Positions 1 to 64,000 of a DNA stretch of 64,000 nt are shown here, in pieces; positions within the stretch are counted from its first letter, which is position 1; each line of letters starts with the position of its first letter. The stretch lies in contig NZ_QGHD01000003.1 in assembly GCF_003148885.1 (NCBI RefSeq), positions 62,001 to 126,000 on the forward strand, given 5' to 3'. The notes below the pieces were generated by a model. The model was not told the origin of the DNA. It ran no database searches and saw nothing but the letters and a program-made list of their open reading frames with translations. Both the position numbers and the translations under genes were made by a program. The DNA comes from Hallerella porci (GTDB lineage Bacteria; Fibrobacterota; Fibrobacteria; Fibrobacterales; Fibrobacteraceae).

Positions 1-479
1 GGAAACGTGCAAAGTGAATCCAAATCGAGCGCCCATTTCTCCTTTTCGCGTTTCAAAAAATACGGCGCCGTTTTTAAATATTCGAGTGCGGCGAGGGAAT
101 CCAAAAGCGGATAACCTGGAAGCGGTGTTAAAATGACATCGCCCGGATCGCAGAGAGTTTTGAATAAAATGGAATACGCTTCGCTTGTGCTCGAGGTGAG
201 TTGAATCCATTCGGGATGAAAATAGCCACCGCGTTCTTGAAAGTAAGCGGCGACGGCTTTCCGCGATTCTTCCCAGCCGCTCGAATCCGGATTCCAAATG
301 GAAAATTTTTGGGAAGCTTCGTCCAGCGCAGGTTTTAAATCAAAGGCTAAACCAACTTTTAACGGGCTCGAAAGAGTTAAGTCGGTAAACGTGCCAACTT
401 TTTTCTTGAGCGCTGAAAGTTGCATAAAAAAAGGAGAATCGGAAAGATCCTCCGGAAGTCTTTGGGATAGACCGTTCAA
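1..479 (-). CDS. PLP-dependent aminotransferase, class I/II (3' end missing)
   Basis: The first ~159 residues of a class I/II aminotransferase; the gene runs off the left edge. The translation contains the cofactor-phosphate region 'LTSSTSEAYSILFKTLCDPG' and 'TPLPGYPLLDSLAALE', typical of AspC-like fold-type I enzymes; the PLP lysine lies outside the window. Starting point: no ATG exists in frame between the upstream stop and this homology. A TTG at 479-477 is preceded by a GGAAGAGG ribosome site, and its TTGA overlaps the TGA of the small upstream gene, so I infer translational coupling. Substrate cannot be told; the residues seen do not distinguish aspartate, alanine or histidinol-phosphate type. 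Family is confident, start moderately so. Confidence 0.82.
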   Translation of the reverse strand, partial: MNGLSQRLPEDLSDSPFFMQLSALKKKVGTFTDLTLSSPLKVGLAFDLKPALDEASQKFSIWNPDSSGWEESRKAVAAYFQERGGYFHPEWIQLTSSTSEAYSILFKTLCDPGDVILTPLPGYPLLDSLAALEYLKTAPYFLKREKEKWALDLDSLCTF

Positions 480-646
480 TGTCTTTGCCTCTTCCAAAGA
501 AAAAGTAAAATCGTAGCGAGGAAAACACCCGCAGGAACTGCGACAATCAAAGCGATAATCAGCAGTTTTTGAAAGCGGGAAAGACCTTGCATTTTCTCAC
601 GAAAATTTTGCAGTCTTTCTTTTGCTTGGGCGAGTGTTTCCATCAT
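476..646 (-). CDS. Small single-pass membrane protein (56 aa)
   Basis: A short gene between glyS and the aminotransferase. The product begins MMETLAQAKERLQNF, has an amphipathic basic N-terminal part, then one strongly hydrophobic segment (about residues 27-50, LLIIALIVAVPAGVFLATIL) and a basic tail WKRQRH. It starts 7 nt after the glyS stop and its stop codon overlaps the TTG start of the aminotransferase, so the three genes look co-transcribed. I do not recognise a family. The open frame, hydrophobic design and tight spacing on both sides argue it is real; the first or second ATG (646 or 643) could be the start. Confidence 0.6.
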   Translation of the reverse strand: MMETLAQAKERLQNFREKMQGLSRFQKLLIIALIVAVPAGVFLATILLFLWKRQRH

Positions 647-653
647 CAAACGA

Positions 654-2066
654 TTACTTCAAATGAGCGTGAATCCAATTCGAAAGATCTTCGATTTTCA
701 CGTGTTCTTGCTTCATCGAATCGCGTTCGCGGACGGTGACCATTCCCTTGAGTTCAGGATTGACATCGTCGCCTTCGCCGATGGTATCAAAGTCCACGGT
801 AATGCAATACGGTGTGCCGAGTTCATCTTGACGGCGATAACGCTTTCCGATGGATTGCGTTTCATCGTATTCGACGTTGAAGTCTTGAATCAAATTCTTG
901 TAGATTTTTTCGGCGACTTCTTTGACTTTGCCTTTCTTCACGAGCGGAAGAATTGCAGCCTTGACCGGAGCGACCTTCGGGCTAAAGTGCATCACCACGC
1001 GTTCTTCGCCGTTTTCGAGTTTTTCGACATCATAAGCGTCGCAGAGAAGAACGAGGAGAAGACGGTCTACGCCCAAAGACGGTTCAACGACATACGGAAT
1101 GTATCGTTTATTTTTCACCGCATCAAAGTATTCCATTTTGACTTTGGATTCTTTTTGATGTTGCGTTAAATCGTAATCGGTGCGGCTTGCGATTCCCCAA
1201 AGTTCGCCCCAACCAAACGGGAAGTTGTATTCGATATCCGATGTTCCGTTCGAATAGTGCGAAAGTTCTTCTTTAGCGTGTTCGCGGAGGCGGAGCTTTT
1301 CTTTGTTCACGCCGAGGCTTTCGACGAATTCTACGCAAGTCTTTTTCCAATAATTGTACCAATCTACTTCGGTTCCCGGTTCGCAGAAGAATTCGAGTTC
1401 CATCTGTTCAAATTCGCGGGTGCGGAAAATGAAGTTACCCGGTGTAATTTCGTTGCGGAAAGATTTACCGATTTGTCCGACGCCAAACGGAATTTTTGGG
1501 CGGACATTGTCCATAATATTTTTGAAGTTGATGAAGATACCTTGAGCGGTTTCCGGACGGAGATAAACTTTGTTGCCGGTGCCTTCGAGAACGCCGAGCT
1601 GCGTTTGGAACATCAAGTTAAAGGCGCGCGGTTCGGTGAAATCTTTCTTGCCGCATTTCGGGCATTCGATTTCGTTATCGATCATCATCTGATGAATTTC
1701 GGGGAAGGTTTTTCCGGCGCAGCAGCTTTCACCGAGCTTTTCTTCCAAGAGTTGGTCTGCGCGGAAACGTTCGTGGCAAGCTTTGCAATCGACGAGAGGA
1801 TCCGAAAAGTTCGAAACGTGACCCGAAGCCTGCCAAACGCGAGGATTCAAAAGGATAGAAGAATCGAGGCCGACGACATCCGGACGCGATGCGACGAAAT
1901 TTTTCCACCAGAGATTTTTGATATTGCGCTTGAGTTCAACGCCATAAGGACCGTAGTCCCAAGTGTTCGCGAGACCGTCATAAATTTCGGAACCCGGGAA
2001 AATAAAACCACGTCTTTTGCAGAGAGAAATGACATCTTTGAGAGCATTCTGAACTGTTTTTGCCAT
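654..2066 (-). CDS. glyS: Glycyl-tRNA synthetase, dimeric (alpha2) type
   Basis: Charges tRNA-Gly with glycine in the cytoplasm. 470 aa, the usual size of the single-chain, eukaryote/archaea-like bacterial enzyme rather than the two-subunit GlyQ/GlyS form. The N-terminus carries the family signature RRGFIFPGSEIYDG and WDYGPYGVELKRNIK; Cys pairs CKACHERF and CPKCGKKDF lie in the insertion at about 95-140; class II motif 2 is FRNEITPGNFIFRTREFEQ at about 202; motif 3 is PSLGVDRLLLVLL near 340; the C-terminal anticodon-binding domain follows. The ATG is preceded by AAGGAC, with a TATATT -10-like element about 40 nt upstream. Downstream it is closely followed by the small membrane protein gene. 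Confidence 0.97.
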   Translation of the reverse strand: MAKTVQNALKDVISLCKRRGFIFPGSEIYDGLANTWDYGPYGVELKRNIKNLWWKNFVASRPDVVGLDSSILLNPRVWQASGHVSNFSDPLVDCKACHERFRADQLLEEKLGESCCAGKTFPEIHQMMIDNEIECPKCGKKDFTEPRAFNLMFQTQLGVLEGTGNKVYLRPETAQGIFINFKNIMDNVRPKIPFGVGQIGKSFRNEITPGNFIFRTREFEQMELEFFCEPGTEVDWYNYWKKTCVEFVESLGVNKEKLRLREHAKEELSHYSNGTSDIEYNFPFGWGELWGIASRTDYDLTQHQKESKVKMEYFDAVKNKRYIPYVVEPSLGVDRLLLVLLCDAYDVEKLENGEERVVMHFSPKVAPVKAAILPLVKKGKVKEVAEKIYKNLIQDFNVEYDETQSIGKRYRRQDELGTPYCITVDFDTIGEGDDVNPELKGMVTVRERDSMKQEHVKIEDLSNWIHAHLK

Positions 2067-2194
2067 AAAAAGTCCTTTTTTGAATTCTTTGACGGAAAAT
2101 ATAGCAAAACGTAAATTTTGAGGCGAGGAGATTTTCGTTTCAAGCGAAGAAAAGAGTCGGTAAATTCATTTCTGTAAAATCAATAAATTATGAA

Positions 2195-2217
2195 AAAAGG
2201 CTCGTTTAGAGCCTTTT
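2195..2217 (-). terminator. Rho-independent terminator of the DUF559-like gene
   Basis: A 9 bp stem (AAAAGGCTC/GAGCCTTTT) with a GTTTA loop, followed on the minus strand by six T. It lies 35 nt past the stop of the 2252-2761 gene and separates it from glyS. Confidence 0.8.
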
Positions 2218-2251
2218 GCAATTTCTTCACAATTTCAATTCTATGGATTTT

Positions 2252-2761
2252 TTAATTCCTCAATTGCTTTTCTTTTGCCATTCGCTGCACGCCTAGCGGA
2301 CACAGGGATGCCGGTAAACAGGCTAAATTTTTTATCCCTAATGAGGGAATGGATTCGTCAAAAAGTTCCTCTTGAATATCAACTTGAAACAGTTGTTTTA
2401 CAACCGATTTTGAAAGTTGAATAAAATAAGGAATGCGCACTACTTTATATCCATTGGTTTCATAAATTTTAGTATTCTCTTCATCCTTAATGATGGATAA
2501 AACTTGATTGTAATGCGGAAGGCCATCAAATTCAACAATCATTTTTAGCGCTTCACTTCGATAATCTGGTCTAATTCTGCGAGCTTTGTTGTTTAAATCT
2601 TTTAAATTGGGAATCGCTTTATCATGAATCCAATCATGTATATTCGGGAATATTTTAGCTAAGTAAATTTCTAATCCGGTTCTGCAAAGATTAAATTCCT
2701 TGTCAAAGCCATCTTTTTCAGCATCCGCAGTCGTTTCTCTTAAAAATCCGTATGGAATCAT
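2252..2761 (-). CDS. DUF559/Vsr-like endonuclease-fold protein
   Basis: 169 aa. Contains RPDYRSEALKMIVEFDGLPHY followed by RIPYF, which fits the PD-(D/E)xK-type core of DUF559 and very-short-patch-repair-like proteins: an acidic residue after Pro, then [hydrophobic]-E-F-D-G, then a short strand ending the fold. The C-terminal ~35 residues look unstructured. Start is fixed by an AGGAG site 6 nt before ATG. The gene stands alone with its own terminator between glyS and mfd, and it is visibly more AT-rich than both, so horizontal acquisition is possible. Function is not known; members are often annotated as endonuclease-domain proteins without evidence of a cognate methylase, and none is present here. 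Confidence 0.6.
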   Translation of the reverse strand: MIPYGFLRETTADAEKDGFDKEFNLCRTGLEIYLAKIFPNIHDWIHDKAIPNLKDLNNKARRIRPDYRSEALKMIVEFDGLPHYNQVLSIIKDEENTKIYETNGYKVVRIPYFIQLSKSVVKQLFQVDIQEELFDESIPSLGIKNLACLPASLCPLGVQRMAKEKQLRN

Positions 2762-2907
2762 TTTTTGCTCCTTTTACTTATATTTTTTTGTTTAGAATAT
2801 ACATTTTTTATTGTTAATGACATAAACTTTTCCCTTTTTTACCAAGTGAGAATTTATTCCACATTCCTAATTCCTCGTTTTCGCCGTGCACACTCATTCC
2901 TAATTTC

Positions 2908-2919
2908 TATACTTGTTTT
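2908..2919 (+). promoter_or_regulatory. -10-like TATACT immediately upstream of mfd
   Basis: TATACT at 2908-2913 is followed by only six bases before the mfd ATG, with no Shine-Dalgarno sequence. This layout would start transcription at or next to the start codon (leaderless mRNA). No clear -35 hexamer is visible at 17 nt spacing. Confidence 0.4.
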
Positions 2920-5900
2920 ATGAACGCATTGCAATTTCCTGAATTTCTACCGACTCAAAACTTTGGAAAACTTTCTGCTTTTTCAAATTGGAATGCGGGA
3001 ACATTGCATGTAGAAGGGCTTTCGCCTGCGGCGGCTGCGCTTGTCGTGGCGGATCGCTTTGCGAAGTTTCCCGAAAGCATTTTGGTCATCGTGGACGATT
3101 ATCGTTCGGGCGAAATTTGGATGCAAAATTTGCAAGCTTTCGTCGGCGAAAAAAATGTGCATTTTTTCCCATCGCTCGGCGTTAAAGCGTATGAAGCGAA
3201 GCTTCCTTTTGACGGAATTCTCGAAGAACGGTTGCGATTTTTCAAAGCAGCGACGAGCAAAGTGCCGTTTATCGCCGTTTGTCCGGTGGATTCTCTTTTG
3301 CAGCGGCTTCCGCCCCAAGAAAATTTGCAAAAGCAAAAACTCGTTTTTCACGTGGGCGATGTCGTCGATCCGCTTTCGTTGCGACAAAAATTGAATGACC
3401 GCGGATTTACCGAGCAACCGGTCGTCGGCGCGGTCGGCGAATTTTCTATCCGCGGATGCATTGTCGATATCAATTTATTTATGGCGAAGCATCCGGTGCG
3501 CTTGGAATTTTTCGGCGACGAAATTGAAAGCATTCGTTCCTTTGATATTTTTTCGCAGCGCTCGATCGAAGAATTGAAATCGGTGGAAATTTATCCGCAT
3601 GGGGAATTTACCCTTTCGATGGAAGCCAAAGCGAAAATTCCTCTCGAAGATTCGGATTTAATTTGGTGGCGGCGTTCGGAATACGAAACTTTATCGGCGA
3701 ATATTTTTGATTATATGCCAAAGGCTGCGATTGCCTTTGATAAACAATCGACGATTGAAGAATCCGCAGCAAAACTCGGCGCTTTACATCTCAAAGCTTA
3801 CGAAAAAGCGGTCTCGCTTGGACAAAAAGTGATGCCTCCTTTGGAACTTTGGTTCCGCTTTGACGCTTTCCGCGAAATTCTTGCGAAGCGCATTTGCGTC
3901 AATTTTACGCGGGCACAAATGGAATCGAAAGATTGGATTTCGATTTCGTCTCGGTTGCAGACGAAAGGGGTCGAAGGCACAAGCGGACTTGTCAAAGAAA
4001 TGGAGGAATTTGCTGCATCGGGCGGGCTCATTTATTTGGTTGCCCATTCCGAAGGCAGCGCGCAGCGTTTGGAACATCTTTTTGAAGAAGCGCCTCTTGC
4101 GGGAATTCTTCTCGGCGATCTTTCGAACGGATTTTGGGCGGATTCCGAAGGAGTCGCTTTCTTAACCGAATCTGAGATTTTCAATCGCACCGGAAAAGTG
4201 CGGAGAAAGCATGCGGTTTCGGGTTCCATTTCGGATGCGCTTTTGATTGAATCGCTTTCTCGCGGCGATTATGTGGTGCACGAAGATCACGGCGTTGGGC
4301 GTTACCGCGGGCTTGTTCGCGAAAAAATCGGCGGTGGACTTGTCGATTGCATTCTTCTCGAATACGCGGGCAATGACCGTTTGAAATTTCCCGTTTCCGA
4401 TTTGCGAAAAATTGAAAAGATGCCGAATACCGATGAAGCGATTCCGGAACTTGCGCATCTCGGGACGAAGACTTGGGAAAAACTCAAAGAGCGCGTCAAA
4501 AAGCGAGTCATCAAAATTGCGAAAGAACTCGTGCAACTTTATGCGCGTCGCGAACTCATCGAAGGCTTTGCGTTTCCGCCCGATTCGCGAATGCAAAAAG
4601 AATTCGAAGATGCCTTTGAATATGAGCCGACTCCGGATCAGGTGCGGGCAACTGCCGAAATTAAAGCGGATATGGAAAATACGCGGCCGATGGATCGCTT
4701 GGTCTGCGGCGATGTCGGATTTGGAAAAACCGAAGTGGCGATGCGTGCTGCGTTTAAATGCATTTATTCGAAAAAGCAAGTGGCGGTTTTAGTGCCGACG
4801 ACGATTTTAGCGGCGCAGCATTACGAAACTTTCCGCGAACGTTTTGCAGCATTTCCGGTGAATATTGCACTTGTCAACCGTTACAAAACCGCAGCCGAAA
4901 AGAAGAAAATTTTCCAAGAAGTTTCCGAAGGAAAATACGACATCGTCATCGGAACACATGCGCTTTTATCCAATCAAAGCGCCTTCAAAGATTTGGGACT
5001 TTTAATTATCGATGAAGAGCAAAAATTCGGAGTGAAGCAAAAAGAACATTTGCGCGAATTGCGTTTAACGGTGGATACTCTCAGCATGAGTGCGACACCG
5101 ATTCCGCGGTCGCTCCATCTTTCGCTCACCGGAGTCCGCGACATTTCTCTTATCAATACGCCGCCGATGAATCGCCTTCCGGTGGAAACGAAAATTTTAG
5201 CCCGCGATGATTCTGTTCTCGCCGAAGCAATTCACGATGAACTCGCCCGCGGTGGGCAAGTGTTCGTGGTAAATGATCGGGTGCAAAGCATTGAAAATTT
5301 AGCGGCGGATATCGAAGCAATGGCGCCGGGCGCGCGCGTCGCCGTCGCGCATGGTCAAATGGAAGATCACGATTTGGAACGCGTGATGGATGCGTTTATC
5401 AAAGGCGACTTTGACATTCTCGTGAGCACGAGCATTATCGAAAGCGGGCTCGATGTGCCGAATGCGAATACGATTCTCATTATGAATGCGCATCATTTTG
5501 GCATTAGCCAGTTGTATCAGATGCGCGGACGCGTCGGGCGTTCGGATGTTCTCGCTTATGCCTATTTGGTTGTCCCAAAAAGCGAAGCGATTTCGACAGA
5601 ATCGATGAAACGATTGCAGGCGCTTGAACAATTTACGGATTTGGGAAGCGGTTACCAACTCGCAATGCGGGATTTGGAAATCCGCGGGGCGGGAAATTTA
5701 CTCGGGTCGGAACAGCACGGTTTCATCGCCGAAGTCGGTTACGAAACATATGTGCGTTTAGTCCGCGAAGCGGTCGAAGAACTTCGCGGCGGTGGGGAAG
5801 GCTCGCCCAAAGTTCAGCCCCGCGTGGAACTTTCTGTCGATGCATTCCTGCCGGAAACTTACATTACCGATGGACTTTCTCGCATTTCGATTTATCAGCG

Positions 5901-6258
5901 CTTGGCGCGTTCGACGAAGAGCGAAGAACTTTCGCAGCTACAATCGGAATTAGAAGATCGCTTTGGGCCTTTGCCCGCTCCCGTGGAAAAGCTTTTCCTC
6001 GTGACGAAAATCGCTTTAATCGCAAGTAAACTTCGCATTCAAGGAGTGGAAGCGCGTCGCGGAATGCTCGTCTTTACCTTTGTCGAATTTCCTCCGCCCG
6101 ATCCGAAACTCCTCGCCGAAATGGTTGCAAATTCACCGTATCCGATGCGATTCGTCGGCAGTTCACCGCTGCAAGGTGCTGTGGAACTCGGAAACGGAAC
6201 CGATGACGAAGTCGCGGAACGAGCCTGCAAATTTTTCTGCGCGGTGGCGCAGAAATAA
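2920..6258 (+). CDS. mfd: Transcription-repair coupling factor Mfd
   Basis: Removes RNA polymerase stalled at DNA lesions and recruits UvrA. 1112 aa, normal length. N-terminal UvrB-homologous module, then the RNAP-interaction (CarD-like) domain with SRGDYVVHEDHGVGRYRGL at about 450, then the superfamily 2 translocase: Walker A GDVGFGKTE at about 596, the DEEQ box IIDEEQKFGV at about 697, SATPIPRSLH, and the second RecA lobe ending in QMRGRVGRSD. The TRG motif follows and the C-terminal UvrA-masking domain (about 960-1100) is present. The gene is monocistronic, has no ribosome-binding site, and ends at a pair of strong hairpins. Confidence 0.97.
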   Translation: MNALQFPEFLPTQNFGKLSAFSNWNAGTLHVEGLSPAAAALVVADRFAKFPESILVIVDDYRSGEIWMQNLQAFVGEKNVHFFPSLGVKAYEAKLPFDGILEERLRFFKAATSKVPFIAVCPVDSLLQRLPPQENLQKQKLVFHVGDVVDPLSLRQKLNDRGFTEQPVVGAVGEFSIRGCIVDINLFMAKHPVRLEFFGDEIESIRSFDIFSQRSIEELKSVEIYPHGEFTLSMEAKAKIPLEDSDLIWWRRSEYETLSANIFDYMPKAAIAFDKQSTIEESAAKLGALHLKAYEKAVSLGQKVMPPLELWFRFDAFREILAKRICVNFTRAQMESKDWISISSRLQTKGVEGTSGLVKEMEEFAASGGLIYLVAHSEGSAQRLEHLFEEAPLAGILLGDLSNGFWADSEGVAFLTESEIFNRTGKVRRKHAVSGSISDALLIESLSRGDYVVHEDHGVGRYRGLVREKIGGGLVDCILLEYAGNDRLKFPVSDLRKIEKMPNTDEAIPELAHLGTKTWEKLKERVKKRVIKIAKELVQLYARRELIEGFAFPPDSRMQKEFEDAFEYEPTPDQVRATAEIKADMENTRPMDRLVCGDVGFGKTEVAMRAAFKCIYSKKQVAVLVPTTILAAQHYETFRERFAAFPVNIALVNRYKTAAEKKKIFQEVSEGKYDIVIGTHALLSNQSAFKDLGLLIIDEEQKFGVKQKEHLRELRLTVDTLSMSATPIPRSLHLSLTGVRDISLINTPPMNRLPVETKILARDDSVLAEAIHDELARGGQVFVVNDRVQSIENLAADIEAMAPGARVAVAHGQMEDHDLERVMDAFIKGDFDILVSTSIIESGLDVPNANTILIMNAHHFGISQLYQMRGRVGRSDVLAYAYLVVPKSEAISTESMKRLQALEQFTDLGSGYQLAMRDLEIRGAGNLLGSEQHGFIAEVGYETYVRLVREAVEELRGGGEGSPKVQPRVELSVDAFLPETYITDGLSRISIYQRLARSTKSEELSQLQSELEDRFGPLPAPVEKLFLVTKIALIASKLRIQGVEARRGMLVFTFVEFPPPDPKLLAEMVANSPYPMRFVGSSPLQGAVELGNGTDDEVAERACKFFCAVAQK

Positions 6259-6264
6259 AAAATG

Positions 6265-6323
6265 GACGCACGGCTTTGCCGTGCGTCGGAGAAAAACAAA
6301 TGCGCCCGCTTCGCGGGCGCATT
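6265..6323. terminator. Tandem hairpins between convergent mfd and the 6339 gene
   Basis: Hairpin 1 is a 10 bp stem (6265-6274/6278-6287) with a TTT loop. Hairpin 2 is an 11 bp stem (6299-6309/6313-6323) with a TTC loop. Hairpin 2 is flanked by a T-rich tract on the minus-strand side (TTTGTTTTTC) and by a weaker one on the plus side, so the pair should terminate both convergent genes. Confidence 0.75.
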
Positions 6324-6338
6324 GCAATTTTCAAAGGC

Positions 6339-6902
6339 TTAGTTTTCTTTCACCGCTTCTTGCATCTTCTTGAGAGCAGCCTTCGGATCGAGTTCAATTT
6401 CATCCGAAGCTTCGTCGACAAGACCTGCGAAATCATCATACCAATCGGTGAAAATTTCTACTTGGAGATGATCGGCGCCAGGAATTGTCAAGCGGACGCC
6501 GCATTCGTCGCCGACGCGTTCGTCATACTTTTCTAATTCTGGCTTGAGAAGAGTCAAATCCATACCGTCTAAGTCTTCGGGGTCGAGCCAAATCGGAGCT
6601 TCTTTGCCTTCTTCGGATTTATCTTCGACAACTTCGCCGTTATCTTTGCAACAGCAGCAACCGTTATCGTCATCTTCGACGCCGGATTCGTAGTAGAATT
6701 CATCGTCTTCTAAATAAAGGGTTTCGACGAAAATCGCTTTGGCGTTTAACGCTTTCGCCGCTTCGATAAATTCAGCAAAGTCCCCGCCAAAATAGCGGAC
6801 AGTTTCTGCATCCGAATTGATTTCTTGCACAGGAATCGGCAAAAAACCGTTCTTCTTCAAGCTATCAAAAATTTCGTCGGTTACATTTTTGGTTTCAGCC
6901 AT
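6339..6902 (-). CDS. Acidic protein of unknown function with a CCCC motif
   Basis: 187 aa, very acidic. No family recognised. Three parts are visible: an N-terminal domain with IFDSLKKNGFLPIPVQ and an alpha/beta pattern ending AKAIFVETLYLEDDEF; a low-complexity acidic stretch that contains four consecutive cysteines (DDDNGCCCCKDNGEVVED, about 78-95); and a C-terminal domain with RLTIPGADHLQVEIFTDWYD. No signal peptide or membrane segment, so probably cytoplasmic. It starts 9 nt after dapA and very likely shares its transcript, but no link to lysine synthesis can be read from the sequence. The cysteine cluster might bind a metal; that is inference. Confidence 0.7.
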   Translation of the reverse strand: MAETKNVTDEIFDSLKKNGFLPIPVQEINSDAETVRYFGGDFAEFIEAAKALNAKAIFVETLYLEDDEFYYESGVEDDDNGCCCCKDNGEVVEDKSEEGKEAPIWLDPEDLDGMDLTLLKPELEKYDERVGDECGVRLTIPGADHLQVEIFTDWYDDFAGLVDEASDEIELDPKAALKKMQEAVKEN

Positions 6903-6911
6903 GATTGCTCC

Positions 6912-7868
6912 TTATGGATGATACTTGAGAAGGCTCGGCGCCTTTTCGCGGATGAGTTTCAAAATGCGCGCTTCGGCTTCGTCGCCGCGGGCAGTTTCGC
7001 GAACGCTAACGAGCGGGAGGAAAAGCGGACTATTGAAAAGAGTTCCCAGAGGAATCGGATTCTTGCGGCAGAATGTCGTTTCGATGTAATCGCGTGCGGC
7101 ATCTTGCAAGTCATCGCACTTCGTAAAGTCGCCCTTTTGGAACGCGTTGTAAAGATCCACAAAAATTTTGCAGGCTTCAGGAATATTTCCCGATGCGCTC
7201 ACGAGTCCGGTTCCACCCATTTCGAGAATGTCGATGAAAGAACCGTCTTCGCCGCTCATGACTGCGAAATCTTTGCCCTTGGTTTCGTTAATCACGCGGA
7301 GAGTATCTTCGTGATATTTTTCACCGATTTTAAAATCCACGGCTTGCTTGAGACCGATGATGTTTTTATCGTCGGCGAGGCGGATAAGGGTATCGGGATG
7401 CACGTAGCTCGAAGTTCTTCCGGGCACATTGTAAATGACGATTTTTGCGCCGGTTTCTTGGCTAATTGTGCGGTAATGCTTTTCTAAGCCTTCTTGCGGA
7501 GGATTGTTGTAATATCCGGTGACGCAGAGAACGGCGACGGGAGCAATTTTCAAAACATTTTCGATGATTTCAATGGATTCGCGCGTGCAATTTGATCCTG
7601 CGCCCGCGATGACAGGAACGCGTCCATCCACATAATCCAAAGTAAACTTGATAATATCTAAATGTTGTTGCGGCGAAACGGTCGCACTTTGACCGGTTGT
7701 AACCGCGGGGAGAACACCAGCAGCTCCTGCAGCGATCACATCATCGATCATCTGTCCCATCTTTTTGTAATCGATGGAATTCTTGAGGTGCTTGGGATCA
7801 TCGTCCTTGAGGGGCGTAAAGAGAGCGGGAAAAACTCCGCGAAGTTGAGAAGCGTTTGTAATTTGCAT
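6912..7868 (-). CDS. dapA: 4-hydroxy-tetrahydrodipicolinate synthase
   Basis: Condenses pyruvate with aspartate semialdehyde in the lysine/diaminopimelate pathway. 318 aa from the start chosen here, a TIM-barrel of the DapA/NanA family. The catalytic Tyr region YNVPGRTSSY and the Schiff-base Lys in GLKQAV are present. The usual GTTGE motif reads VTTGQ, so the Glu is replaced by Gln. Starting point: an ATG 111 nt further upstream would add 37 residues of poor, Lys/Phe-rich sequence unlike the family; the ATG at 7868 begins MQITNASQLRGVFPAL as expected. It has no ribosome-binding site and a TATTTT box 6 nt upstream, suggesting a leaderless mRNA. A DapA-like aldolase of other specificity is possible because of the GTTGE change. 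Confidence 0.85.
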   Translation of the reverse strand: MQITNASQLRGVFPALFTPLKDDDPKHLKNSIDYKKMGQMIDDVIAAGAAGVLPAVTTGQSATVSPQQHLDIIKFTLDYVDGRVPVIAGAGSNCTRESIEIIENVLKIAPVAVLCVTGYYNNPPQEGLEKHYRTISQETGAKIVIYNVPGRTSSYVHPDTLIRLADDKNIIGLKQAVDFKIGEKYHEDTLRVINETKGKDFAVMSGEDGSFIDILEMGGTGLVSASGNIPEACKIFVDLYNAFQKGDFTKCDDLQDAARDYIETTFCRKNPIPLGTLFNSPLFLPLVSVRETARGDEAEARILKLIREKAPSLLKYHP

Positions 7869-7880
7869 ACTGTAAAAATA
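7869..7880 (-). promoter_or_regulatory. -10-like TATTTT directly upstream of dapA
   Basis: TATTTT (7880-7875 on the minus strand) is separated from the dapA ATG by six bases, the same spacing as at mfd and rel. No Shine-Dalgarno sequence and no obvious -35 box. Confidence 0.35.
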
Positions 7881-8021
7881 CACAAAAATCGGGAATTTTT
7901 CCCCGAATATTCCAAGAAAGCTGTATTTTTTTGCACACTTTTTTCTTATAAAAGCGCCCAAAGTGAAGAATTTCGCCATTTTTTGTATAAATTGGAAAAA
8001 AACTTAAACGGGTGAAGTGTT

Positions 8022-10832
8022 ATGGTCAAAATTTTTCGCATTTCGTTAACTTGCGCAGCGGTCGCAAGTGTCGCTTTTGCAGCAAAATCTTCGGATTTTA
8101 AATGGAGCAATGTTTATATGGGAGGCGGCGGCTTTGTGTCGTCGGTGATTGCTTCACCCATCGATGAAAATTTATTTTACGCCCGCACCGATGTCGGCGG
8201 CGCTTATCGTTGGAATAATGCATCGGCTCATTGGGAATCGATGATGGACTGGGTCGATGTCTCGGAGCGCGGTCTTTTGGGAATCGAAGCGTTAGCTGTT
8301 GACCCGCAAGAATCGAATACGGTTTATATGATGGCGGGCACGAGTTACTTTAACAATGCGCGCAGCGCCTTTTTAAAGTCGACCGATAAAGGCTCTTCTT
8401 GGGAAATTTCGTATGTGTGGGATTCGACGGGCGCAAAAGGCGGCGTGGTTCAAGATTTTGGCGTTCACGGCAACGGCATGGGACGCGGAAACGGCGAAGC
8501 TTTAGCGATTGACCCGAATAATTCGGACAATATGTTTTACGGCTCGAGACGTTCGGGATTGTGGAAATCAACCGATAACGGTAAAACTTGGTCGCACGTC
8601 GATGCTTGGAAAAAAGCCGCCGGTTCAGATACCACGTGGAACGGCTCGGGATTTAGTTTTGTGCAATATGCACCGGGCTCGTCAAAGGTTTTATACGCGG
8701 GATTTTTACGCGAAGGTTCAACCAAAAACAGCACCTTTGAAAATGTGTTCACGTCAACCGATGGCGGAAAATCTTGGGCAGCGTTACCGATTCCCGATAA
8801 GCTTCGCGCAACGGCGGGCGGATCTTTGGTGCGTTTAATGCCACAGCGCGCTGTCGTTTCAAAAGATGGCTCGGTTTTGATTATCACCTTTGCCGATGGC
8901 GCGGGCCCGCATACGATGGCGTGGGACGAAGGCTGGGGCATGATTTATGATGGCTTTGGCAGAGGCGCCGTTTTAAAATATGATGTTTCGAAAAAAGAAT
9001 GGAGCAATATTTCACCGGAAAATGTTTTGTATTACAATGGCGCAAAATATGATGTTGTCGATGTGAAAGATTCCGCGTATCAATATTGCGCTCCTTACGG
9101 AGGCATTGCGATTGACCCGAATGATTCGAAGAAAATTGTGATTACTGCTGCGGGCTATAATGGTGCTCAGTATTGGTATAATGCAACGAGCGATTCCACG
9201 GGCTCTTACAGCGATCAATGGGGAACGCAAATTTATTATTCCGAAGATGGCGGCGAACATTTTGTCCAAAGTTTTGCATATCGCAATCTGTCCGATCAAG
9301 TGTCTCCGAAAATGGATGAAAATGGCATCGGCTGGATGAAGAATAGTTCGATTCACTGGTCGGGAAGTGTCGCAATAGATCCGTTTAATCCGAAACGTGT
9401 TTTTATCGCTTCGGGAAACGGCGTCTTTAGAACCGACGACATTACCGCTTATACATTATCTAAAGATCCATACGTTTCCAATAACACGCGCATTTATGAT
9501 GCGTGGGGAGTTGTTACAAATAATCAAGTGTGGAAAGTTTCGAGTCATGGCATTGAAGAAACGGTGCCTTACGAAGTCGTGAGCATTCCTGGAGGACCTT
9601 TAGTTTCTGTTATTGCAGACTACGATGGATTTAGACACAATAAAGTTTATGAATATCCGACGACGCGTCATATTTCGGGAGTTGACGGTGGAAAATCTTT
9701 GGGTTCGACTTGGAGTTTAGCGTATGCGCCGAAGTCGGGAAAACTTGTAAAAGTAACCGATTCCAGAAAATACTCGGGCAAGTATAATGATATTCCGATT
9801 GCTCCGCTTCAATATTCGACGGACTCGGCAAAAACTTGGAGCGTAGAAACTTACACAGGACCAAACTCTTCGTATTCGGGCGGAACCGCTGCGATTTCTG
9901 CCGATGGCTCGATGGCGATTTGGGTTCCCGAAAAAGGCACGACGAAAGTTTTAAGAAATTACAATACGACAACTTGGGACGAAGTTTCTGGAATTACAAA
10001 TTCTTCTTATGTCGTCGGCGACCCTGAAGATGCGAATGTCTTTTACGCATACGATAAAACCGCGGGCATTTTCTACAAGAGCACTGACCAAGGAAAAACA
10101 TTTGCAAAAATTTCGGAACCGGGCAAAAGTGGATTTAAAAAGTTCCGTGCGATTCCGGGGAAAGTCGGCGATTTATGGCTCCCGATTGGAATTCAAGATG
10201 AACAAGGAAATCCAAAAAGCGGAAACCTTTTGCATTCGACCGACGGCGGAAAAACTTGGAATAAAATTTCGGGCGTAGGCTACACCGAAGCAGTCGGCTA
10301 CGGAATCGGCGCAGGCGGCAAAGGTATTTCCATTTACGCCTTTACGATTGTCGATAAAGTAACCGGCGTTTTCGGCTCCGACGACGAAGGCAAAACGTGG
10401 ACTCGCGTCAACGACGATGCTCACGAATACGGTGGACTTGCAAATGGCGAATTTGTGATGGGCGATATGAATACCTACGGCGTCGTTTACATGAGCACAG
10501 CAGGTCGCGGCATTGCAGCGCGCGTTCCGAGCTCTTGGAAAATGGATGGTTCAAATACATCTGCTGCGATTCCCAAGCAAGTGAAAGAATCAACGCTGAA
10601 TTTCAATCGTTACGCTTCGATTGAAAGCGGCAATTTGAATTTAATCGTGAACAATTCTTCGCTGCAAGTAGCACTTTACGATTTGAATGGAAATTGCGTT
10701 TACCAAAAACGCTTCACCCAGTCGGCTTCGCTTCCGCTGGGTGAAATGGCAAAAGCTCGCGGCACTTATATCGTCCGCGTGACAAGTGGAAAAACGCTTC
10801 TCCTTTCTTCGCAAGTGGGAATTCTCCGCTAA
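8022..10832 (+). CDS. Secreted GH74 xyloglucanase with C-terminal sorting domain
   Basis: 936 aa. Signal peptide at 1-20 (ISLTCAAVASVAFA then AK). The mature protein starts with the GH74 hallmark: NVYMGGGGFVSSVIASP, then YARTDVGGAYRWNN, where the Asp of RTDVGG corresponds to one catalytic residue. The second GH74 catalytic Asp fits SVAIDPFNPKRVFIASGNG. At least seven Asp-box repeats (such as STDNGKTW, STDGGKSW, STDQGKTF, SDDEGKTW) mark the two seven-bladed propellers. The last ~75 residues (LQVALYDLNGNCVYQKRF ... GTYIVRV) resemble a type IX secretion C-terminal sorting domain, so export to the cell surface or medium is inferred. Likely cleaves the xyloglucan backbone. It overlaps the next gene by one base. 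Confidence 0.92.
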   Translation: MVKIFRISLTCAAVASVAFAAKSSDFKWSNVYMGGGGFVSSVIASPIDENLFYARTDVGGAYRWNNASAHWESMMDWVDVSERGLLGIEALAVDPQESNTVYMMAGTSYFNNARSAFLKSTDKGSSWEISYVWDSTGAKGGVVQDFGVHGNGMGRGNGEALAIDPNNSDNMFYGSRRSGLWKSTDNGKTWSHVDAWKKAAGSDTTWNGSGFSFVQYAPGSSKVLYAGFLREGSTKNSTFENVFTSTDGGKSWAALPIPDKLRATAGGSLVRLMPQRAVVSKDGSVLIITFADGAGPHTMAWDEGWGMIYDGFGRGAVLKYDVSKKEWSNISPENVLYYNGAKYDVVDVKDSAYQYCAPYGGIAIDPNDSKKIVITAAGYNGAQYWYNATSDSTGSYSDQWGTQIYYSEDGGEHFVQSFAYRNLSDQVSPKMDENGIGWMKNSSIHWSGSVAIDPFNPKRVFIASGNGVFRTDDITAYTLSKDPYVSNNTRIYDAWGVVTNNQVWKVSSHGIEETVPYEVVSIPGGPLVSVIADYDGFRHNKVYEYPTTRHISGVDGGKSLGSTWSLAYAPKSGKLVKVTDSRKYSGKYNDIPIAPLQYSTDSAKTWSVETYTGPNSSYSGGTAAISADGSMAIWVPEKGTTKVLRNYNTTTWDEVSGITNSSYVVGDPEDANVFYAYDKTAGIFYKSTDQGKTFAKISEPGKSGFKKFRAIPGKVGDLWLPIGIQDEQGNPKSGNLLHSTDGGKTWNKISGVGYTEAVGYGIGAGGKGISIYAFTIVDKVTGVFGSDDEGKTWTRVNDDAHEYGGLANGEFVMGDMNTYGVVYMSTAGRGIAARVPSSWKMDGSNTSAAIPKQVKESTLNFNRYASIESGNLNLIVNNSSLQVALYDLNGNCVYQKRFTQSASLPLGEMAKARGTYIVRVTSGKTLLLSSQVGILR

Positions 10833-11992
10833 TGTTTAAAACGGCGTGCTCAATTTTTTCGATTGCGATTTTTCTCTTGGCAGATTCGCTTTGGGCTGCA
10901 GGGAAAATTGCGTGCGTCGGAAATAGTATTACTTATGGCTACGGCTTTGAATCGTGGCCCGATACGACTTCGTATCCGCATCATTTGCAAAATTTATTGC
11001 GAAGTGAAAGCGGTAACGCAGCGAAGGATACCGTCGGCAATTTTGGCGTCAGCGGTTTAACGATTCGAAAAGATGATGCGTCATCATATTGGAAAGGTTA
11101 TCAATTTACGCCGGCGCGGAATTTTGCCGCCGATACCGTTATCATCGGGCTCGGCACAAACGATGCAAAAGTTTACACCGAATGGTTGAACGATGCGGAG
11201 CGTGCTGCTTACGATTCGGCAATTACAGCGGACTTTGAAAGCTTCATCGATACATTCCAAGTGCAATCGAAACCGCGGATTTTTCTAGTTACTCCGCCTT
11301 ATGTCAATAACAGCGCATGGGGAATGTTTGATACCGCAATTGTAAAACACGTCATTCCTGCGATTTTCCGTGCGGGCTTAACGAAAGGCGTAAGCATCAT
11401 CGATTTGCATTCAAAATTCAGCTATTTAGAAAATCCTTCTTGGTATCTTTCGACAGATACAGTGCACCCGAGTATCGAAGGCGCAAAACATTTAGCCGAA
11501 ATTATTTACAGCTATTTGCAAAAAAGCGAACTCAAAATTTCGCAGAATCAAACGACGCTTTCGGCGCCTGCGGGCTTTGGATTTAAGTGGTATCAAGACG
11601 GCGTTTTACTACCGCAAGAAACGCAGAAAACTCTCACCATTTCGGAACTTGGAACGTATGCGGTTTCGGTAAAAATCGAAGAAAATACGCAGACGCAAAT
11701 CATGAGCGCACCGTATACGGTCACGGATCTTTCGGCAAAAAATGAAGCGGAAGAGTCAATTCATCCAACAAAAAAAGCGGAAAATTTCCGCTATGAAAAA
11801 GGAAATATTTATTTCACTCTTTCGCAAAATCAAACGCTTTCCGTAAAAATTTTTGATTTACACGGACGCCTTTTAGTCGCAAAAAAGGTGAACGGAAAAG
11901 CGGGAGAAAATGCGCTCTCGTTACCGAAACTTCCTGCGGGGCGTTACGTTGCCAATATCGGCAATTTGCCGCTGCATATTTTTCGTTTTTAA
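10832..11992 (+). CDS. Secreted SGNH/GDSL esterase with C-terminal sorting domain
   Basis: 386 aa. Signal peptide about 1-22 (SIFSIAIFLLADSLWAAG). The SGNH blocks are clear: block I CVGNSITYGYG with the nucleophile Ser, the block III-like GLGTNDA with its Asn, and block V DTVHPSIEGAKHLA with the Asp/His pair. Residues about 230-290 form an Ig-like linker (KWYQDGVLLPQETQKTLTIS), and the tail (VKIFDLHGRLLVAKKV ... LPAGRYVANIG) is a type IX-like sorting domain similar to that of the preceding GH74. Its ATG shares the last base of the GH74 stop, so the two are co-translated. The pairing suggests removal of acetyl groups from xyloglucan or xylan side chains; that substrate is inference. Confidence 0.85.
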   Translation: MFKTACSIFSIAIFLLADSLWAAGKIACVGNSITYGYGFESWPDTTSYPHHLQNLLRSESGNAAKDTVGNFGVSGLTIRKDDASSYWKGYQFTPARNFAADTVIIGLGTNDAKVYTEWLNDAERAAYDSAITADFESFIDTFQVQSKPRIFLVTPPYVNNSAWGMFDTAIVKHVIPAIFRAGLTKGVSIIDLHSKFSYLENPSWYLSTDTVHPSIEGAKHLAEIIYSYLQKSELKISQNQTTLSAPAGFGFKWYQDGVLLPQETQKTLTISELGTYAVSVKIEENTQTQIMSAPYTVTDLSAKNEAEESIHPTKKAENFRYEKGNIYFTLSQNQTLSVKIFDLHGRLLVAKKVNGKAGENALSLPKLPAGRYVANIGNLPLHIFRF

Positions 11993-12007
11993 TTTTTAAA
12001 ATGAAAA

Positions 12008-12025
12008 ACGCACCTTGCGGTGCGT
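12008..12025. terminator. Bidirectional terminator between convergent genes
   Basis: A 7 bp stem (ACGCACC/GGTGCGT) with a TTGC loop; CTTT follows on the plus strand and TTTTT on the minus strand. It separates the SGNH esterase from the convergent ADP-ribosylglycohydrolase. Confidence 0.7.
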
Positions 12026-12034
12026 CTTTACCCA

Positions 12035-12832
12035 TTAAAGAATTTTCGGCGGGAATTTTGCTTCGAATTCTTTGAGCAAACTTTTTAAGCGTTTATCCAA
12101 AAACGAGATGCCTTCGGTGCGAAGATTTTTTGGAATACCGTAAAATGCTTCGGCAACGCCGCCGCAAATCGCAGCCATCGTATCGGAATCTCCGCCGATA
12201 GAAATCGCATTGCGAATTGCATCTTCGTAACTCGTCGATTCAAAGAAAGCTTGCAAAGCGACAGGAACCGTTTCTTGACAAGTTTCGTTGAAATAATAAA
12301 TGTCGCGGATAGAGTCAATTGTATAATCGATTTTGTAATAATTATCGCGAATGTATTGAGAAATTTCTTTTTTCGTTTTTCCGATTTTCGCCAAATAAAT
12401 CGCCACCGCAGTCGCTTCGGCGCCTTTGATTCCTTCGGGATGATTGTGAGTCACTTCGGTCACTTTCTTCGAAAGTTGAATTGCATCGTTCAAAGAATCT
12501 GCCGCATTTCCCGCAGCGCTTACGCGCATCGCAGCGCCATTTCCGTAACTATTATACGGCTTTGGATCATTTGAAAACATCCAATGAAAAAATCCACCGC
12601 CATAACCGCAGGTTGGATAATTTCGCCCGATTTCGTGCATATACTTGATCGCATTTTGATTCAAATCGGAACCATTTTTTTTCGTTTCTAAAATCGCTTT
12701 TCCGACGGCGAATGTCATAATACTATCATCGGTTGGACAACAATTTGGACTAAAAAAATCAAAGTCTTTTGCTTTGTAATTATCAAATTCAAAGCGAGAT
12801 CCGACGATATCGCCAATAATTGCTCCTAACAT
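12035..12832 (-). CDS. ADP-ribosylglycohydrolase family protein
   Basis: 265 aa, full length for the DraG/ARH family, which removes ADP-ribose from proteins or small molecules using a two-Mg centre. MLGAIIGDIVGSRFEF opens the protein; the metal ligands are in CPTDDSIMTFAV and in the C-terminal IGGDSDTMAAICGGVAEAFYG. No signal peptide. No ADP-ribosyltransferase or nitrogenase gene lies nearby, so the target is unknown. Start is set by GAGGT 6 nt before ATG, and a strong sigma70-like promoter precedes it. Single-gene transcript by the flanking terminator and promoter. Confidence 0.88.
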   Translation of the reverse strand: MLGAIIGDIVGSRFEFDNYKAKDFDFFSPNCCPTDDSIMTFAVGKAILETKKNGSDLNQNAIKYMHEIGRNYPTCGYGGGFFHWMFSNDPKPYNSYGNGAAMRVSAAGNAADSLNDAIQLSKKVTEVTHNHPEGIKGAEATAVAIYLAKIGKTKKEISQYIRDNYYKIDYTIDSIRDIYYFNETCQETVPVALQAFFESTSYEDAIRNAISIGGDSDTMAAICGGVAEAFYGIPKNLRTEGISFLDKRLKSLLKEFEAKFPPKIL

Positions 12833-12858
12833 AATTTACCTCATTTTTGAATGAGACA

Positions 12859-12887
12859 AATATAGTAAATATCTCAAAATTTGTCAA
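12859..12887 (-). promoter_or_regulatory. Strong promoter of the ADP-ribosylglycohydrolase gene
   Basis: On the minus strand, TTGACA (12887-12882), a 17 nt spacer, then TATATT (12864-12859), about 25 nt before the start codon. One of the best consensus promoters in the window. Confidence 0.7.
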
Positions 12888-12938
12888 GGGTAAAATTCAG
12901 CGCTTGACTTTTTTTGTCAAAGAAAATTTGTGAAAAAA

Positions 12939-13849
12939 TCAAATTTTTTCGTTTTTCTTTTTCACGAATTGACTGCGCAATTTTCCTTTCCAAAAGAAAC
13001 TGGGAAATTTTTTCGTCGGATCAAATTCTTCGGGCGCAGCATAAAAAGCGTGCTTGGCATGAAAAATCAAATTCAAATCGTCTTCGGTAATCGCTTGTTT
13101 CTTCTTGATATTTTTATAAAATTCAGAATCCATAAGCGGATGCGGTTCCACTTTTCCTTGAATTCCCGAACCGAAAAAGTGTAAAATTTTCACGCGGCAT
13201 AAAAGCGGATAAATCCGCGGCACGCGATAAAGATGATTATACGCTTCACGGACTTGGCAATTCCATTCGCCGGGGATTTCGAAAATGGGGAAGTGGAAAA
13301 GGTGATTGGTTTCGTTAAACGAAAATTGATCCGTGAAAATTTCGTGCTGGTTGCAGTATTGATAAAGTTCGTGCCACTTGTCAAAAAAGGCTTTTGCCTT
13401 CGGAGAATCTTTGGCAAAAATCACGCCGCTATTAAAATACAAATCGTCGAGAGACATCGTAAATTTTAATTTGGCGAGGCTGTTGATGAATCGCTTATTG
13501 CGTGTGCGGTAGCAGTCTTTTTCGCGGGCGTGCAAATCGCAAACCGCTGCGACATCGCCCCAATTTTCATTTGGAATTTTGAGAGCTTCTGCGACGACGG
13601 TATCGCCATCTAAATACAGAAAATCGCCGTCGATTAAATTCCGCATATTTGTCTTCAAAAGGCGAGAGCGTCGCATCGGCGAAATTTCTTTTTCAAAAGG
13701 AACGACTTTGTATTCGTTTGCGAGATTTTTTACTTCGCCGCGGAAACCGATTAAATTTTTATCGGTTTCGTCATCAACTAAAAGGGAAATTTCGGCGTCG
13801 GGATTGTAATATTAAAAAAGTATTCGAAATTTTTTGTGCATTTTATCAT
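12939..13849 (-). pseudogene. Glycosyltransferase (GT-A fold), broken near its 5' end
   Basis: The intact part (to 13811) encodes a sugar transferase-like protein: NPDAEISLLVDDETDKN, then GDFLYLDGDTVVAEALKIP, where DGD is the nucleotide-sugar/metal motif, then YFNSGVIFAKDSPKAKAFFDKW and a late HFFGSG typical of GT8-like enzymes. The reading frame continues upstream of any usable ATG into YYNPDAEI and then meets a TAA at 13814-13812. A ribosome site AAGGGG lies 8 nt before an ATG at 13849 in another frame; that start reads MIKCTKNFEYFFNI before stopping. A start and first beta strand are therefore separated from the body by an indel around 13812-13830. A shortened protein could begin at the ATG at 13676, but it would lack the first strands of the fold. 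Confidence 0.6.
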
Positions 13850-13960
13850 TAAAAATTCCCCTTTATCTTTGACGAAAAGAAAATTTTTTTGCGGTGAAAG
13901 ATTAAAAATTTTCTAAATTGTGGGCGTCATTTTGACAAGTCATACCACTGAAGGTGTTCT

Positions 13961-15370
13961 ATGGGCAAAAATTTATATCAGAAAGTATTCGAAAGCCATA
14001 TTGTGGCAAAACTTCCGAGCGGTCAGTATCAGCTGTTCATCGGAACTCATCTCTGCCACGAAGTGACTAGTCCGCAGGCCTTTGCGATGCTCCGCGAAGA
14101 AGGTCTTAAGGTCAAATATCCGGAACGCACATTTGCGACGGTTGACCATATTATTCCGACGACGACTGCTGCGCGTAAACGTCCTCTCGCCGATCCGATT
14201 TCGGAAGAAATGCTTTCGCATATTGAAAAGAACACAAAAGATTTCGGCGTTCGCTTCTTCGGACCTGAAACCGGTGAACAAGGCGTGATTCACATCGTGG
14301 GACCGGAAGAAGGCGTGACGCAGCCGGGCATGACAATCGCTTGCGGTGACTCGCATACGGCAACTCACGGCGCATTTGGCGCAGTGGCTTTTGGTATCGG
14401 CACAAGCCAAGTGGCCGATGTTTTGGCAACGCAAACTCTCGCGATGAGCCCGTTAAAAACTCGCCGCATTAACTTTACCGGAAAACTCAAACCGGGCGTA
14501 ACGGCAAAGGATGCCGCTCTCGCTTACATTGCAAAGCTTGGAGTCAACGGCGGCGTGGGCTACGCTTATGAATTTGCAGGTCCCGTCATCGATGCGATGG
14601 ATATGGAAGGTCGCATGACCGTTTGCAATATGGCAATTGAAGGCGGTGCACGTGTCGGTTATTGCAATCCGGACGAAAAAACTTTTGCATTCCTCCGCGG
14701 TAAACCGTATGCGCCGAAGGCCGATAAGTGGGACGAAGCTGTCGCTTATTGGAAGTCTGTCGCCTCGGATGCGGACGCTACATTCGACGATGAAGTCGAA
14801 ATCAACTGCGATGAACTGGAACCGATGGTCACGTGGGGAATTACGCCGGCACAGGCAATTCCTTTGAACGGCAACATGCCGAAGATCAGCGAATTCCAAG
14901 GCTCGGAACAGAAAGTCATCCGCGAAGCCTATGAATATATGGGCTGGGAAGAAGGCGGAAAAATGCTTGGCACTCCGATTGATATCGCTTTCGTCGGAAG
15001 TTGCACAAACGGTCGTCTCCCCGATTTGATCGCAGCTGCCGAAGTGTTGAAAGGTCACAAGGTCGCTTCGACCGTGAAAATGTGGGTCGTCCCGGGCTCG
15101 ATGAAGATTAAGAAAGAAGCGGAAGCTCTCGGACTGGATAAAATTTTCACCGAAGCCGGTGCCGAATGGCGTGAAGCGGGCTGCTCTCTTTGCCTCGCGA
15201 TGAATCCGGATAAATTGAAGGGTCGTCAAGTGAGTGCCAGTTCGAGCAACCGCAACTTCAAAGGTCGTCAAGGAAGTCCTTCGGGTCGTACCATTTTGAT
15301 GAGCCCGGTCATGGTTGCCGCTGCAGCCATCGAAGGAAAAGTCACCGACGTTCGCAAGTACATCAAGTAA
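13961..15370 (+). CDS. leuC: 3-isopropylmalate dehydratase, large subunit
   Basis: Isomerises 2- to 3-isopropylmalate with LeuD in leucine synthesis; aconitase-like, with a [4Fe-4S] cluster. 469 aa, normal for the bacterial LeuC. Cluster ligands are the Cys of [12 protein letters not shown] (about 347) and the pair in [13 protein letters not shown] (about 407-410). Other family marks: [23 protein letters not shown], and [19 protein letters not shown] lies 5 nt before ATG. leuD follows after 11 nt, so the pair is an operon. A TTGCGG/TCTAAA pair with 17 nt spacing at 13889-13917 is a possible but weak promoter. Confidence 0.97.
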
Positions 15371-15381
15371 GGAGCAAAATT

Positions 15382-15981
15382 ATGTTAACTGTAATCGATA
15401 CTGTAAAAGGCTCCGGCATTCCTCTGCGCGGAAATGACATCGACACGGACCGCATTATTCCTGCGCGTTTCCTCAAATGCGTCACTTTCGACGGTCTCGG
15501 CGATAATGCTTTTGCCGATGACATTGCAGGTCTTGCAGCACAAGGCAAAGTGCATCCGTTCCGCGATCCCGCTTACAAGAACGGCTCTATTCTCGTTTCG
15601 AATCGCAACTTTGGCTGTGGCTCGAGTCGTGAACACGCGCCGCAGGCTTTGAAGCGTTGGGGCGTCCGCGCGATTATCGCAGAAAGTTACTCCGAAATTT
15701 TCTTCGGAAACTGCGTTGCAATCGGCGTTCCTTGCTACAAAGTTTCGCACGAAGTCGCAGACAAAATTCTCTCTTGGATCGAAGCGCATCCGAGTGAAGA
15801 ATTGGTAACGAGCACAAATGAACGCACCCTGAAAATGGGTAGTGAAGTCATTCCTCTCGAACTCGCAGACGGTCCTCGCGGACAATTCCTCGACGGTTCG
15901 TGGCACGCTCGCGGCGTTCTTCTCGCAAACGCAGACAAAGTCGATGCTCTTGCGAAGAAATTGCCGTATCTGGGATTCTAA
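15382..15981 (+). CDS. leuD: 3-isopropylmalate dehydratase, small subunit
   Basis: 199 aa, the swivelling domain partner of LeuC. Shows IPLRGNDIDTDRIIPARFLK at the N-terminus and NFGCGSSREHAPQALKRWG around residue 75, the substrate-binding signature of the family. An AAGGAG site precedes its ATG, and a strong terminator lies 26 nt past the stop. The other leucine genes (leuA, leuB) are not in the window. Confidence 0.96.
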   Translation: MLTVIDTVKGSGIPLRGNDIDTDRIIPARFLKCVTFDGLGDNAFADDIAGLAAQGKVHPFRDPAYKNGSILVSNRNFGCGSSREHAPQALKRWGVRAIIAESYSEIFFGNCVAIGVPCYKVSHEVADKILSWIEAHPSEELVTSTNERTLKMGSEVIPLELADGPRGQFLDGSWHARGVLLANADKVDALAKKLPYLGF

Positions 15982-16006
15982 CTGCTACCGCAAAAAGTAT
16001 CAGCAC

Positions 16007-16036
16007 AAGCCCGCCTTCGGCGGGCTTTATTTTTTG
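16007..16036 (+). terminator. Terminator of leuCD
   Basis: A 9 bp GC-rich stem (AAGCCCGCC/GGCGGGCTT) with a TTC loop, followed by TATTTTTT. Confidence 0.88.
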
Positions 16037-16048
16037 CAAAAAAATCTC

Positions 16049-16077
16049 TTGCCAAACGCCAAAAGTTTTTCTATCAT
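16049..16077 (+). promoter_or_regulatory. Promoter of tRNA-Lys copy 1
   Basis: TTGCCA, a 17 nt spacer and TATCAT, ending 11 nt before the tRNA. The same two hexamers with the same spacing precede copy 2. Confidence 0.75.
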
Positions 16078-16088
16078 TGGGAGCGCTT

Positions 16089-16161
<73 letters not shown>

Positions 16162-16163
16162 CG

Positions 16164-16195
16164 AAAGACCGCTTTTCAAAAGCGGTCTTTTTTTT
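16164..16195 (+). terminator. Terminator of tRNA-Lys copy 1
   Basis: Stem AAAGACCGCT/AGCGGTCTTT followed by a run of eight T, starting two bases after the tRNA. Confidence 0.88.
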
Positions 16196-16204
16196 ATGCA
16201 ACGT

Positions 16205-17104
16205 TTATTTTTCTCGGGAATGAATTTCGCGCGGATGAAAAATTTGATGTTCCCCACGAATCATTTGAATATTCACATGCGTATAAATCTGCGTCGTGGT
16301 CACATTCGCATGCCCTAAAAGTTCTTGCAAAACGCGCAGATCCATTCCCGCTTCTAAGCAGTGCGTCGCAAAAGAATGCCGAAAAGTATGCGGTGTCACG
16401 TGTTTTTCTAAATGCGCAGTAAATTTTTGAATCAACTGCCACGCTCCCATGCGGCTCATCTTTTTTCCGCGGGCGTTGACGATGACGGTATTTGACTTCG
16501 GTGCAAGTTCTAAGCGCGGACCTTGCATCCAAATTTTCAAATTTTCTTTTGCTTTCGAACCGAGCGGAACCAAACGCTGCTTGTTGCCTTTCCCAATCGG
16601 CGTAATCCATTCATTTTCAAAATCGATGTCTTGCGGACGGAGCGAAAGCGCTTCGGCAATGCGCAATCCTTCGGAATAAAGAAGTTCGATGAGCGCTGTA
16701 TCGCGTTCAGGATTTTTTGAAATTTCTTGAATTTTATCAAAGACGCTGTCAATTTCTTCGATGGTCAGGCATTCGGGAAGATAATGGCCGAGACGCGGCG
16801 TCGCAAGCAGAGAATCGATGGAATACGCAAAAATTTTTTCGCGCTGTAAAAATTTGAGAAATCCGCGAAGGCTTGAAAAATGGCGGGCGACAGAAGTCGG
16901 GCTATAATTTTCTGCGCTCGCCACTTCCGTTAAAAAAGCATCTAAATCTTCGGGAGTTAACGCCGAAAGCGGCGATTCACGCTTATCCGCCCAATCGATA
17001 AAATGCCGCAAATCTTCGCCGTAACTTTGCAAAGTTGCGGGGGAGAGATTCCGCTCCACGCCTAAAAAAGACAAGTAAGAGTCTAAGCATTCTGCGTTCG
17101 ACAT
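16205..17104 (-). CDS. xerD: Tyrosine recombinase, XerC/XerD type
   Basis: 299 aa, the length of the chromosome-dimer resolvases, with an N-terminal SAM-like core-binding domain (LDSYLSFLGVERNLSPATL) and a complete catalytic set: R148 in SEGLRIAEAL, K172 in GKGNK, H239 and R242 in HTFRHSFATH, H265 in LLGHANVTTTQ, and nucleophile Tyr274 in QIYTHV. Housekeeping XerC/D is the simplest reading; the split between the C and D names is not secure. It lies on the opposite strand between two copies of a tRNA-Lys cassette, an arrangement also seen for integrases, but no element with att sites or cargo is visible. Confidence 0.88.
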   Translation of the reverse strand: MSNAECLDSYLSFLGVERNLSPATLQSYGEDLRHFIDWADKRESPLSALTPEDLDAFLTEVASAENYSPTSVARHFSSLRGFLKFLQREKIFAYSIDSLLATPRLGHYLPECLTIEEIDSVFDKIQEISKNPERDTALIELLYSEGLRIAEALSLRPQDIDFENEWITPIGKGNKQRLVPLGSKAKENLKIWMQGPRLELAPKSNTVIVNARGKKMSRMGAWQLIQKFTAHLEKHVTPHTFRHSFATHCLEAGMDLRVLQELLGHANVTTTQIYTHVNIQMIRGEHQIFHPREIHSREK

Positions 17105-17168
17105 TTTCTTCAGCCAAAAAATTTCATGTAATTCTCAGAACGAAAGGTAGAAATTTCTAAAAAATCCC

Positions 17169-17197
17169 TTGCCAGCGCAAAAAATTTTTTCTATCAT
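17169..17197 (+). promoter_or_regulatory. Promoter of tRNA-Lys copy 2
   Basis: TTGCCA, a 17 nt spacer and TATCAT, ending 11 nt before the tRNA, as in copy 1. Confidence 0.75.
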
Positions 17198-17208
17198 TGT
17201 CTGCGCTT

Positions 17209-17281
<73 letters not shown>

Positions 17282-17283
17282 CG

Positions 17284-17315
17284 AAAGACCACTTTTTCAA
17301 AAGCGGTCTTTTTTT
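17284..17315 (+). terminator. Terminator of tRNA-Lys copy 2
   Basis: AAAGACC/GGTCTTT base stem with an internal A-C mismatch, then CTTTT/AAAAG, followed by seven T. Weaker than copy 1 because of the mismatch. Confidence 0.75.
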
Positions 17316-17786
17316 ATGCTTGAGTTTAACGATTTTTGTTGAACTTTTGAAAAAGAAGCACGAATAAAAGGAAAGTTTTTGATTAAAAAATTTGATTTTT
17401 AAATTCAAGACGAAAAAATATTTTGAAATGGAATAAAATTTATCGAAAAATGGAATTTTTTAGAATTGAAAACTAAAAAATGCGGCATTTTGCAGGAATA
17501 ATCAAGAAAAATCGCTGCAGAAAAATAAAATTTGGAAAAATGAGATTCATAAATCGTCAATTTTGTAGACGAAAACGGCAAATTTTGAAAAAATCATTCG
17601 GAAAAGCAGCAAAATACCGTTAAAATTCATCAAAATTTCGAAAATTTTCTGCGCAAAATAAAAAAATCGTGCTAATCGATGAATTTTCTCATTGGAAAAT
17701 CAAAAATGTGCAGAAATAAAATGAATTGAAAAAAGCGATTTTTTGTTTCAAAAATTGAAACTCGGATTGTTTTTTTATTTGTTTAG
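17316..17786. other. AT-rich non-coding spacer with degenerate short repeats
   Basis: No gene seen. Very A-rich on the plus strand, with recurring fragments such as GCAGAAA followed by TAAAAT (near 17515 and 17710) and many AAAATTTT blocks. The composition resembles the AT-rich repeat region at 62.2-62.7 kb. Confidence 0.5.
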
Positions 17787-17818
17787 TTTACATAATGTAT
17801 ATTATCGGATAATGTAAA
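17787..17818 (+). promoter_or_regulatory. Promoter/operator-like inverted repeat far upstream of rel
   Basis: TTTACAT (17787-17793) and its complement ATGTAAA (17812-17818) form an inverted repeat, with ATAAT/ATTAT nested inside. TTTACA and TAATGT (17810-17815) also have 17 nt spacing as a -35/-10 pair. Activity is inferred. Confidence 0.4.
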
Positions 17819-17838
17819 ATTATAAAAAGAACCTCGCC

Positions 17839-17863
17839 ATGCGCGCCTGTGGCGCGCATTTTC
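17839..17863 (+). terminator. Hairpin 20 nt after the upstream promoter-like site
   Basis: A perfect 9 bp stem (ATGCGCGCC/GGCGCGCAT) with a TGT loop and TTTT after it. It would stop a transcript begun at about 17822 after roughly 40 nt, so it could be an attenuator or the end of a very short RNA. Confidence 0.5.
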
Positions 17864-17923
17864 AGTTTAGTTTCGAAGCTCACAAATTCTCTTTATTCCG
17901 CATTTTTCCCTTTTCATTCCTCG

Positions 17924-17985
17924 TTTTTGTCGCATTACATTTTTGTCGCATCAAAATTTGCGGTTTTTCGGCTTTTTTGTCGCAT
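17924..17985 (+). repeat. Three exact 12 bp direct repeats TTTTTGTCGCAT upstream of rel
   Basis: Copies start at 17924, 17940 and 17974 (spacings 16 and 34). The last ends 30 nt before the rel start codon, so they sit in its promoter region. A binding site array for a regulator is possible. Confidence 0.75.
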
Positions 17986-18015
17986 TTTTGGTAAATTTTA
18001 ATGTAAAATAGAACT

Positions 18016-20163
18016 ATGGCAACGGAACTTTTACAACCGACTCAAGAACACATCATCCACGTGCTGATGAAGAAAAATCCTGCTCTGGACGAACAGAAAC
18101 TTCGGAGTGCTGTAGCTTTTATTTCGGAAGCGCATAAAGGACAATTCCGCAAGAGCGGAATGCCTTATACGGAACATCCGTATGAAGTGGCGAAGATAAT
18201 CGCCGAGATGAAACTCGATACATCTTCGGTGCTTGCGGGGCTTTTGCACGATGTCGTCGAAGACACTCAGCATTCTTTGGATGTAATTAAAACGCGATTT
18301 GGCGAAGATACCGCATTTATGGTCGATGCGGTGACGAAAATTTCTGCGGCGCAGAAACAGGGCAATAAAATTGAGCAAAAAGCGGAAACTTATCGCAAAT
18401 TCATCAGTGCGATGGCGAAAGATCCGCGCGTCATTATGATTAAAATTGCAGACCGTTTGCACAATATGCGGACTTTGCAATATATGAAGCCCGAAAAGCG
18501 AAAAATCATTGCGCAAGAAACTCTTGATATTTATACCCCACTCACCCACCGTTTTGGACTTTACCAATTCAAATCCGAGCTCGAAGATTTAGCGTTTAAA
18601 TATTTGAATCCGGTGGAATATAAGCGCATCGTCGATCATCTTCTTTCGACAAAAGAAGAACGCGAACGCTACATTAAATCGGTCGTGGGTCCGTTACAAA
18701 TTAAAATGGCGCTTGAAGATTTCGATTGCACGATTCAAGGGCGCACGAAAAATATTTACAGCATTTACGGAAAGACTTTAAGCCGCGGCTGTTCTCTTGA
18801 CGAAATTTTTGATATTTTCGCCATTCGCATTGTGGTTGAATCCATTTCGGAATGTTACCTTGCTCTCGGTTACGTGCACAATTTGTGGACGCCGCTCCAG
18901 GGACTTTTCAAAGATTACATTGCGACGCCGAAGCCGAATCTTTATCAAAGTATTCATACGACGGTGATAGGCCCCGAAAATAAAATGGTTGAAGTGCAAA
19001 TCCGTACCAAAGATATGGATTTGACAGCGGAAAAAGGTTTTGCGGCGCATTGGGCGTATAAACTGGAAACGCAGCGCAGCGGCGAAGAGCTCGAATGGTT
19101 GGATCGTTTGGCAAAACTTCAAGCGGAAATTCCAGATTCGACGGAATACTTAAACTTCCTTCGCGTGGACTTAAAAAACGAAGGCATTACCGTCTTCACG
19201 CCGAAGGGCGATTCGATTGAACTTCCCGAAGGCAGTACGGTTTTGGATTTTGCCTTTGCCGTTCACACGAAACTCGGCCTTCACTGCGTCGGCGCACGCA
19301 TTAACAACGACGTAATCAGCGCAACGAAAACGGTGCCGAGCGGAGCGACGATTCAAGTGCTTTCGAGTCACAATCAGAATCCGCTTCCCGAATGGTTGGA
19401 AATCGTCAAAACGGAAAAGGCGAAACAAGAATTGCGCCGTTGGATGCGCACGAGCATTGCGACCGAAGCGCAGACTTTGGGAAAAGAATTGTGGCAGCGC
19501 GAACTCCGTGTTTTCAAAATTCAAAAGCCCGAAGAACAACCGAAGCCCGAAGAAATTTGCGAATTTTTTAAAGTCAAATCGGTGGAAGAATTTTATGACC
19601 GTTTAGGTCTTGGCAACATGGAACTTTCGGAACTCGCGAAATTTATCCAGAAAATGCATCCGGAAAAATTCAGCGAAGCCGACCCCGAATCCCCTGTTAA
19701 AATTTTCGTCACCGACCAAGCTGACGAATCGCAGCTCCCCGTTGAAGTCGGAAATGAATCGAGTTTGCTCATTCATTTTGCCAGTTGCTGCTCCCCGATT
19801 CCGGGCGAACCGATTATGGGCGCGTTAATGCCGAAGCAAGGAATTGAAGTGCATCGCAAAGATTGCGAACATCTTTTGCAAATTCCAGAAAGCCGCCGCA
19901 TTTCGATGGAATGGAATCGCGATTCGAAAAAAGAATTCTCGGTACATTTGAAAGTCGAAACCGATGACCGCAAAGGCATTACCGCAGAAATTCTCGATGA
20001 AATGAATAAAGCAAAAGTTTTCATTGAACGGATGAGCGTTGTCTCGGCGAAAAAATCTGGACGCATTCGTTTGGTTTTCCGCATTGCCCGCCGCGATTTG
20101 CTAGAACGTTTAATGGAATCTATCCGTTCTGTTTCCGGAGTTCGTGAGGTTACCCGCTTATGA
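18016..20163 (+). CDS. rel: Bifunctional (p)ppGpp synthetase/hydrolase
   Basis: Makes and degrades the stringent-response alarmone. 715 aa with the full Rel/SpoT architecture. The HD hydrolase domain keeps HDVVED (about 77-82), so hydrolysis should be active. The synthetase domain (about 235-350) has FDIFAIRIVV and PNLYQSIHTTVIGP and VEVQIRTKDMD. The TGS domain (about 385-445) starts VFTPKGDSIELPEG and the ACT domain closes the C-terminus (VHLKVETDDRKGITAEIL). No ribosome-binding site precedes ATG; TAAAAT at 18004-18009 is 6 nt from it, as in mfd and dapA. The stop overlaps the next gene by 4 nt (ATGA). Confidence 0.95.
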   Translation: MATELLQPTQEHIIHVLMKKNPALDEQKLRSAVAFISEAHKGQFRKSGMPYTEHPYEVAKIIAEMKLDTSSVLAGLLHDVVEDTQHSLDVIKTRFGEDTAFMVDAVTKISAAQKQGNKIEQKAETYRKFISAMAKDPRVIMIKIADRLHNMRTLQYMKPEKRKIIAQETLDIYTPLTHRFGLYQFKSELEDLAFKYLNPVEYKRIVDHLLSTKEERERYIKSVVGPLQIKMALEDFDCTIQGRTKNIYSIYGKTLSRGCSLDEIFDIFAIRIVVESISECYLALGYVHNLWTPLQGLFKDYIATPKPNLYQSIHTTVIGPENKMVEVQIRTKDMDLTAEKGFAAHWAYKLETQRSGEELEWLDRLAKLQAEIPDSTEYLNFLRVDLKNEGITVFTPKGDSIELPEGSTVLDFAFAVHTKLGLHCVGARINNDVISATKTVPSGATIQVLSSHNQNPLPEWLEIVKTEKAKQELRRWMRTSIATEAQTLGKELWQRELRVFKIQKPEEQPKPEEICEFFKVKSVEEFYDRLGLGNMELSELAKFIQKMHPEKFSEADPESPVKIFVTDQADESQLPVEVGNESSLLIHFASCCSPIPGEPIMGALMPKQGIEVHRKDCEHLLQIPESRRISMEWNRDSKKEFSVHLKVETDDRKGITAEILDEMNKAKVFIERMSVVSAKKSGRIRLVFRIARRDLLERLMESIRSVSGVREVTRL

Positions 20164-20744
20164 TGACCCTTTCCCACCCCGTTGAAGATCAAACTGTTCG
20201 GAATCGCGCATTTAATTGTCGGATGCGCAATCGCCGTTATGAAGAAGTCTTTTACGCTTTTTCTGCGCTTTCGCCGATTATGACTCAAACCAATGTGACA
20301 AATCGTCGTGAATGGTTTGCTGCCATCGGTGAAAAAACTGCAGTTTGTGAAACTTCTCTCGAAGCCTGCCTCGAATATGCGCAGGCTTCTGTCTTTTTTG
20401 GAAAAATTGAAAAAATCGGGCGCTATTCTTCGGAAAATCCCCGCGGCATTTTACAAGAAGAATTGCTTCTCGTTTACTTTTTGAGCGAATTGCAATCGAC
20501 GACGCGGTATCTGCTTTCGCGCATTGAAACCGACAAAGAATTGCAAAATATGGATTCGGAAATGGAAACGAAAAAAAGTGGCGCATACGTTTCTGGATTC
20601 ATTTCGAATATGCACAAAAATTTGAATGCGTTAAATCTCGCGACCGAAAAAGAATTCCGCGATTTGCACACGCATATCAAAGAACGTTTTGAAATTGGTA
20701 ATGAACTTTTTGGGACACTGCAAGAGGTGCAGCATTTCTACTAA
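20160..20744 (+). CDS. Conserved-looking hypothetical protein coupled to rel
   Basis: 194 aa, unrecognised. It starts at an ATGATG that overlaps the rel stop by 4 nt, with GAGGT 9 nt upstream, and ends 12 nt before nuoA. The sequence is mostly helical: ETSLEACLEYAQASVFFGKIEKIG, EELLLVYFLSELQSTTRYLLSRIETD, and LNALNLATEKEFRDLHTHIKERF; no signal peptide, no membrane segment, no Cys/His metal motif. A later start at the internal Met (MTQTNVTNRREW) is possible, because the first 40 residues are less regular. The overlap with rel suggests co-translation, but no function can be assigned. Confidence 0.7.
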   Translation: MMTLSHPVEDQTVRNRAFNCRMRNRRYEEVFYAFSALSPIMTQTNVTNRREWFAAIGEKTAVCETSLEACLEYAQASVFFGKIEKIGRYSSENPRGILQEELLLVYFLSELQSTTRYLLSRIETDKELQNMDSEMETKKSGAYVSGFISNMHKNLNALNLATEKEFRDLHTHIKERFEIGNELFGTLQEVQHFY

Positions 20745-20756
20745 TCAAAGGTGACT

Positions 20757-21143
20757 ATGCAACTTTCCGAATATTTTATACTCATTTTCTTTCTCGTTTT
20801 AGGCGCAGGCGTCGCCGGCGGAGCAATTCTCGTCGGCTGGCTTTTAGGCCCAAAATCCAAGGTGACGAAAAATAAACTCGCACCTTATGAATGCGGCATG
20901 CAATCCGTTGGCAATGCGCGGATTCAATTCAAAGTAGGCTATTACCTCTTTGCGCTTTTGTTCCTCATTTTTGATATCGAAGCGTTATTTCTCTTCCCCG
21001 TTCTCGTCAGTTTCAAATCGATTGTCGGCGGTGAAACCGTTCTTTCACCGGCAATTGTGGCGGTGGATTTAATTGTCTTTTTAGCAATTCTTGTATGCGG
21101 GCTCGCCTATGCGTGGAAAAAAGGAGTTCTCAAATGGGAATAA
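20757..21143 (+). CDS. nuoA: NADH-quinone oxidoreductase subunit A
   Basis: 128 aa membrane subunit of complex I with three transmembrane helices. Family signatures: [20 protein letters not shown] in the loop after helix 1, and [24 protein letters not shown]. The ATG at 20757 is chosen over a GTG six bases earlier because AAAGGTG lies at the right distance. It opens the nuo operon; the start of the next gene overlaps its end by 10 nt. Confidence 0.96.
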
Positions 21144-22390
21144 TGAATTATGTGCCGAAGGTTCTCGATCCGATTCCCGGCGGCAAAACCGTTGTCAATG
21201 CGATCGATTATATCGTGAACTGGGCGCATGCGAATTCACTTTGGCCTTTGACTTATGGCACGAGTTGTTGTGCGATTGAAATGATGTCGGCGTCGATGGC
21301 GCGTTATGATATTGCGCGTTTTGGTTCTGAAGTTTTCCGTGCATCGCCGCGTCAAGCTGACCTCTTTATTTTGGCGGGAACGATTACCGAAAAAATGGCG
21401 CCAGCAATTCAGATGCTTTGGGAACAGATTCCGGGTCCGAAGTATGTGATTGGAATGGGCGCTTGCACAATTTCGGGCGGACCATTTTACTACAACAATT
21501 ATTCGGTTGTCCGCGGGGCAGCAAATATTATTCCGGTGGATGTTTACATTCCGGGATGTCCGCCGAGACCCGAAGCACTTTTCCACGGGCTTTTAAAACT
21601 CCGCGAAAAAATTCGAGAAGAAACGCTGCGGAATCCGTGGCACGAAGGCGAATTGGATACGCGAGAATTCGGCAATCGTTACGCCGAAGCGAAGAAAGCG
21701 TGGGAAGCTCTTGAAAAAATTAAAGACGAAGAGATGAAGGAAGCCCGCGAAAAATTCAAAGCGGAAAATCCCGATTACAAATCGACTTATCGTCCTGTTC
21801 GCGTGCAAAAAGAAGCCTTCCCCGAAGTGCCGTATGCACCGCGGAAATTGCAAGGACTTTCGCAGACAGAACTTTTCCACATTGCGCAAGAAAAATGCGC
21901 AGACATTTCGGTTTACGATCAAAAAGATTCGTCTGATGAGGCATTAAATGCTCTCGAAGCGGACACTCCTTTGGACATTCAAGTTTCCAAGGAAAATTAT
22001 TTGTCGCTCGCGGAATTTTTGAAGAATGATCCGCGGACAAAATTGGATTACTTAATCGATGTGACCGCAGTCGATTGGAAAGAGCATTTCGATGTGATTG
22101 CGCAGTTGATGAGCATGGAACTCGGACACAAAGTGTTTTTACGAGTTTCTCTTCCGAAAGATGAAACTGTGCCCGAAGATAAACGGGCGACGAGCATCCT
22201 CGCGACAGTGCCTTCGATTACAGGACTTTATCCGGGCGCAAATTGGAAAGAACGCGAAGTTTATGATCTCTTCGGCATCGCTTTCGAAGGGCATCCGGAT
22301 ATGCGCCGCATCTTCCTTACCGAAGACTTCCCCGGCTATCCGCTCCGCAAAGATTTTACGCACCCGCACATGATTTTGAGGGAGGTTTAA
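21134..22390 (+). CDS. nuoBC: Fused NADH-quinone oxidoreductase subunits B and C
   Basis: 418 aa. Residues 1 to about 185 are NuoB, carrying the N2 [4Fe-4S] ligands C45, C46 ([11 protein letters not shown]), C111 ([10 protein letters not shown]) and C142 ([12 protein letters not shown]). About 190-270 is a charged helical linker ([20 protein letters not shown]). About 275-418 is NuoC, with [13 protein letters not shown] and the signature [24 protein letters not shown]. The reading frame is open throughout, so the two subunits are one chain. Start: AAGGAG 7 nt before the ATG at 21134; an in-frame ATG at 21143 is the alternative. nuoD follows after 1 nt. Confidence 0.95.
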
Positions 22391-22391
22391 G

Positions 22392-23531
22392 ATGAACGAA
22401 TTTTTGAACCTGCCAGGTTTTCACGAAAAATATAACGACCCGAATGCGGAAGAATTTTTCGTCAACATGGGTCCGCAGCATCCGAGTACTCACGGTGCGC
22501 TTCGTCTGCAGCTTCATTTGGACGGTGAAACGATTGTCGAAGTCGTCCCCCACTTTGGCTACATTCATCGCGGCATCGAAAAGCAAGCGGAAAGTCAAAA
22601 TTATTTGCAATACATTCACTTGTCGGATAGACAAGATTATTTGACTGCAATTCAAAATAATTTGGGCGTTTGTCTTGCCCTTGAAAAAGGCATGCACATC
22701 GGCGTGCCAGAACGCGGCGAATACATCCGCGTGATGATGGCAGAACTTGGGCGCATCGCTTCGCACTTGGTTTTTTACGGTTGCTTTGGCGGTGACTTGG
22801 GCGGTCAAACTCCGCTTATTTACGGATTCAAAGAACGCGAAATGATTCACGATATCTTTGATCAAGAAACCGGTTCGCGCTTGACGACGAATTTCTTCCG
22901 TCCGGGTGGATCGCGTTACGATGTGACGGAAAATTTCATTCCCCGTGTGAAGAAATTTTTGGAAGTTTTAAAGCCCGCGATGGAAGATTACGAAAATCTC
23001 CTTTCGACGAATTTAATCGTTTTGGAACGCACAAAAGGCGTCGGTTATCTTTCGAAAGAAGATGCGATTGCTCTCGGTTGTTCGGGTCCTGTGGCTCGCG
23101 CTTCGGGAGTCAATTACGATGTCCGCAAAAATGATCCGTATAGCATTTATGATTCGTTCGATTTCAAGGTGCCTACGGCGACGGAAGGCGATTGCTACGC
23201 CCGCTATCAAGTGCGCATCGCTGAAATTCATGAATCGATGAAAATTTTGGAACAGTGCATTGCGCGCTTCCCCGAAGGGCCTTACCGCAGTAAAGAAAAA
23301 CCGGTGCGGCTTCCGGCGGGCAGTTATTACGCAGCAAGCGAAACGGCGAAAGGATTGTATGCGACATACGTCGTGGCGACGACGGGCGATAAACCGTATC
23401 GCATTCACACGCGTGGACCGAGCTTTGCAAATCTCGCCGCATTAAATACGATGGTCAAAGGACTGAAAGTCGCTGACCTGGTCGCTGTGATGGCGACTCT
23501 TGACCCCGTCATTCCTGAAATTGATAGGTAA
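22392..23531 (+). CDS. nuoD: NADH-quinone oxidoreductase subunit D
   Basis: 379 aa, the 49 kDa subunit that forms the quinone site with NuoB. GPQHPSTHGALRLQL contains the conserved quinone-site His; GYIHRGIEKQAE, the GELGR-like AELGRIASHL, and the C-terminal MATLDPVIPEIDR are all present. Separate from NuoC here, whereas in enterobacteria C and D are fused. GAGGTTTAAG precedes ATG. Confidence 0.97.
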   Translation: MNEFLNLPGFHEKYNDPNAEEFFVNMGPQHPSTHGALRLQLHLDGETIVEVVPHFGYIHRGIEKQAESQNYLQYIHLSDRQDYLTAIQNNLGVCLALEKGMHIGVPERGEYIRVMMAELGRIASHLVFYGCFGGDLGGQTPLIYGFKEREMIHDIFDQETGSRLTTNFFRPGGSRYDVTENFIPRVKKFLEVLKPAMEDYENLLSTNLIVLERTKGVGYLSKEDAIALGCSGPVARASGVNYDVRKNDPYSIYDSFDFKVPTATEGDCYARYQVRIAEIHESMKILEQCIARFPEGPYRSKEKPVRLPAGSYYAASETAKGLYATYVVATTGDKPYRIHTRGPSFANLAALNTMVKGLKVADLVAVMATLDPVIPEIDR

Positions 23532-23534
23532 ACG

Positions 23535-24617
23535 ATGACTCCATCTATTCCAAATCCGATTGGCGACTTTATTCGGGCAAATGTTCCCATTCCCGAACTC
23601 GCTTATTTAATCAATGTCATTCTCTGTATCTGCGCCATTTGCGCGGTTGCATTCGGGAGTGCGATGGTTCTTGTGTATATGGAACGCAAAGTCTGCGCGC
23701 ATGTGCAATGTCGTTTAGGACCGATGCGTCTCGGTTTCCACGGAACAATTCAAATCGTCGCCGATACGATTAAGCTGATGCTTAAAGAAGTCTATGCGAC
23801 GAAAGGCGTCGATAAACTTCTCTTCTTTATGGCGCCGATGGTGCTTTTAACGGCTCCGTTTATGAGCCTTACGATGATTCCTTTCGGACCGAATTTACAA
23901 GTTGCCGAAGTCCCTGTCGCAGTGCCGCTCATTATCGCAGTAAACGGTTTTGGAATTCTCGGCATTCTTCTCGGCGGTTGGGCTTCGAACAATAAGTATT
24001 CGCTTCTCGGGTCTTTGCGTTCGGGCGCACAAATGATTAGCTACGAAATTTCGTATTGTCTTATTCTTCTCTTTATTGTGATGCTCGCAGGCTCTGCAAG
24101 TTTCCGCGATATTACGATGAGTCAGCAAGGAACGATCATCGATTGGTGGATTTTTAAAGCGCCCGTGATCGGTGTTATCGCATTCATTATGTTCCTCATC
24201 AGTTCGACAGCTGAATTAAATCGTGCGCCGTTTGACATCGCCGAAGCAGAACAGGAATTAACCGGCGGTTATCATACCGAATATAACGGCATGGGATTTG
24301 CCATGTTCTATCTCGCGGAATACATTAACTTGGTCACGACTTCTTCGCTTGCGACGGTCTTCTTCTTTGGCGGATTTTTGCCGCCTTGCATCGGAATTGC
24401 CGCTGTCGATCACATTTTGAATTTTGTGCCCGGAGTCATTTGGTTCTTCGTCAAAGTCTTTGTGATGATTTGGGTTTATATGATGATTCGTTGGACGTTA
24501 GTGCGCCCGCGCGTGGATCAGTTGATGAGTTTGGAATGGAAATTTCTCTTGCCGATGAATTTGATTCTTCTCGTTCTCGGTGCTGTGTTTATTTCTTTCG
24601 GATGGATCATTCAATGA
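23535..24617 (+). CDS. nuoH: NADH-quinone oxidoreductase subunit H
   Basis: 360 aa, eight-helix membrane subunit that couples the quinone site to the proton-pumping arm. YMERKVCAHVQCRLGPMRLG and the strongly conserved segment STAELNRAPFDIAEAEQEL are present. Only 3 nt separate it from nuoD, and its stop overlaps the nuoI start (ATGA). Confidence 0.96.
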   Translation: MTPSIPNPIGDFIRANVPIPELAYLINVILCICAICAVAFGSAMVLVYMERKVCAHVQCRLGPMRLGFHGTIQIVADTIKLMLKEVYATKGVDKLLFFMAPMVLLTAPFMSLTMIPFGPNLQVAEVPVAVPLIIAVNGFGILGILLGGWASNNKYSLLGSLRSGAQMISYEISYCLILLFIVMLAGSASFRDITMSQQGTIIDWWIFKAPVIGVIAFIMFLISSTAELNRAPFDIAEAEQELTGGYHTEYNGMGFAMFYLAEYINLVTTSSLATVFFFGGFLPPCIGIAAVDHILNFVPGVIWFFVKVFVMIWVYMMIRWTLVRPRVDQLMSLEWKFLLPMNLILLVLGAVFISFGWIIQ

Positions 24618-25054
24618 AGCAGTATTTTAAACGCATCATTCAATCGTTCAGCTTTTTGAAAGGCTTCTCGGTCACGGTGAAGTATTTCTTTCAGCCGAAA
24701 CGAATTGTGACGGAACAATATCCGGAAAACAAAGCGACCTTGAAAATGTATCCGCGTTTCCGCGGGCGTTTGGAAATGGTCGAAGATGAAAATGGCGAAA
24801 ATCGCTGCACCGCTTGCGGTATGTGCGAAAAGAGCTGCCCGAACGGAAGCATTAACGTGCTCCCGACGAAAAATATCGCAGGCAAAAAAGTGCTCGGCAA
24901 ATACATTTACCGTTTGGACACTTGTACGCAATGCGGCTTCTGCGTAGAAACTTGTCCGTTTGGCGCAATCCGCATGAATCAAGATTTTGAACTGGCGGAT
25001 TTTGACCGCAGCCATTTTGAATTGAAATTGAACCAAAAGGAGGGCCGCGCATGA
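24614..25054 (+). CDS. nuoI: NADH-quinone oxidoreductase subunit I
   Basis: 146 aa ferredoxin-like subunit with two [4Fe-4S] clusters: CTACGMCEKSCP and CTQCGFCVETCPFGAI. The amphipathic N-terminal helix (MKQYFKRIIQSF, GFSVTVKYFF) anchors it to the membrane arm. The ATG at 24614 overlaps the nuoH stop; its own end overlaps nuoJ by 4 nt. Confidence 0.95.
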   Translation: MKQYFKRIIQSFSFLKGFSVTVKYFFQPKRIVTEQYPENKATLKMYPRFRGRLEMVEDENGENRCTACGMCEKSCPNGSINVLPTKNIAGKKVLGKYIYRLDTCTQCGFCVETCPFGAIRMNQDFELADFDRSHFELKLNQKEGRA

Positions 25055-25596
25055 TGAGTCTCATTTCGGACGCGCTCTTTTCGGATTTGATGTTTTATGT
25101 CATCGCTCTTTTGATGATCGTCGCAGCGATTATCACGATTACCGCAAAGAATCTTTTGCAGAGCGCAGTATTTCTCATTATTTCATTTATTGGCACCGCG
25201 ATGCTTTACCTGATGCTTCACGCCGAATTTATTGCGATGGCGCAGATAATGGTTTATGCGGGCGGCGTTGTTATCTTTGTCATCTTTACTGTGCTTTTAA
25301 CGAGTCACTTGGGCGAATCCGCTTTCCGCATTAAACTTCCGCGGAATTTTATCGCGATTGCGCTTGCGGGCGGTCTTCTCTTTACTCTCGTCCGCTTCCT
25401 TTTGAAAGCGCAGGATATTCAAACGGCTGTGCCCGCATCGGCTTCGGATTATGCGACTCTCCCGCAGCTTGCGCTTCGGCTTTTGTCTGCAGATCCCGCG
25501 GGATTTTTAATTCCATTTGAACTCGTCAGCTTTATTTTGTTAGTGACTCTCATCTGCGCTATTACCGTAGCGCGTAAAATCAAGGGGGAAGAATGA
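25051..25596 (+). CDS. nuoJ: NADH-quinone oxidoreductase subunit J
   Basis: 181 aa, five membrane helices. The NuoJ signature LHAEFIAMAQIMVYAGGVVIFV with its pi-bulge-like region is clear. Starts at 25051 or the next ATG at 25054; overlaps nuoI upstream and nuoK downstream by 4 nt each. Confidence 0.94.
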   Translation: MMSLISDALFSDLMFYVIALLMIVAAIITITAKNLLQSAVFLIISFIGTAMLYLMLHAEFIAMAQIMVYAGGVVIFVIFTVLLTSHLGESAFRIKLPRNFIAIALAGGLLFTLVRFLLKAQDIQTAVPASASDYATLPQLALRLLSADPAGFLIPFELVSFILLVTLICAITVARKIKGEE

Positions 25597-25898
25597 CCCT
25601 CGAACATTGCTTAATTCTTTCGTTTATTCTTTTCGCCATCGGAACTTGCGGCGTTTTACGTCAGCGTCACATGGTCGGGATGCTCATTTCCATTGAAATT
25701 ATGCTGAACGCGGCGAATATGAATTTCATTTCGTTTGCGTATTTCAAAGCGCTCGATGCGACGGCGGGAGCCATTTTCAGCATTTTCGTCATCGCGATTA
25801 CCGCTTGCGAAATGGCGATTGCCTTAGCGATTGTGGTCAGTATGTACCGCAGACATCACAGTTTGGACGTTAACCAGTTGAGGGATATCCATGAGTGA
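25593..25898 (+). CDS. nuoK: NADH-quinone oxidoreductase subunit K
   Basis: 101 aa, three helices. The two membrane glutamates of the proton path sit in MLISIEIMLNAANMNFISF and ACEMAIALAIVVSMYRR. Overlaps nuoJ by 4 nt and nuoL by 8 nt. Confidence 0.95.
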   Translation: MTLEHCLILSFILFAIGTCGVLRQRHMVGMLISIEIMLNAANMNFISFAYFKALDATAGAIFSIFVIAITACEMAIALAIVVSMYRRHHSLDVNQLRDIHE

Positions 25899-27810
25899 GT
25901 TTCTGATTTCCCATAGCTATTGGATTCTTCTCTTACCGTTTTTGAGTTTCCTCATCAACGGACTCTTCCTTGCGAAGAATCACCGCAAAGCCGCAGGCGC
26001 ACTTTCCGTGACTCTTGCTGGGCTTTCCATGCTTTATGCGATTGCAGTCGTGAGCATTTACTTTGCAAATTTTGCGCCGCAGACTCTTATCGCGTGGAAA
26101 TTCCCTTTCCTTTCTTTTTCAAAAACTCTCTTCGCCGAAGCTGCGTTCTTACTCGATCCGCTTTCTGCGATGATGGTCTTTGTCGTCTCGGTTATCGCAT
26201 TCTTCGTGAACATTTACAGCTTAGGCTACATGCGCGAAGACCGCGCCGAAGGTCGCTTCTTCTCGCTGCTTTCATTTTTCACCTTTTCGATGCTCGGGCT
26301 CGTCATTGCGACAGGCGTTTTCCAGATGTACTTCTTCTGGGAACTCGTCGGCATCGCGAGTTATTTGCTCATCGGATTTTGGTATGAACGTCCGCAGGCG
26401 ATTGCCGCTTCGAAGCAAGCGTTTATCGTCACCCGTTTCGCAGACAGTTTCTTCCTCTTAGGAATTGTCCTCGTCAGTTATGTAGTTGGCTCATTCCAAT
26501 TTGGATTCTTAAATGTCGTGCGCCCCGAAGTGATGACGGGAACGGTTTCCATCGGACTTTGGGATGTAAGCGCTCACGATGCGCTCGTTCTCGGATCGGT
26601 TTTGATTTTCATCGGCGGTTGGGGAAAAAGTGCGATGTTCCCGCTCCATATTTGGCTTCCGAATGCGATGGAAGGTCCAACGCCGGTTTCGTCGATTATT
26701 CACTCGGCGACGATGGTCGTTGCAGGCGTTTACTTGGTCGCAAGACTTTTCCCATTCTTCTCGGCTTGCGAAGGCACTTTGGAAATCGTCGGAACAGTCG
26801 GCGCATTTACCGCGATTTTTGCAGCGGTTATCGCTTGCACACAACGCGACATTAAACGCATTCTCGCCTACTCCACTCTTTCGCAGCTCGGTTATATGAT
26901 GTTCGGGCTCGGCGTTTCGGCAACGGCCGCAGCGAGCTTCCACGTTTTCAACCACGCCTTTTTCAAATGTATGCTCTTCCTTGTCGCAGGTTCCCTCATT
27001 CATCAAGTGGAAACGAATGACCTCGATAAAATGGGCGGACTGCGGAAAAAGATGCCGTTTACTTATGTGGCCGCTTTGATCGCTTGCCTTTCGATTTCAG
27101 GAATTCCTCCGTTCTCCGGATTTTTCTCGAAAGATGAAATTCTCTCGGGCGCATTAAATTCGGGGCATCCGGTCATTTTTGCCGTCGGATTTATCACGAG
27201 TGCGCTCACCGCATTCTACATGTTCCGCTTATTCTTCCTCGCCTTCCACGGAAAACCGCGGAGCGAAGATATCGCGCATGCTCACGAAGATTTCGCGATG
27301 ACTCTTCCGATTGTTTGCTTAGCAGTTCCTTCTCTTGCAAGCGGATTTCTTTGCAAAGGTCTTTTTGAAAAATTCTTTGAATCGTCTGCAGAACCGATTG
27401 CTTCGGGCGCATTAACGCCTCTCGCCGCTTATGTTCCGTACTTGGCAACGGGCGCAGGAGTTCTCGGCATTTTAGTCGCGTGGATTTTATATGCAAGTCC
27501 CAAAGCGAATATTTCTCGCGCACTCGATTCGACGAATCGTTCTCTTCTTTATCGGACGATTTATCATAAATTTTACTTTGACGAAGGCTATTATGCGTTC
27601 ACGCGGCAGTTTATTTTCCGCGGGGTGGCGGCAACCGCCAAAGCATTCGAAGATTATGTCATCGGCGGCCTCGTGAAAGCGGTGACGGCTCTTCTCCGTT
27701 TTGCAGGAGTTCTCGTCCGCGAAATGCAATCCGGTTACCTTTCTTTTTACATCGGCACTTTAATCGTCGGCGTCATTTTGTGGCGCTATCTCGGCGGACT
27801 TCCCATCTAA
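25891..27810 (+). CDS. nuoL: NADH-quinone oxidoreductase subunit L
   Basis: 639 aa antiporter-like proton-pumping subunit. Contains FFWELVGIASYLLIGFWYE, GKSAMFPLHIWLPNAMEGPT and HSATMVVAGVYLVARLFP, with the pumping Glu/Lys residues in these segments, and the long C-terminal extension that forms the lateral helix. Nine bases separate it from nuoM. Confidence 0.96.
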   Translation: MSEFLISHSYWILLLPFLSFLINGLFLAKNHRKAAGALSVTLAGLSMLYAIAVVSIYFANFAPQTLIAWKFPFLSFSKTLFAEAAFLLDPLSAMMVFVVSVIAFFVNIYSLGYMREDRAEGRFFSLLSFFTFSMLGLVIATGVFQMYFFWELVGIASYLLIGFWYERPQAIAASKQAFIVTRFADSFFLLGIVLVSYVVGSFQFGFLNVVRPEVMTGTVSIGLWDVSAHDALVLGSVLIFIGGWGKSAMFPLHIWLPNAMEGPTPVSSIIHSATMVVAGVYLVARLFPFFSACEGTLEIVGTVGAFTAIFAAVIACTQRDIKRILAYSTLSQLGYMMFGLGVSATAAASFHVFNHAFFKCMLFLVAGSLIHQVETNDLDKMGGLRKKMPFTYVAALIACLSISGIPPFSGFFSKDEILSGALNSGHPVIFAVGFITSALTAFYMFRLFFLAFHGKPRSEDIAHAHEDFAMTLPIVCLAVPSLASGFLCKGLFEKFFESSAEPIASGALTPLAAYVPYLATGAGVLGILVAWILYASPKANISRALDSTNRSLLYRTIYHKFYFDEGYYAFTRQFIFRGVAATAKAFEDYVIGGLVKAVTALLRFAGVLVREMQSGYLSFYIGTLIVGVILWRYLGGLPI

Positions 27811-27819
27811 AGGTTTCGT

Positions 27820-29331
27820 ATGATAAGCACAATCCTCTTTAATTCTATTTGGATTCTTCCGCTGATTGCGGTTCTTGTCTGCGCTCCCATTTCCCGCTCG
27901 CAAACAAAGACCATCAAACGGATTCATTTGACATTTGCGGGAATTGTTTTAGCGATTGCCGCTGGGCTCGTCTATTACACTTACACGCTGACGATGCCGC
28001 TCGGAATTCCTTCGGGCAATAAACCGTTTGTTCAATATCTGACGGATTTTGAATGGCTTCCGGCGATTCACGCCCATTATACGATGGCGACGGATGCTCT
28101 CGGCATTTTACTCGTCTTCTTAACCGCGGTAATTGTCTTCACCGGAATGCTCGCTAGCTGGAAAGTGGATCATCAACAAAAAGAATTCTTCGCGTTGATG
28201 CAACTTCTCGGCACCGCCGTTTACGGCGTCTTCATGAGCTTTGATTTGGTTCTCTTCTTCATCTTTTACGAGATGGAAGCGCTCTGCATGTATTTAATGA
28301 TTGCGGGCTGGGGAACGGGCAACAAAGATTACGGCGGTAAGAAATTAACGCTCACTTTGGCGCTCGGCAGTGCGATGGTACTTTCGACTCTCTTCGGAAT
28401 TTTCATCGAAAGCGGAGCGACGACGTGGAATATTCTTTCTCTCGCAGACGTTAAACTCCCGATGAGTTTCCAAATGTGGGCTTTCCCGATGCTCTTTATG
28501 GGATTCGCCGTTTCGGGTTCACTTTTCCCGTTCCATTTTTGGTCGCCCGATGGTCACGCTTCGGCGCCGACGGCAGTTTCGATGCTTGCCGCAGGTGTGA
28601 TGATGAAAATGGGACCGTTTGCCTGCTTACGAGTCGCTATTTACTTAATGCCCGAAGCTGCAAAAATTTATTTGCCCTATATCGCTTTCCTCGTCATCTT
28701 TAATGTCGCCGTGGCGTGCTTTATCGCCATTCGGCACCGCGATCTCAAATACATTACCGCTTACAGTTCTATTTCACACTTAGGACTCATCTTCCTCGGA
28801 CTTGCTGCGGCAACTCCGCTCGCCTTCCGCGGTGCTGCGCTTCAAATGCTTTCGCACGGATTTCTCACCGGACTTTTCTTTGCAAGCATCGGGATGATTT
28901 ACGGCAGAACGCATACGCGGAATATTGACGAAATGGGCGGCTTAATGCGGATTATGCCATTCCTCGGCGTTGCCTTTACCATCGCCGGTTTTGCAGGCCT
29001 CGGGCTCCCAGGACTTTCGGGATTTGTTGCAGAAACTTCAATTTTCATCGGCAGCTTCCAAAGTCCTATTCCGCATGTGAAAATTGTAACGATTCTCGGA
29101 ATCCTTTCGATTACTGCGACTGCGGTTTATATTTTGCAAACTGCAAACCGAATGCTTTCGGGCCCGGTGAAAGTGGAAAAATTCAAAACTCTCACCGACG
29201 CCGACTTTATCGAAAAGACGACTCTCGTCATCATTATGGCTTGCCTTTTCGGTATCGGTCTTTTCCCCGGTTGGATTTCGGAATTTCTCGATACAGCAAT
29301 CGCTCCTATTTACGCCAATTTAATGAGGTAA
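27820..29331 (+). CDS. nuoM: NADH-quinone oxidoreductase subunit M
   Basis: 503 aa antiporter-like subunit. LFFIFYEMEALCMYLMI holds the conserved Glu, SLFPFHFWSPDGHASAPT and AYSSISHLGLIFLGLA are typical of NuoM. Start ATG follows AAAGGTTTCGT. Four bases separate it from nuoN. Confidence 0.96.
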   Translation: MISTILFNSIWILPLIAVLVCAPISRSQTKTIKRIHLTFAGIVLAIAAGLVYYTYTLTMPLGIPSGNKPFVQYLTDFEWLPAIHAHYTMATDALGILLVFLTAVIVFTGMLASWKVDHQQKEFFALMQLLGTAVYGVFMSFDLVLFFIFYEMEALCMYLMIAGWGTGNKDYGGKKLTLTLALGSAMVLSTLFGIFIESGATTWNILSLADVKLPMSFQMWAFPMLFMGFAVSGSLFPFHFWSPDGHASAPTAVSMLAAGVMMKMGPFACLRVAIYLMPEAAKIYLPYIAFLVIFNVAVACFIAIRHRDLKYITAYSSISHLGLIFLGLAAATPLAFRGAALQMLSHGFLTGLFFASIGMIYGRTHTRNIDEMGGLMRIMPFLGVAFTIAGFAGLGLPGLSGFVAETSIFIGSFQSPIPHVKIVTILGILSITATAVYILQTANRMLSGPVKVEKFKTLTDADFIEKTTLVIIMACLFGIGLFPGWISEFLDTAIAPIYANLMR

Positions 29332-29335
29332 AATC

Positions 29336-30760
29336 ATGACGAATTTTATTTTACCCGATATTTTGCTTTTGATTTTTCCGTTTGCGGTAATCATTTTGCA
29401 TTTTCTTTTCCCGAAAAAACACGAACTTCCCTTCCGTTTTTCGGCGGTCTTTTTCATCGGCATTTTTGTGCTTCTCAACTGCCTTTTGGTCGGTGGCGCG
29501 CAGACATTCCTCTCGAATTGGACGATTGATAGCTTTGGCATTTTAATGCGCGAAGTTTTGGTCTTGGGAACTCTTCTCGCAATTCTCTTTGCGAAAGATT
29601 ACTTTGACCATCCCGCAGACGGAAAACCGCGTTTGCATCAATTCGCAGAATTTTCGGCGGCGATTGCTGCGGCAACTTTCGGCGGATTTATCGTCGTCTC
29701 GGCAAATGAACTCTTGACTCTTTTCCTCGGGCTTGAACTGGCAACTCTTCCGATGTATGCGCTCAGCGCTTGGAATAAAGCGGATCCGCAAGGCTCGGAA
29801 GCGGGAACGAAATACATTCTCATGGGAAGTGTTGCGACTGCATTCGAACTTTTCGGAATGAGTTATCTCTACGGTTTTTCGGGAAGTATGCATTTTAATG
29901 CCATCGCGGAAGCGGTTTCTGCAAGCCCGATGAATCCACTTCTTTGGATTTCGGCGCTTTTCCTCTTCTGCGGAATCGGATTTAAGTTGACGCTTTTCCC
30001 ATTCCACACTTGGGCTCCCGATGTTTACGAAGGCGCTCCGACGCCGGTGACCGCAGCACTTGCTGTGACGAGTAAAACGGTCGCTATCGCATTTGTCGCC
30101 GTTCTCGTTTACGGTCCGCTTCAAGCCATTCACGCCGAATTGATTCCGTTCATTTCCATTCTCGCGGGCGTAACCATTTTCGCGGGTAACTTGGGCGCAA
30201 TGAAGCAATCTAGACTGCGCCGCTTTATGGCTTACAGTTCTATTTCGCAAGCGGGTTACATCTTGGTCGCGCTCAATGGTCCCGAAGTCACCGCAAAAAC
30301 CGCAGTCGTCTTCTACCTTTTCCTTTATGCGCTTTCGAATTATCTCGCATTCTTCGTCTTCGGAATCATCGGACAAAAACGCCCCGAATCTTTTCATTCT
30401 CTTTCGGGACTTGCAAAAGAATGTCCGAGTTTAGCGGTTGCGATTGCAGTTGCCGCATTCAGTTTAGCGGGAATTCCCCCACTCGCAGGATTCGTTGGAA
30501 AATTCTTCCTCTTTGAAAGTGCTGCTAGCGCGGGCACTTATTTCCTCGTCGCCTTTGCGTGCTTAAACAATGTCATCGCTCTCTACTACTACTTGCAACT
30601 GGTGAAGAGCGCGTGGGTCGATCCTGCCGACACGGCTTTAGCCCCGATTGAAATCAATCGTCGCCAAAAAGTCTGCATTATTCTTCTCACGGCGGGCGTT
30701 ATTTTAGCGGGCGTTCTCCCCTTCCTCAGCAGCAACATTGCGATGGTAATGCGGAGTTAA
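29336..30760 (+). CDS. nuoN: NADH-quinone oxidoreductase subunit N
   Basis: 474 aa antiporter-like subunit, the last gene of the operon. FLGLELATLPMYALSAW, KLTLFPFHTWAPDVYEGAPT and SISQAGYILVAL are the NuoN signatures. The operon has no nuoE, nuoF or nuoG between D and H or after N, so the NADH-oxidising module is not encoded here. Confidence 0.96.
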   Translation: MTNFILPDILLLIFPFAVIILHFLFPKKHELPFRFSAVFFIGIFVLLNCLLVGGAQTFLSNWTIDSFGILMREVLVLGTLLAILFAKDYFDHPADGKPRLHQFAEFSAAIAAATFGGFIVVSANELLTLFLGLELATLPMYALSAWNKADPQGSEAGTKYILMGSVATAFELFGMSYLYGFSGSMHFNAIAEAVSASPMNPLLWISALFLFCGIGFKLTLFPFHTWAPDVYEGAPTPVTAALAVTSKTVAIAFVAVLVYGPLQAIHAELIPFISILAGVTIFAGNLGAMKQSRLRRFMAYSSISQAGYILVALNGPEVTAKTAVVFYLFLYALSNYLAFFVFGIIGQKRPESFHSLSGLAKECPSLAVAIAVAAFSLAGIPPLAGFVGKFFLFESAASAGTYFLVAFACLNNVIALYYYLQLVKSAWVDPADTALAPIEINRRQKVCIILLTAGVILAGVLPFLSSNIAMVMRS

Positions 30761-30777
30761 CCCTTCCGAGTCAATTC

Positions 30778-30810
30778 AAAAAGGCACCCGATTGGGCGCC
30801 TTTTTTATTG
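30778..30810 (+). terminator. Terminator of the nuo operon
   Basis: Stem AAAAAGGC-a-CCC/GGG-c-GCCTTTTT with a GATT loop and a T run; also placed to stop the convergent xthA transcript. Confidence 0.85.
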
Positions 30811-30825
30811 GGACTTTTCAAAAAT

Positions 30826-31617
30826 TTAAGTGTTAATCGGCGGAAAAGGAAGTTCCAAATCAACGCTAATAGGACAATGATCCGAGCCTTGAACTTGGGG
30901 ATAAATTTGCGCATCGGTAACGTTTTGCGCTAACGCCGAATCGACGAAAGCATAATCAATTCGCCAACCGATATTGCGTTCACGGGAATTTGCCCGATTA
31001 GACCACCACGAATACGCATCGGAAACATTCGGATGCAAAGTGCGGAAAGTATCTTCAAAACCGGCGGCGATATATTTATCAATCCAAGCGCGTTCAATCG
31101 GCAAAAAGCCGCTCACGTTTTCGTTTTCTTTCGGACGAGTGATGTCGAGTTCGGTATGGCAAGTATTGTAATCGCCGAGAGTTACCACATGACGTCCGCG
31201 CTTAAGCCATTCCAAGCTGTTGTCCAAAAAGGCATCGTAAAAGCGCAATTTATAATCGACGCGGTCTTCGCCTTGTCCACCGTTCGGAAAATAAATGGAA
31301 TTTAAAACCCAATCGGGAAAGACGAGCTGCACAACGCGACCTTCTTCGTCAAATTCTTCGATGCCAAAACCGTATTCGACGGAGTCGGGTTCAATTTGAC
31401 TTAAAATCGCAGTGCCGCTGTAGCCCTTTTTCTTTTGACAAGGATTCCAATAGCAGAAATATCCTTCGGGCGAGGCAATCGTCTCGGGAATTTGATCTTC
31501 TTCCGCACGAATTTCTTGTAAACAAAGAAGTTCAGGCTGCGTCGTCTTAAACCAATCGGCAAATCCTTTCTTTTCGGCAGAACGGATGCCGTTCACATTC
31601 CAACTATAAATGCGCAT
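30826..31617 (-). CDS. xthA: Exodeoxyribonuclease III (AP endonuclease family)
   Basis: Cuts DNA at abasic sites and removes 3' blocking groups in base-excision repair. 263 aa, normal length. MRIYSWNVNGIRSA opens the fold; catalytic residues are Glu of LLCLQEIRAEEDQ, the Asp/Asn of TLGDYNTCH (in place of GDFN) and the Asp-His of VQGSDHCPI. It lies 15 nt after the lipoprotein gene, so it may be read with that envelope operon. Confidence 0.95.
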   Translation of the reverse strand: MRIYSWNVNGIRSAEKKGFADWFKTTQPELLCLQEIRAEEDQIPETIASPEGYFCYWNPCQKKKGYSGTAILSQIEPDSVEYGFGIEEFDEEGRVVQLVFPDWVLNSIYFPNGGQGEDRVDYKLRFYDAFLDNSLEWLKRGRHVVTLGDYNTCHTELDITRPKENENVSGFLPIERAWIDKYIAAGFEDTFRTLHPNVSDAYSWWSNRANSRERNIGWRIDYAFVDSALAQNVTDAQIYPQVQGSDHCPISVDLELPFPPINT

Positions 31618-31632
31618 GCGCCAAAGATAGTT

Positions 31633-32214
31633 TTATTTGTTCGCTAAAAAGCTAAAATCTTCGCAAGAAAGGACTTCTAAGCGGTTTCCCATCGCTTGGT
31701 TGCGAGTCCGATCGCTGCCGTATTTTTCGGGAATGCGGAAGCAATATTCGTATTCGGTTCCGGCATCGGTCGGAATCGTGAGTTTGAACGCGCGGATGCG
31801 GTCTTCGCGCTTGTGACTTGTACCTTTATAGCCTTCGTGATATTCGTAACGGTTCTGAATTTTCTTTAAGCGAGCGTCTTGGTCAAAGCGCAAATCTTGA
31901 ATGATTTGGCCGGAAAGTTCCACCGGGAAACTGCCTGGAATACGCAGTTCGGTTTTGCCGTTCGCTTGGACGATTTTCGCGTCTTTGGGATTGACTAAAT
32001 AACGTTCTTTTGCAATGTTGCGGTAAGACTTAAAATGCACTGTGCGCACGCCGCAAAGTTCCCGCATATCCGGTTGTTCCACAAAGTCAATTTCACGGCA
32101 AGCGGGCGGCATATTTTCGGGCACTTCTAAGTTGCTGCCGTCAGAAGTTCCACCGCAAGCGGTAAAAAATGTCAAAAACGAGAAGGTAATTCCCAACGCA
32201 AATTTGAATCTCAT
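31633..32214 (-). CDS. Putative lipoprotein of unknown function
   Basis: 193 aa from the ATG at 32214; an ATG 39 nt earlier would add a non-hydrophobic stretch before the signal. Residues 1-20 are a lipoprotein signal, hydrophobic with the lipobox FFTAC and Cys20 followed by GGTSDGS, so it should be lipid-anchored; the +2 Gly does not predict inner-membrane retention by the enterobacterial rule. The rest contains four more cysteines and a beta-rich pattern (HFKSYRNIAKERYLVNP, TEYEYCFRIPEKYG). No family recognised. It follows the small membrane protein and the POTRA-barrel gene in the same direction. Confidence 0.75.
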   Translation of the reverse strand: MRFKFALGITFSFLTFFTACGGTSDGSNLEVPENMPPACREIDFVEQPDMRELCGVRTVHFKSYRNIAKERYLVNPKDAKIVQANGKTELRIPGSFPVELSGQIIQDLRFDQDARLKKIQNRYEYHEGYKGTSHKREDRIRAFKLTIPTDAGTEYEYCFRIPEKYGSDRTRNQAMGNRLEVLSCEDFSFLANK

Positions 32215-32281
32215 AATGCTAATATAAATTTTACTTGTATAAAGCGCTTGCAAAAAAGAAAAGTTTTGCGTTTTTTGGCGA

Positions 32282-32563
32282 TTATGTCATTGAAATCAGC
32301 GTTCCTACGACGACGAGAGAAAGCATTAAATTCAAAAAAAGCATTGTTCGGCGAAGAATTTTGGTGAACGATTCTTGCCAAGCGGGATCTTTGACTTCTT
32401 TGATTTCTTTAATCCCGAGAAGAACGCTTAAAAATCCGGTAATGACGAGCATCAACGCTCCCGGAAAATAGCCATCGTTCCACACTAAAATCGAGATGAA
32501 TGCCCCGAGAATCATCGCGATTCCGCCGACGCAAACTTCAAAGCGAGCGAGTTTTTTTTGCAT
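32282..32563 (-). CDS. Small membrane protein (93 aa)
   Basis: Three hydrophobic segments: about 11-28 (CVGGIAMILGAFISILVW), 32-50 (FPGALMLVITGFLSVLLGI) and 72-91 (MLFLNLMLSLVVVGTLI), with a charged loop EIKEVKDPAWQESFTKILRR between the last two. No recognised family. It begins 9 nt after the POTRA-barrel gene, so it is in the same operon. A partner role for the upstream envelope proteins is possible but not shown. Confidence 0.65.
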   Translation of the reverse strand: MQKKLARFEVCVGGIAMILGAFISILVWNDGYFPGALMLVITGFLSVLLGIKEIKEVKDPAWQESFTKILRRTMLFLNLMLSLVVVGTLISMT

Positions 32564-32572
32564 GAAAACCTC

Positions 32573-34321
32573 TTAAAGCGAGAATAAAGCGATGAGACTA
32601 ATCCGCGGTTTCGATGATTTTAAGGGTCCATTTAATGGCCAACTAAAATTCAAATGATTCACCAATTTCGTGACGGATTTTGTCATCGCAAAGCGGACGC
32701 CGACGCCTGCGATATAAGTCAAATCGTCGGGCTCAAATTCGTGAACGGCAGAAGAAGTTTCGCCAGCTTTAAAGAATGCGGCAAAGACGGGCGCAACGGT
32801 TCCGATTTCAAAATGCGGAAAGAATCGTTCTTCAATTTGCCCGTAGAATCGCGCTTGTCCGGTGTAAAGATACGTCGGAAATCCGTAAAATTCTTGATTC
32901 GAAAGTCCGCCGAGAGAAAGTTGTTTTCCGAATGCGGCGCGTTTATAAGTATCCATGTAGCCGAGAAGTTGCGTTGAGAACCATTCATTGGAACGCCAAA
33001 TATATTCTGCAGAAATGCGTTCGTAAATATCGCGGCGAGAATCGTCGGTGACATAAAAATAGGACCACGCCGAAAGCATTAAATGATGCATCCGCGAACC
33101 GAGTGCGAGATAAATTTTATAGTCAAATCGCCAATCGTTATCGGTGGCGCCGAGCGCTGTGAAATTCTTGGATGCGCCGATTTTTACGCTGTAACCTTTA
33201 TCGACGTCTTCCGTCCATTTGGCGTGGCGGAAATTCGTCAAACGATCGTAGCGAATCCGCGAAAAGGTGAAGCTTAATCCAAAACGCGAATCGACCATAT
33301 CGGGAATCCAATGTTTTACGTCGCTAGAATCGAGTGCGTAAGCGCGATTATCTTCTAAGAAAAGATAACGCGAAGTGTTTTTATACGAGCGTCCGAGACG
33401 ATGATAGTCATAGCTTAAATTCAGATAAATTTTGAATTCTTCGCTTCCGAAAGAATGCCCGATGCGAAAACTTGTCGAATCTTCTTCGAGTCCGTTGACG
33501 CGGATGACGCGATTTCCATGTTTGCGATTGTAATTGGGCAATTCTTCTTTGACGGTATCGGCAACAGCAACGGAAACTTTTTTCGTCGGGAGCTTCCCCG
33601 TCCAATAATATTTCACATCTTGCTTGTCCATATATTCGGCAAATGTGTAAGCCCATTCATTTTTACTGCGAGAAAGGTATGGCTTATACATGGTGAAATA
33701 ATTCGTGTAGCCATCAGTATTGTCCGAAACCGAAACTTCTAAGCGATTATTTCGGAAAAGGAAATTGCTGTTGTTATACAGAGCCATAAAGCGGTCGCGG
33801 AATTCATCGTGCGAATAATAAACGCCGATGGTTTGTCCAAATCCGAGGAAATTATTTTCCCAAATTCCGACGCCGTAATAAACAGGACCATCGCTCGGAC
33901 GTTCTAAGGAAAGCGGCACCGTAAGCGTCCACGTATCGCTTGTCTTCACCCGCAAAATATTTTTTCCATCGGCAGAAATTTCACGGGTAATGTGTGCGTC
34001 AGCAATATACGCTTGGCTGCGCAAATTTTTTTCGCTTTCAATGAGTTCGTACAAATTCACTGTATCGCCGACATCGAACAGCACGAGCTTTCGCACGACC
34101 GATTCGCGGGTTTCGATGTGAATTGTATTTCCGATGTGATAAACTAAACTATCTGCCCACGTGTAAGCTTTTGAATCGTCAAATGCATCGCCCGGATAAA
34201 CAGCGATAGAATCGACGCGGAAATATTCGAGCGAATCCGCAGTCGGCTGCACAAACATCGGCTCGGGCGTAACGGCTGCGGCATAGATTGCCAACGAAAG
34301 AATTGCAATTAAAATTTTCAC
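32573..34321 (-). CDS. Outer-membrane beta-barrel protein with POTRA-like domain (Omp85/BamA-like)
   Basis: 582 aa. Signal peptide about 1-16 (MKILIAILSLAIYAAA). Residues about 55-115 fit one POTRA domain (IHIETRESVVRKLVLFDVGD, then an amphipathic ELIESEKNLRSQAYIADAHI and a beta pair). From about 130 the chain alternates aromatic and polar residues as in a beta-barrel, with a C-terminal strand ending in a hydrophobic SLIALFSL. The DUF748 protein gene upstream overlaps it by 4 nt. Fewer POTRA domains than BamA (five) or TamA (three). Likely an Omp85-family barrel for protein or lipid insertion; the substrate is unknown. Confidence 0.75.
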   Translation of the reverse strand: MKILIAILSLAIYAAAVTPEPMFVQPTADSLEYFRVDSIAVYPGDAFDDSKAYTWADSLVYHIGNTIHIETRESVVRKLVLFDVGDTVNLYELIESEKNLRSQAYIADAHITREISADGKNILRVKTSDTWTLTVPLSLERPSDGPVYYGVGIWENNFLGFGQTIGVYYSHDEFRDRFMALYNNSNFLFRNNRLEVSVSDNTDGYTNYFTMYKPYLSRSKNEWAYTFAEYMDKQDVKYYWTGKLPTKKVSVAVADTVKEELPNYNRKHGNRVIRVNGLEEDSTSFRIGHSFGSEEFKIYLNLSYDYHRLGRSYKNTSRYLFLEDNRAYALDSSDVKHWIPDMVDSRFGLSFTFSRIRYDRLTNFRHAKWTEDVDKGYSVKIGASKNFTALGATDNDWRFDYKIYLALGSRMHHLMLSAWSYFYVTDDSRRDIYERISAEYIWRSNEWFSTQLLGYMDTYKRAAFGKQLSLGGLSNQEFYGFPTYLYTGQARFYGQIEERFFPHFEIGTVAPVFAAFFKAGETSSAVHEFEPDDLTYIAGVGVRFAMTKSVTKLVNHLNFSWPLNGPLKSSKPRISLIALFSL

Positions 34322-36630
34322 GGAAGTTCAACCGCCATTCGGAAGACGGATTTCTTTCCCGTGTTGCTTCGTTCCGCGGCCGTTGCGCTGCGGACTTGAA
34401 GATTCTTTGCGGTGACGCCTGTTTGCGCTTGCAACGCTTTTAAAAGTTTTGCGTTGCGCTCTTCGGCGAGAGCGTTAATTTGGGCGATTAACGCTTCGTC
34501 TGACGGACGTTGCCACGAAGCTACAAACTGTTTGAACGCATCATCTTCTTCGGCTTCTAAAGCAGCTTTGCGTTCTACCGGCGTCAAATTTTCTTTGCCA
34601 TTTGTCGCTTTGTAAAATGCAAGTTTTTCCATTTTAAGAGCGAAAGATTCCAACTGTTTTTTCGGATCAAAATTTTGCAAAATCGTCATCGAAGCGCCCG
34701 GTTTTTGCGCTAAAATTTCGGTCCATTTTTTCGCGATGCCATATTGTTCGCTCGTAAAATCGTTTGCGGCAACATCGATTTCAAATTCGCTTGGCGTCGA
34801 TGAACCGAAGAGGAATTTCGCCGGAGAAAGTGCGACTTTAACAAGCAAATTTCTCACCGTTTGCCAAATGATTTTTCCGTATGAAAATTCCGGATCATTC
34901 AAATTTCCTTTGATCGGAATATCGAATTCAATTTTTCCATCTTTGTCTTTCAAAATGTAAAGCGCGACTTTCATCGGAACGCTGTATTCGGGTTTTGCGT
35001 TATCCGGTTTATCGCCGACGGTTAAATTGTAAATGTCGATATTGTGACGGCTATCGATTTCATTATTTTGAATGACATTGTCCGAAGCGAGACCTAACGA
35101 GCCCGCGACAAGCGGATAGCCTGTATAATGTTCCGAATATTTGGAGAAATCTTTCATGCTCACATTTTTCACATCGATGTTCGCTTGCAAAGAATTTAAA
35201 TCCGACGGTTTAATTTTTGCAGAAACTTTGACCGAACCGCCGTGTGGCAGTGTGGCGCGGACGCGGACCGTTGTTTGCTTTTCAAAGGCGACGTTTGCAG
35301 CGTCGACAGAAATTCCCGAAACCGTATAAGAAAATCCGCCGGGAATTGTGTTGTCGTTGAGTGTAAACTTGGTATCCGAAAAGGAAAGTTGTTTGAGAAG
35401 CGCATCGAGAGGCTTTGCCGCTTCCGTTTTTTTCGGCTCCGCAGCCGGTGTCGCTTTTTCTGTTTTTGTCGAATCATCTTTCGCTTTGACTTGGAAATCT
35501 TGCGCGGCGTTCGAATCAGCGGGGGCCGCTTTTTTCGGCGTTAATAAGACTTGCAAATTGTTGGAATTTTTATTCATATCAAAGTGTGCGAACGCTCCGC
35601 GCACCAAGACAGAATCGATGACGAAACGATTTTCATTTAAATTGGCTTCGGCAATTCCTACGCCGATGTGATCCACACCGAGAGTTTTTCCCGAAGATTC
35701 TGTTAAGACGACATCATCGACGGAAACCGTTCCATTCACCGCCGAAGCGAGAACGTCATCCACATTTCCTGAAACCGAAATATCGACGCTCACTTTTCCC
35801 GAAAGATCTTGGAAATTCAGCGCGCTTTCTAAGTAAGGTTTGACGGCGCCGATTGCAAAATCCGAGAGTTTTACATTCAATGCAAAATTGCCTTTTTGCA
35901 TATTGTAATCGGCAGAAACGCCTAACGAACCGCCGCTTGCAAATTCCAATTTGACGCCGGCAGAAGTATTCTTATTCGAGAAATAAACTTCGGGTACTTT
36001 TACTGAGAAATCTTTGATTTCAATATCGGAATTGACTGTCTGATCGACGTAAATGACGTTGCCCGAAAGAATGGCGATTTTTTTAATGGAAATGCCGAAA
36101 GGAAGCGCGTTCACTTGACTTGCGCCCGGAGCGGTCGCAGAATCCTGCGCAATTTTTGTCGAATCCATTTGTGAATTTGCTAACGAATCTACCGCCGAAG
36201 AATCCATCGCTGCGGCTTCTAAAGAATCCGTTTGCGATGAATCGCGCGCTGCTAAAAATTCTAGCATATCCGTGAAATTAAAAACTTCCCCATTTTGAAT
36301 GACGCGGGCGTATGGCGAATCGATTTTAAGTTCCGAAAGGCAAATGTCGCCGACGAAAAGGCAGCTCGGATCGGCGTTTACGAAGAATTGATGAAAGGCG
36401 GCAAATCGGGTGACGTCGTCATTTTCGTAAAGCACAAAATCATCGATTGTCACCGTAAAGCGGAACGGATTAAAGGAAATATTTCCAATTTCCATTTTTC
36501 GCCCGATCAATTCTTTCGAATGCTCTTCGATATAACCGCGCGCAATTTTCGGTGCAAAAAAACATGCGGCGATAACGAGGAGAATTAAAACAGCGAGAAT
36601 GATTCCGAGAATACGAAATGCTTTTTTCAT
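34318..36630 (-). CDS. AsmA-like DUF748 envelope protein
   Basis: 770 aa. One N-terminal membrane helix (ILGIILAVLILLVIAACFF, about 8-27) and a large periplasmic part. AsmA-type N-terminus: IARGYIEEHSKELIGRKMEI then ISFNPFRFTVTIDDF. DUF748 core near 540-600: YSVPMKVALYILKDKDGKI then FDIPIKGNLNDPEFSYGKII. Two low-complexity linkers: Asp/Ser-rich (about 130-170) and Lys/Ala/Glu-rich (about 390-430). The family (AsmA, TamB, YhdP) is thought to form lipid-conducting bridges between the membranes. It is translationally coupled to the POTRA-barrel gene, like tamB after tamA but in the reverse order. Confidence 0.82.
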   Translation of the reverse strand: MKKAFRILGIILAVLILLVIAACFFAPKIARGYIEEHSKELIGRKMEIGNISFNPFRFTVTIDDFVLYENDDVTRFAAFHQFFVNADPSCLFVGDICLSELKIDSPYARVIQNGEVFNFTDMLEFLAARDSSQTDSLEAAAMDSSAVDSLANSQMDSTKIAQDSATAPGASQVNALPFGISIKKIAILSGNVIYVDQTVNSDIEIKDFSVKVPEVYFSNKNTSAGVKLEFASGGSLGVSADYNMQKGNFALNVKLSDFAIGAVKPYLESALNFQDLSGKVSVDISVSGNVDDVLASAVNGTVSVDDVVLTESSGKTLGVDHIGVGIAEANLNENRFVIDSVLVRGAFAHFDMNKNSNNLQVLLTPKKAAPADSNAAQDFQVKAKDDSTKTEKATPAAEPKKTEAAKPLDALLKQLSFSDTKFTLNDNTIPGGFSYTVSGISVDAANVAFEKQTTVRVRATLPHGGSVKVSAKIKPSDLNSLQANIDVKNVSMKDFSKYSEHYTGYPLVAGSLGLASDNVIQNNEIDSRHNIDIYNLTVGDKPDNAKPEYSVPMKVALYILKDKDGKIEFDIPIKGNLNDPEFSYGKIIWQTVRNLLVKVALSPAKFLFGSSTPSEFEIDVAANDFTSEQYGIAKKWTEILAQKPGASMTILQNFDPKKQLESFALKMEKLAFYKATNGKENLTPVERKAALEAEEDDAFKQFVASWQRPSDEALIAQINALAEERNAKLLKALQAQTGVTAKNLQVRSATAAERSNTGKKSVFRMAVELP

Positions 36631-36631
36631 A

Positions 36632-36660
36632 TTGGAAACGATAGAAAATTATGCTACATT
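36632..36660 (+). promoter_or_regulatory. Promoter of RNase P RNA
   Basis: TTGGAA (36632-36637), a 17 nt spacer and TACATT (36655-36660), six bases before the first paired base of the RNA. Confidence 0.65.
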
Positions 36661-36666
36661 TGTTTT

Positions 36667-37026
36667 GGGACGACGGATGACCGCTCTTGCGAAAGCATGG
36701 GAGGAAAGTCCGGGCACCACAAGGCAGGATGCTGGATAACGTCCAGGCGCAGAAATGCGACGGATAGCGCAGCAGAAAATAAACCGCCTCTTCGGAGGTA
36801 AGGGTGAAATGGCGAGGTAAGAGCTCACCGCGGACCTGGCGACAGGGACGGCATGGCAAGCCCCATCCGGTGCAAGACCAAGCAGAATTCCGCTTTCTTC
36901 GGAAAGCCTGGGTAGCCTTTCCAGTTGGAGTTCGGGTAGGTTGCTTGAGGCCGCCAGTAATGGCGGATCCAGATAGATGGTCATCGCCGACTTCGGCCGG
37001 CACAAAACCCGGCTTATAGTCGTCCC
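36667..37026 (+). ncRNA. rnpB: RNase P RNA, bacterial type A
   Basis: Catalytic RNA that trims tRNA 5' ends. About 360 nt. The conserved core is complete: GGAGGAAAGTCCGGGC near the 5' end, GTAAGAGCTCACCG, GGTGCAAGACCAA in the middle, and AGATAGATGGTCATC plus CACAAAACCCGGCTTATAG near the 3' end. Helix P1 is formed by GGGACGAC (36667-36674) and GTCGTCCC (37019-37026), and this closing stem followed by AATTTTTTT also acts as terminator. Confidence 0.97.
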
Positions 37027-37064
37027 AATTTTTTTACTTCAAAGCGTGAAACCGCAGAATTTTT

Positions 37065-37691
37065 ATGAAACGTTTATTTGTCATCGCTACTGGAAACGCG
37101 GGAAAAATCCGCGACTTCGCTTTTATTTTGGGAACAGAACGCAACGAATTTAAAACTCTCAAAGACATCGGCTTTGATGGCGAAATTATCGAAAACGGCA
37201 ATTCGTTTGAAGAAAATGCGAAAATCAAATCGCGAACAACGGCGGAATGGTTAGCGAAAAAAGGCATTGAAGCAACGGTTCTCGCAGACGATTCCGGCTT
37301 AGAAGTTTTTGCGCTTCACGGTGAACCGGGAATTTACAGCGCCCGCTACGCGGGCGTTCACGGCGACGATCAAGCTAACAATCAAAAATTACTTGCGAAG
37401 TTAAAAGACGTTTCCGATCGGAGCGCGCGGTATTTTTGTGCGCTCTCGTATCAAATCGTTTCGAAAAATGCTGAGGGAAAATTCGTCATCAGCGAGCCGC
37501 AAATTTTTGAAGGCGAATGCCGCGGACAAATTAACTTTGCTCCCGTCGGCGATAAAGGTTTTGGCTACGATCCGCTTTTTATTCCGAACGGAGAAACGCG
37601 GACATTTGCCGAAATGGAACTTGCCGAAAAGAAACCGATTAGTCATCGCGGCAATGCAATTCGCGCATTACATGCGCATCTGCGTGCTTAA
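37065..37691 (+). CDS. rdgB: XTP/dITP diphosphatase (non-canonical purine NTPase)
   Basis: Hydrolyses dITP, XTP and related nucleotides to keep them out of DNA. 208 aa. Family motifs: FVIATGNAGKIRDF at the N-terminus, the metal/phosphate region VLADDSGLEVFALHGEPGI, SARYAG, and GFGYDPLFIPNG with SHRGNAIRAL near the end. Begins 38 nt after rnpB; its last 24 nt overlap the end of the convergent DUF763 gene. Confidence 0.95.
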   Translation: MKRLFVIATGNAGKIRDFAFILGTERNEFKTLKDIGFDGEIIENGNSFEENAKIKSRTTAEWLAKKGIEATVLADDSGLEVFALHGEPGIYSARYAGVHGDDQANNQKLLAKLKDVSDRSARYFCALSYQIVSKNAEGKFVISEPQIFEGECRGQINFAPVGDKGFGYDPLFIPNGETRTFAEMELAEKKPISHRGNAIRALHAHLRA

Positions 37692-38933
37692 ACCGCCCCA
37701 CTCTTTGGAATGTTCTTTTTCGTGCGCAATCGTCGCTTCAAAGTCGGCGAGAGGCGCACAATTTTTTTCCACATTGAGTTGCGTTTGATGTAAACGATTT
37801 AAGCATTCCATTTTATCGCGGTCACCGATTTTTGCCCGCTGAATGGAATCGTCTAAAACGCGAATGGATTCATCGTAAATTTTTGTAGGAACAGGAAACG
37901 GATGCCCATCTTTTCCGCCGTGGGCAAAGGAAAATCGAGCGGGATCCCGAAAACGCGAAGGCGTTCCGTGAATGACTTCGCTGACGAGTGTGAGCGATTG
38001 CAAAGTCCGCGGGCCAAGTCCAGGTGTGAGAAGTAAATTTTCAAAATTTTCGGGCGCAGATTCGTAAGCGGTTGCAAGCACAGCACCGAGACGTTTTAAA
38101 TCAACATCGGCTTCGCGGACATCGTGATGCGATGGCATTGAACAATTTCGACTAGAATTGACCAAAATCGGTTCGGGAGTCGGGAGAAATAAATCGGTTT
38201 GCGCGGGCACAAGAATCGAAGAATTCGGCTTCACAATTTGTGCGATTTCGCGCATCATCCTACTCGGATTTTCTTTGGAAATTTCCAAAATAGAATGACG
38301 AGTTTTATCTGCATCTGTTGCGGTTAAATTCAAAATTTCGCCGCGGTTTTCGCCGATGACAGCCGTGTGCGGCTCTTCGACAAAGGAACGCAAATGCGAC
38401 GAACACCAATGATAACGTCTCGCTGCCCGCGCGGACGCATTCATTCCCTGCTGCACTACCGCCCAATCGCCTTCATCCGTTACAATAAAATTGTGCTGAT
38501 AAAGTTGAAAGCCGTCTTGAACTGCGGTATTATCGACTTTTGCGCAGAGACGACTCGCCCGCTCTAAATAATTGCCGTCAAGTCCAGTCGCATCGGCAAC
38601 GCGTAAAAGTTCTGCGGGAGTTTCGCGAGAATATTTTCCGCGGCCACCGCAAACGCAAATGCCGAGTTCTTTTGCAATCGGATTGAGCCCGCGCTTGAGC
38701 GCATACATGACGCTTGTCGTAATGCCCGAAGAATGCCAATCCATTCCGAGAACCGCGCCAAAAGATTGAAACCAAAGCGGATCGCTTAAGCGGACGAGAA
38801 ATTCTTTTTTTCCGTAATTTTCGACGATGCTTTCGGCGATGAGTTTTCCGAGATCGCGCATGCGATCAGCGAGCCACCGCGGAACCGTTCCCGTGTGCAA
38901 AGGCAAATCGGCAACGCCCGTACGCTTAGGCAT
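37668..38933 (-). CDS. DUF763 family protein
   Basis: 421 aa. Opens with RTGVADLPLHTGTVPRWLADRM, the diagnostic N-terminus of DUF763, a family found in archaea and scattered bacteria and without proven function. Also visible: VLGMDWHSSGITTSVMYALK, YQHNFIVTDEGDWAVVQQGM, and LLLTPGLGPRTLQSLTLVSEV, a helix-hairpin-helix-like segment (about 310-330) that suggests DNA contact. No signal peptide. It ends inside the 3' end of rdgB (24 nt convergent overlap). The gene behind it in the same direction begins a secreted protein with no evident connection. Confidence 0.85.
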   Translation of the reverse strand: MPKRTGVADLPLHTGTVPRWLADRMRDLGKLIAESIVENYGKKEFLVRLSDPLWFQSFGAVLGMDWHSSGITTSVMYALKRGLNPIAKELGICVCGGRGKYSRETPAELLRVADATGLDGNYLERASRLCAKVDNTAVQDGFQLYQHNFIVTDEGDWAVVQQGMNASARAARRYHWCSSHLRSFVEEPHTAVIGENRGEILNLTATDADKTRHSILEISKENPSRMMREIAQIVKPNSSILVPAQTDLFLPTPEPILVNSSRNCSMPSHHDVREADVDLKRLGAVLATAYESAPENFENLLLTPGLGPRTLQSLTLVSEVIHGTPSRFRDPARFSFAHGGKDGHPFPVPTKIYDESIRVLDDSIQRAKIGDRDKMECLNRLHQTQLNVEKNCAPLADFEATIAHEKEHSKEWGGLSTQMRM

Positions 38934-38934
38934 T

Positions 38935-39768
38935 TTACCGCCGAATAATCATGAGAAAAGAACCGTGCGAATTGCTTTGCATTTCGACTGAGCCACCGCT
39001 CGCTAATTTTTGGAAAAAGATTCGCACAAATTTTCCCTGATCGGGAGATTCCAAAATGGCTTCAATTTCTTTTGAAGAAATTTTTGCAGAATTAGTCCAC
39101 GTATCATTTAACCAATGCCAAATTTGCCAATTAAAAAGTCCGCGCGTGCTCGCGACAAATGCTTGCACCATCAAAGAATATTCGTATGCGTAAAAATCTT
39201 TGCGCCCTTGAATTTCGGCTTGTTTTTGGAGTTCCGGTAAATTTTTAAAATCGAAAATCGGCAAAAGCGCTTCGGCATCGGGCTTTAAATACGAAAATTG
39301 AATTTCATTTTCGCGGACGATGACTTGCAAATTCGAATCGTCAAAATGCACAAATTGTCCCGGAATTTTTTCTTGATAATCGCGGAAAACTTCTTTCGGA
39401 TTTAATGGTTCTTGAATGTCCAAGGGAATTTTTTTCGTTGAAAGTTTTGCAATTTCAAAAACGGAAATTTTTTCGCCGTTTCCATTTTTTTCTAAAACGG
39501 CAAATAAAGATTTTCTTCCCTTGCCTTCGACAAACCAACCGTGTTCGATTGCAGAACGAATTTTTCCATTTTTATCGCAGACAATTTTTGCGATTTCTGG
39601 ATCGAGAAGCGCATCGGCGTCCCATTCCATCCAAGAAGCGCCTCCGCTTATCGAATCGAGTTTTGCAAAGAGTTCCGCCGCTTGAAAACGCGTTGCTGAT
39701 TCCAAGGACATCGGTTTTGCCGCAAACGAAAGAGTTGCCCAAAAAAGAATTAAAACAAATTTTTTCAT
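38935..39768 (-). CDS. Secreted or periplasmic protein of unknown function
   Basis: 277 aa from the ATG at 39768; an ATG eight codons earlier is less likely because MKKFVLILFWATLSFA is a standard signal peptide. The remainder is alpha/beta with WMEWDADALLDPEIAKIVCD, EKIPGQFVHFDDSNLQVIV and a C-terminal KFVRIFFQKLASGGSVEMQ. No family recognised. The stop TAA is one base before the DUF763 start, so the order on the transcript is this gene, then DUF763. Confidence 0.75.
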   Translation of the reverse strand: MKKFVLILFWATLSFAAKPMSLESATRFQAAELFAKLDSISGGASWMEWDADALLDPEIAKIVCDKNGKIRSAIEHGWFVEGKGRKSLFAVLEKNGNGEKISVFEIAKLSTKKIPLDIQEPLNPKEVFRDYQEKIPGQFVHFDDSNLQVIVRENEIQFSYLKPDAEALLPIFDFKNLPELQKQAEIQGRKDFYAYEYSLMVQAFVASTRGLFNWQIWHWLNDTWTNSAKISSKEIEAILESPDQGKFVRIFFQKLASGGSVEMQSNSHGSFLMIIRR

Positions 39769-39854
39769 CGAAATAAAAATAGAATTTCGCACTGCAAAAA
39801 AAATTCTGCGAGAGTTTTAAATTTGTTAATTTTTTGATGAAGTAGGAGTTTTTC

Positions 39855-41858
39855 ATGAGCACAAATTCTGATTTTTCGCGATATCAAGAACTGCAAAAAC
39901 AGTTAAAAGCAGCAAGCGATTCTTATTATAAAGACGGCGTTTCGCCGATGAGCGACCAAGATTTTGATTTTGGAATTAAAGAATTGGAAGCCTTGGAAAC
40001 AGCGCATCCCGAATGGAAAAATTCCGATTCGTTGACCGCAATCGTCGGAAGCGATCTCACGAATGATTTTAAAAAAGTCGAACATCGCATTCCGATGCTT
40101 TCGATTTCGAATGCGTATAGTCAAGAAGAAGTGGCTGATTTTATTCGCCAAGCGCAGTCGATTGTGCCCGCTGCCAAAGAATGGATTTGCGAAAGAAAAA
40201 TTGACGGCATCAGCATGTCGCTCACTTATCATCACGGCATTCTCGTTCGCGCAGCGACTCGCGGAAACGGCACTGTCGGCGATGACGTCACTGCAAACGT
40301 TAAAACGATTGCCGATATTCCGCACAAATTGCGCGGAGCACCCGAAGGCGATTTAGAAGTTCGCGGCGAAGTTTACATGGAATTTAAAACCTTCGAATTT
40401 TTGAATGATGAACTCGAAGCCCGCGGATTAAAAGGTTTTCAAAATCCGCGGAATACTGCAGCGGGAACACTCAAACTCAAAGATCCGAAAGAATGTGCGA
40501 AACGAAAATTGCGATTTTTAGCGTATCATATTCCCGAAGACATCGGCAACAAAAAACATTCCGATAATTTGAAATCGTTGGAATATTTTGGCTTTCAAAC
40601 GAACGATCATTGGCTCGCTTATAGCGTCGAAGATATTATGCGAATTGCATCTCAAATTCTCGCTGGCCGCGATTCTCTCGCGTATCCAATCGACGGCATG
40701 GTCATCAAGCAAAATGATTTAACGTTACAACAAGAATTAGGAACGACTGCGAAAAGTCCGCGTTGGGCGCTTGCGTATAAATTCAAAGCGGAACGCGCTT
40801 ACACGCCTGTGCGTTCAGTCGATTTTCAAGTCGGGCGCACGGGGCGCATTACACCGGTAGCCAATTTTGATCCGATTCGTTTAGCGGGCACAACGGTAAA
40901 GCGTGCGACTTTGCATAATTTCGATGAAATTGAACGGTTGGATTTGCGCGTCGGCGATACCGTCGGCGTAGAAAAAGGCGGCGACATTATTCCGAAAATT
41001 ATCGAAGTCGATTTGACGAAACGCCCCGAAGGAACGCATCCGATTACTCCTCCCGAATGCTGTCCGGTCTGCGGAATGCCGTTAACGAAAAAAGAAGGCG
41101 AAGTCGATTTGCGCTGCGAAAATTTGCACTGCCCCGCGATGACGCAATGTCTTTTTGAACATTTCGTTTCCCGCGAAGCGATGAACATCGAAAATTTAGG
41201 ACCTGCGTTAATCGCCGATTTATTAGAAACGAAAAAAATTTCTCGCCTTTCTGATTTGTATAAATTAACTCAAGACGATTTAATTTCTCTCGATCGCATA
41301 GCAGAAAAGAGCGCAAAAAATGTCATCGATGCAATTGAAAAAAGCAAAAACTTAAGTCTGGAAAATTTCTTATTTGCCATCGGAATCCGATTCGTCGGAC
41401 GCACAAAAGCCCGCATTTTTGCAAAGCATTTCCGCACTCTTGAAGCGTTAGAAAATGCAACTCTCGAAGAACTCATCGAAATCCCCGATATCGGTGAACG
41501 CATCGCACAAAGCGTCTATGACTTTTTCCGCAGTCCCGATTACAAAGCCGAAGTCGACGCCCTTGTCGCCGCAGGAATTGCAACCGAATTCAAAGGCGAA
41601 ATTAAAGATCACTTCGCCGGTGTCACTGCTGTTCTCACCGGAACTCTTCCGACTCTTGATCGGAATACCGCGCGAAAACTCATCGAAGATAACGGCGGAA
41701 AAGTTTCCGGCTCCGTGAGTAAAAAAACGACTTGGGTTTTAGCGGGCGAAGAAGCGGGCAGTAAACTTACCAAAGCAGAAGAATTAGGAATTCCTGTTCA
41801 CGATGAAGATTGGCTTTTGAATGAATTGGGAATGAAAAATGGCGAAGAAAAAAACTAA
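39855..41858 (+). CDS. ligA: NAD-dependent DNA ligase
   Basis: Seals nicks in replication and repair. 667 aa, usual size. N-terminal Ia domain with YYKDGVSPMSDQDFD; adenylation Lys in WICERKIDGISMS (about 116); OB fold with VGRTGRITPVANF; four-Cys zinc finger CCPVCGMPL ... LRCENLHCPAM (about 397-423); helix-hairpin-helix repeats (EELIEIPDIGERIAQSV); and C-terminal BRCT (GVTAVLTGTLPTLDRNTA, then WLLNELG). AGGAG lies 7 nt before ATG. Confidence 0.97.
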   Translation: MSTNSDFSRYQELQKQLKAASDSYYKDGVSPMSDQDFDFGIKELEALETAHPEWKNSDSLTAIVGSDLTNDFKKVEHRIPMLSISNAYSQEEVADFIRQAQSIVPAAKEWICERKIDGISMSLTYHHGILVRAATRGNGTVGDDVTANVKTIADIPHKLRGAPEGDLEVRGEVYMEFKTFEFLNDELEARGLKGFQNPRNTAAGTLKLKDPKECAKRKLRFLAYHIPEDIGNKKHSDNLKSLEYFGFQTNDHWLAYSVEDIMRIASQILAGRDSLAYPIDGMVIKQNDLTLQQELGTTAKSPRWALAYKFKAERAYTPVRSVDFQVGRTGRITPVANFDPIRLAGTTVKRATLHNFDEIERLDLRVGDTVGVEKGGDIIPKIIEVDLTKRPEGTHPITPPECCPVCGMPLTKKEGEVDLRCENLHCPAMTQCLFEHFVSREAMNIENLGPALIADLLETKKISRLSDLYKLTQDDLISLDRIAEKSAKNVIDAIEKSKNLSLENFLFAIGIRFVGRTKARIFAKHFRTLEALENATLEELIEIPDIGERIAQSVYDFFRSPDYKAEVDALVAAGIATEFKGEIKDHFAGVTAVLTGTLPTLDRNTARKLIEDNGGKVSGSVSKKTTWVLAGEEAGSKLTKAEELGIPVHDEDWLLNELGMKNGEEKN

Positions 41859-41867
41859 ATTTTCACT

Positions 41868-43562
41868 ATGATTAGAAATTTTATTCCCGCAGATTTTAAA
41901 TCGGATGACCCGAAACAGGTTACCGAATATTATGAAAAATTAGTTCGCGAAATCATTCCCGAAAATGCAAAAGCGCTTCGCGATTGGATTCTCAAATGGA
42001 ATGAATTGACGACAGTTCTTTCCGAAGAAAGCGCGCATCGTTATGTGGCGATGACTTCGCATACTCAAGATGAATCGATTGCAAAAGCTTACATGGATTT
42101 TGTTGAAAATATCGATCCGATTTGCGAAGATTACAACAATAAACTCGAACGCAAAATGATTGCGCATCCGAATGTCACCGATTTAGAAAGTGAATTCGGC
42201 GTTTACTTCCGCGATGTCCGCACAAGCCTTGAACTTTTTAACAAAGAAAATATTCCGCTCTTTACGCAAGAATCGACAGAGATTCAAAGCTATCAGAAAA
42301 TCACGAGCACGATGAGCGTCGAATATCACGGCGAAACGAAAACGCTGCAACAAATGGCGAAACTTCTCTCCGAGCCCGATCGGAACGTCCGCGAAGACGC
42401 TTGGCGAAAAATCGCTTCTCGCCGTTTGCAAGACAAAGAACGTTTGGACGAAGCATTTGATAAACTCTTCAAATTGCGTATTCAGATTTCGAAAAATTCT
42501 GGATTCTATAATTATCTCGATTACATTTTCAAAGCAAAATCTCGCTTTGATTATTCGCCAGAAAATTGCCAAACATTCCACGAAAGCATTGAAAAAATCG
42601 TCCTTCCCTACTTAGCGGATTTATACCGCGAAAAAGCAAAAACGATGAAGCTCGAACGCTTGCGTCCGTGGGATACCAATGTTGATGCGCTTTCGCGTCC
42701 GCCATTAAAACCTTTCCAAAATGGCGAAGAACTCATCGAAAAAGTCGGCACGATTTTTGATAAACTTTCGCCGCAAACGGGAGCGTGGTTCCGGACGATG
42801 CAAAAAGAACATCTCATCGATCCCGATAGCCGCATGGGCAAAGCTCCCGGAGGTTATCAAATCGGATTTGAAGAAAGCGGACGTCCGTTTATCTTCATGA
42901 ATGCCGCCGGAACCGATGGCGATATTTACACTCTTCTCCACGAAAGTGGACATTCTTTCCAACAATTTAGCGTTGCCGATATTCCGCTTACCGCTTACCA
43001 CGACATTCCCTCGGAATTCGCCGAAGTTTCGAGCATGAGCATGGAACTTATCGGCTCTACAGATCTTTCGCCGTTCTACCCGAACGAAGAAGATGCAAAG
43101 CGCAGCCGCGCAAGCGAACTCGAAGAAATTATTTGGCTTTTCCCGTGGGTCGCCTCCGTCGATTCCTTCCAACATTTGCTTTACACGCATCCGAATCATA
43201 CCGCAGCCGACCGCAAAGAAATGTGGCTTTCGGTGATGGATCGTTATGATGCGGGAATTGATTACAGCGGATTCGAAGACGAACGCGCTTATCTATGGCA
43301 AAAGCAACTGCACATTTTTGAAGTGCCATTCTACTACATCGAATATGGCATCGCTCAATTAGGCGCCCTCCAAGTGTGGGAAAATTTCAAAAAGAATCCT
43401 GCGAAAGGTTTAAGCGATCTCTTTGCCGCCGAAGCTCTCGGTTCTAGCCGTCCTTTGCCAGAACTTTTTGCGCGCGCAGGCATCCGTTTTGACTTTTCTC
43501 CTGCGACGATTGAACCGCTTATGCGGGATTTAAGCGATGAACTCACCCGCTTGAAACGCTAA
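41868..43562 (+). CDS. pepF: M3 family oligoendopeptidase
   Basis: Cytoplasmic zinc peptidase for short peptides. 564 aa. The zinc motif HESGHSFQQFS is at about 358-368, with the third ligand Glu in IPSEFAEVSSMSMEL; substrate Tyr/Gly region YYIEYGIAQLGALQVW is near the C-terminus, as in PepF-like M3B enzymes. Its start is 9 nt after ligA, without a Shine-Dalgarno sequence; TAAATT sits 6 nt before ATG. A hairpin terminator follows. Confidence 0.92.
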   Translation: MIRNFIPADFKSDDPKQVTEYYEKLVREIIPENAKALRDWILKWNELTTVLSEESAHRYVAMTSHTQDESIAKAYMDFVENIDPICEDYNNKLERKMIAHPNVTDLESEFGVYFRDVRTSLELFNKENIPLFTQESTEIQSYQKITSTMSVEYHGETKTLQQMAKLLSEPDRNVREDAWRKIASRRLQDKERLDEAFDKLFKLRIQISKNSGFYNYLDYIFKAKSRFDYSPENCQTFHESIEKIVLPYLADLYREKAKTMKLERLRPWDTNVDALSRPPLKPFQNGEELIEKVGTIFDKLSPQTGAWFRTMQKEHLIDPDSRMGKAPGGYQIGFEESGRPFIFMNAAGTDGDIYTLLHESGHSFQQFSVADIPLTAYHDIPSEFAEVSSMSMELIGSTDLSPFYPNEEDAKRSRASELEEIIWLFPWVASVDSFQHLLYTHPNHTAADRKEMWLSVMDRYDAGIDYSGFEDERAYLWQKQLHIFEVPFYYIEYGIAQLGALQVWENFKKNPAKGLSDLFAAEALGSSRPLPELFARAGIRFDFSPATIEPLMRDLSDELTRLKR

Positions 43563-43605
43563 AATCGCGATTTTAAGCAAAAAAATTCAGAAAAATTTAT
43601 TTTTT

Positions 43606-43639
43606 AAGGTGTTTTGTCTTGACGAAACGCCTTTTTTTT
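43606..43639 (+). terminator. Terminator of pepF, overlapping the tRNA-Ser promoter
   Basis: An 11 bp stem (43606-43616/43623-43633, two G-U pairs) with a TCTTGA loop and a run of eight T. The loop and 3' arm also contain the TTGACG -35 box of the tRNA-Ser gene. Confidence 0.8.
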
Positions 43640-43647
43640 GTTAATTT
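43619..43647 (+). promoter_or_regulatory. Promoter of tRNA-Ser
   Basis: TTGACG (43619-43624), a 17 nt spacer that includes the terminator T run, and TAATTT (43642-43647), 14 nt before the tRNA. Confidence 0.6.
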
Positions 43648-43661
43648 TGGCGCACATCCTT

Positions 43662-43746
43662 GGAGGGATGGCCGAGTGGTTGAAGGCGCACGCTTGGAAA
43701 GCGTGTTTACTTAACTGTAACGAGGGTTCGAATCCCTCTCCCTCTT
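43662..43746 (+). tRNA. tRNA-Ser (GGA)
   Basis: 85 nt with the long variable arm of tRNA-Ser (TTTACTTAACTGTAAC). Anticodon loop TTGGAAA between CACGC and GCGTG gives GGA. T arm GAGGG-TTCGAAT-CCCTC. Acceptor GGAGGGA/TCCCTCT ends in a G-U pair and the discriminator is U, both unusual; CCA is not encoded. Confidence 0.93.
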
Positions 43747-43768
43747 CTAAAACTTTACAAGGTGGCTT

Positions 43769-44083
43769 ATGTCTAATCATCGCGTTTACCTTGACGATAT
43801 CTACGCAAGCGAAGCCTGCAAAGGTTCTACATTCCGCGCAGTTGTCATGATGGCTCAAGAAGCTCGTTTCATCAATGAACAAGCTCGTCTCGGTTATATC
43901 AATCTGACGATGAAGCCGACGACCATTGCGATGGACAAGTTCAAAGATAACAAGCTCACGATTCTTTCGAAAGCCGAAGCGGAAAGCCGTCAAGCAGCGA
44001 AAAATGAATCGGCTAAAAATCATGAACATGCATCGAATAACGCGAGCAGCGTCGATTCTGCAAACGATGCATTCGGTGTCTAA
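43769..44083 (+). CDS. rpoZ: Probable RNA polymerase omega-like subunit
   Basis: 104 aa. Residues 1-70 resemble the omega/Rpb6 fold: YLDDIYASEACKGSTFRAVVMMAQEARFINE fits the conserved helix-loop (the place of [22 protein letters not shown] in typical omega), and PTTIAMDKFKDNKLTI follows in the position where omega has the conserved helper helix. The last ~35 residues are a polar Ser/Asn/Ala-rich tail. Starts 23 nt after tRNA-Ser behind AAGGTGGCTT and has its own terminator. The match is at the level of pattern rather than strict motif, so the family call is moderate; a small DNA-binding protein cannot be excluded. Confidence 0.55.
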   Translation: MSNHRVYLDDIYASEACKGSTFRAVVMMAQEARFINEQARLGYINLTMKPTTIAMDKFKDNKLTILSKAEAESRQAAKNESAKNHEHASNNASSVDSANDAFGV

Positions 44084-44105
44084 GCCAAACGTTTAGCGTA
44101 TTTGA

Positions 44106-44137
44106 AAAGGCGGCTCTACGGGGTCGCCTTTCTTTTT
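44106..44137 (+). terminator. Terminator of the omega-like gene
   Basis: An 11 bp stem (44106-44116/44121-44131) closed by a TACG tetraloop, followed by CTTTTT. It ends just before the ribosome site of trpCF. Confidence 0.8.
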
Positions 44138-44148
44138 AAGAGGATTTT

Positions 44149-45636
44149 ATGAGCCGCGATATTCTTGCAGAAATCATTGAAAAGCGAAGAGTGGACCTTG
44201 CTCGCCTTGGAACTTGCTTTGGATTTGAACGTCCAGAGCGCACTCGCCCGCTGCATCCTTTTATCGCAGCTCCCGGAACAATTCTCGAAGTGAAGCGTTC
44301 TTCGCCGTCAAAAGGAAATATCGCGATGGGATTAGACCCGAGCGAAACGGCGCGCACCTACGCAGAAGCCGGAACCTCTGCAATTTCCGTTTTAACCGAA
44401 AGCAATTATTTTCACGGTTCTCTCGCCGATTTGGTGAAAGTTGCCAACGCAGCTCCGAATTGTGCCATTTTGCGCAAAGATTTTTTGCTTATTCCCGAAG
44501 AAATTGATGTAGCGTATGATTTTGGCGCAGACGCCGTTCTGCTCATCGCCCGCATTCTTTCGGACGAAACCCTTTTGCAAATGGCAAAGCGCACTTGCAA
44601 ACTGGGAATGACGCCGTTTGTCGAAGTTCGGACGGATGATGATTTGCGGAAACTCGCCCTCGTTCAGAAAAATGTGGAATGTGTCGCCGGGGTAAATGCT
44701 CGCGATCTTCGGAATTTTCATATCGATCCGCTGATTCCGGCTGCGTTCCGCGAAAAACTCGGTCCGCGCGCCGTCTTTGAAAGTGGCGTTCAAGTGCCCG
44801 CAGACGCTGCATTCGCCCGCAGACTCGGATTTACAGGCGTTTTAATCGGCGAAGCCGCTGCAAAAAATCAAAAATGCGCCAAGGATTTAGTGCACGCTTT
44901 TGTAAGCGCATCCCCCGATGGCTACGGTAAATTTTGGAAACGCATCGCCGAAAAGCGAGAACAAGTCTGCGAAAAATTCCCCGGAAAACCTCTTGTTAAA
45001 ATTTGTGGCATTACCAATTCGGAAGACGCCATTCTCGCTGCAGAATCGGGCGCCGATCTTTTGGGTTTTGTTTTCTTTAGCAAAAGTCCGCGCAAAACAA
45101 CTGCCGAAGAAGCGAAAAAAATCATCGCCGAAGTCAAAGCAAAATTTGCAGAAAATGCCCCGCTGTGCGTCGGCGTTCTCGCTGACCGCGGAAGCGAAGA
45201 AGAGTCCGCTGCGCTGAAACTTGCCCGCGAAGGCATTCTCGATGCGATCCAATTTCACGGCTGCGGAATCCCCGAGAATTTGCGCAATGCAAATTCTCTC
45301 GACTTTGGTTATTATGAAGCGCTTCGCGTCAAATCGAACGAAGATGTTTCGGCGCTCACCCAAAATTCTTGCCACAGTTTACCGCGAACTCTCATCGACG
45401 CCTATGTTCCGAATGAAATCGGCGGCACAGGAAAACGGATTGCGAGCGAACTCGTCGACTACGTCCGCAAAAATAATGCGCTTTGGATGGCGGGAGGCAT
45501 TTCTCCGGAAAATGTTTCCGAAATCGTCACCCGTTTTTCACCCGAACTCATCGACCTTTCTAGCGCACTCGAAGAAGCTCCCGGGAAAAAGAGCGCCGAG
45601 AAAATGCGAAAATTCTTCGCCCAAGTCCGCGGATAA
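44149..45636 (+). CDS. trpCF: Fused indole-3-glycerol phosphate synthase/phosphoribosylanthranilate isomerase
   Basis: 495 aa carrying two tryptophan-pathway TIM barrels. Residues 1 to ~255 are IGPS: EVKRSSPSKGNIA with the catalytic Lys, AISVLTESNYFHGS, ILRKDFLL, and FESGVQ. Residues ~278-495 are PRAI: VKICGITNSEDA with the catalytic Cys, GFVFFSKSPRKT, and a late MAGGISPENV with the phosphate loop and Asp-containing LIDLSSALE. The linker is short. Same fusion as in enterobacteria. No other trp gene is adjacent. AGAGGA lies 6 nt before ATG. Confidence 0.95.
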   Translation: MSRDILAEIIEKRRVDLARLGTCFGFERPERTRPLHPFIAAPGTILEVKRSSPSKGNIAMGLDPSETARTYAEAGTSAISVLTESNYFHGSLADLVKVANAAPNCAILRKDFLLIPEEIDVAYDFGADAVLLIARILSDETLLQMAKRTCKLGMTPFVEVRTDDDLRKLALVQKNVECVAGVNARDLRNFHIDPLIPAAFREKLGPRAVFESGVQVPADAAFARRLGFTGVLIGEAAAKNQKCAKDLVHAFVSASPDGYGKFWKRIAEKREQVCEKFPGKPLVKICGITNSEDAILAAESGADLLGFVFFSKSPRKTTAEEAKKIIAEVKAKFAENAPLCVGVLADRGSEEESAALKLAREGILDAIQFHGCGIPENLRNANSLDFGYYEALRVKSNEDVSALTQNSCHSLPRTLIDAYVPNEIGGTGKRIASELVDYVRKNNALWMAGGISPENVSEIVTRFSPELIDLSSALEEAPGKKSAEKMRKFFAQVRG

Positions 45637-45640
45637 ATGA

Positions 45641-45668
45641 AAAAAGCAACTCAACTGAGTTGCTTTTT
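45641..45668. terminator. Bidirectional terminator between trpCF and tmRNA
   Basis: Stem AAAAAGCAACTC/GAGTTGCTTTTT around a short AACT loop; A/T runs on both sides serve trpCF on the plus strand and tmRNA on the minus strand. Confidence 0.85.
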
Positions 45669-45671
45669 AAG

Positions 45672-46025
45672 TGGAGGTGAGGAGAGTCGAACTCCTGTCC
45701 AAAACCACGTCCCCGTTCATTCCTACGTGCGTTCCCTTCGTATTTAAGATCTCGCCAGTTTTCACGCCCAAGAAGGTCGGCGCAAATTCCAGCCAGTTCT
45801 GTAAATTTCGGACCGCGCCCCAGAACATGACGCTTTCCTATCCCACATTGCGACTGGAGATCTCAAGCCCGTGGGAGGGGATCAAGTTCCAGCGTTGCTA
45901 AAAATTAAGCAGCGAGTGCGTATTCTTCGTTAGCACTTATTTTTTTCCGGCTTTTTTACGAGGCCAGCCAGACCCTCGGCACGCAACTCACGCTTCAGCG
46001 ATCCTGTCGAAACCAGAGCACCCCC
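45672..46025 (-). ncRNA. ssrA: Transfer-messenger RNA
   Basis: Rescues stalled ribosomes and tags the unfinished protein. About 354 nt, one-piece. tRNA-like ends: 5' GGGGGTG pairs with 3' CACCTCC before the final A; the T arm reads GAGTTCGACTC. GGTTTCGACAGGATCGCTGAAG near the 5' end is typical. The tag frame reads GCT AAC GAA GAA TAC GCA CTC GCT GCT TAA, giving ANEEYALAA. CCA is not encoded. Confidence 0.95.
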
Positions 46026-46158
46026 GAAACAGAGAAGACAGGTTAAATATAGTAAAAGTCAATCAAAGAATAAAGGGAAATTTTTATGTGCAACGCCCCG
46101 AAGGGGTGAGACGCAGCGAATAGCTGCGGCGAAGCAAACCAGAGCACCCCCGAAACAG
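46010..46158. repeat. 23 bp exact direct repeat of the tmRNA 5' end
   Basis: 46010-46032 (spanning the first 16 nt of ssrA plus 7 nt upstream) recurs exactly at 46136-46158, 126 bp away. The second copy is not part of any RNA seen. Confidence 0.8.
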
Positions 46159-46375
46159 CGCGGGCAATGAGGAATTTTATCTCCTGAGTTCCGGAGGGCA
46201 ATCTTGCGTGCAAAATGTTATCTCCGGAGTCCCGATGGACAAATTTTGCAGAAATTAGAGATCTTCGTGCGAGAACGTCCCAAATTTACCGTTTTTAAAA
46301 TTCACATTTTAACCGCGCCGAAGGCGCGATTATCTCAATTTCTCATTCGGGCCTGCTGCGGTTGCTGTGCAATTA
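46026..46375. other. Non-coding region upstream of tmRNA with repeats
   Basis: No gene seen. It holds the second copy of the tmRNA-end repeat, a GCCCC-GAA-GGGGT hairpin near 46093, and two imperfect copies of TTATCTCC-GAGT-CCG-GG-CAA (about 46175 and 46220). A CGCGCC-GAAG-GCGCG hairpin lies near 46315. Confidence 0.55.
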
Positions 46376-46663
46376 TTATTCGGGTTTGTATGGTGTGCTT
46401 TCTTCATAAACATACTCGGGTGCAATATCAATTTCTCCGTGATCCCAAGTTAGTACTCCGTGTTGAACTTCAAAAGCTTGAAAAACTTCTTGATTTTTTA
46501 ATGGATTGAAAGCGTTGCCGGTGAGTTTTGCAGCATCAAAAAGTCGCATTTCACCTGTCGAGAATTTAACCAATAAAATTTTATCAGCAATAAATTTTGC
46601 TGCAACAACTTTTATCGAATCATTTTTTTCTCCGGCGAAGCAAATTCCGTTTACTTCATACAT
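46376..46663 (-). CDS. DUF2442 domain protein
   Basis: 95 aa. The family pattern is complete: KVVAAKFIADKILLVKFSTGE, RLFDAAKLTG, FNPLKNQEVFQAFEV, and GVLTWDHGEIDIAPEYVYEE. DUF2442 genes commonly sit next to DUF4160 genes, as here, and the pair has been proposed to act like a toxin-antitoxin module; that role is not proven. Start: ATG at 46663 with AGGTGA just upstream; a GTG two codons earlier is possible. It overlaps or abuts the stop of the broken DUF4160 gene. Confidence 0.85.
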   Translation of the reverse strand: MYEVNGICFAGEKNDSIKVVAAKFIADKILLVKFSTGEMRLFDAAKLTGNAFNPLKNQEVFQAFEVQHGVLTWDHGEIDIAPEYVYEESTPYKPE

Positions 46664-46665
46664 AC

Positions 46666-46932
46666 TCACCTCATGGGTTTAATTTTTTCAAAATGATTTC
46701 CTTGAATCGCTTTATTCCAAGCAACATTCGTTTTTTCTTTATTCAAAAAAGCCAACTAGACAGAACTTTAAATTGTTTCGCAGGAATTGAGCCAGAAAGT
46801 AATTCACCATCTAAAGAAACTTCTGCCTCATGCTCTCCATAAAAAAACATGAACATGTGGTTGATTGTGCTGTTTATTATCGTGAAAATACATATAGATA
46901 ATCATTCCTGCGAATCGACTTAGCTCAGGCAT
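46666..46932 (-). pseudogene. DUF4160 protein gene disrupted by two homopolymer indels
   Basis: Reading from the ATG at 46932 (after GGAGG): MPELSRFAGMIIYMYFHDN, then QPHVHV, exactly the DUF4160 start. A run of seven T (complement of 46841-46847) shifts the frame; one T fewer would give FYGEHEAEVSLDGELLSG. A second run of six T (46745-46750) shifts again; one more T would restore LNKEKTNVAWNKAIQGNHFE to the stop at 46668-46666. The two shifts (+1, then -1) return to the original frame, but the middle ~30 residues are out of frame and hit TGA. Either a pseudogene, a sequencing error in homopolymers, or slippage-based switching. Confidence 0.8.
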
Positions 46933-47016
46933 TTTTCCTCCATTCCTAATTTAAATATTTTAAAACAATCTATAAATTTTAGGCTTCAAAAAAATAGGAA
47001 TAATTTCTCATAAAAA

Positions 47017-47034
47017 AAGCGGCTTTCGCCGCTC
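47017..47034 (-). terminator. Terminator of the IMP cyclohydrolase-like gene
   Basis: Stem AGCGGC/GCCGCT with a TTTC loop, followed on the minus strand by seven T; begins 7 nt past the stop. Confidence 0.75.
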
Positions 47035-47040
47035 TTTCTT

Positions 47041-47772
47041 TTAGCCGAGTTTGTTTACAATCAAAGTCTTTGCTTCGAAGGTTTCGCGGTTGATCCATTT
47101 GACGAGAAGCGAAACTTTGTTGTCTTTATCGAGAGCGTTCCAGTAGGCGTCGCGGGTCTTTTCGGCGGTTTCGAAAATCGGCATCCACTGCGGAACGCCG
47201 GCGAAAGACGGAATCGGTGTGCCGTTGGTAACGTAAGTCGAAACAAAATGGCCGAGACCCGGAAGCGCTTTTTCGTAGCCGAAAGTTTCGCGGATGCAGC
47301 CCGCTTCTTCGGAATTTTCATCGGATTTTAAAATCGAAAGTTGATAGACATACGGCGCTGCGTTCTTGTAGGTAATTCCCGAAATGCGCGGCGTGAAATT
47401 CGGCGCGTCGTCTTCGTATTCGCGGGTAGCGAGAGCGCTTTCAAAAGTGCCGCCTAAACGAATGCCATCAAAAATGGTGTCGGTCTGATCGCCGTTCGTG
47501 ATAATGTGCGCGTTATCGAGATGACGAGCGGGATAATAAATGATGAGATGCGGATCCGTGAGTTTGCTTTCGTCAAACGCTTTCGTTTTCACAAAGCCCG
47601 ATTCTTCGGCAACGAAAATGCGATTGCGACTGTTTACGCTTCTGCCCATAATCCAGTAAACTTGTACGAAAGCTTTGCCATCGGGAGAGGTGCCGAGCAC
47701 AATTCCGCGACCAGGATACGGATTCTTGGAAAGAGTTTGAAAGTTTTCTTCTGCCTTAGCTGAATAGCTCAT
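47041..47772 (-). CDS. PurO-type IMP cyclohydrolase
   Basis: 243 aa. Shows NPYPGRGIVLGTSPDGKAFV and YWIMGRSVNSRNRIFV, the signature of the IMP cyclohydrolase family first defined by archaeal PurO, which closes the last ring of IMP. Also IYYPARHLDNAHIITNGDQTDTI and NFTPRISGI. The ATG at 47772 is used because GAGGTT lies 7 nt before it; an ATG four codons earlier overlaps that site. No other purine gene adjoins. Bacterial members of this family are known, usually in genomes where the PurH cyclohydrolase half is absent or degenerate; not testable here. Confidence 0.78.
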   Translation of the reverse strand: MSYSAKAEENFQTLSKNPYPGRGIVLGTSPDGKAFVQVYWIMGRSVNSRNRIFVAEESGFVKTKAFDESKLTDPHLIIYYPARHLDNAHIITNGDQTDTIFDGIRLGGTFESALATREYEDDAPNFTPRISGITYKNAAPYVYQLSILKSDENSEEAGCIRETFGYEKALPGLGHFVSTYVTNGTPIPSFAGVPQWMPIFETAEKTRDAYWNALDKDNKVSLLVKWINRETFEAKTLIVNKLG

Positions 47773-47830
47773 CGGGAACCTCATAATGAAAAAATTTTCT
47801 TTGAATTTAGAAAAATTTTTGCGTTCGTTT

Positions 47831-48601
47831 TTACTTTGCGCCGGTGCTTTGCTTTAATGCTTTTTGAATCGCCGCTTCTAACGAAGATTCATACGGAACA
47901 CCCGGCCAAATTTTTTGAATGTAATCGTTTTCGTCGAGTAAGATGAGAGTGGGAATCGACGAAATGCGATAGGTGCGATACAATTCTTGTGCCGCATCGC
48001 GGTAAAGCGGATAGGGCGATGGATGTTCGCGGTAAAAATTTTCGAGGACGCTTAAATCTTCGTTGGCGACGCCGATAATTTCAAGACCTTGACTTTGATA
48101 TTTTTGATATAAACGGTCGAGAATCGGAAGTGTTTGACGACATGGTCCGCACCAAGTTGCCCAAAAATCGAGCAGTCTCGCTTTGGGTTTTGCTTGACTT
48201 TTTTCAGCGTTCTTGTAATAATTTTTGGGGAAGGCTTTGAATTTGCTTCCGATGGCCGAGCCTGTCATTTGCGAAACATCATCGGGGCGCTCCGAAAGTT
48301 TCACTTGAATATTTTTCGCTTTGCCGTTGCGGAAAACTTTTAAACGAACTTTGGTTCCCGTTTTCTTCCCCGCGACCTCTTGTTTTAAAACAGCGAGTTC
48401 CGTAATTTTTTTGCCGTTAATTTCGACGATAAAGTCGCCGGGCAAAACTTCTTTTGCATCCGCTTCGGGGAGAACGCTTTCCACTTTGATCGCATACTGA
48501 TTTTGATACGTATCTTCGCGAAATCCAATGCCGAGCCACGGGACAGCGAAAGCCGAAATGTGGAGCGCAAACAGGACGAATGTAAAAAAGAAAAATCGCA
48601 T
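47831..48601 (-). CDS. Periplasmic PDZ-thioredoxin fusion protein
   Basis: 256 aa. Signal peptide at about 1-18 (FFFFTFVLFALHISAFA). Residues about 20-105 are a PDZ domain: WLGIGFRED, ESVLPEADAKEVLPGDFIVEI, and NGKKI. Residues about 140-250 are a TlpA/ResA-like thioredoxin domain with FWATWCGPCRQTLP (active CxxC about 152-155) and the cis-Pro in SSIPTLIL. The PDZ probably binds a protein whose disulphides the thioredoxin domain reduces; partner unknown. It is followed upstream by a small outer-membrane protein gene in the same direction (10 nt gap). Confidence 0.85.
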   Translation of the reverse strand: MRFFFFTFVLFALHISAFAVPWLGIGFREDTYQNQYAIKVESVLPEADAKEVLPGDFIVEINGKKITELAVLKQEVAGKKTGTKVRLKVFRNGKAKNIQVKLSERPDDVSQMTGSAIGSKFKAFPKNYYKNAEKSQAKPKARLLDFWATWCGPCRQTLPILDRLYQKYQSQGLEIIGVANEDLSVLENFYREHPSPYPLYRDAAQELYRTYRISSIPTLILLDENDYIQKIWPGVPYESSLEAAIQKALKQSTGAK

Positions 48602-48611
48602 GAAAACCTTC

Positions 48612-49145
48612 TTAGAAAAAGATTAGCGAAAGCGTTCCCGAAATCACCGTGCTTGCAGTCTTTGTCACATATTCTTCTTCGCGGCCAAGACTTTCTCCGA
48701 TGAGATACGAGAGGCGAATTTTTCCTTGGAGCGCAAAATGCGCGTGCGGCCAAGGTTTCATATTGCGTCCGTAATCTACAAAAATTCGCGGAGCGGTAAA
48801 CCAATCGCCTTCTTTCTTAAAATAGACGGCGGTTGCGCCGACATCTACAAAATCTTCTTCGCTAAAAAAATAACGGATGGCGCTCCCCGCTTCATAAACT
48901 TTTTCATTTAATCCGATGGAAATTTCGGGCGCAATGCCGAAGTCGTTTTGAAAACGATAAGCGGCAAGTCCCGAAAGAGAAAGGTCAAATTCGCTGAGAT
49001 AGTATGCGATGGAAATTCCCCCGCCGAATGAAAATCCGCGGTCAATTTCTCGGGCGAGAGCTTCTTCTTCGGCAGCGTCATTTTCTAGAAAGAATCCGGC
49101 GTGCGCACAAACCGCAAAGAAGAGAATGAAGAAGAGTTTCCGCAT
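48612..49145 (-). CDS. Small outer-membrane beta-barrel-like protein
   Basis: 177 aa. Signal peptide at 1-16 (LFFILFFAVCAHA). The rest alternates polar and hydrophobic residues typical of an eight-strand barrel (FSFGGGISIAYYLSEFDLSLSG, FGIAPEISIGLNEKVYEAG, FVDVGATAVYFKK, KIRLSYLIGES) and ends in Phe (SGTLSLIFF), the usual C-terminal signal for barrel insertion. No family recognised. pyrD ends 4 nt upstream of its start and the PDZ-thioredoxin gene follows 10 nt later. Confidence 0.7.
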   Translation of the reverse strand: MRKLFFILFFAVCAHAGFFLENDAAEEEALAREIDRGFSFGGGISIAYYLSEFDLSLSGLAAYRFQNDFGIAPEISIGLNEKVYEAGSAIRYFFSEEDFVDVGATAVYFKKEGDWFTAPRIFVDYGRNMKPWPHAHFALQGKIRLSYLIGESLGREEEYVTKTASTVISGTLSLIFF

Positions 49146-49148
49146 TTT

Positions 49149-50294
49149 TTATTCGCGCTTTGCATTCGCTCTGCGAAGGGCTTTGAACAATTCTTTTCGC
49201 ATTGCGTGAGCGGGCATCCAACGGAAAGCGCAAACGCTATAACATTCCACGGCATCGGCTCCGGCTTGCATTAAATCGAAAACTTTTTCACCGTGATCAA
49301 TGCCACCGCAAGCGATAACGCTCAACTGCGGGAATCGCGATTTGACAAATTGCGTCATGCTGTAAGTGTTCAAATAAAGCGGACGTCCACTCAAGCCGCC
49401 TTTATCGCCATCAGCACGGAGAACTTTCAATTCATCGTATTTGGCAAACATCGGCAGTTCTCCCATTTTTTTTGTGGGGAATGTATTGCCGACGATGACG
49501 CCGTTTACGCCAGAGCGCACGAGAACTTCGACGGTAGCAAGCAATTGATTTTCCGAAAAGTCTGGGCTGAGTTTTGCGTAAACCGCTTTCCGAATCGATT
49601 GCGAATCACGATACTTCATGATTTCCGAAAAGAGATGTTCGATAAATTGCGTGTCCAAATCCAAACGGTTTTCGCCGGTGTTGGGACAGCTCGCATTGAT
49701 TTCGATGTAATCGCCGACGGGATAAGCAATCGCAAAACTTTCGAGGACATCGGTGATTTTTTCTTTTTCAGAAGAAAGCCCCGGCGTTTCGGCGACCGAG
49801 ATGCCGACGCTCATTCCGCTTTTATGAATGCTTGCGATTTGTGCGCTCACCCGTTTTGCGATGACTTCGACGCCATCGTTATTGAGTCCCATGCTGTTGT
49901 AAATCGCACGGTCTTCTTCTAAGAATCCAACGCGCGGACGATGCGTGTTTCCTTTGCGAAAATGTCTTGTCGCAGTTCCCACCGAAACACCGCCGAATCC
50001 GAGATTCGCGTAATCCGAGACGCGAAGCGCCGTTTTATTTGCTCCCGCCGCAAGAATAATGGGAGCGCTGAGAACGATTGGATTACTCTTATCGGGGAAA
50101 GTAATCGTCGTCTTGAGTTCGGGCGTAAAATCGGGCTTTCCGCTTAAAAAAGGAAGATACGGCGCAAAGCGCGCCACATGTTTCAAGGAATCGTGGCGAA
50201 ATTCCGGCCATTTTTTGAAGACGCGGCGAATGAACGCCAAAAGTTTATCGCCTTTCAGTAAATTATAATCGTGGTTTTCACATTCGACTGTCAT
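49149..50294 (-). CDS. pyrD: Dihydroorotate dehydrogenase (class 2-like)
   Basis: 381 aa flavoenzyme of pyrimidine synthesis. The N-terminal extension (about 1-60) and VGTATRHFRKGNTHRPR, IYNSMGLNNDG match membrane-associated class 2 enzymes. The active-site loop is INASCPNTGENR, where the base position is Cys; class 2 enzymes typically have Ser (NISSPNTPG) and class 1 Cys. FMN-binding IVGNT and CGGID follow. Start by position and homology; no strong ribosome site is seen in the AT-rich upstream DNA. Head of the pyrD, barrel, PDZ-thioredoxin run. Confidence 0.85.
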   Translation of the reverse strand: MTVECENHDYNLLKGDKLLAFIRRVFKKWPEFRHDSLKHVARFAPYLPFLSGKPDFTPELKTTITFPDKSNPIVLSAPIILAAGANKTALRVSDYANLGFGGVSVGTATRHFRKGNTHRPRVGFLEEDRAIYNSMGLNNDGVEVIAKRVSAQIASIHKSGMSVGISVAETPGLSSEKEKITDVLESFAIAYPVGDYIEINASCPNTGENRLDLDTQFIEHLFSEIMKYRDSQSIRKAVYAKLSPDFSENQLLATVEVLVRSGVNGVIVGNTFPTKKMGELPMFAKYDELKVLRADGDKGGLSGRPLYLNTYSMTQFVKSRFPQLSVIACGGIDHGEKVFDLMQAGADAVECYSVCAFRWMPAHAMRKELFKALRRANAKRE

Positions 50295-50343
50295 ATTTGA
50301 TTAAATTAACAAAAAAAACATCAAGGAAAAAATTGGTATCTGT

Positions 50344-51720
50344 ATGAACGAAACTTTACCCGCCCGCATTCATGAAATGTTTCCGCGTTACGTTGCGGCT
50401 CTTGAAAATCTCATCCGCATTCCGTCGATCAGTTTCGACAACTTTGACCAAAATGAAGTGCACCGTTCTGCGCAAGCGGTGAAAAATCTTTTTGAAGAAC
50501 ACGGCTTTCAAAATGCGCAGCTTTTGCTTCCGCCGAGTGGACGTCCTTCGGTCTTTGCAGAAATTAAAACGAATCCGCACAAGCCGACGATTCTTTTGTA
50601 TGCGCATCACGATGTGCAACCGACGATGCGCGAAGAATTGTGGCAGAGCGCTCCGTTTGCGCCCGAAGTCCGCGATGGCAGACTTTACGGCCGCGGCGCT
50701 GCCGACGATAAATCCGGAATTATTTTGCATTTGGCTGCGGTGACGCAAGCGCTTTCGATCGCGGGCAATCAAATGCCGAATATTAAAGTTTTAATCGAAG
50801 GCGAAGAAGAATGCGGCAGTTCTGGTTTTGGAGAACTTTTGAATAAGAACCGCGAACTTTTAAAATGCGATGCGGTGATTATCGCAGACCTTTCGAATTT
50901 CGCTGAAGGAACGCCGTCGATTACGACAACTCTCCGCGGAATGTCTGCGGTTTCTGTCATCGTGAAAGCGATGAAAACGCCTTTGCATTCGGGCTCTTGG
51001 TCGGGGCCGATTCCCGATCCGGTGCAAGCGCTTTGCAAAATGATTGCCTCTCTCACCGATGAAAAAGGAAACATTCTCATCGAGCATTTTTCCGATGGCA
51101 TTATTCCGCCGACCGAAGAAGAATTGAAAAGTTACGAAGCGCTCGGTTATACCGAAGAAACTTTCCGCAAAGAAGCTGCCCTTTTGAATAAAACTGAAAT
51201 TCTCGGTGGCAAGAAAGAAATTTTGACGACTCTTTGGCGGAAGCCTTCAATTGTTGTCACCGCCTTTGAAGCGGGCTCGCGGACACAAGCAGGAAATGTT
51301 TTGCAGAACGCTGCCTATGCCCGCATCGGCATTCGCCTTGCCCCTGGAATGGCCGCAGTTCCTTGCACCGAACTTTTGTGCAATCATTTAAAAAAGGAAT
51401 GCCCCGCAGGTCTTGAAATTTCGCTTTTCCCCGAAGACGGCGCAAATCCATTTACCACCGATATTTCGCATCCGTATTTTGCCAAGATGAAAGAAGCGAT
51501 GACGCGAGCCTACGGAAACGAAGCAAAATTTATCGGCTGCGGCGCATCGATTCCGGGCGCACAACTTTTCCGCGATAACTTTGGAGAAATTCCCATTCTC
51601 ATGACGGGGCTCGAAGATCCGAAATGCAACGCGCACAGCGAAAATGAAAGTCTCGGACTCGCGGATTTTGAACGCGGCATTATCGCCGAAGCGCTCTTCT
51701 TGGAGGAACTTTCGAAATGA
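50344..51720 (+). CDS. M20 family metallopeptidase (dipeptidase type)
   Basis: 458 aa. Two-zinc peptidase: LLYAHHDVQP (first His and Asp region), GRGAADDKSGIILHLAA (bridging Asp), EGEEECGSSGF (catalytic Glu plus zinc Glu), and a late GCGASIPGA and HSENES with the last His. Lid domain is between. Matches the PepV/CNDP-like dipeptidase branch rather than ArgE/DapE, since it is longer. Its last 4 nt overlap the sirtuin start. Confidence 0.9.
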   Translation: MNETLPARIHEMFPRYVAALENLIRIPSISFDNFDQNEVHRSAQAVKNLFEEHGFQNAQLLLPPSGRPSVFAEIKTNPHKPTILLYAHHDVQPTMREELWQSAPFAPEVRDGRLYGRGAADDKSGIILHLAAVTQALSIAGNQMPNIKVLIEGEEECGSSGFGELLNKNRELLKCDAVIIADLSNFAEGTPSITTTLRGMSAVSVIVKAMKTPLHSGSWSGPIPDPVQALCKMIASLTDEKGNILIEHFSDGIIPPTEEELKSYEALGYTEETFRKEAALLNKTEILGGKKEILTTLWRKPSIVVTAFEAGSRTQAGNVLQNAAYARIGIRLAPGMAAVPCTELLCNHLKKECPAGLEISLFPEDGANPFTTDISHPYFAKMKEAMTRAYGNEAKFIGCGASIPGAQLFRDNFGEIPILMTGLEDPKCNAHSENESLGLADFERGIIAEALFLEELSK

Positions 51721-52403
51721 AACTCGTCGTTTTAACCGGAGCTGGAATCAGCGCCGAATCGGGACTCCGGACTTTCCGCGGGAACGATGGCCTTTGGGAA
51801 AATGAACCGATCGAAGCGGTGGCAACTCCCGAAGGTTACTTTCGCGATAAAAAACGGGTGAAGGATTTTTACAATAAATTGCGCGTTTCGTTGCCCAAGT
51901 TTCAGCCGAATGCGGCTCACATTGCGCTTGCAAAACTCGAAGAACGTTTAGGCGATGACTTTCTTCTCATCACGCAAAATGTCGACGATTTGCACGAACG
52001 CGCGGGCAGTAAACGCGTCCTTCACATGCACGGATATTTGAACGAACTTCGCTGCGAAAAAAATGAAGAGCACATTTTTCCGTTTACCGGCGAAGAAACG
52101 ATGCAAACGAAATGTCCCATCTGCGGAGCGATGAGTCGCCCGCATATTGTTTGGTTCGGCGAAATTCCTCTGTTTATGGATACGATTGAACACGCACTTC
52201 AAACGACTGCAGAATTTGTTTACATTGGAACGAGCAGCGTCGTTTATCCCGCAGCAGGCTTTAAGCAAATCGCAAAACATTTCGGCGCTCACGTGACTTG
52301 CCTCAATTTAGAAGTGAATCCAAACGATCCGAATACCGACGAAAATATCCAAGGAAAAGCGACAGAAATTGTCCCGCGTTGGTGCGAAAATTTTGGAAAA
52401 TAA
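51717..52403 (+). CDS. cobB: NAD-dependent protein deacylase (sirtuin)
   Basis: 228 aa. Rossmann NAD site GAGISAESGLRTFRG at 7-21, QNVDDLHERAG, and catalytic His in HMHGYLNELRC. Zinc site has CPIC plus one further Cys. Tyr and Arg in VKDFYNKLRV (about 60-65) match the acyl-pocket residues of class III sirtuins that remove succinyl and malonyl as well as acetyl groups; that preference is inferred. Overlaps the M20 peptidase gene by 4 nt and precedes ybaK by 12 nt, so the three probably form an operon. Confidence 0.94.
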   Translation: MKLVVLTGAGISAESGLRTFRGNDGLWENEPIEAVATPEGYFRDKKRVKDFYNKLRVSLPKFQPNAAHIALAKLEERLGDDFLLITQNVDDLHERAGSKRVLHMHGYLNELRCEKNEEHIFPFTGEETMQTKCPICGAMSRPHIVWFGEIPLFMDTIEHALQTTAEFVYIGTSSVVYPAAGFKQIAKHFGAHVTCLNLEVNPNDPNTDENIQGKATEIVPRWCENFGK

Positions 52404-52415
52404 TCGAGGCAAACG

Positions 52416-52910
52416 ATGGAAAAAATTAAAAAGACAAACGCCGCAAGACTTTTAGATCAAAAACACATCGCATACGAACTCATCCCGTATAAAGTTGATG
52501 AAAATGACCTCGGTGCAGAACATGTCGCAGCGACTCTCGGCGAACCGATTGAACGCGTTTTTAAAACGATTCTCGTTCACGGCGATAAAACGGGACATCT
52601 CATCGGCGTCGTCCCCGGCAATTTGGAAGTTTGCTTAAAAGGTCTCGCCAAGGCGAGCCGCAATAAAAGCGTTGAAACGGTTCCGCTCAAAGAACTTCTC
52701 CCGCTGACCGGTTACATCCGCGGCGGTTGCTCTCCCATCGGACTCAAAAAGCCGTTTCCGGTATTTCTCCACGAAACGGCAATGCAGTTTGATTTTATTT
52801 ATGTGAGCGCAGGACAACGCGGTCTGCAAATAAAAATTTCACCGCAGGATTTAGTCGCTGCGGTGAATGCAACGGTTGCCGCCATCGCGGAACCGAAACC
52901 GACGATTTAG
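52416..52910 (+). CDS. ybaK: Cys-tRNA(Pro)/Cys-tRNA(Cys) deacylase YbaK family
   Basis: 164 aa. Trans-editing of mischarged Cys-tRNA(Pro). Family marks: KKTNAARLLDQKHIAYE, LGEPIERVFKTILVHGD with the catalytic Lys, and GYIRGGCSPIGLKKPFPVFL. GAGG precedes ATG. Its end overlaps the convergent bioB stop by 4 nt. Confidence 0.93.
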   Translation: MEKIKKTNAARLLDQKHIAYELIPYKVDENDLGAEHVAATLGEPIERVFKTILVHGDKTGHLIGVVPGNLEVCLKGLAKASRNKSVETVPLKELLPLTGYIRGGCSPIGLKKPFPVFLHETAMQFDFIYVSAGQRGLQIKISPQDLVAAVNATVAAIAEPKPTI

Positions 52911-53908
52911 CAATTACCGCAACTTCCGCAGTTTTCGCCAGCGGCATTATTTAATCCAAGACGATTCAAAATTTCAAAATCGCCGCGGATTGTAGTGCCG
53001 CTTGTCGTTAACATATCGCCCGTAATTGTAGCGCTTGCGCCCGACACAAGAGCTTTTTCACCAAAGTCTTTCATGATTTTACGGCCAGCGGCCAAACGGA
53101 TATTGGCTTCGGGGTTAATGTAACGGAAGAATGCAATCGTCCGCATTAAATCTTCGGCGGGGATTTGCTTTAAATGCGCCAAAGGGGAACCCGGAATTGG
53201 CATTAACGCATTGATGGGAATCGAGTGAATATTCAATTCGGCAAGGCTAATCGCCATATCCAAACGATCTTCCCAAGTTTCGCCCATTCCGATAATTCCG
53301 CCGGAGCAAACGCACAAACCTTCGGCTTGCGCCATTTTAATTTCGCGGATTTTATCCTCGTAAGTATGCGTCGTGCAAATATTCGGAAAATTCCGCTTAC
53401 TCGTTTCGATGTTGTGATGATAACTCGTCACGCCCGCTTCATGTAAACGGTGCAACTGTTCTTTCGAAAGGAATCCCATACTTGCGCAAAGTCCGAGCTT
53501 CAGCGTTTTGTGCATTTCTTCGTAAGCTTCAATCGCTTTGTCAAATTCTTCGCCGGTGAGCGCTCGGCCCGCCGTGACGATAGCAAAACGGTTGACGCCC
53601 GCAGCCGCATTCTGTTTCGCTTCGGCGATAATGCGTTCTTTCGGCAAAAACGGATATTCTTCGCAGCCGGTTTTATTGTGAACAGACTGCGCACAATATT
53701 TGCAATTTTCGGGACAGCGTCCGCTGCGGCCGTTGATAATGGTACAAAGGTCGATGTGATTTTTACAGAAATGTTTTTGAATCCAGCCTGCGCCGGTTTC
53801 TAACTTTTCTAAATCACAAGTGAGAAAAAACGACAAGTCGTCGCCGCGTTGAATGCGATGACCATCGATAATTTTCTGAGCGAGTTCCAAAACATCTACA
53901 TTCGCCAT
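52907..53908 (-). CDS. bioB: Biotin synthase
   Basis: 333 aa radical-SAM enzyme that inserts sulphur into dethiobiotin. Radical-SAM cysteines CPENCKYCAQS (about 59-66); YHHNIETSKRNFPNICTTH, CSGGIIGMGETWEDR and LAAGRKIM with the conserved Arg of the auxiliary cluster. Ends in a Cys-rich ENCGSCGNC tail. Last gene of the lolC-lolD-clpC-bioB run, 12 nt after clpC. No other bio gene in the window. Confidence 0.96.
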   Translation of the reverse strand: MANVDVLELAQKIIDGHRIQRGDDLSFFLTCDLEKLETGAGWIQKHFCKNHIDLCTIINGRSGRCPENCKYCAQSVHNKTGCEEYPFLPKERIIAEAKQNAAAGVNRFAIVTAGRALTGEEFDKAIEAYEEMHKTLKLGLCASMGFLSKEQLHRLHEAGVTSYHHNIETSKRNFPNICTTHTYEDKIREIKMAQAEGLCVCSGGIIGMGETWEDRLDMAISLAELNIHSIPINALMPIPGSPLAHLKQIPAEDLMRTIAFFRYINPEANIRLAAGRKIMKDFGEKALVSGASATITGDMLTTSGTTIRGDFEILNRLGLNNAAGENCGSCGNC

Positions 53909-53920
53909 AGACTGTTTACC

Positions 53921-56404
53921 TCACGATTTTTTTCCTGGTAAGTCTTCTTTTTCAAAGGTCAATTTTTTCCCGTCGGCGTCGGCATCAATTTTAATCGTCG
54001 AGAAATCGGTGAATGTTCCGAGGAGAAGTCCTTCGGAAAGTTCATCTTCAACGAGAGTTTGAATGCTTCTGCGAAGCGGTCTTGCGCCGAGTGCGGGATC
54101 GTAACCGTGTTCGGCGATGACTTTTTTCGCGGCTTCGGTAAATTCGAGAAGAATGCCGCGTTCCGACAAATTCTTTTGCAAATAGCCCAAAAGAATATCC
54201 ACAATGCGGATTAAATCTTCTTTGTTCAAACTGCGGAATACGATTTGATCATCGATGCGGTTCAAGAATTCGGGCGAGAACACTTTTTTCGCTTCTTCGT
54301 GAATCGTCGCTTCCATCCGTTCAAAATCATCGGATTCCGAAAGTTTCGTAAAGCCCATGCCTGCGCTATGCTTGACTTCGCGCGCGCCGACATTTGACGT
54401 CATAATGATAATCGTATTTTTGAAATTGATTTTGCGGCCAAAGCTATCGGTCAACTGCCCGTCATCTAAAATTTGGAGCAGAAGATTATACACATCGGGA
54501 TGCGCTTTTTCAATTTCGTCGAGCAAGACAACCGAATACGGATGCTTGCGCACTTTTTCGGTCAGCTGTCCGCCGCCTTCTTCGTAGCCCACATATCCCG
54601 GAGGCGCTCCGATCAAACGGCTGATGCTATGCTTTTCCATGTATTCGCTCATGTCGATGCGAATCATCGAATCTTCAGCACCGAAAAGGCTGAGCGAAAG
54701 CACTTTTGCAAGTTCCGTTTTTCCAACGCCTGTCGGCCCGAGGAATAGGAAGCTTCCCATCGGGCGACGTGTATCGCGGATACCAGCCCGCGAACGCCGA
54801 ATTGAACGCACTACCGCAGAAACGGCGCGGTCTTGTCCGATAATGCGTTCTTTAATTTCTTTATCCAAATTGATGAGCTTTTTCGTTTCTTCGCCCGCTA
54901 ACCGCGAAATCGGAATGCCCGTCATTTTGCTTATCACATCGCGAATCACATCTTCATCGACGACTAAGCATTCGGTTTTCCGCTTTTCGAGCCAAGCATT
55001 TTTGAGATCTGTAATTTTCTTTTGTAAAGCATCCGCTTCGTCGCGGGCTTTTGCTGCATCTTCAAACTTTTCCGTCCGCAATGCGTCTTCTTTTTTCTGC
55101 ACAGCTTCGGCAAGTTTCGTTTCCATATCGCGAAGTTCTGGTGGCACAGCCATACTCGCAAGGCGCGTGCGTGCGCCCGCTTCATCGATGACGTCTATAG
55201 CTTTATCCGGCAAGAATCTTTCGGAAAGATAACGATCGCCGAGGACAACGGCTGCGCGAATTGCTTCCGGCGTATATTTCACTTTGTGATGTTTTTCATA
55301 GCGATCCATCAAACCATTCAAGATGATAATCGAATCTTCAATTGTCGGCGGATTGATGAGAATCTTTTGGAAACGACGTTCTAGCGCTGCATCTTTTTCA
55401 ATGTATTTGCGGAATTCGTCCACCGTCGTTGCGCCAATGCATTGCAATTCTCCGCGGGCAAGTGCCGGCTTAAAAATATTCGAAGCGTCCAAGCTTCCTT
55501 CCGAACCGCCTGCGCCGACAATCGTGTGCAATTCATCGATGAATAAAATCACCGCATTTTCGTTGCGCTGCAATTCCATGATGAGCGCTTTCAAGCGTTC
55601 TTCAAATTGGCCGCGGTATTTTGTGCCGGCGACCATCGCGGCGACATCCAATGTGATGACGCGTTTATTTTCCAAAATTTCAGGAATTTTCTTTTCGACG
55701 ATTTTTTGCGCAAGCCCTTCAACGATGGCAGTTTTTCCGACGCCAGGTTCGCCGATTAAAACCGGATTATTTTTTTTGCGGCGGCAAAGCACTTGAATTA
55801 AACGTTCAATTTCTTCGCTGCGCCCGATAATCGGGTCGAGTTTTCCTTGCATCGCAAGCGCTGTCAAATCCCGTCCAAAATGATCGAGAATCGGCGTCTT
55901 CGATTTCGGTTCCATCCGACGATTTGCATTTCCCGAAGAATTGACATCCAATTTCTGCGGACGCGAATCATCTTTTACCGATTCAATAGCTTGGCGTAAT
56001 GCATTATATTCGACGCCTGCTGCGGTAAGCGCTGCCGCGGCCTGCGATTCTGCGACTTTCAAAAGCGAAAGCAAAACGTGTTCTGTGCCGATGTAATTAT
56101 CGTCTAATAATTGCGCTTCGACTGCGGCGGCTTGCAGCACACTTTTCGCATGATCCGAAAATGTCACTTGCGAACCGATTGTCATCATTCCGCCCGAAGA
56201 CGAAATGGAGCGTTCCACATCTTGCGCAAGCGTATTCAAATCCACGCCCAATGTTTTGAGCGCAGCCGCTGCGACGCCCGCTCCTTCGCTTACAATGCCG
56301 AGCAAAAGATGTTCCGTTCCCACATGTTCTGAATTGAGCCGTTTTGCTTCATCGCGAGCAAATTGCAAAACTTTCTTCACACGATCTGTAAAACGTCCAG
56401 CCAT
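53921..56404 (-). CDS. clpC: ATP-dependent Clp protease ATP-binding subunit ClpC
   Basis: 827 aa AAA+ unfoldase. N-domain repeats at about 1-145 ([32 protein letters not shown]). First ATPase: GEPGVGKT about 218, [16 protein letters not shown]-domain coiled coil at about 420-460 ([19 protein letters not shown]), which marks ClpC rather than ClpA. Second ATPase: GPTGVGKT about 555, [12 protein letters not shown]-terminal domain to 827. Abuts lolD with no gap. A clpP gene is not in the window. Confidence 0.96.
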
Positions 56405-57112
56405 TTATTCCCTCTCCTTTTCAAAAGGCACCACCACTCCGCCGTGCATGTGAACGCGACTCGTTGCAAATTCCGCCATGCGTTCATCGTGAGTCACCAC
56501 GAGCAAAGTTTGCTTATAATCTTCGTGAATTTGTTGAAAAAGTTCATTCAGCATCCGCGCATTTTTTTCGTCCAAGCTTCCGCTCGGTTCATCGGCGAGG
56601 ATGACATCGGGACGATTCATAAGCGCCCGCGCCACAGCAACTCGCTGCCGTTCGCCGCCCGAAAGTTCCTGCGGTAAATGTTTTAATCTTCCGGCAAGTC
56701 CCACTTTTTCGAGAAGACTTTCGGCGTATTCTCTTTGCTCCGAAAAATTGCCGAGCGGATTTAAAATGCGAGCGGGAATGCACACATTTTCGAGTGCGGT
56801 AAATTCCGAAAGCAAGTGATGAAATTGAAAAACAAATCCCACTTTCTTTGCGTGATATTCATCTTTTTCTTTCGCAGACATTTTGCTCAAATTCTTTCCT
56901 TCAAAAAGAATTTCGCCCGATGTCGGCGTATCGAGTGCGCCCACTAAATTTAAAAACGTGGACTTGCCCGATCCCGATGCTCCTGTGAGCACGCAGAATT
57001 CATTTTTCAAAAGCGAAAAATCAACGCCTTTTAAAATTTCCAAACGTTCACCGGTTTCGCTAAAAACGCGAGTCAGCGCTTTCGTCTCTAAAATTTTTTC
57101 TGCATTATTCAT
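56405..57112 (-). CDS. lolD: Lipoprotein-releasing ABC transporter ATP-binding protein
   Basis: 235 aa. Walker [10 protein letters not shown] (about 42-50), signature [15 protein letters not shown], Walker [14 protein letters not shown], and switch His in VVTHDERM. The inserted [15 protein letters not shown] fits LolD/MacB-type ATPases. It overlaps lolC by 8 nt, giving the transporter that frees lipoproteins from the inner membrane. clpC follows immediately. Confidence 0.92.
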
Positions 57113-58352
57113 GACGAATCGCCCCCACCGGATCTAAAGTCGAAGCTTTCCACGCCGGAAGCAAAGTCGAAAGAGTGCAAAGCAAAATGCCGAGCACAAA
57201 GACGATAATCACATCGAGCGGATCGATGAGCACCGGAAAATACGGCAACACATACACATCGCCCGGAAGCTTGATAAAGTGATACGTCTGCTGCAAAGCG
57301 CAAAGAATCAGCCCTACAGTTCCGCCGAGAATTGTTCCGCCGACGCCGATGAAAGAACCCATCAGCATAAAGACTCGCATCACACCGCGGCGCGAAAGTC
57401 CCATGCTGCGGAGAATGCCGATTTCTTTTGTCTTGTCGGTGACGACCATAATGAGCGAACTGATAATATTAAATGCAGCGACTAAAATGATTAAGCAGAT
57501 AATGGCTGCGACGATGAATTTTTCGTAATTCATCCATTTGAGCAATGTAATATTTTTCGTTTTCCAATCGATAAAATAATACGGATAACCGATGACGTCG
57601 CCAGCGCGCTCTGCGCTTTCATTCGCTTTCCATTGATCTTTCACGCGAAATTGAATTCCCGAAACTTCGTTTATGCGTAATCCTAAAAGTTTCTGCGCTT
57701 CGGGAATTCCAATGTATGCGATATTGCCATCGTATTCATACATTCCCGTTTCAAAAATTCCTGCGACAACGCAAGCCAAAATTTTCGGTCCACCCGAAGA
57801 AACGGCATCTGTACTTTGAAAAGTTTGAATGATGATTTTATCGCCTACGAGCACGCGCAAACGATTCGCAAGCGAAACGCCGAGAATTACTGCGGGGCGT
57901 CTTTCCCCCATCGCATCGGGAAGTGAATCAAGAGAATAATTTCCGCTCACAATATTTTCGGAAAGGTTCACCACCTTCGCCGAACGTTCTGCGTCAATTC
58001 CGTAAATGACAATGCCATCGTTGACTTTTTTGCTGCTAATTCCCACTTTATAAATCACAAAGGGAGCAGAAGCCACGACTTCGGAATCCTGCGCCATCAC
58101 GACACCGGCGAGCGAATCGTAATTGAGAACAGGTTCACTTCGATACGCATACATTTCGAAATGCGCATCTTTGCCAATCATCTGAGCGGTGACTTCTTTT
58201 TCAAAACCGTTCACCGCCGACAGCGCAACGATCAGCGCAAAAACGCCGATGCTTACCCCGAGCATGCTAAAGATGCCGATAAGAGAAACAAATAAACTTT
58301 TTCTCTGCGCTCCGAGATAGCGCCACGCAATTAAAAATTCCAGTTTATTCAT
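57105..58352 (-). CDS. lolC: Lipoprotein-releasing ABC transporter permease (LolC/E family)
   Basis: 415 aa. MNKLEFLIAWRYLGAQRKSLFVSLIGIFSMLGVS, then a large periplasmic MacB-like domain (about 45-255) and three C-terminal helices, with KTKEIGILRSMGLSRRGVMRVF. The ATG at 58352 is chosen over one twelve codons upstream because the added residues come from inside the lysS terminator. Only one permease is seen, so it may act as a homodimer (LolF-like) instead of a LolC/LolE pair. Confidence 0.9.
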   Translation of the reverse strand: MNKLEFLIAWRYLGAQRKSLFVSLIGIFSMLGVSIGVFALIVALSAVNGFEKEVTAQMIGKDAHFEMYAYRSEPVLNYDSLAGVVMAQDSEVVASAPFVIYKVGISSKKVNDGIVIYGIDAERSAKVVNLSENIVSGNYSLDSLPDAMGERRPAVILGVSLANRLRVLVGDKIIIQTFQSTDAVSSGGPKILACVVAGIFETGMYEYDGNIAYIGIPEAQKLLGLRINEVSGIQFRVKDQWKANESAERAGDVIGYPYYFIDWKTKNITLLKWMNYEKFIVAAIICLIILVAAFNIISSLIMVVTDKTKEIGILRSMGLSRRGVMRVFMLMGSFIGVGGTILGGTVGLILCALQQTYHFIKLPGDVYVLPYFPVLIDPLDVIIVFVLGILLCTLSTLLPAWKASTLDPVGAIRHE

Positions 58353-58354
58353 GC

Positions 58355-58394
58355 AAAAAATGCAGCCGGTGCAGAACCAAGTCTGCAACCGGCT
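58355..58394 (-). terminator. Terminator of lysS
   Basis: An 11 bp stem with one bulged A (GCCGG-T-GCAGA with TCTGC-A-ACCGGC on the plus strand) and six T on the minus strand. The T run ends 3 nt before the lolC ATG, so lolC may be read through or start from a promoter within this region. Confidence 0.8.
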
Positions 58395-58400
58395 TTGAAA

Positions 58401-59900
58401 TTAGGTTTCCGGCTTCATCAACGGGAAGAGAATCACATCGCGGATGGTCTGCTGATTGGTCAAAAGCATCACCATACGGTCAATGCCAAATCCTACGCCA
58501 CCCGTCGGCGGAAGTCCCGCTTCGACTGCGTCAATGAAGTTTTCGTCCATCGGATGAGTTTCGCCTTCGCCACCGCGACCGCGGCGCACTTGATCTTCCA
58601 AGAGTTCGCGCTGACGCACCGGATCATTCAATTCCGTATAAGCGTTGCCGAGTTCCCAACCATTTGCGTATGGTTCGAACTGTTCAATCAAATCCGGATT
58701 TTTGCGATGGCTCTTGCAAAGCGGCGTGCTTTCCTTCGGCATATCGATGATGAAAGTCGGCTGAATCAATTTCTTTTCCACAGTGAGTTCGAAAAGTTCG
58801 AGAATTCCGCGACCACGACTCCATTCGCCATCCATCTTGCCGCCGAGCTTATCGAGAGTCGCTTTCAATTCATCGTCAGACATCGCAGAAACATCGTAAC
58901 CGCCGATTTGCTTAATCGCATCAAGCATCGGAATACGCGGCCACGGCGCCTTAAAATCAATTTCGGTTCCTTGATAATTGATTTTCGTCGAGCCCGTTGC
59001 AGCGATTGCGGCACGTTCGTAAATATTTTCAAAATGCACCATCATATCGTTGTAATCCGCATAAGCCTGATAAAATTCGAGGCCAGTAAATTCGGGGCTA
59101 TGCGTCCGGTCCATGCCTTCGTTGCGGAAGTTTTTGCTGAATTCAAAAACGCGTTCCATACCGCCCACAATGCAACGCTTCAAATAAAGTTCTGGAGCGA
59201 CGCGCAAATACAAAGTCATATCTGCAGCGTTATGATGCGTTGTAAACGGACGCGCATTTGCACCGCCGTAAATCGGTTGAAGAGTTGGCGTTTCCACTTC
59301 GATGAATTTATTTTCGAGCAAGTATTCGCGAATCGCTTGCAAAATGCGACTGCGTTTTAAGAAGACTTCGCGGACATCGTCGTTGAGCGCCATATCGATA
59401 TAACGTTCACGGTAACGCGTATCCACATCTTTAAATTCGTTGAAGACTTTCTTGTTGCCGTTTTCGTCCACGATTTCTTTGGGCACGGGCAGCGGACGAA
59501 TCGCCTTCGCGAGCATTACCACCTTATCGGCCTTCACCGAATATTCGCCCGTATGCGTTTCCATCATCGAGCCTTCGACACCGACGATATCGCCAAAGTC
59601 AATCATCTTCACAACTTCATAATCGGCTTCGCCCACCAAATCCTTTGCGCAGACAATTTGCAAACGACCATAGCGGTCCTTCAAATGCATAAAGCAAAGT
59701 TTACCCTTGCGATTGTAACGCACCACGCGTCCTGCAAACGCAATTTTTTCTTCGGATTTTAAGAGTTCTTCTTTCTTTTCACGGAGAAGTTCCGACGTAT
59801 GCGTGCGGTTAAATTTATGCGGATAGGGATTCACTCCCATTTCCTTAAACTTCGAAAGCTTATCAAGGCGAGCCTTGTATTGGTCATTCATTTCTTGCAT
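58401..59900 (-). CDS. lysS: Lysyl-tRNA synthetase, class II
   Basis: 499 aa. OB-fold anticodon domain at about 60-150 (IAFAGRVVRYNRKGKLCFMH), class II motif 1 in the DVREVFLKRSRILQAIREYL area, motif 2 FRNEGMDRTHSPEFTGLEF, and motif 3 GVGFGIDRMVMLL. The start may be at 59900 or the second ATG at 59891. A hairpin terminator follows its stop. Confidence 0.97.
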   Translation of the reverse strand: MQEMNDQYKARLDKLSKFKEMGVNPYPHKFNRTHTSELLREKKEELLKSEEKIAFAGRVVRYNRKGKLCFMHLKDRYGRLQIVCAKDLVGEADYEVVKMIDFGDIVGVEGSMMETHTGEYSVKADKVVMLAKAIRPLPVPKEIVDENGNKKVFNEFKDVDTRYRERYIDMALNDDVREVFLKRSRILQAIREYLLENKFIEVETPTLQPIYGGANARPFTTHHNAADMTLYLRVAPELYLKRCIVGGMERVFEFSKNFRNEGMDRTHSPEFTGLEFYQAYADYNDMMVHFENIYERAAIAATGSTKINYQGTEIDFKAPWPRIPMLDAIKQIGGYDVSAMSDDELKATLDKLGGKMDGEWSRGRGILELFELTVEKKLIQPTFIIDMPKESTPLCKSHRKNPDLIEQFEPYANGWELGNAYTELNDPVRQRELLEDQVRRGRGGEGETHPMDENFIDAVEAGLPPTGGVGFGIDRMVMLLTNQQTIRDVILFPLMKPET

Positions 59901-60143
59901 AGTAAGAATCCTGTTGAAATTTTACGGCACAAATGTAGAAATTTAACGCCTTTAAGAAGCAAATCCGAGACGCTGCGAATCGGTAAAAAGCGAAAAATTT
60001 TGCAAAAATGCAGAAAAATTTTCCTTCAATTCTATCTGAATAAGATTTTTCCGCTTCGGAAAATTTCAAATTCTTTGACCAAAAATGCGTTTCAAAAATT
60101 TTTTTGATAATTTTATTTTAATCTAACTTTTCAAGCCTAAATT

Positions 60144-60156
60144 AACTAAATTAGTT
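60144..60156. promoter_or_regulatory. Palindrome AACTAA-A-TTAGTT upstream of the metal-transport remnant
   Basis: A perfect 6+6 bp inverted repeat about the central A, 20 nt before the lost start codon. The setting (upstream of a metal ATPase) suggests a DtxR/MntR/Fur-like operator; inferred. Confidence 0.4.
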
Positions 60157-60177
60157 TCAACTAAAAAAGGAGACATT

Positions 60178-60407
60178 ATACTTTCTATTTTCAAAACGAA
60201 AAATTCTTAAGCGCTTTGGCTGGTGCCGCTGCGGTTGCCATCGGAAAGAAAATCCTCAAATCCCCGAAGACCCGCGATCTTGCTGTCAAAGGCCTTGCGC
60301 AAGGGATGAAGCTTCACCACGAAGCCAAAGAAAATTTTCAAAACATGAAAGACGAAGCTTCGGACATTTGCAACGATGCCAAAGCAGAAGCTGGCTTAGA
60401 TAAATAA
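60178..60407 (+). pseudogene. Small DUF6110-like protein gene with lost start and a frameshift
   Basis: A good ribosome site (AAGGAG) precedes ATA instead of ATG at 60178-60180. The following codons read LSIFKTKN and then stop, but one extra A in the A run at 60199-60203 would join them to FLSALAGAAAVAIGKKILKS and on to KTRDLAVKGLAQGMKLH and EDASDICNDAK-like sequence, a 76 aa product. The pattern (hydrophobic helix, then basic KTRDLAVKGLAQG) matches the small DUF6110 proteins that lie next to heavy-metal P-type ATPases. A 63 aa product from a TTG at 60216 is possible but would lack the N-terminus. Confidence 0.6.
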
Positions 60408-60415
60408 AAAACTCA

Positions 60416-60441
60416 AAACCTCATTGTTTTCAATGAGGTTT
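60416..60441 (+). terminator. Hairpin between the two remnants
   Basis: An 11 bp perfect stem (AAACCTCATTG/CAATGAGGTTT) with a TTTT loop; no long T run follows, so termination would be weak. Confidence 0.5.
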
Positions 60442-60495
60442 GCGTTTCGCAATTCAAAGAAATATCGCGACGGCGATGTTTTAAGGTGTGCCAAA

Positions 60496-62063
60496 ATGAA
60501 ATTTCAAATTGTTTACGATAAACCCGGACGCTTGCGTGTGCGCGCCGGCGGATTTGCTTTTGATAAAAATAAAGAATGCGCCATTTTTATGGTACTTCGA
60601 AATTTTGAAGGCGTCACATCCGTTCAAGTTCACGCAGAAAACGGGGGCATTTTAATCACTTATCAAAATGACATTCGAAAAAAACTTTTGGAATTTTTAG
60701 AAAATTGCGATACGCGAAAATTAAAAGAGAACCTTTAGCCGTTCGCAAATCCGAAAAATCAACGGTCTTTGCGGGAACCGTCCTCGAAGAAGGTTCTCTC
60801 GTCATCAAAGTCCGCGAAATTTCATCGAATACAAAAATCAGCAAAATCATCGAGCTCATCGACAATTCCGAAAATTTAAAAGCCGGCATTCAAAGCCGCG
60901 CCGAATCTCTTGCCGATAGCATTGTTCCGTTCAGTTTCCTCGCCTTTGGACTCACCTTTGCCATCACGCGAAACATCACAAAAGCCGTCTCGGTTTTAAT
61001 GGTCGATTATTCGTGCGCCATCAAATTATCAACGCCAATCGCCGTCATTTCCGCACTTCGCGAAGCTTCCGAGCACAACATGACCGTCAAAGGCGGAAAA
61101 TATCTTGAAACTTTCGCCGACGCGGACACGATTGTATTTGACAAAACCGGAACATTAACCCAAGCAGAACCGCATCTCGAAAAAGTCATTCCCTTCGGCG
61201 ATTACAGCGAAAATGAAGCGCTCAAAATCGCCGCTTGCTTGGAAGAACATTTCCCGCATAGCGTTGCCCGTGCGATTGTCAAAGGCGCAGAACTTCGCGG
61301 GCTCAAGCATTTAGAAGAACACGCCGAAGTGCATTACATTGTCGCACACGGGATCGCCACCAGTCTTCACGGCGAACGCGCAATCATCGGCAGCAAACAT
61401 TTTGTCACCGAAGACGAACACGTATTCATTTCTCCCGAAGACGAAGCGATTCTCGAAAAAGAAACCGGCGCCTATTCTTGCATTTATTTAGCCATCGGCG
61501 GAAAACTCGCCGGCGTTCTTTGCATTAGCGATCCACCGCGTCCCGAAGCGAAATCGGTCATCGCCGACTTAAAAAATCTCGGTTTCCAAAACATCATCAT
61601 GCTCACCGGCGACAGCTAAAAATCGGCTGAAAGAACTGCCGCCCTTTTAGGCATCGATGAATGTCGCGCTCAAGTTCTCCCCGAAGAAAAACACCGCGTC
61701 ATCGAAGAACTCAAAGCCTCCGGAAAAAAAGTCGTCATGATTGGAGACGGCATCAACGATGCTCCAGCCCTCGCGACCGCAGACGTTTCCATCGCCATGA
61801 GCGACGCCTCAGACATCGCCAAAGAAACCGCTGACATCACTCTCTGTTCCGCCAATTTAGCCGAGCTCATCTTGCTTCGAAAATTGAGCGAAAAACTTTT
61901 CGAACGCATCCATTCCAATTACCGATTCATCGTAGGCTTCAACAGTTCCCTCCTCCTCAGCGGACTCGTTGGAATCCTTGCGCCCGGCACTTCCGCGCTC
62001 TTGCACAACGTTTCCACCATGGGAATTTGCGCTCGCAGCATGACGCCGCTTCTCCCCAAATAA
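60496..62063 (+). pseudogene. Heavy-metal P1B-type ATPase, decayed (internal deletion plus nonsense codon)
   Basis: Pieces in order: an HMA-like metal domain from the ATG at 60496 (IVYDKPGRLRVRAGGFAF) with AAGGTG 8 nt upstream, stopping at about 60738; then, in another frame from about 60714, REPLAVRKSEKSTVFAGTVL, which starts just after the TGE of the actuator domain, so membrane helices 1-4 and half the actuator domain are missing; VDYSCAIKLSTPIAVISALREA in the metal-binding helix; VFDKTGTLTQ with the phosphorylated Asp; TGDS followed by TAA (61617-61619) where a Lys or Glu codon is expected; then the same frame continues to VVMIGDGINDAPALATADVSIA and the last two helices. The SCAIKLSTP form (no CPC) is seen in Mn/Fe/Zn-type ATPases. 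Confidence 0.88.
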
Positions 62064-62200
62064 TTTTTTCTTTTGGGCATTCCCGCATACAGTGCGGTCG
62101 GGCTCCGGCGTTATCATTTTGAGCGGCATCGCCGCCCAAAATGTCCGTTCAGCTTTTGGCGCGCTTCGCGCGCCAAAATCCGAACCCATCCGGGCACGGA
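62064..62200. other. Hairpin-rich intergenic DNA
   Basis: Two strong hairpins: CATTTTGAGCGGC-ATC-GCCGCCCAAAATG (62114-62143, one mismatch) and TTTTGGCGCGC-TTC-GCGCGCCAAAA (62153-62177). No T run follows the first. Possibly a repetitive extragenic element. Confidence 0.5.
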
Positions 62201-62239
62201 TCCCTAATGCAAATTCAACCTTCATCAAAAACTTTTCAA

Positions 62240-62690
62240 CTTCAAAAAATAATTCGCAGAAAATTCTTGAATGCAAAAGAAGAACTTTTTCAAAAATTTA
62301 AATCAATCTAACTAAGTTTCAAAGCAAAAACTTTTTCAAATTCGTAAAATGAATCGCAGAAAATTTAAGCGAACTCTAACAAACTTTCCAACAAAAAATT
62401 TTTCGATTTCAAAAAGCAAACCCAGAAAATTCTTGAATTATAAAAAAAAATTTTCCAAATTTTAAATTGACTCTAACAAAATTTCCAACCAAAGACATCC
62501 CCGTTTTCGAAAAAAGAATTGCAGAAAATTTTTTACTTTCTAAAAAAAATTTGAAAATTAAGCAAACTCAGAAAAAGTTTCCGAGAGAAAAAACGCCTCC
62601 GCAAAACAAACCGCAGAAAATTCTTGAATTCTAAAAAATTTTTCCCAAACTAAAAGGCATAAAAACTCTAACATTAAAATCTATTTCGCA
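62240..62690. repeat. Degenerate AT-rich tandem repeat, about 100 bp unit
   Basis: A core GCAGAAAATT recurs at 62256, 62356, 62422 (first base changed), 62521 and 62613, three of them extended to GCAGAAAATTCTTGAAT. A second core CTCTAACAAA-TTTCCAAC follows in several units. Spacings of 100, 66, 99 and 92 nt fit a decayed tandem array. No gene lies in it. Confidence 0.7.
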
Positions 62691-62701
62691 AATTAAACGC
62701 A

Positions 62702-62750
62702 AAAAGCCGCGCTTCGCGCGGCTTTTCCTTTTTGCGCCCCGCAGGGGCGC
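62702..62750 (-). terminator. Tandem terminator hairpins of the Ala-rich protein gene
   Basis: GCGCCCC-GCA-GGGGCGC (62734-62750) and AAAAGCCGCGC-TTC-GCGCGGCTTTT (62702-62726); on the minus strand the second is followed by TTTTT-like sequence. Confidence 0.75.
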
Positions 62751-62778
62751 CATTCTCTCAAAAATTGAACTTTTGCAA

Positions 62779-63675
62779 TTATTTGCGGTTCATCTTGCAG
62801 CGTTTTTTCTGCAGTGGCGTCATCCCCGGCTGATCGCAAGGATCGCCCGCAGGAGCAGGCCGTGCCGCAGGAGCGGGCTTCGGTTGCTGACGCGCTTGAA
62901 CAGCTTGTTGCTTCTGTTCACGCGGAGTCAACTTCTTTTGCTGTGCGGCTTGTTGTTCCGCTCTTCTTGCCGCTGCGATGGAATCATTGCGCGCTTTTAC
63001 AGCGGCGCGTTTTTCTTCCTTCGTTTTTTGTGCAGCGAGAGCATTCGCCGCAGCGGTTTCTTTTGCCGCAGCGATAGAATCACGGCGAGCCTTTTCGGCA
63101 TTGCGCTGTTTATCAATCGCTGCTTTGCGAGCCGCTTGAGCTTGCGCCTTGGATAACGGACGAGCAGAAGCTTGGAAAATCGCATCCGCATTTTCGGGAT
63201 TTTTAAAGACGCTGCCTGGAGTTCCGCGCTTTTCTTGCGCATCTGCAAGCGATCCGGTTGCCCAAGAATCGTTTGCAATCGGCGGAAGAAGCGAAACCTT
63301 TAGGTCTTTAATTTTTGTCGGAAATTCATCGGCGCCATCTGAATAATAAATCATCACGTCGTAAATTCCCGCTTGATATTCCAAGCCATCCGAACCGCCG
63401 ACCGGAGATTCGGCATACGCCACTTCGATATAAAGTTGGTCGTTATCCATACTGTTGAAAAGCAAGTCGATGTCGCCCTGCGGCGCTTTCACTTGACCTT
63501 CGGCGACAAATGCCCACGGAGCATAGCTCACCTGAATCTTAAAGTGATGATAACCGTGTTCGGCTTCATCGAGCTTCAAATAATCCGCATCGAAAGCCTG
63601 GAACGAGGGCTTAATCTGCGCAAAGGCAAAGACTGCGCAGAAAAGAACCAAAAACATCGACAGTTTCTTGAGCAT
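62779..63675 (-). CDS. Secreted protein with Ala/Lys/Arg-rich C-terminal half
   Basis: 298 aa from the ATG at 63675, set by GGAGG 5 nt upstream. Signal peptide at about 1-17 (SMFLVLFCAVFAFA then Q). Residues 18 to ~160 form a beta-rich domain (HHFKIQVSYAPWAFVAEGQV, LEYQAGIYDVMIYYSDGADE). Residues ~165-280 are a basic low-complexity coiled coil with two approximate repeats of KARRDSIAAAK / KARNDSIAAAR. The tail reads CDQPGMTPLQKKRCKMNRK with two Cys. No family recognised. Lies 15 nt after the phosphohexomutase gene and may be read with it. Confidence 0.75.
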   Translation of the reverse strand: MLKKLSMFLVLFCAVFAFAQIKPSFQAFDADYLKLDEAEHGYHHFKIQVSYAPWAFVAEGQVKAPQGDIDLLFNSMDNDQLYIEVAYAESPVGGSDGLEYQAGIYDVMIYYSDGADEFPTKIKDLKVSLLPPIANDSWATGSLADAQEKRGTPGSVFKNPENADAIFQASARPLSKAQAQAARKAAIDKQRNAEKARRDSIAAAKETAAANALAAQKTKEEKRAAVKARNDSIAAARRAEQQAAQQKKLTPREQKQQAVQARQQPKPAPAARPAPAGDPCDQPGMTPLQKKRCKMNRK

Positions 63676-63690
63676 GAATTCCTCCAAACC

Positions 63691-64000
63691 TTATTTGTTA
63701 AAGAACAACGTTTTTGCCGCTTCGAACATCGCATCCTTTTCGGATTCTTCACGGCATTCGGTGTAAATGCGCACTTTCGGTTCCGTTCCCGACGGACGAA
63801 TTAACATCCAAGAATCATCTTCGAAGATAATCTTCACGCCGTCAACAGTTAAAAGTTCGCGAACTTTCTTTTCCTTGTTTCCGATTTTCACGCTTGATCC
63901 GACTTTTGCCTTGTCAGCAACCGCCATCACTTGAGCAGCGAGAGGCGCTCCGACGAGAGATTTATCAACTTCAAAACCAGCGCGGCTCGGATAGAATTTG
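63691..64000 (-). CDS. Phosphohexomutase (phosphoglucomutase/phosphomannomutase), 3' end only
   Basis: About 102 C-terminal residues; the gene continues past the right edge. WMLIRPSGTEPKVRIYTE is the phosphate-binding loop of domain 4 of the alpha-D-phosphohexomutase family. The catalytic Ser and the sugar-specificity loop lie outside, so glucose, mannose or glucosamine specificity is open. Confidence 0.9.
   Translation of the reverse strand, partial: KFYPSRAGFEVDKSLVGAPLAAQVMAVADKAKVGSSVKIGNKEKKVRELLTVDGVKIIFEDDSWMLIRPSGTEPKVRIYTECREESEKDAMFEAAKTLFFNK

Follow-up and report, generated by a model that had tools for sequence, protein, structure and literature searches.

A gene for a DUF748/AsmA-family protein overlaps by 4 nt the gene for a single-POTRA Omp85-superfamily protein in the window analysed here, the whole stretch of 64,000 nt from Hallerella porci contig NZ_QGHD01000003.1, and this DUF748-Omp85 pairing is real but young. 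The reading that we lean towards, with slightly better than even confidence, is that of a three-gene operon (duf748, omp85 and the gene for a small inner-membrane protein) in which an AsmA-type lipid conduit has only recently come to be expressed together with an accessory Omp85 protein of BamA-like type. It draws on an overlap that is kept in all six sampled members of the genus while the flanking genes change, on the position of omp85 beside rnpB throughout the class, and on the presence of a separate BamA and a separate TamB-TamA pair in the same genome.

Gene organization of the locus

The features of the locus, in window positions, are as follows.

30826-31617, minus strand: xthA, exodeoxyribonuclease III (TIGR00633, 302 bits)
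31633-32253, minus strand: putative lipoprotein ORF, TTG start
32282-32563, minus strand: three-helix membrane protein, 93 aa, 9 nt past the stop of the Omp85 gene
32573-34321, minus strand: single-POTRA Omp85-superfamily (BamA-like) protein, 582 aa, signal peptide, GTG start
32576-33931, minus strand: its predicted beta-barrel, residues 131-582, ~20 predicted strands (DSSP of the AlphaFold2 model)
32855-32941, minus strand: its loop-6 region, residues 461-489, with EFYGFP in place of VRGF/Y (alignment)
33935-34210, minus strand: its POTRA domain, residues 38-129 (AlphaFold2), the best-conserved part of the family
34318-34321, minus strand: GTGA overlap, 4 nt, shared by the DUF748 stop and the GTG start of the Omp85 gene
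34318-36630, minus strand: DUF748/AsmA-family protein, 770 aa (ORF call, Pfam, AlphaFold2 and Foldseek)
34321-34692, minus strand: its predicted C-terminal OmpA-like domain, residues ~647-770 (AlphaFold2 and Foldseek)
36665-37032, plus strand: rnpB (RNase P RNA, RF00010), divergent; 34 nt lie between it and the start codon of DUF748

Open reading frames confirmed the five minus-strand genes where the first-pass annotation had placed them, together with the 4-nt overlap, the 9-nt spacing and a gene order that is reversed relative to the TAM partners. The 770-aa protein exceeded the Pfam cut-offs for both DUF748 (PF05359, 310.3 bits, cut-off 50) and AsmA (PF05170, 43.8 bits, cut-off 29.8) and has one N-terminal hydrophobic segment, as expected of the single inner-membrane helix that had been proposed. 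Three hydrophobic segments were likewise found in the 93-aa protein, for which Pfam gave scattered matches, all of them sub-threshold, and the Omp85 protein carries a signal peptide. In the lipoprotein ORF, translation more likely begins at an internal ATG (32214), which lies ahead of the Cys of a lipobox-like FTAC.

The annotation had also treated all five genes as one operon and had counted the three-helix protein and the lipoprotein as two extra membrane- or lipid-anchored products. The operon is well supported for the first three genes, and the three-helix protein is a conserved neighbour; the lipoprotein and xthA, on the other hand, follow in this genome only. Homologues of the lipoprotein occur genus-wide at other loci, with same-strand placement confined to the window genome, and xthA is adjacent there alone; the lipoprotein is probably not part of the unit. 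Upstream, since only 34 nt separate duf748 from rnpB, which the annotation does not mention, the divergent promoters must presumably overlap coding or RNA sequence, and a consensus promoter scan of this region gave matches no more frequent than those in shuffled sequence. A cluster of ORFs upstream of omp85 was rejected as a gene, being the antisense of rnpB.

Predicted structures of the DUF748 and Omp85 proteins

AlphaFold2, supplied with 13 relatives, gave a model of moderate quality for the DUF748 protein (pLDDT 72.3, pTM 0.54), with two long disordered inserts and a layout of inner-membrane helix (residues 7-25), beta-groove (~45-580; about 26 strands, to residue 576), hydrophobic helix (~584-607) and alpha/beta C-terminal domain. 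The top Foldseek match, a weak one, was TamB of the TamAB structure (9xdd_B; probability 0.93, E 9.6e-3), followed by Pal (4g4w), OmpA-like and OprF C-terminal domains (probability up to 0.93, E above 0.1), and together these matches point to a groove plus an OmpA-like tail in the predicted model. The tail is missing from homologues in genus g4. Since the canonical peptidoglycan-binding Asp seems not to be kept (FDP here, YNP in other members), anchoring of the tail to peptidoglycan is unsure. A DUF748 profile scan of the genome's contigs returned nothing. The Pseudomonas aeruginosa DUF748 protein PA4735 is described in PMC10900882 as redundantly essential with TamB, YhdP and YdbH, and by family the protein studied here should move glycerophospholipids.

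Taken alone, the 582-aa protein fell below the Pfam cut-offs for POTRA and Omp85 (PF01103), the latter being matched by 1 of 30 relatives (at 8e-4); a search of solved structures by sequence gave no match, and comparing the barrel family with TamA in hhalign likewise yielded nothing useful. The BamA model TIGR03303 was matched over POTRA5 and the first strands (E 8.6e-8), as it was by 27 of the 30 relatives. AlphaFold2 with 30 relatives predicted a POTRA, modelled as a strand, helices and two strands, followed by a barrel (pLDDT 87.4, pTM 0.82), and Foldseek placed TamA and BamA on top (TamA 8us2, E 3.5e-12, then many BamA chains), in agreement with the earlier description of a signal-peptide-bearing protein with one POTRA and a barrel. 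TM-scores to TamA and BamA were low (0.28-0.42), compatible with a barrel that differs in size. DSSP of the model gave a short strand at 137-140 and then 19 long ones up to residue 579, and the alternation of turns and loops fits 20 strands, with loop 6 after the fifteenth and five strands beyond it, as in BamA. The model thus predicts ~20 strands for the barrel, where known Omp85 proteins, TamA among them (PMC12800296), have 16.

In the alignment, no row from class Fibrobacteria has the arginine of loop 6, the motif reading YGFP, VGFP, LNGYP and similar, while the arginine is kept in gammaproteobacterial homologues (LRGYP or a near variant, where the motif is readable) and in loci L090 and L091; the TamA encoded in this genome reads VRGY. 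Lacking this arginine and with a barrel modelled as larger, the Omp85 protein may no longer be an insertase. The POTRA is the best-conserved part of the family with or without DUF748, and this speaks for its having a conserved partner or substrate that is not DUF748. Clear homologues of the barrel protein were found in ~14 of 274 Gammaproteobacteria genomes, and neither DUF748 nor the three-helix gene lay within the 1.5-kb flanks of these loci. In Thiolinea disciformis (L172, 2966-6584) the homologue lies directly 3' of a sulfatase/LtaS-like gene, and the order in L182 seems similar.

Distribution and history of the pairing

The genome encodes BamA (951 aa, several POTRAs) at G000:C38, and at G000:C8 a 1,290-aa protein followed by a 635-aa POTRA plus Omp85 protein. 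The latter region (L113, 2116-7895) reads as a very divergent TamB beside TamA, the Pfam TamB model being without a match. That model (PF04357, TamB/DUF490) matched neither the DUF748 protein nor anything else in the genome at E<=1e-3, and it misses divergent TamB in most Fibrobacteraceae. Relatives of the 1,290-aa protein match it weakly (6.8e-9 in G093, 1.3e-4 in G027), and in a profile comparison a conserved C-terminal stretch of the 1,290-aa family aligned with TamB at E 7.7e-4 and 25% probability. On this sequence evidence we take the G000:C8 pair to be the TAM of the genome. With BamA and a TamB-TamA pair both encoded elsewhere, the duf748-omp85 operon is extra, and the earlier suggestion of an independent system holds to that extent.

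Conservation across Fibrobacterota, as surveyed by gene order, did not extend to the pairing. The phylum sample comprised 151 genomes, and neighbours were counted from match coordinates in 71 genomes for DUF748 and 75 for the three-helix gene. DUF748 as a Pfam family occurs in 143 of the 151, and the barrel gene in 104, nearly all of class Fibrobacteria and mostly without DUF748 nearby. DUF748 and the barrel gene lay no more than 5 kb apart in 6 of 71 genomes, exactly the six of the genus of the window genome, a branch of the gut-dwelling Fibrobacter that groups with Fibrobacter intestinalis ATCC 43854 among related named records; the two are encoded together in 6/6 genomes of that genus and 0/65 others, and six genomes of one genus count as one evolutionary event. 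A phylum-wide four-gene order was therefore rejected, the neighbours also changing from genome to genome, while the pairing of DUF748 with the barrel gene is conserved in more than one genome. The three-helix gene, in contrast, lay within 300 bp of the barrel gene in 53 of 75 genomes and within 5 kb in 62. Among 39 named Fibrobacteraceae loci it follows omp85 in 37, rnpB is the preceding gene in 28 (several more loci stop at a contig edge), and DUF748 stands between rnpB and omp85 in 4. The neighbour counts and the rnpB linkage indicate that rnpB-omp85-three-helix is the older unit, into which duf748 was inserted at the base of the genus. In this RNA/envelope-gene neighbourhood, itself old across class Fibrobacteria, rnpB is divergent from omp85 in Fibrobacteraceae and co-directional with it in families f3 and f5.

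Within the genus, the 4-nt overlap is identical in 6/6 members at 65-80% protein identity, with flanking genes that differ, and its conservation is more than chance. Outside it, the orthologous DUF748 type (profile A2) was not found in the searched genomes of g3, g5, g6, g8, g9, g10 and g11, for which completeness was 99% (g3), 95% (g5), 99% (g6), 92% (g8) and 96% (g9); the barrel gene was present in all searched genomes of these genera except G127. In g2 and g4 the DUF748 gene lies far from the Omp85 gene. In the DUF748 tree the sequences of the genus make up a single clade, beside those of g2 and f2, and the nearest relatives of the genus in the barrel tree are g10 and g5, both without this DUF748. 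The trees would fit either loss of DUF748 in between or lateral gain. Given the standard machinery elsewhere in the cell and the youth of the pairing, the operon looks like a lineage-specific variant and not a replacement.

Possible modes of action and relation to known systems

Under the reading that we favour, duf748 would have been set, in the ancestor of the genus, at the head of the older rnpB/omp85/three-helix unit, with its translation coupled to that of omp85. The product of duf748 would act as an AsmA-type conduit, held by its inner-membrane anchor and taking glycerophospholipids outward along a hydrophobic groove, with the OmpA-like tail keeping it at or near peptidoglycan, and the Omp85 protein would serve as an accessory BamA-like outer-membrane assembly factor, presumably an insertase, working with or without DUF748. 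Both lipid transport and insertase activity are here transferred from family function by homology. Co-translation throughout the genus suggests matched amounts of the two proteins, and the coupling might coordinate the supply of lipid with the insertion of barrels; the groove could touch the POTRA directly, but would not need to.

A closer association would be a dedicated TAM-like complex, in which DUF748 docks on the POTRA of its partner, or on the first strand of the barrel, and hands lipid or protein to that barrel for passage into it or through it, as TamB does with TamA. Such a complex is possible, and we consider it doubtful. Genus-wide translational coupling, the right membrane signals on both proteins, the fold search that relates the DUF748 groove to TamB and the family precedent of TamB-TamA (PMC12800296) all speak for such a complex. 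However, the Omp85 protein is kept in the seven genera without this DUF748 and is distant from it in g2 and g4, and conservation of the POTRA does not drop outside the genus, nor is the domain accelerated within it (72%, vs. 58% for the barrel, in comparison with g10). The C-terminus of DUF748 is moreover OmpA-like and not DUF490, and a groove of ~26 strands, at 4.8 A per strand, would span ~12 nm in the model, which suggests that it is short for the periplasm unless some outer-membrane component protrudes.

Positional accident seems unlikely to us. Under it, duf748 would merely have come to lie in a slot of high expression, opposite rnpB in divergent orientation, and be co-transcribed with a gene whose step is unrelated. 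The slot may indeed be favoured for expression, as omp85 lies beside rnpB class-wide, the arrangement arose just once, at the root of one genus, and there is no sign of co-inheritance, DUF748 being missing from g10, g5, g3 and g6, which are nearer g1 in the barrel tree than the DUF748-bearing g2. Against this, the 4-nt overlap has stayed exactly the same through 20-35% protein divergence and through turnover of the other neighbours. It would be similarly unlikely for the operon to constitute a second, non-TamB trans-envelope conduit beside TamAB, with an OmpA-tailed DUF748 groove feeding a 20-stranded, single-POTRA barrel devoid of the loop-6 arginine. That duf748-omp85 is itself the TAM of the organism, as the silence of PF04357 might have implied, was rejected, since a TamB-TamA pair sits at G000:C8.

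The duf748-omp85 operon is like TamA-TamB in joining the gene of an Omp85 barrel protein to that of an AsmA-superfamily groove protein anchored in the inner membrane. It differs in having DUF748 with an OmpA-like tail in place of TamB/DUF490, one POTRA instead of the three of TamA, no VRGF/Y arginine and ~20 predicted strands, and in being confined to one genus, whose genome retains its own TamB-TamA; TamB engages TamA through its C-terminal domain (PMC12800296), and the DUF748 protein is without those elements. TamL of Bacteroidota likewise is an Omp85 protein, substituting for TamA beside TamB, whereas it is a lipoprotein with three POTRAs and is encoded with a true TamB. Judged from described features, the barrel protein resembles the BamA-like Omp85 subfamily (Heinz and Lithgow, 2014; PMC4104836), whose members have a barrel and 1-3 POTRAs, always co-occur with BamA, to which they are additional, and have been hypothesised to help in outer-membrane protein assembly; the loss of the loop-6 arginine and the larger predicted barrel set it apart. 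PA4735 (PF05359, 1,088 aa) belongs to the same Pfam family and is AsmA-like, yet it is longer, and the accessible part of PMC10900882 reports no Omp85 neighbour for it.

No outer-membrane partner is known for AsmA itself (PMC4494059), and the short PA2708 may require one, as proposed in PMC10900882. A natural DUF748 plus Omp85 operon offers a concrete pair for asking how non-TamB AsmA-like proteins meet the outer membrane, and an Omp85 family that has lost the loop-6 arginine, and whose barrel is predicted to be larger, bears on what share of the Omp85 core is indispensable.

Several variants of the locus were also seen. In G102 (L065, 5772-7975) DUF748 is split into ORFs of 83 and 651 aa by an intervening stop, reflecting either a broken gene or an assembly error. 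Tandem duplicates of omp85 occur at L079, L084, L085 and L086 and in G090 and G114. Finally, genomes of the F. succinogenes type carry, together with recG and in convergent orientation to the three-helix gene, an MlaD-domain (MCE) gene (L073, 4416-5432), a further lipid-transport gene in the vicinity.
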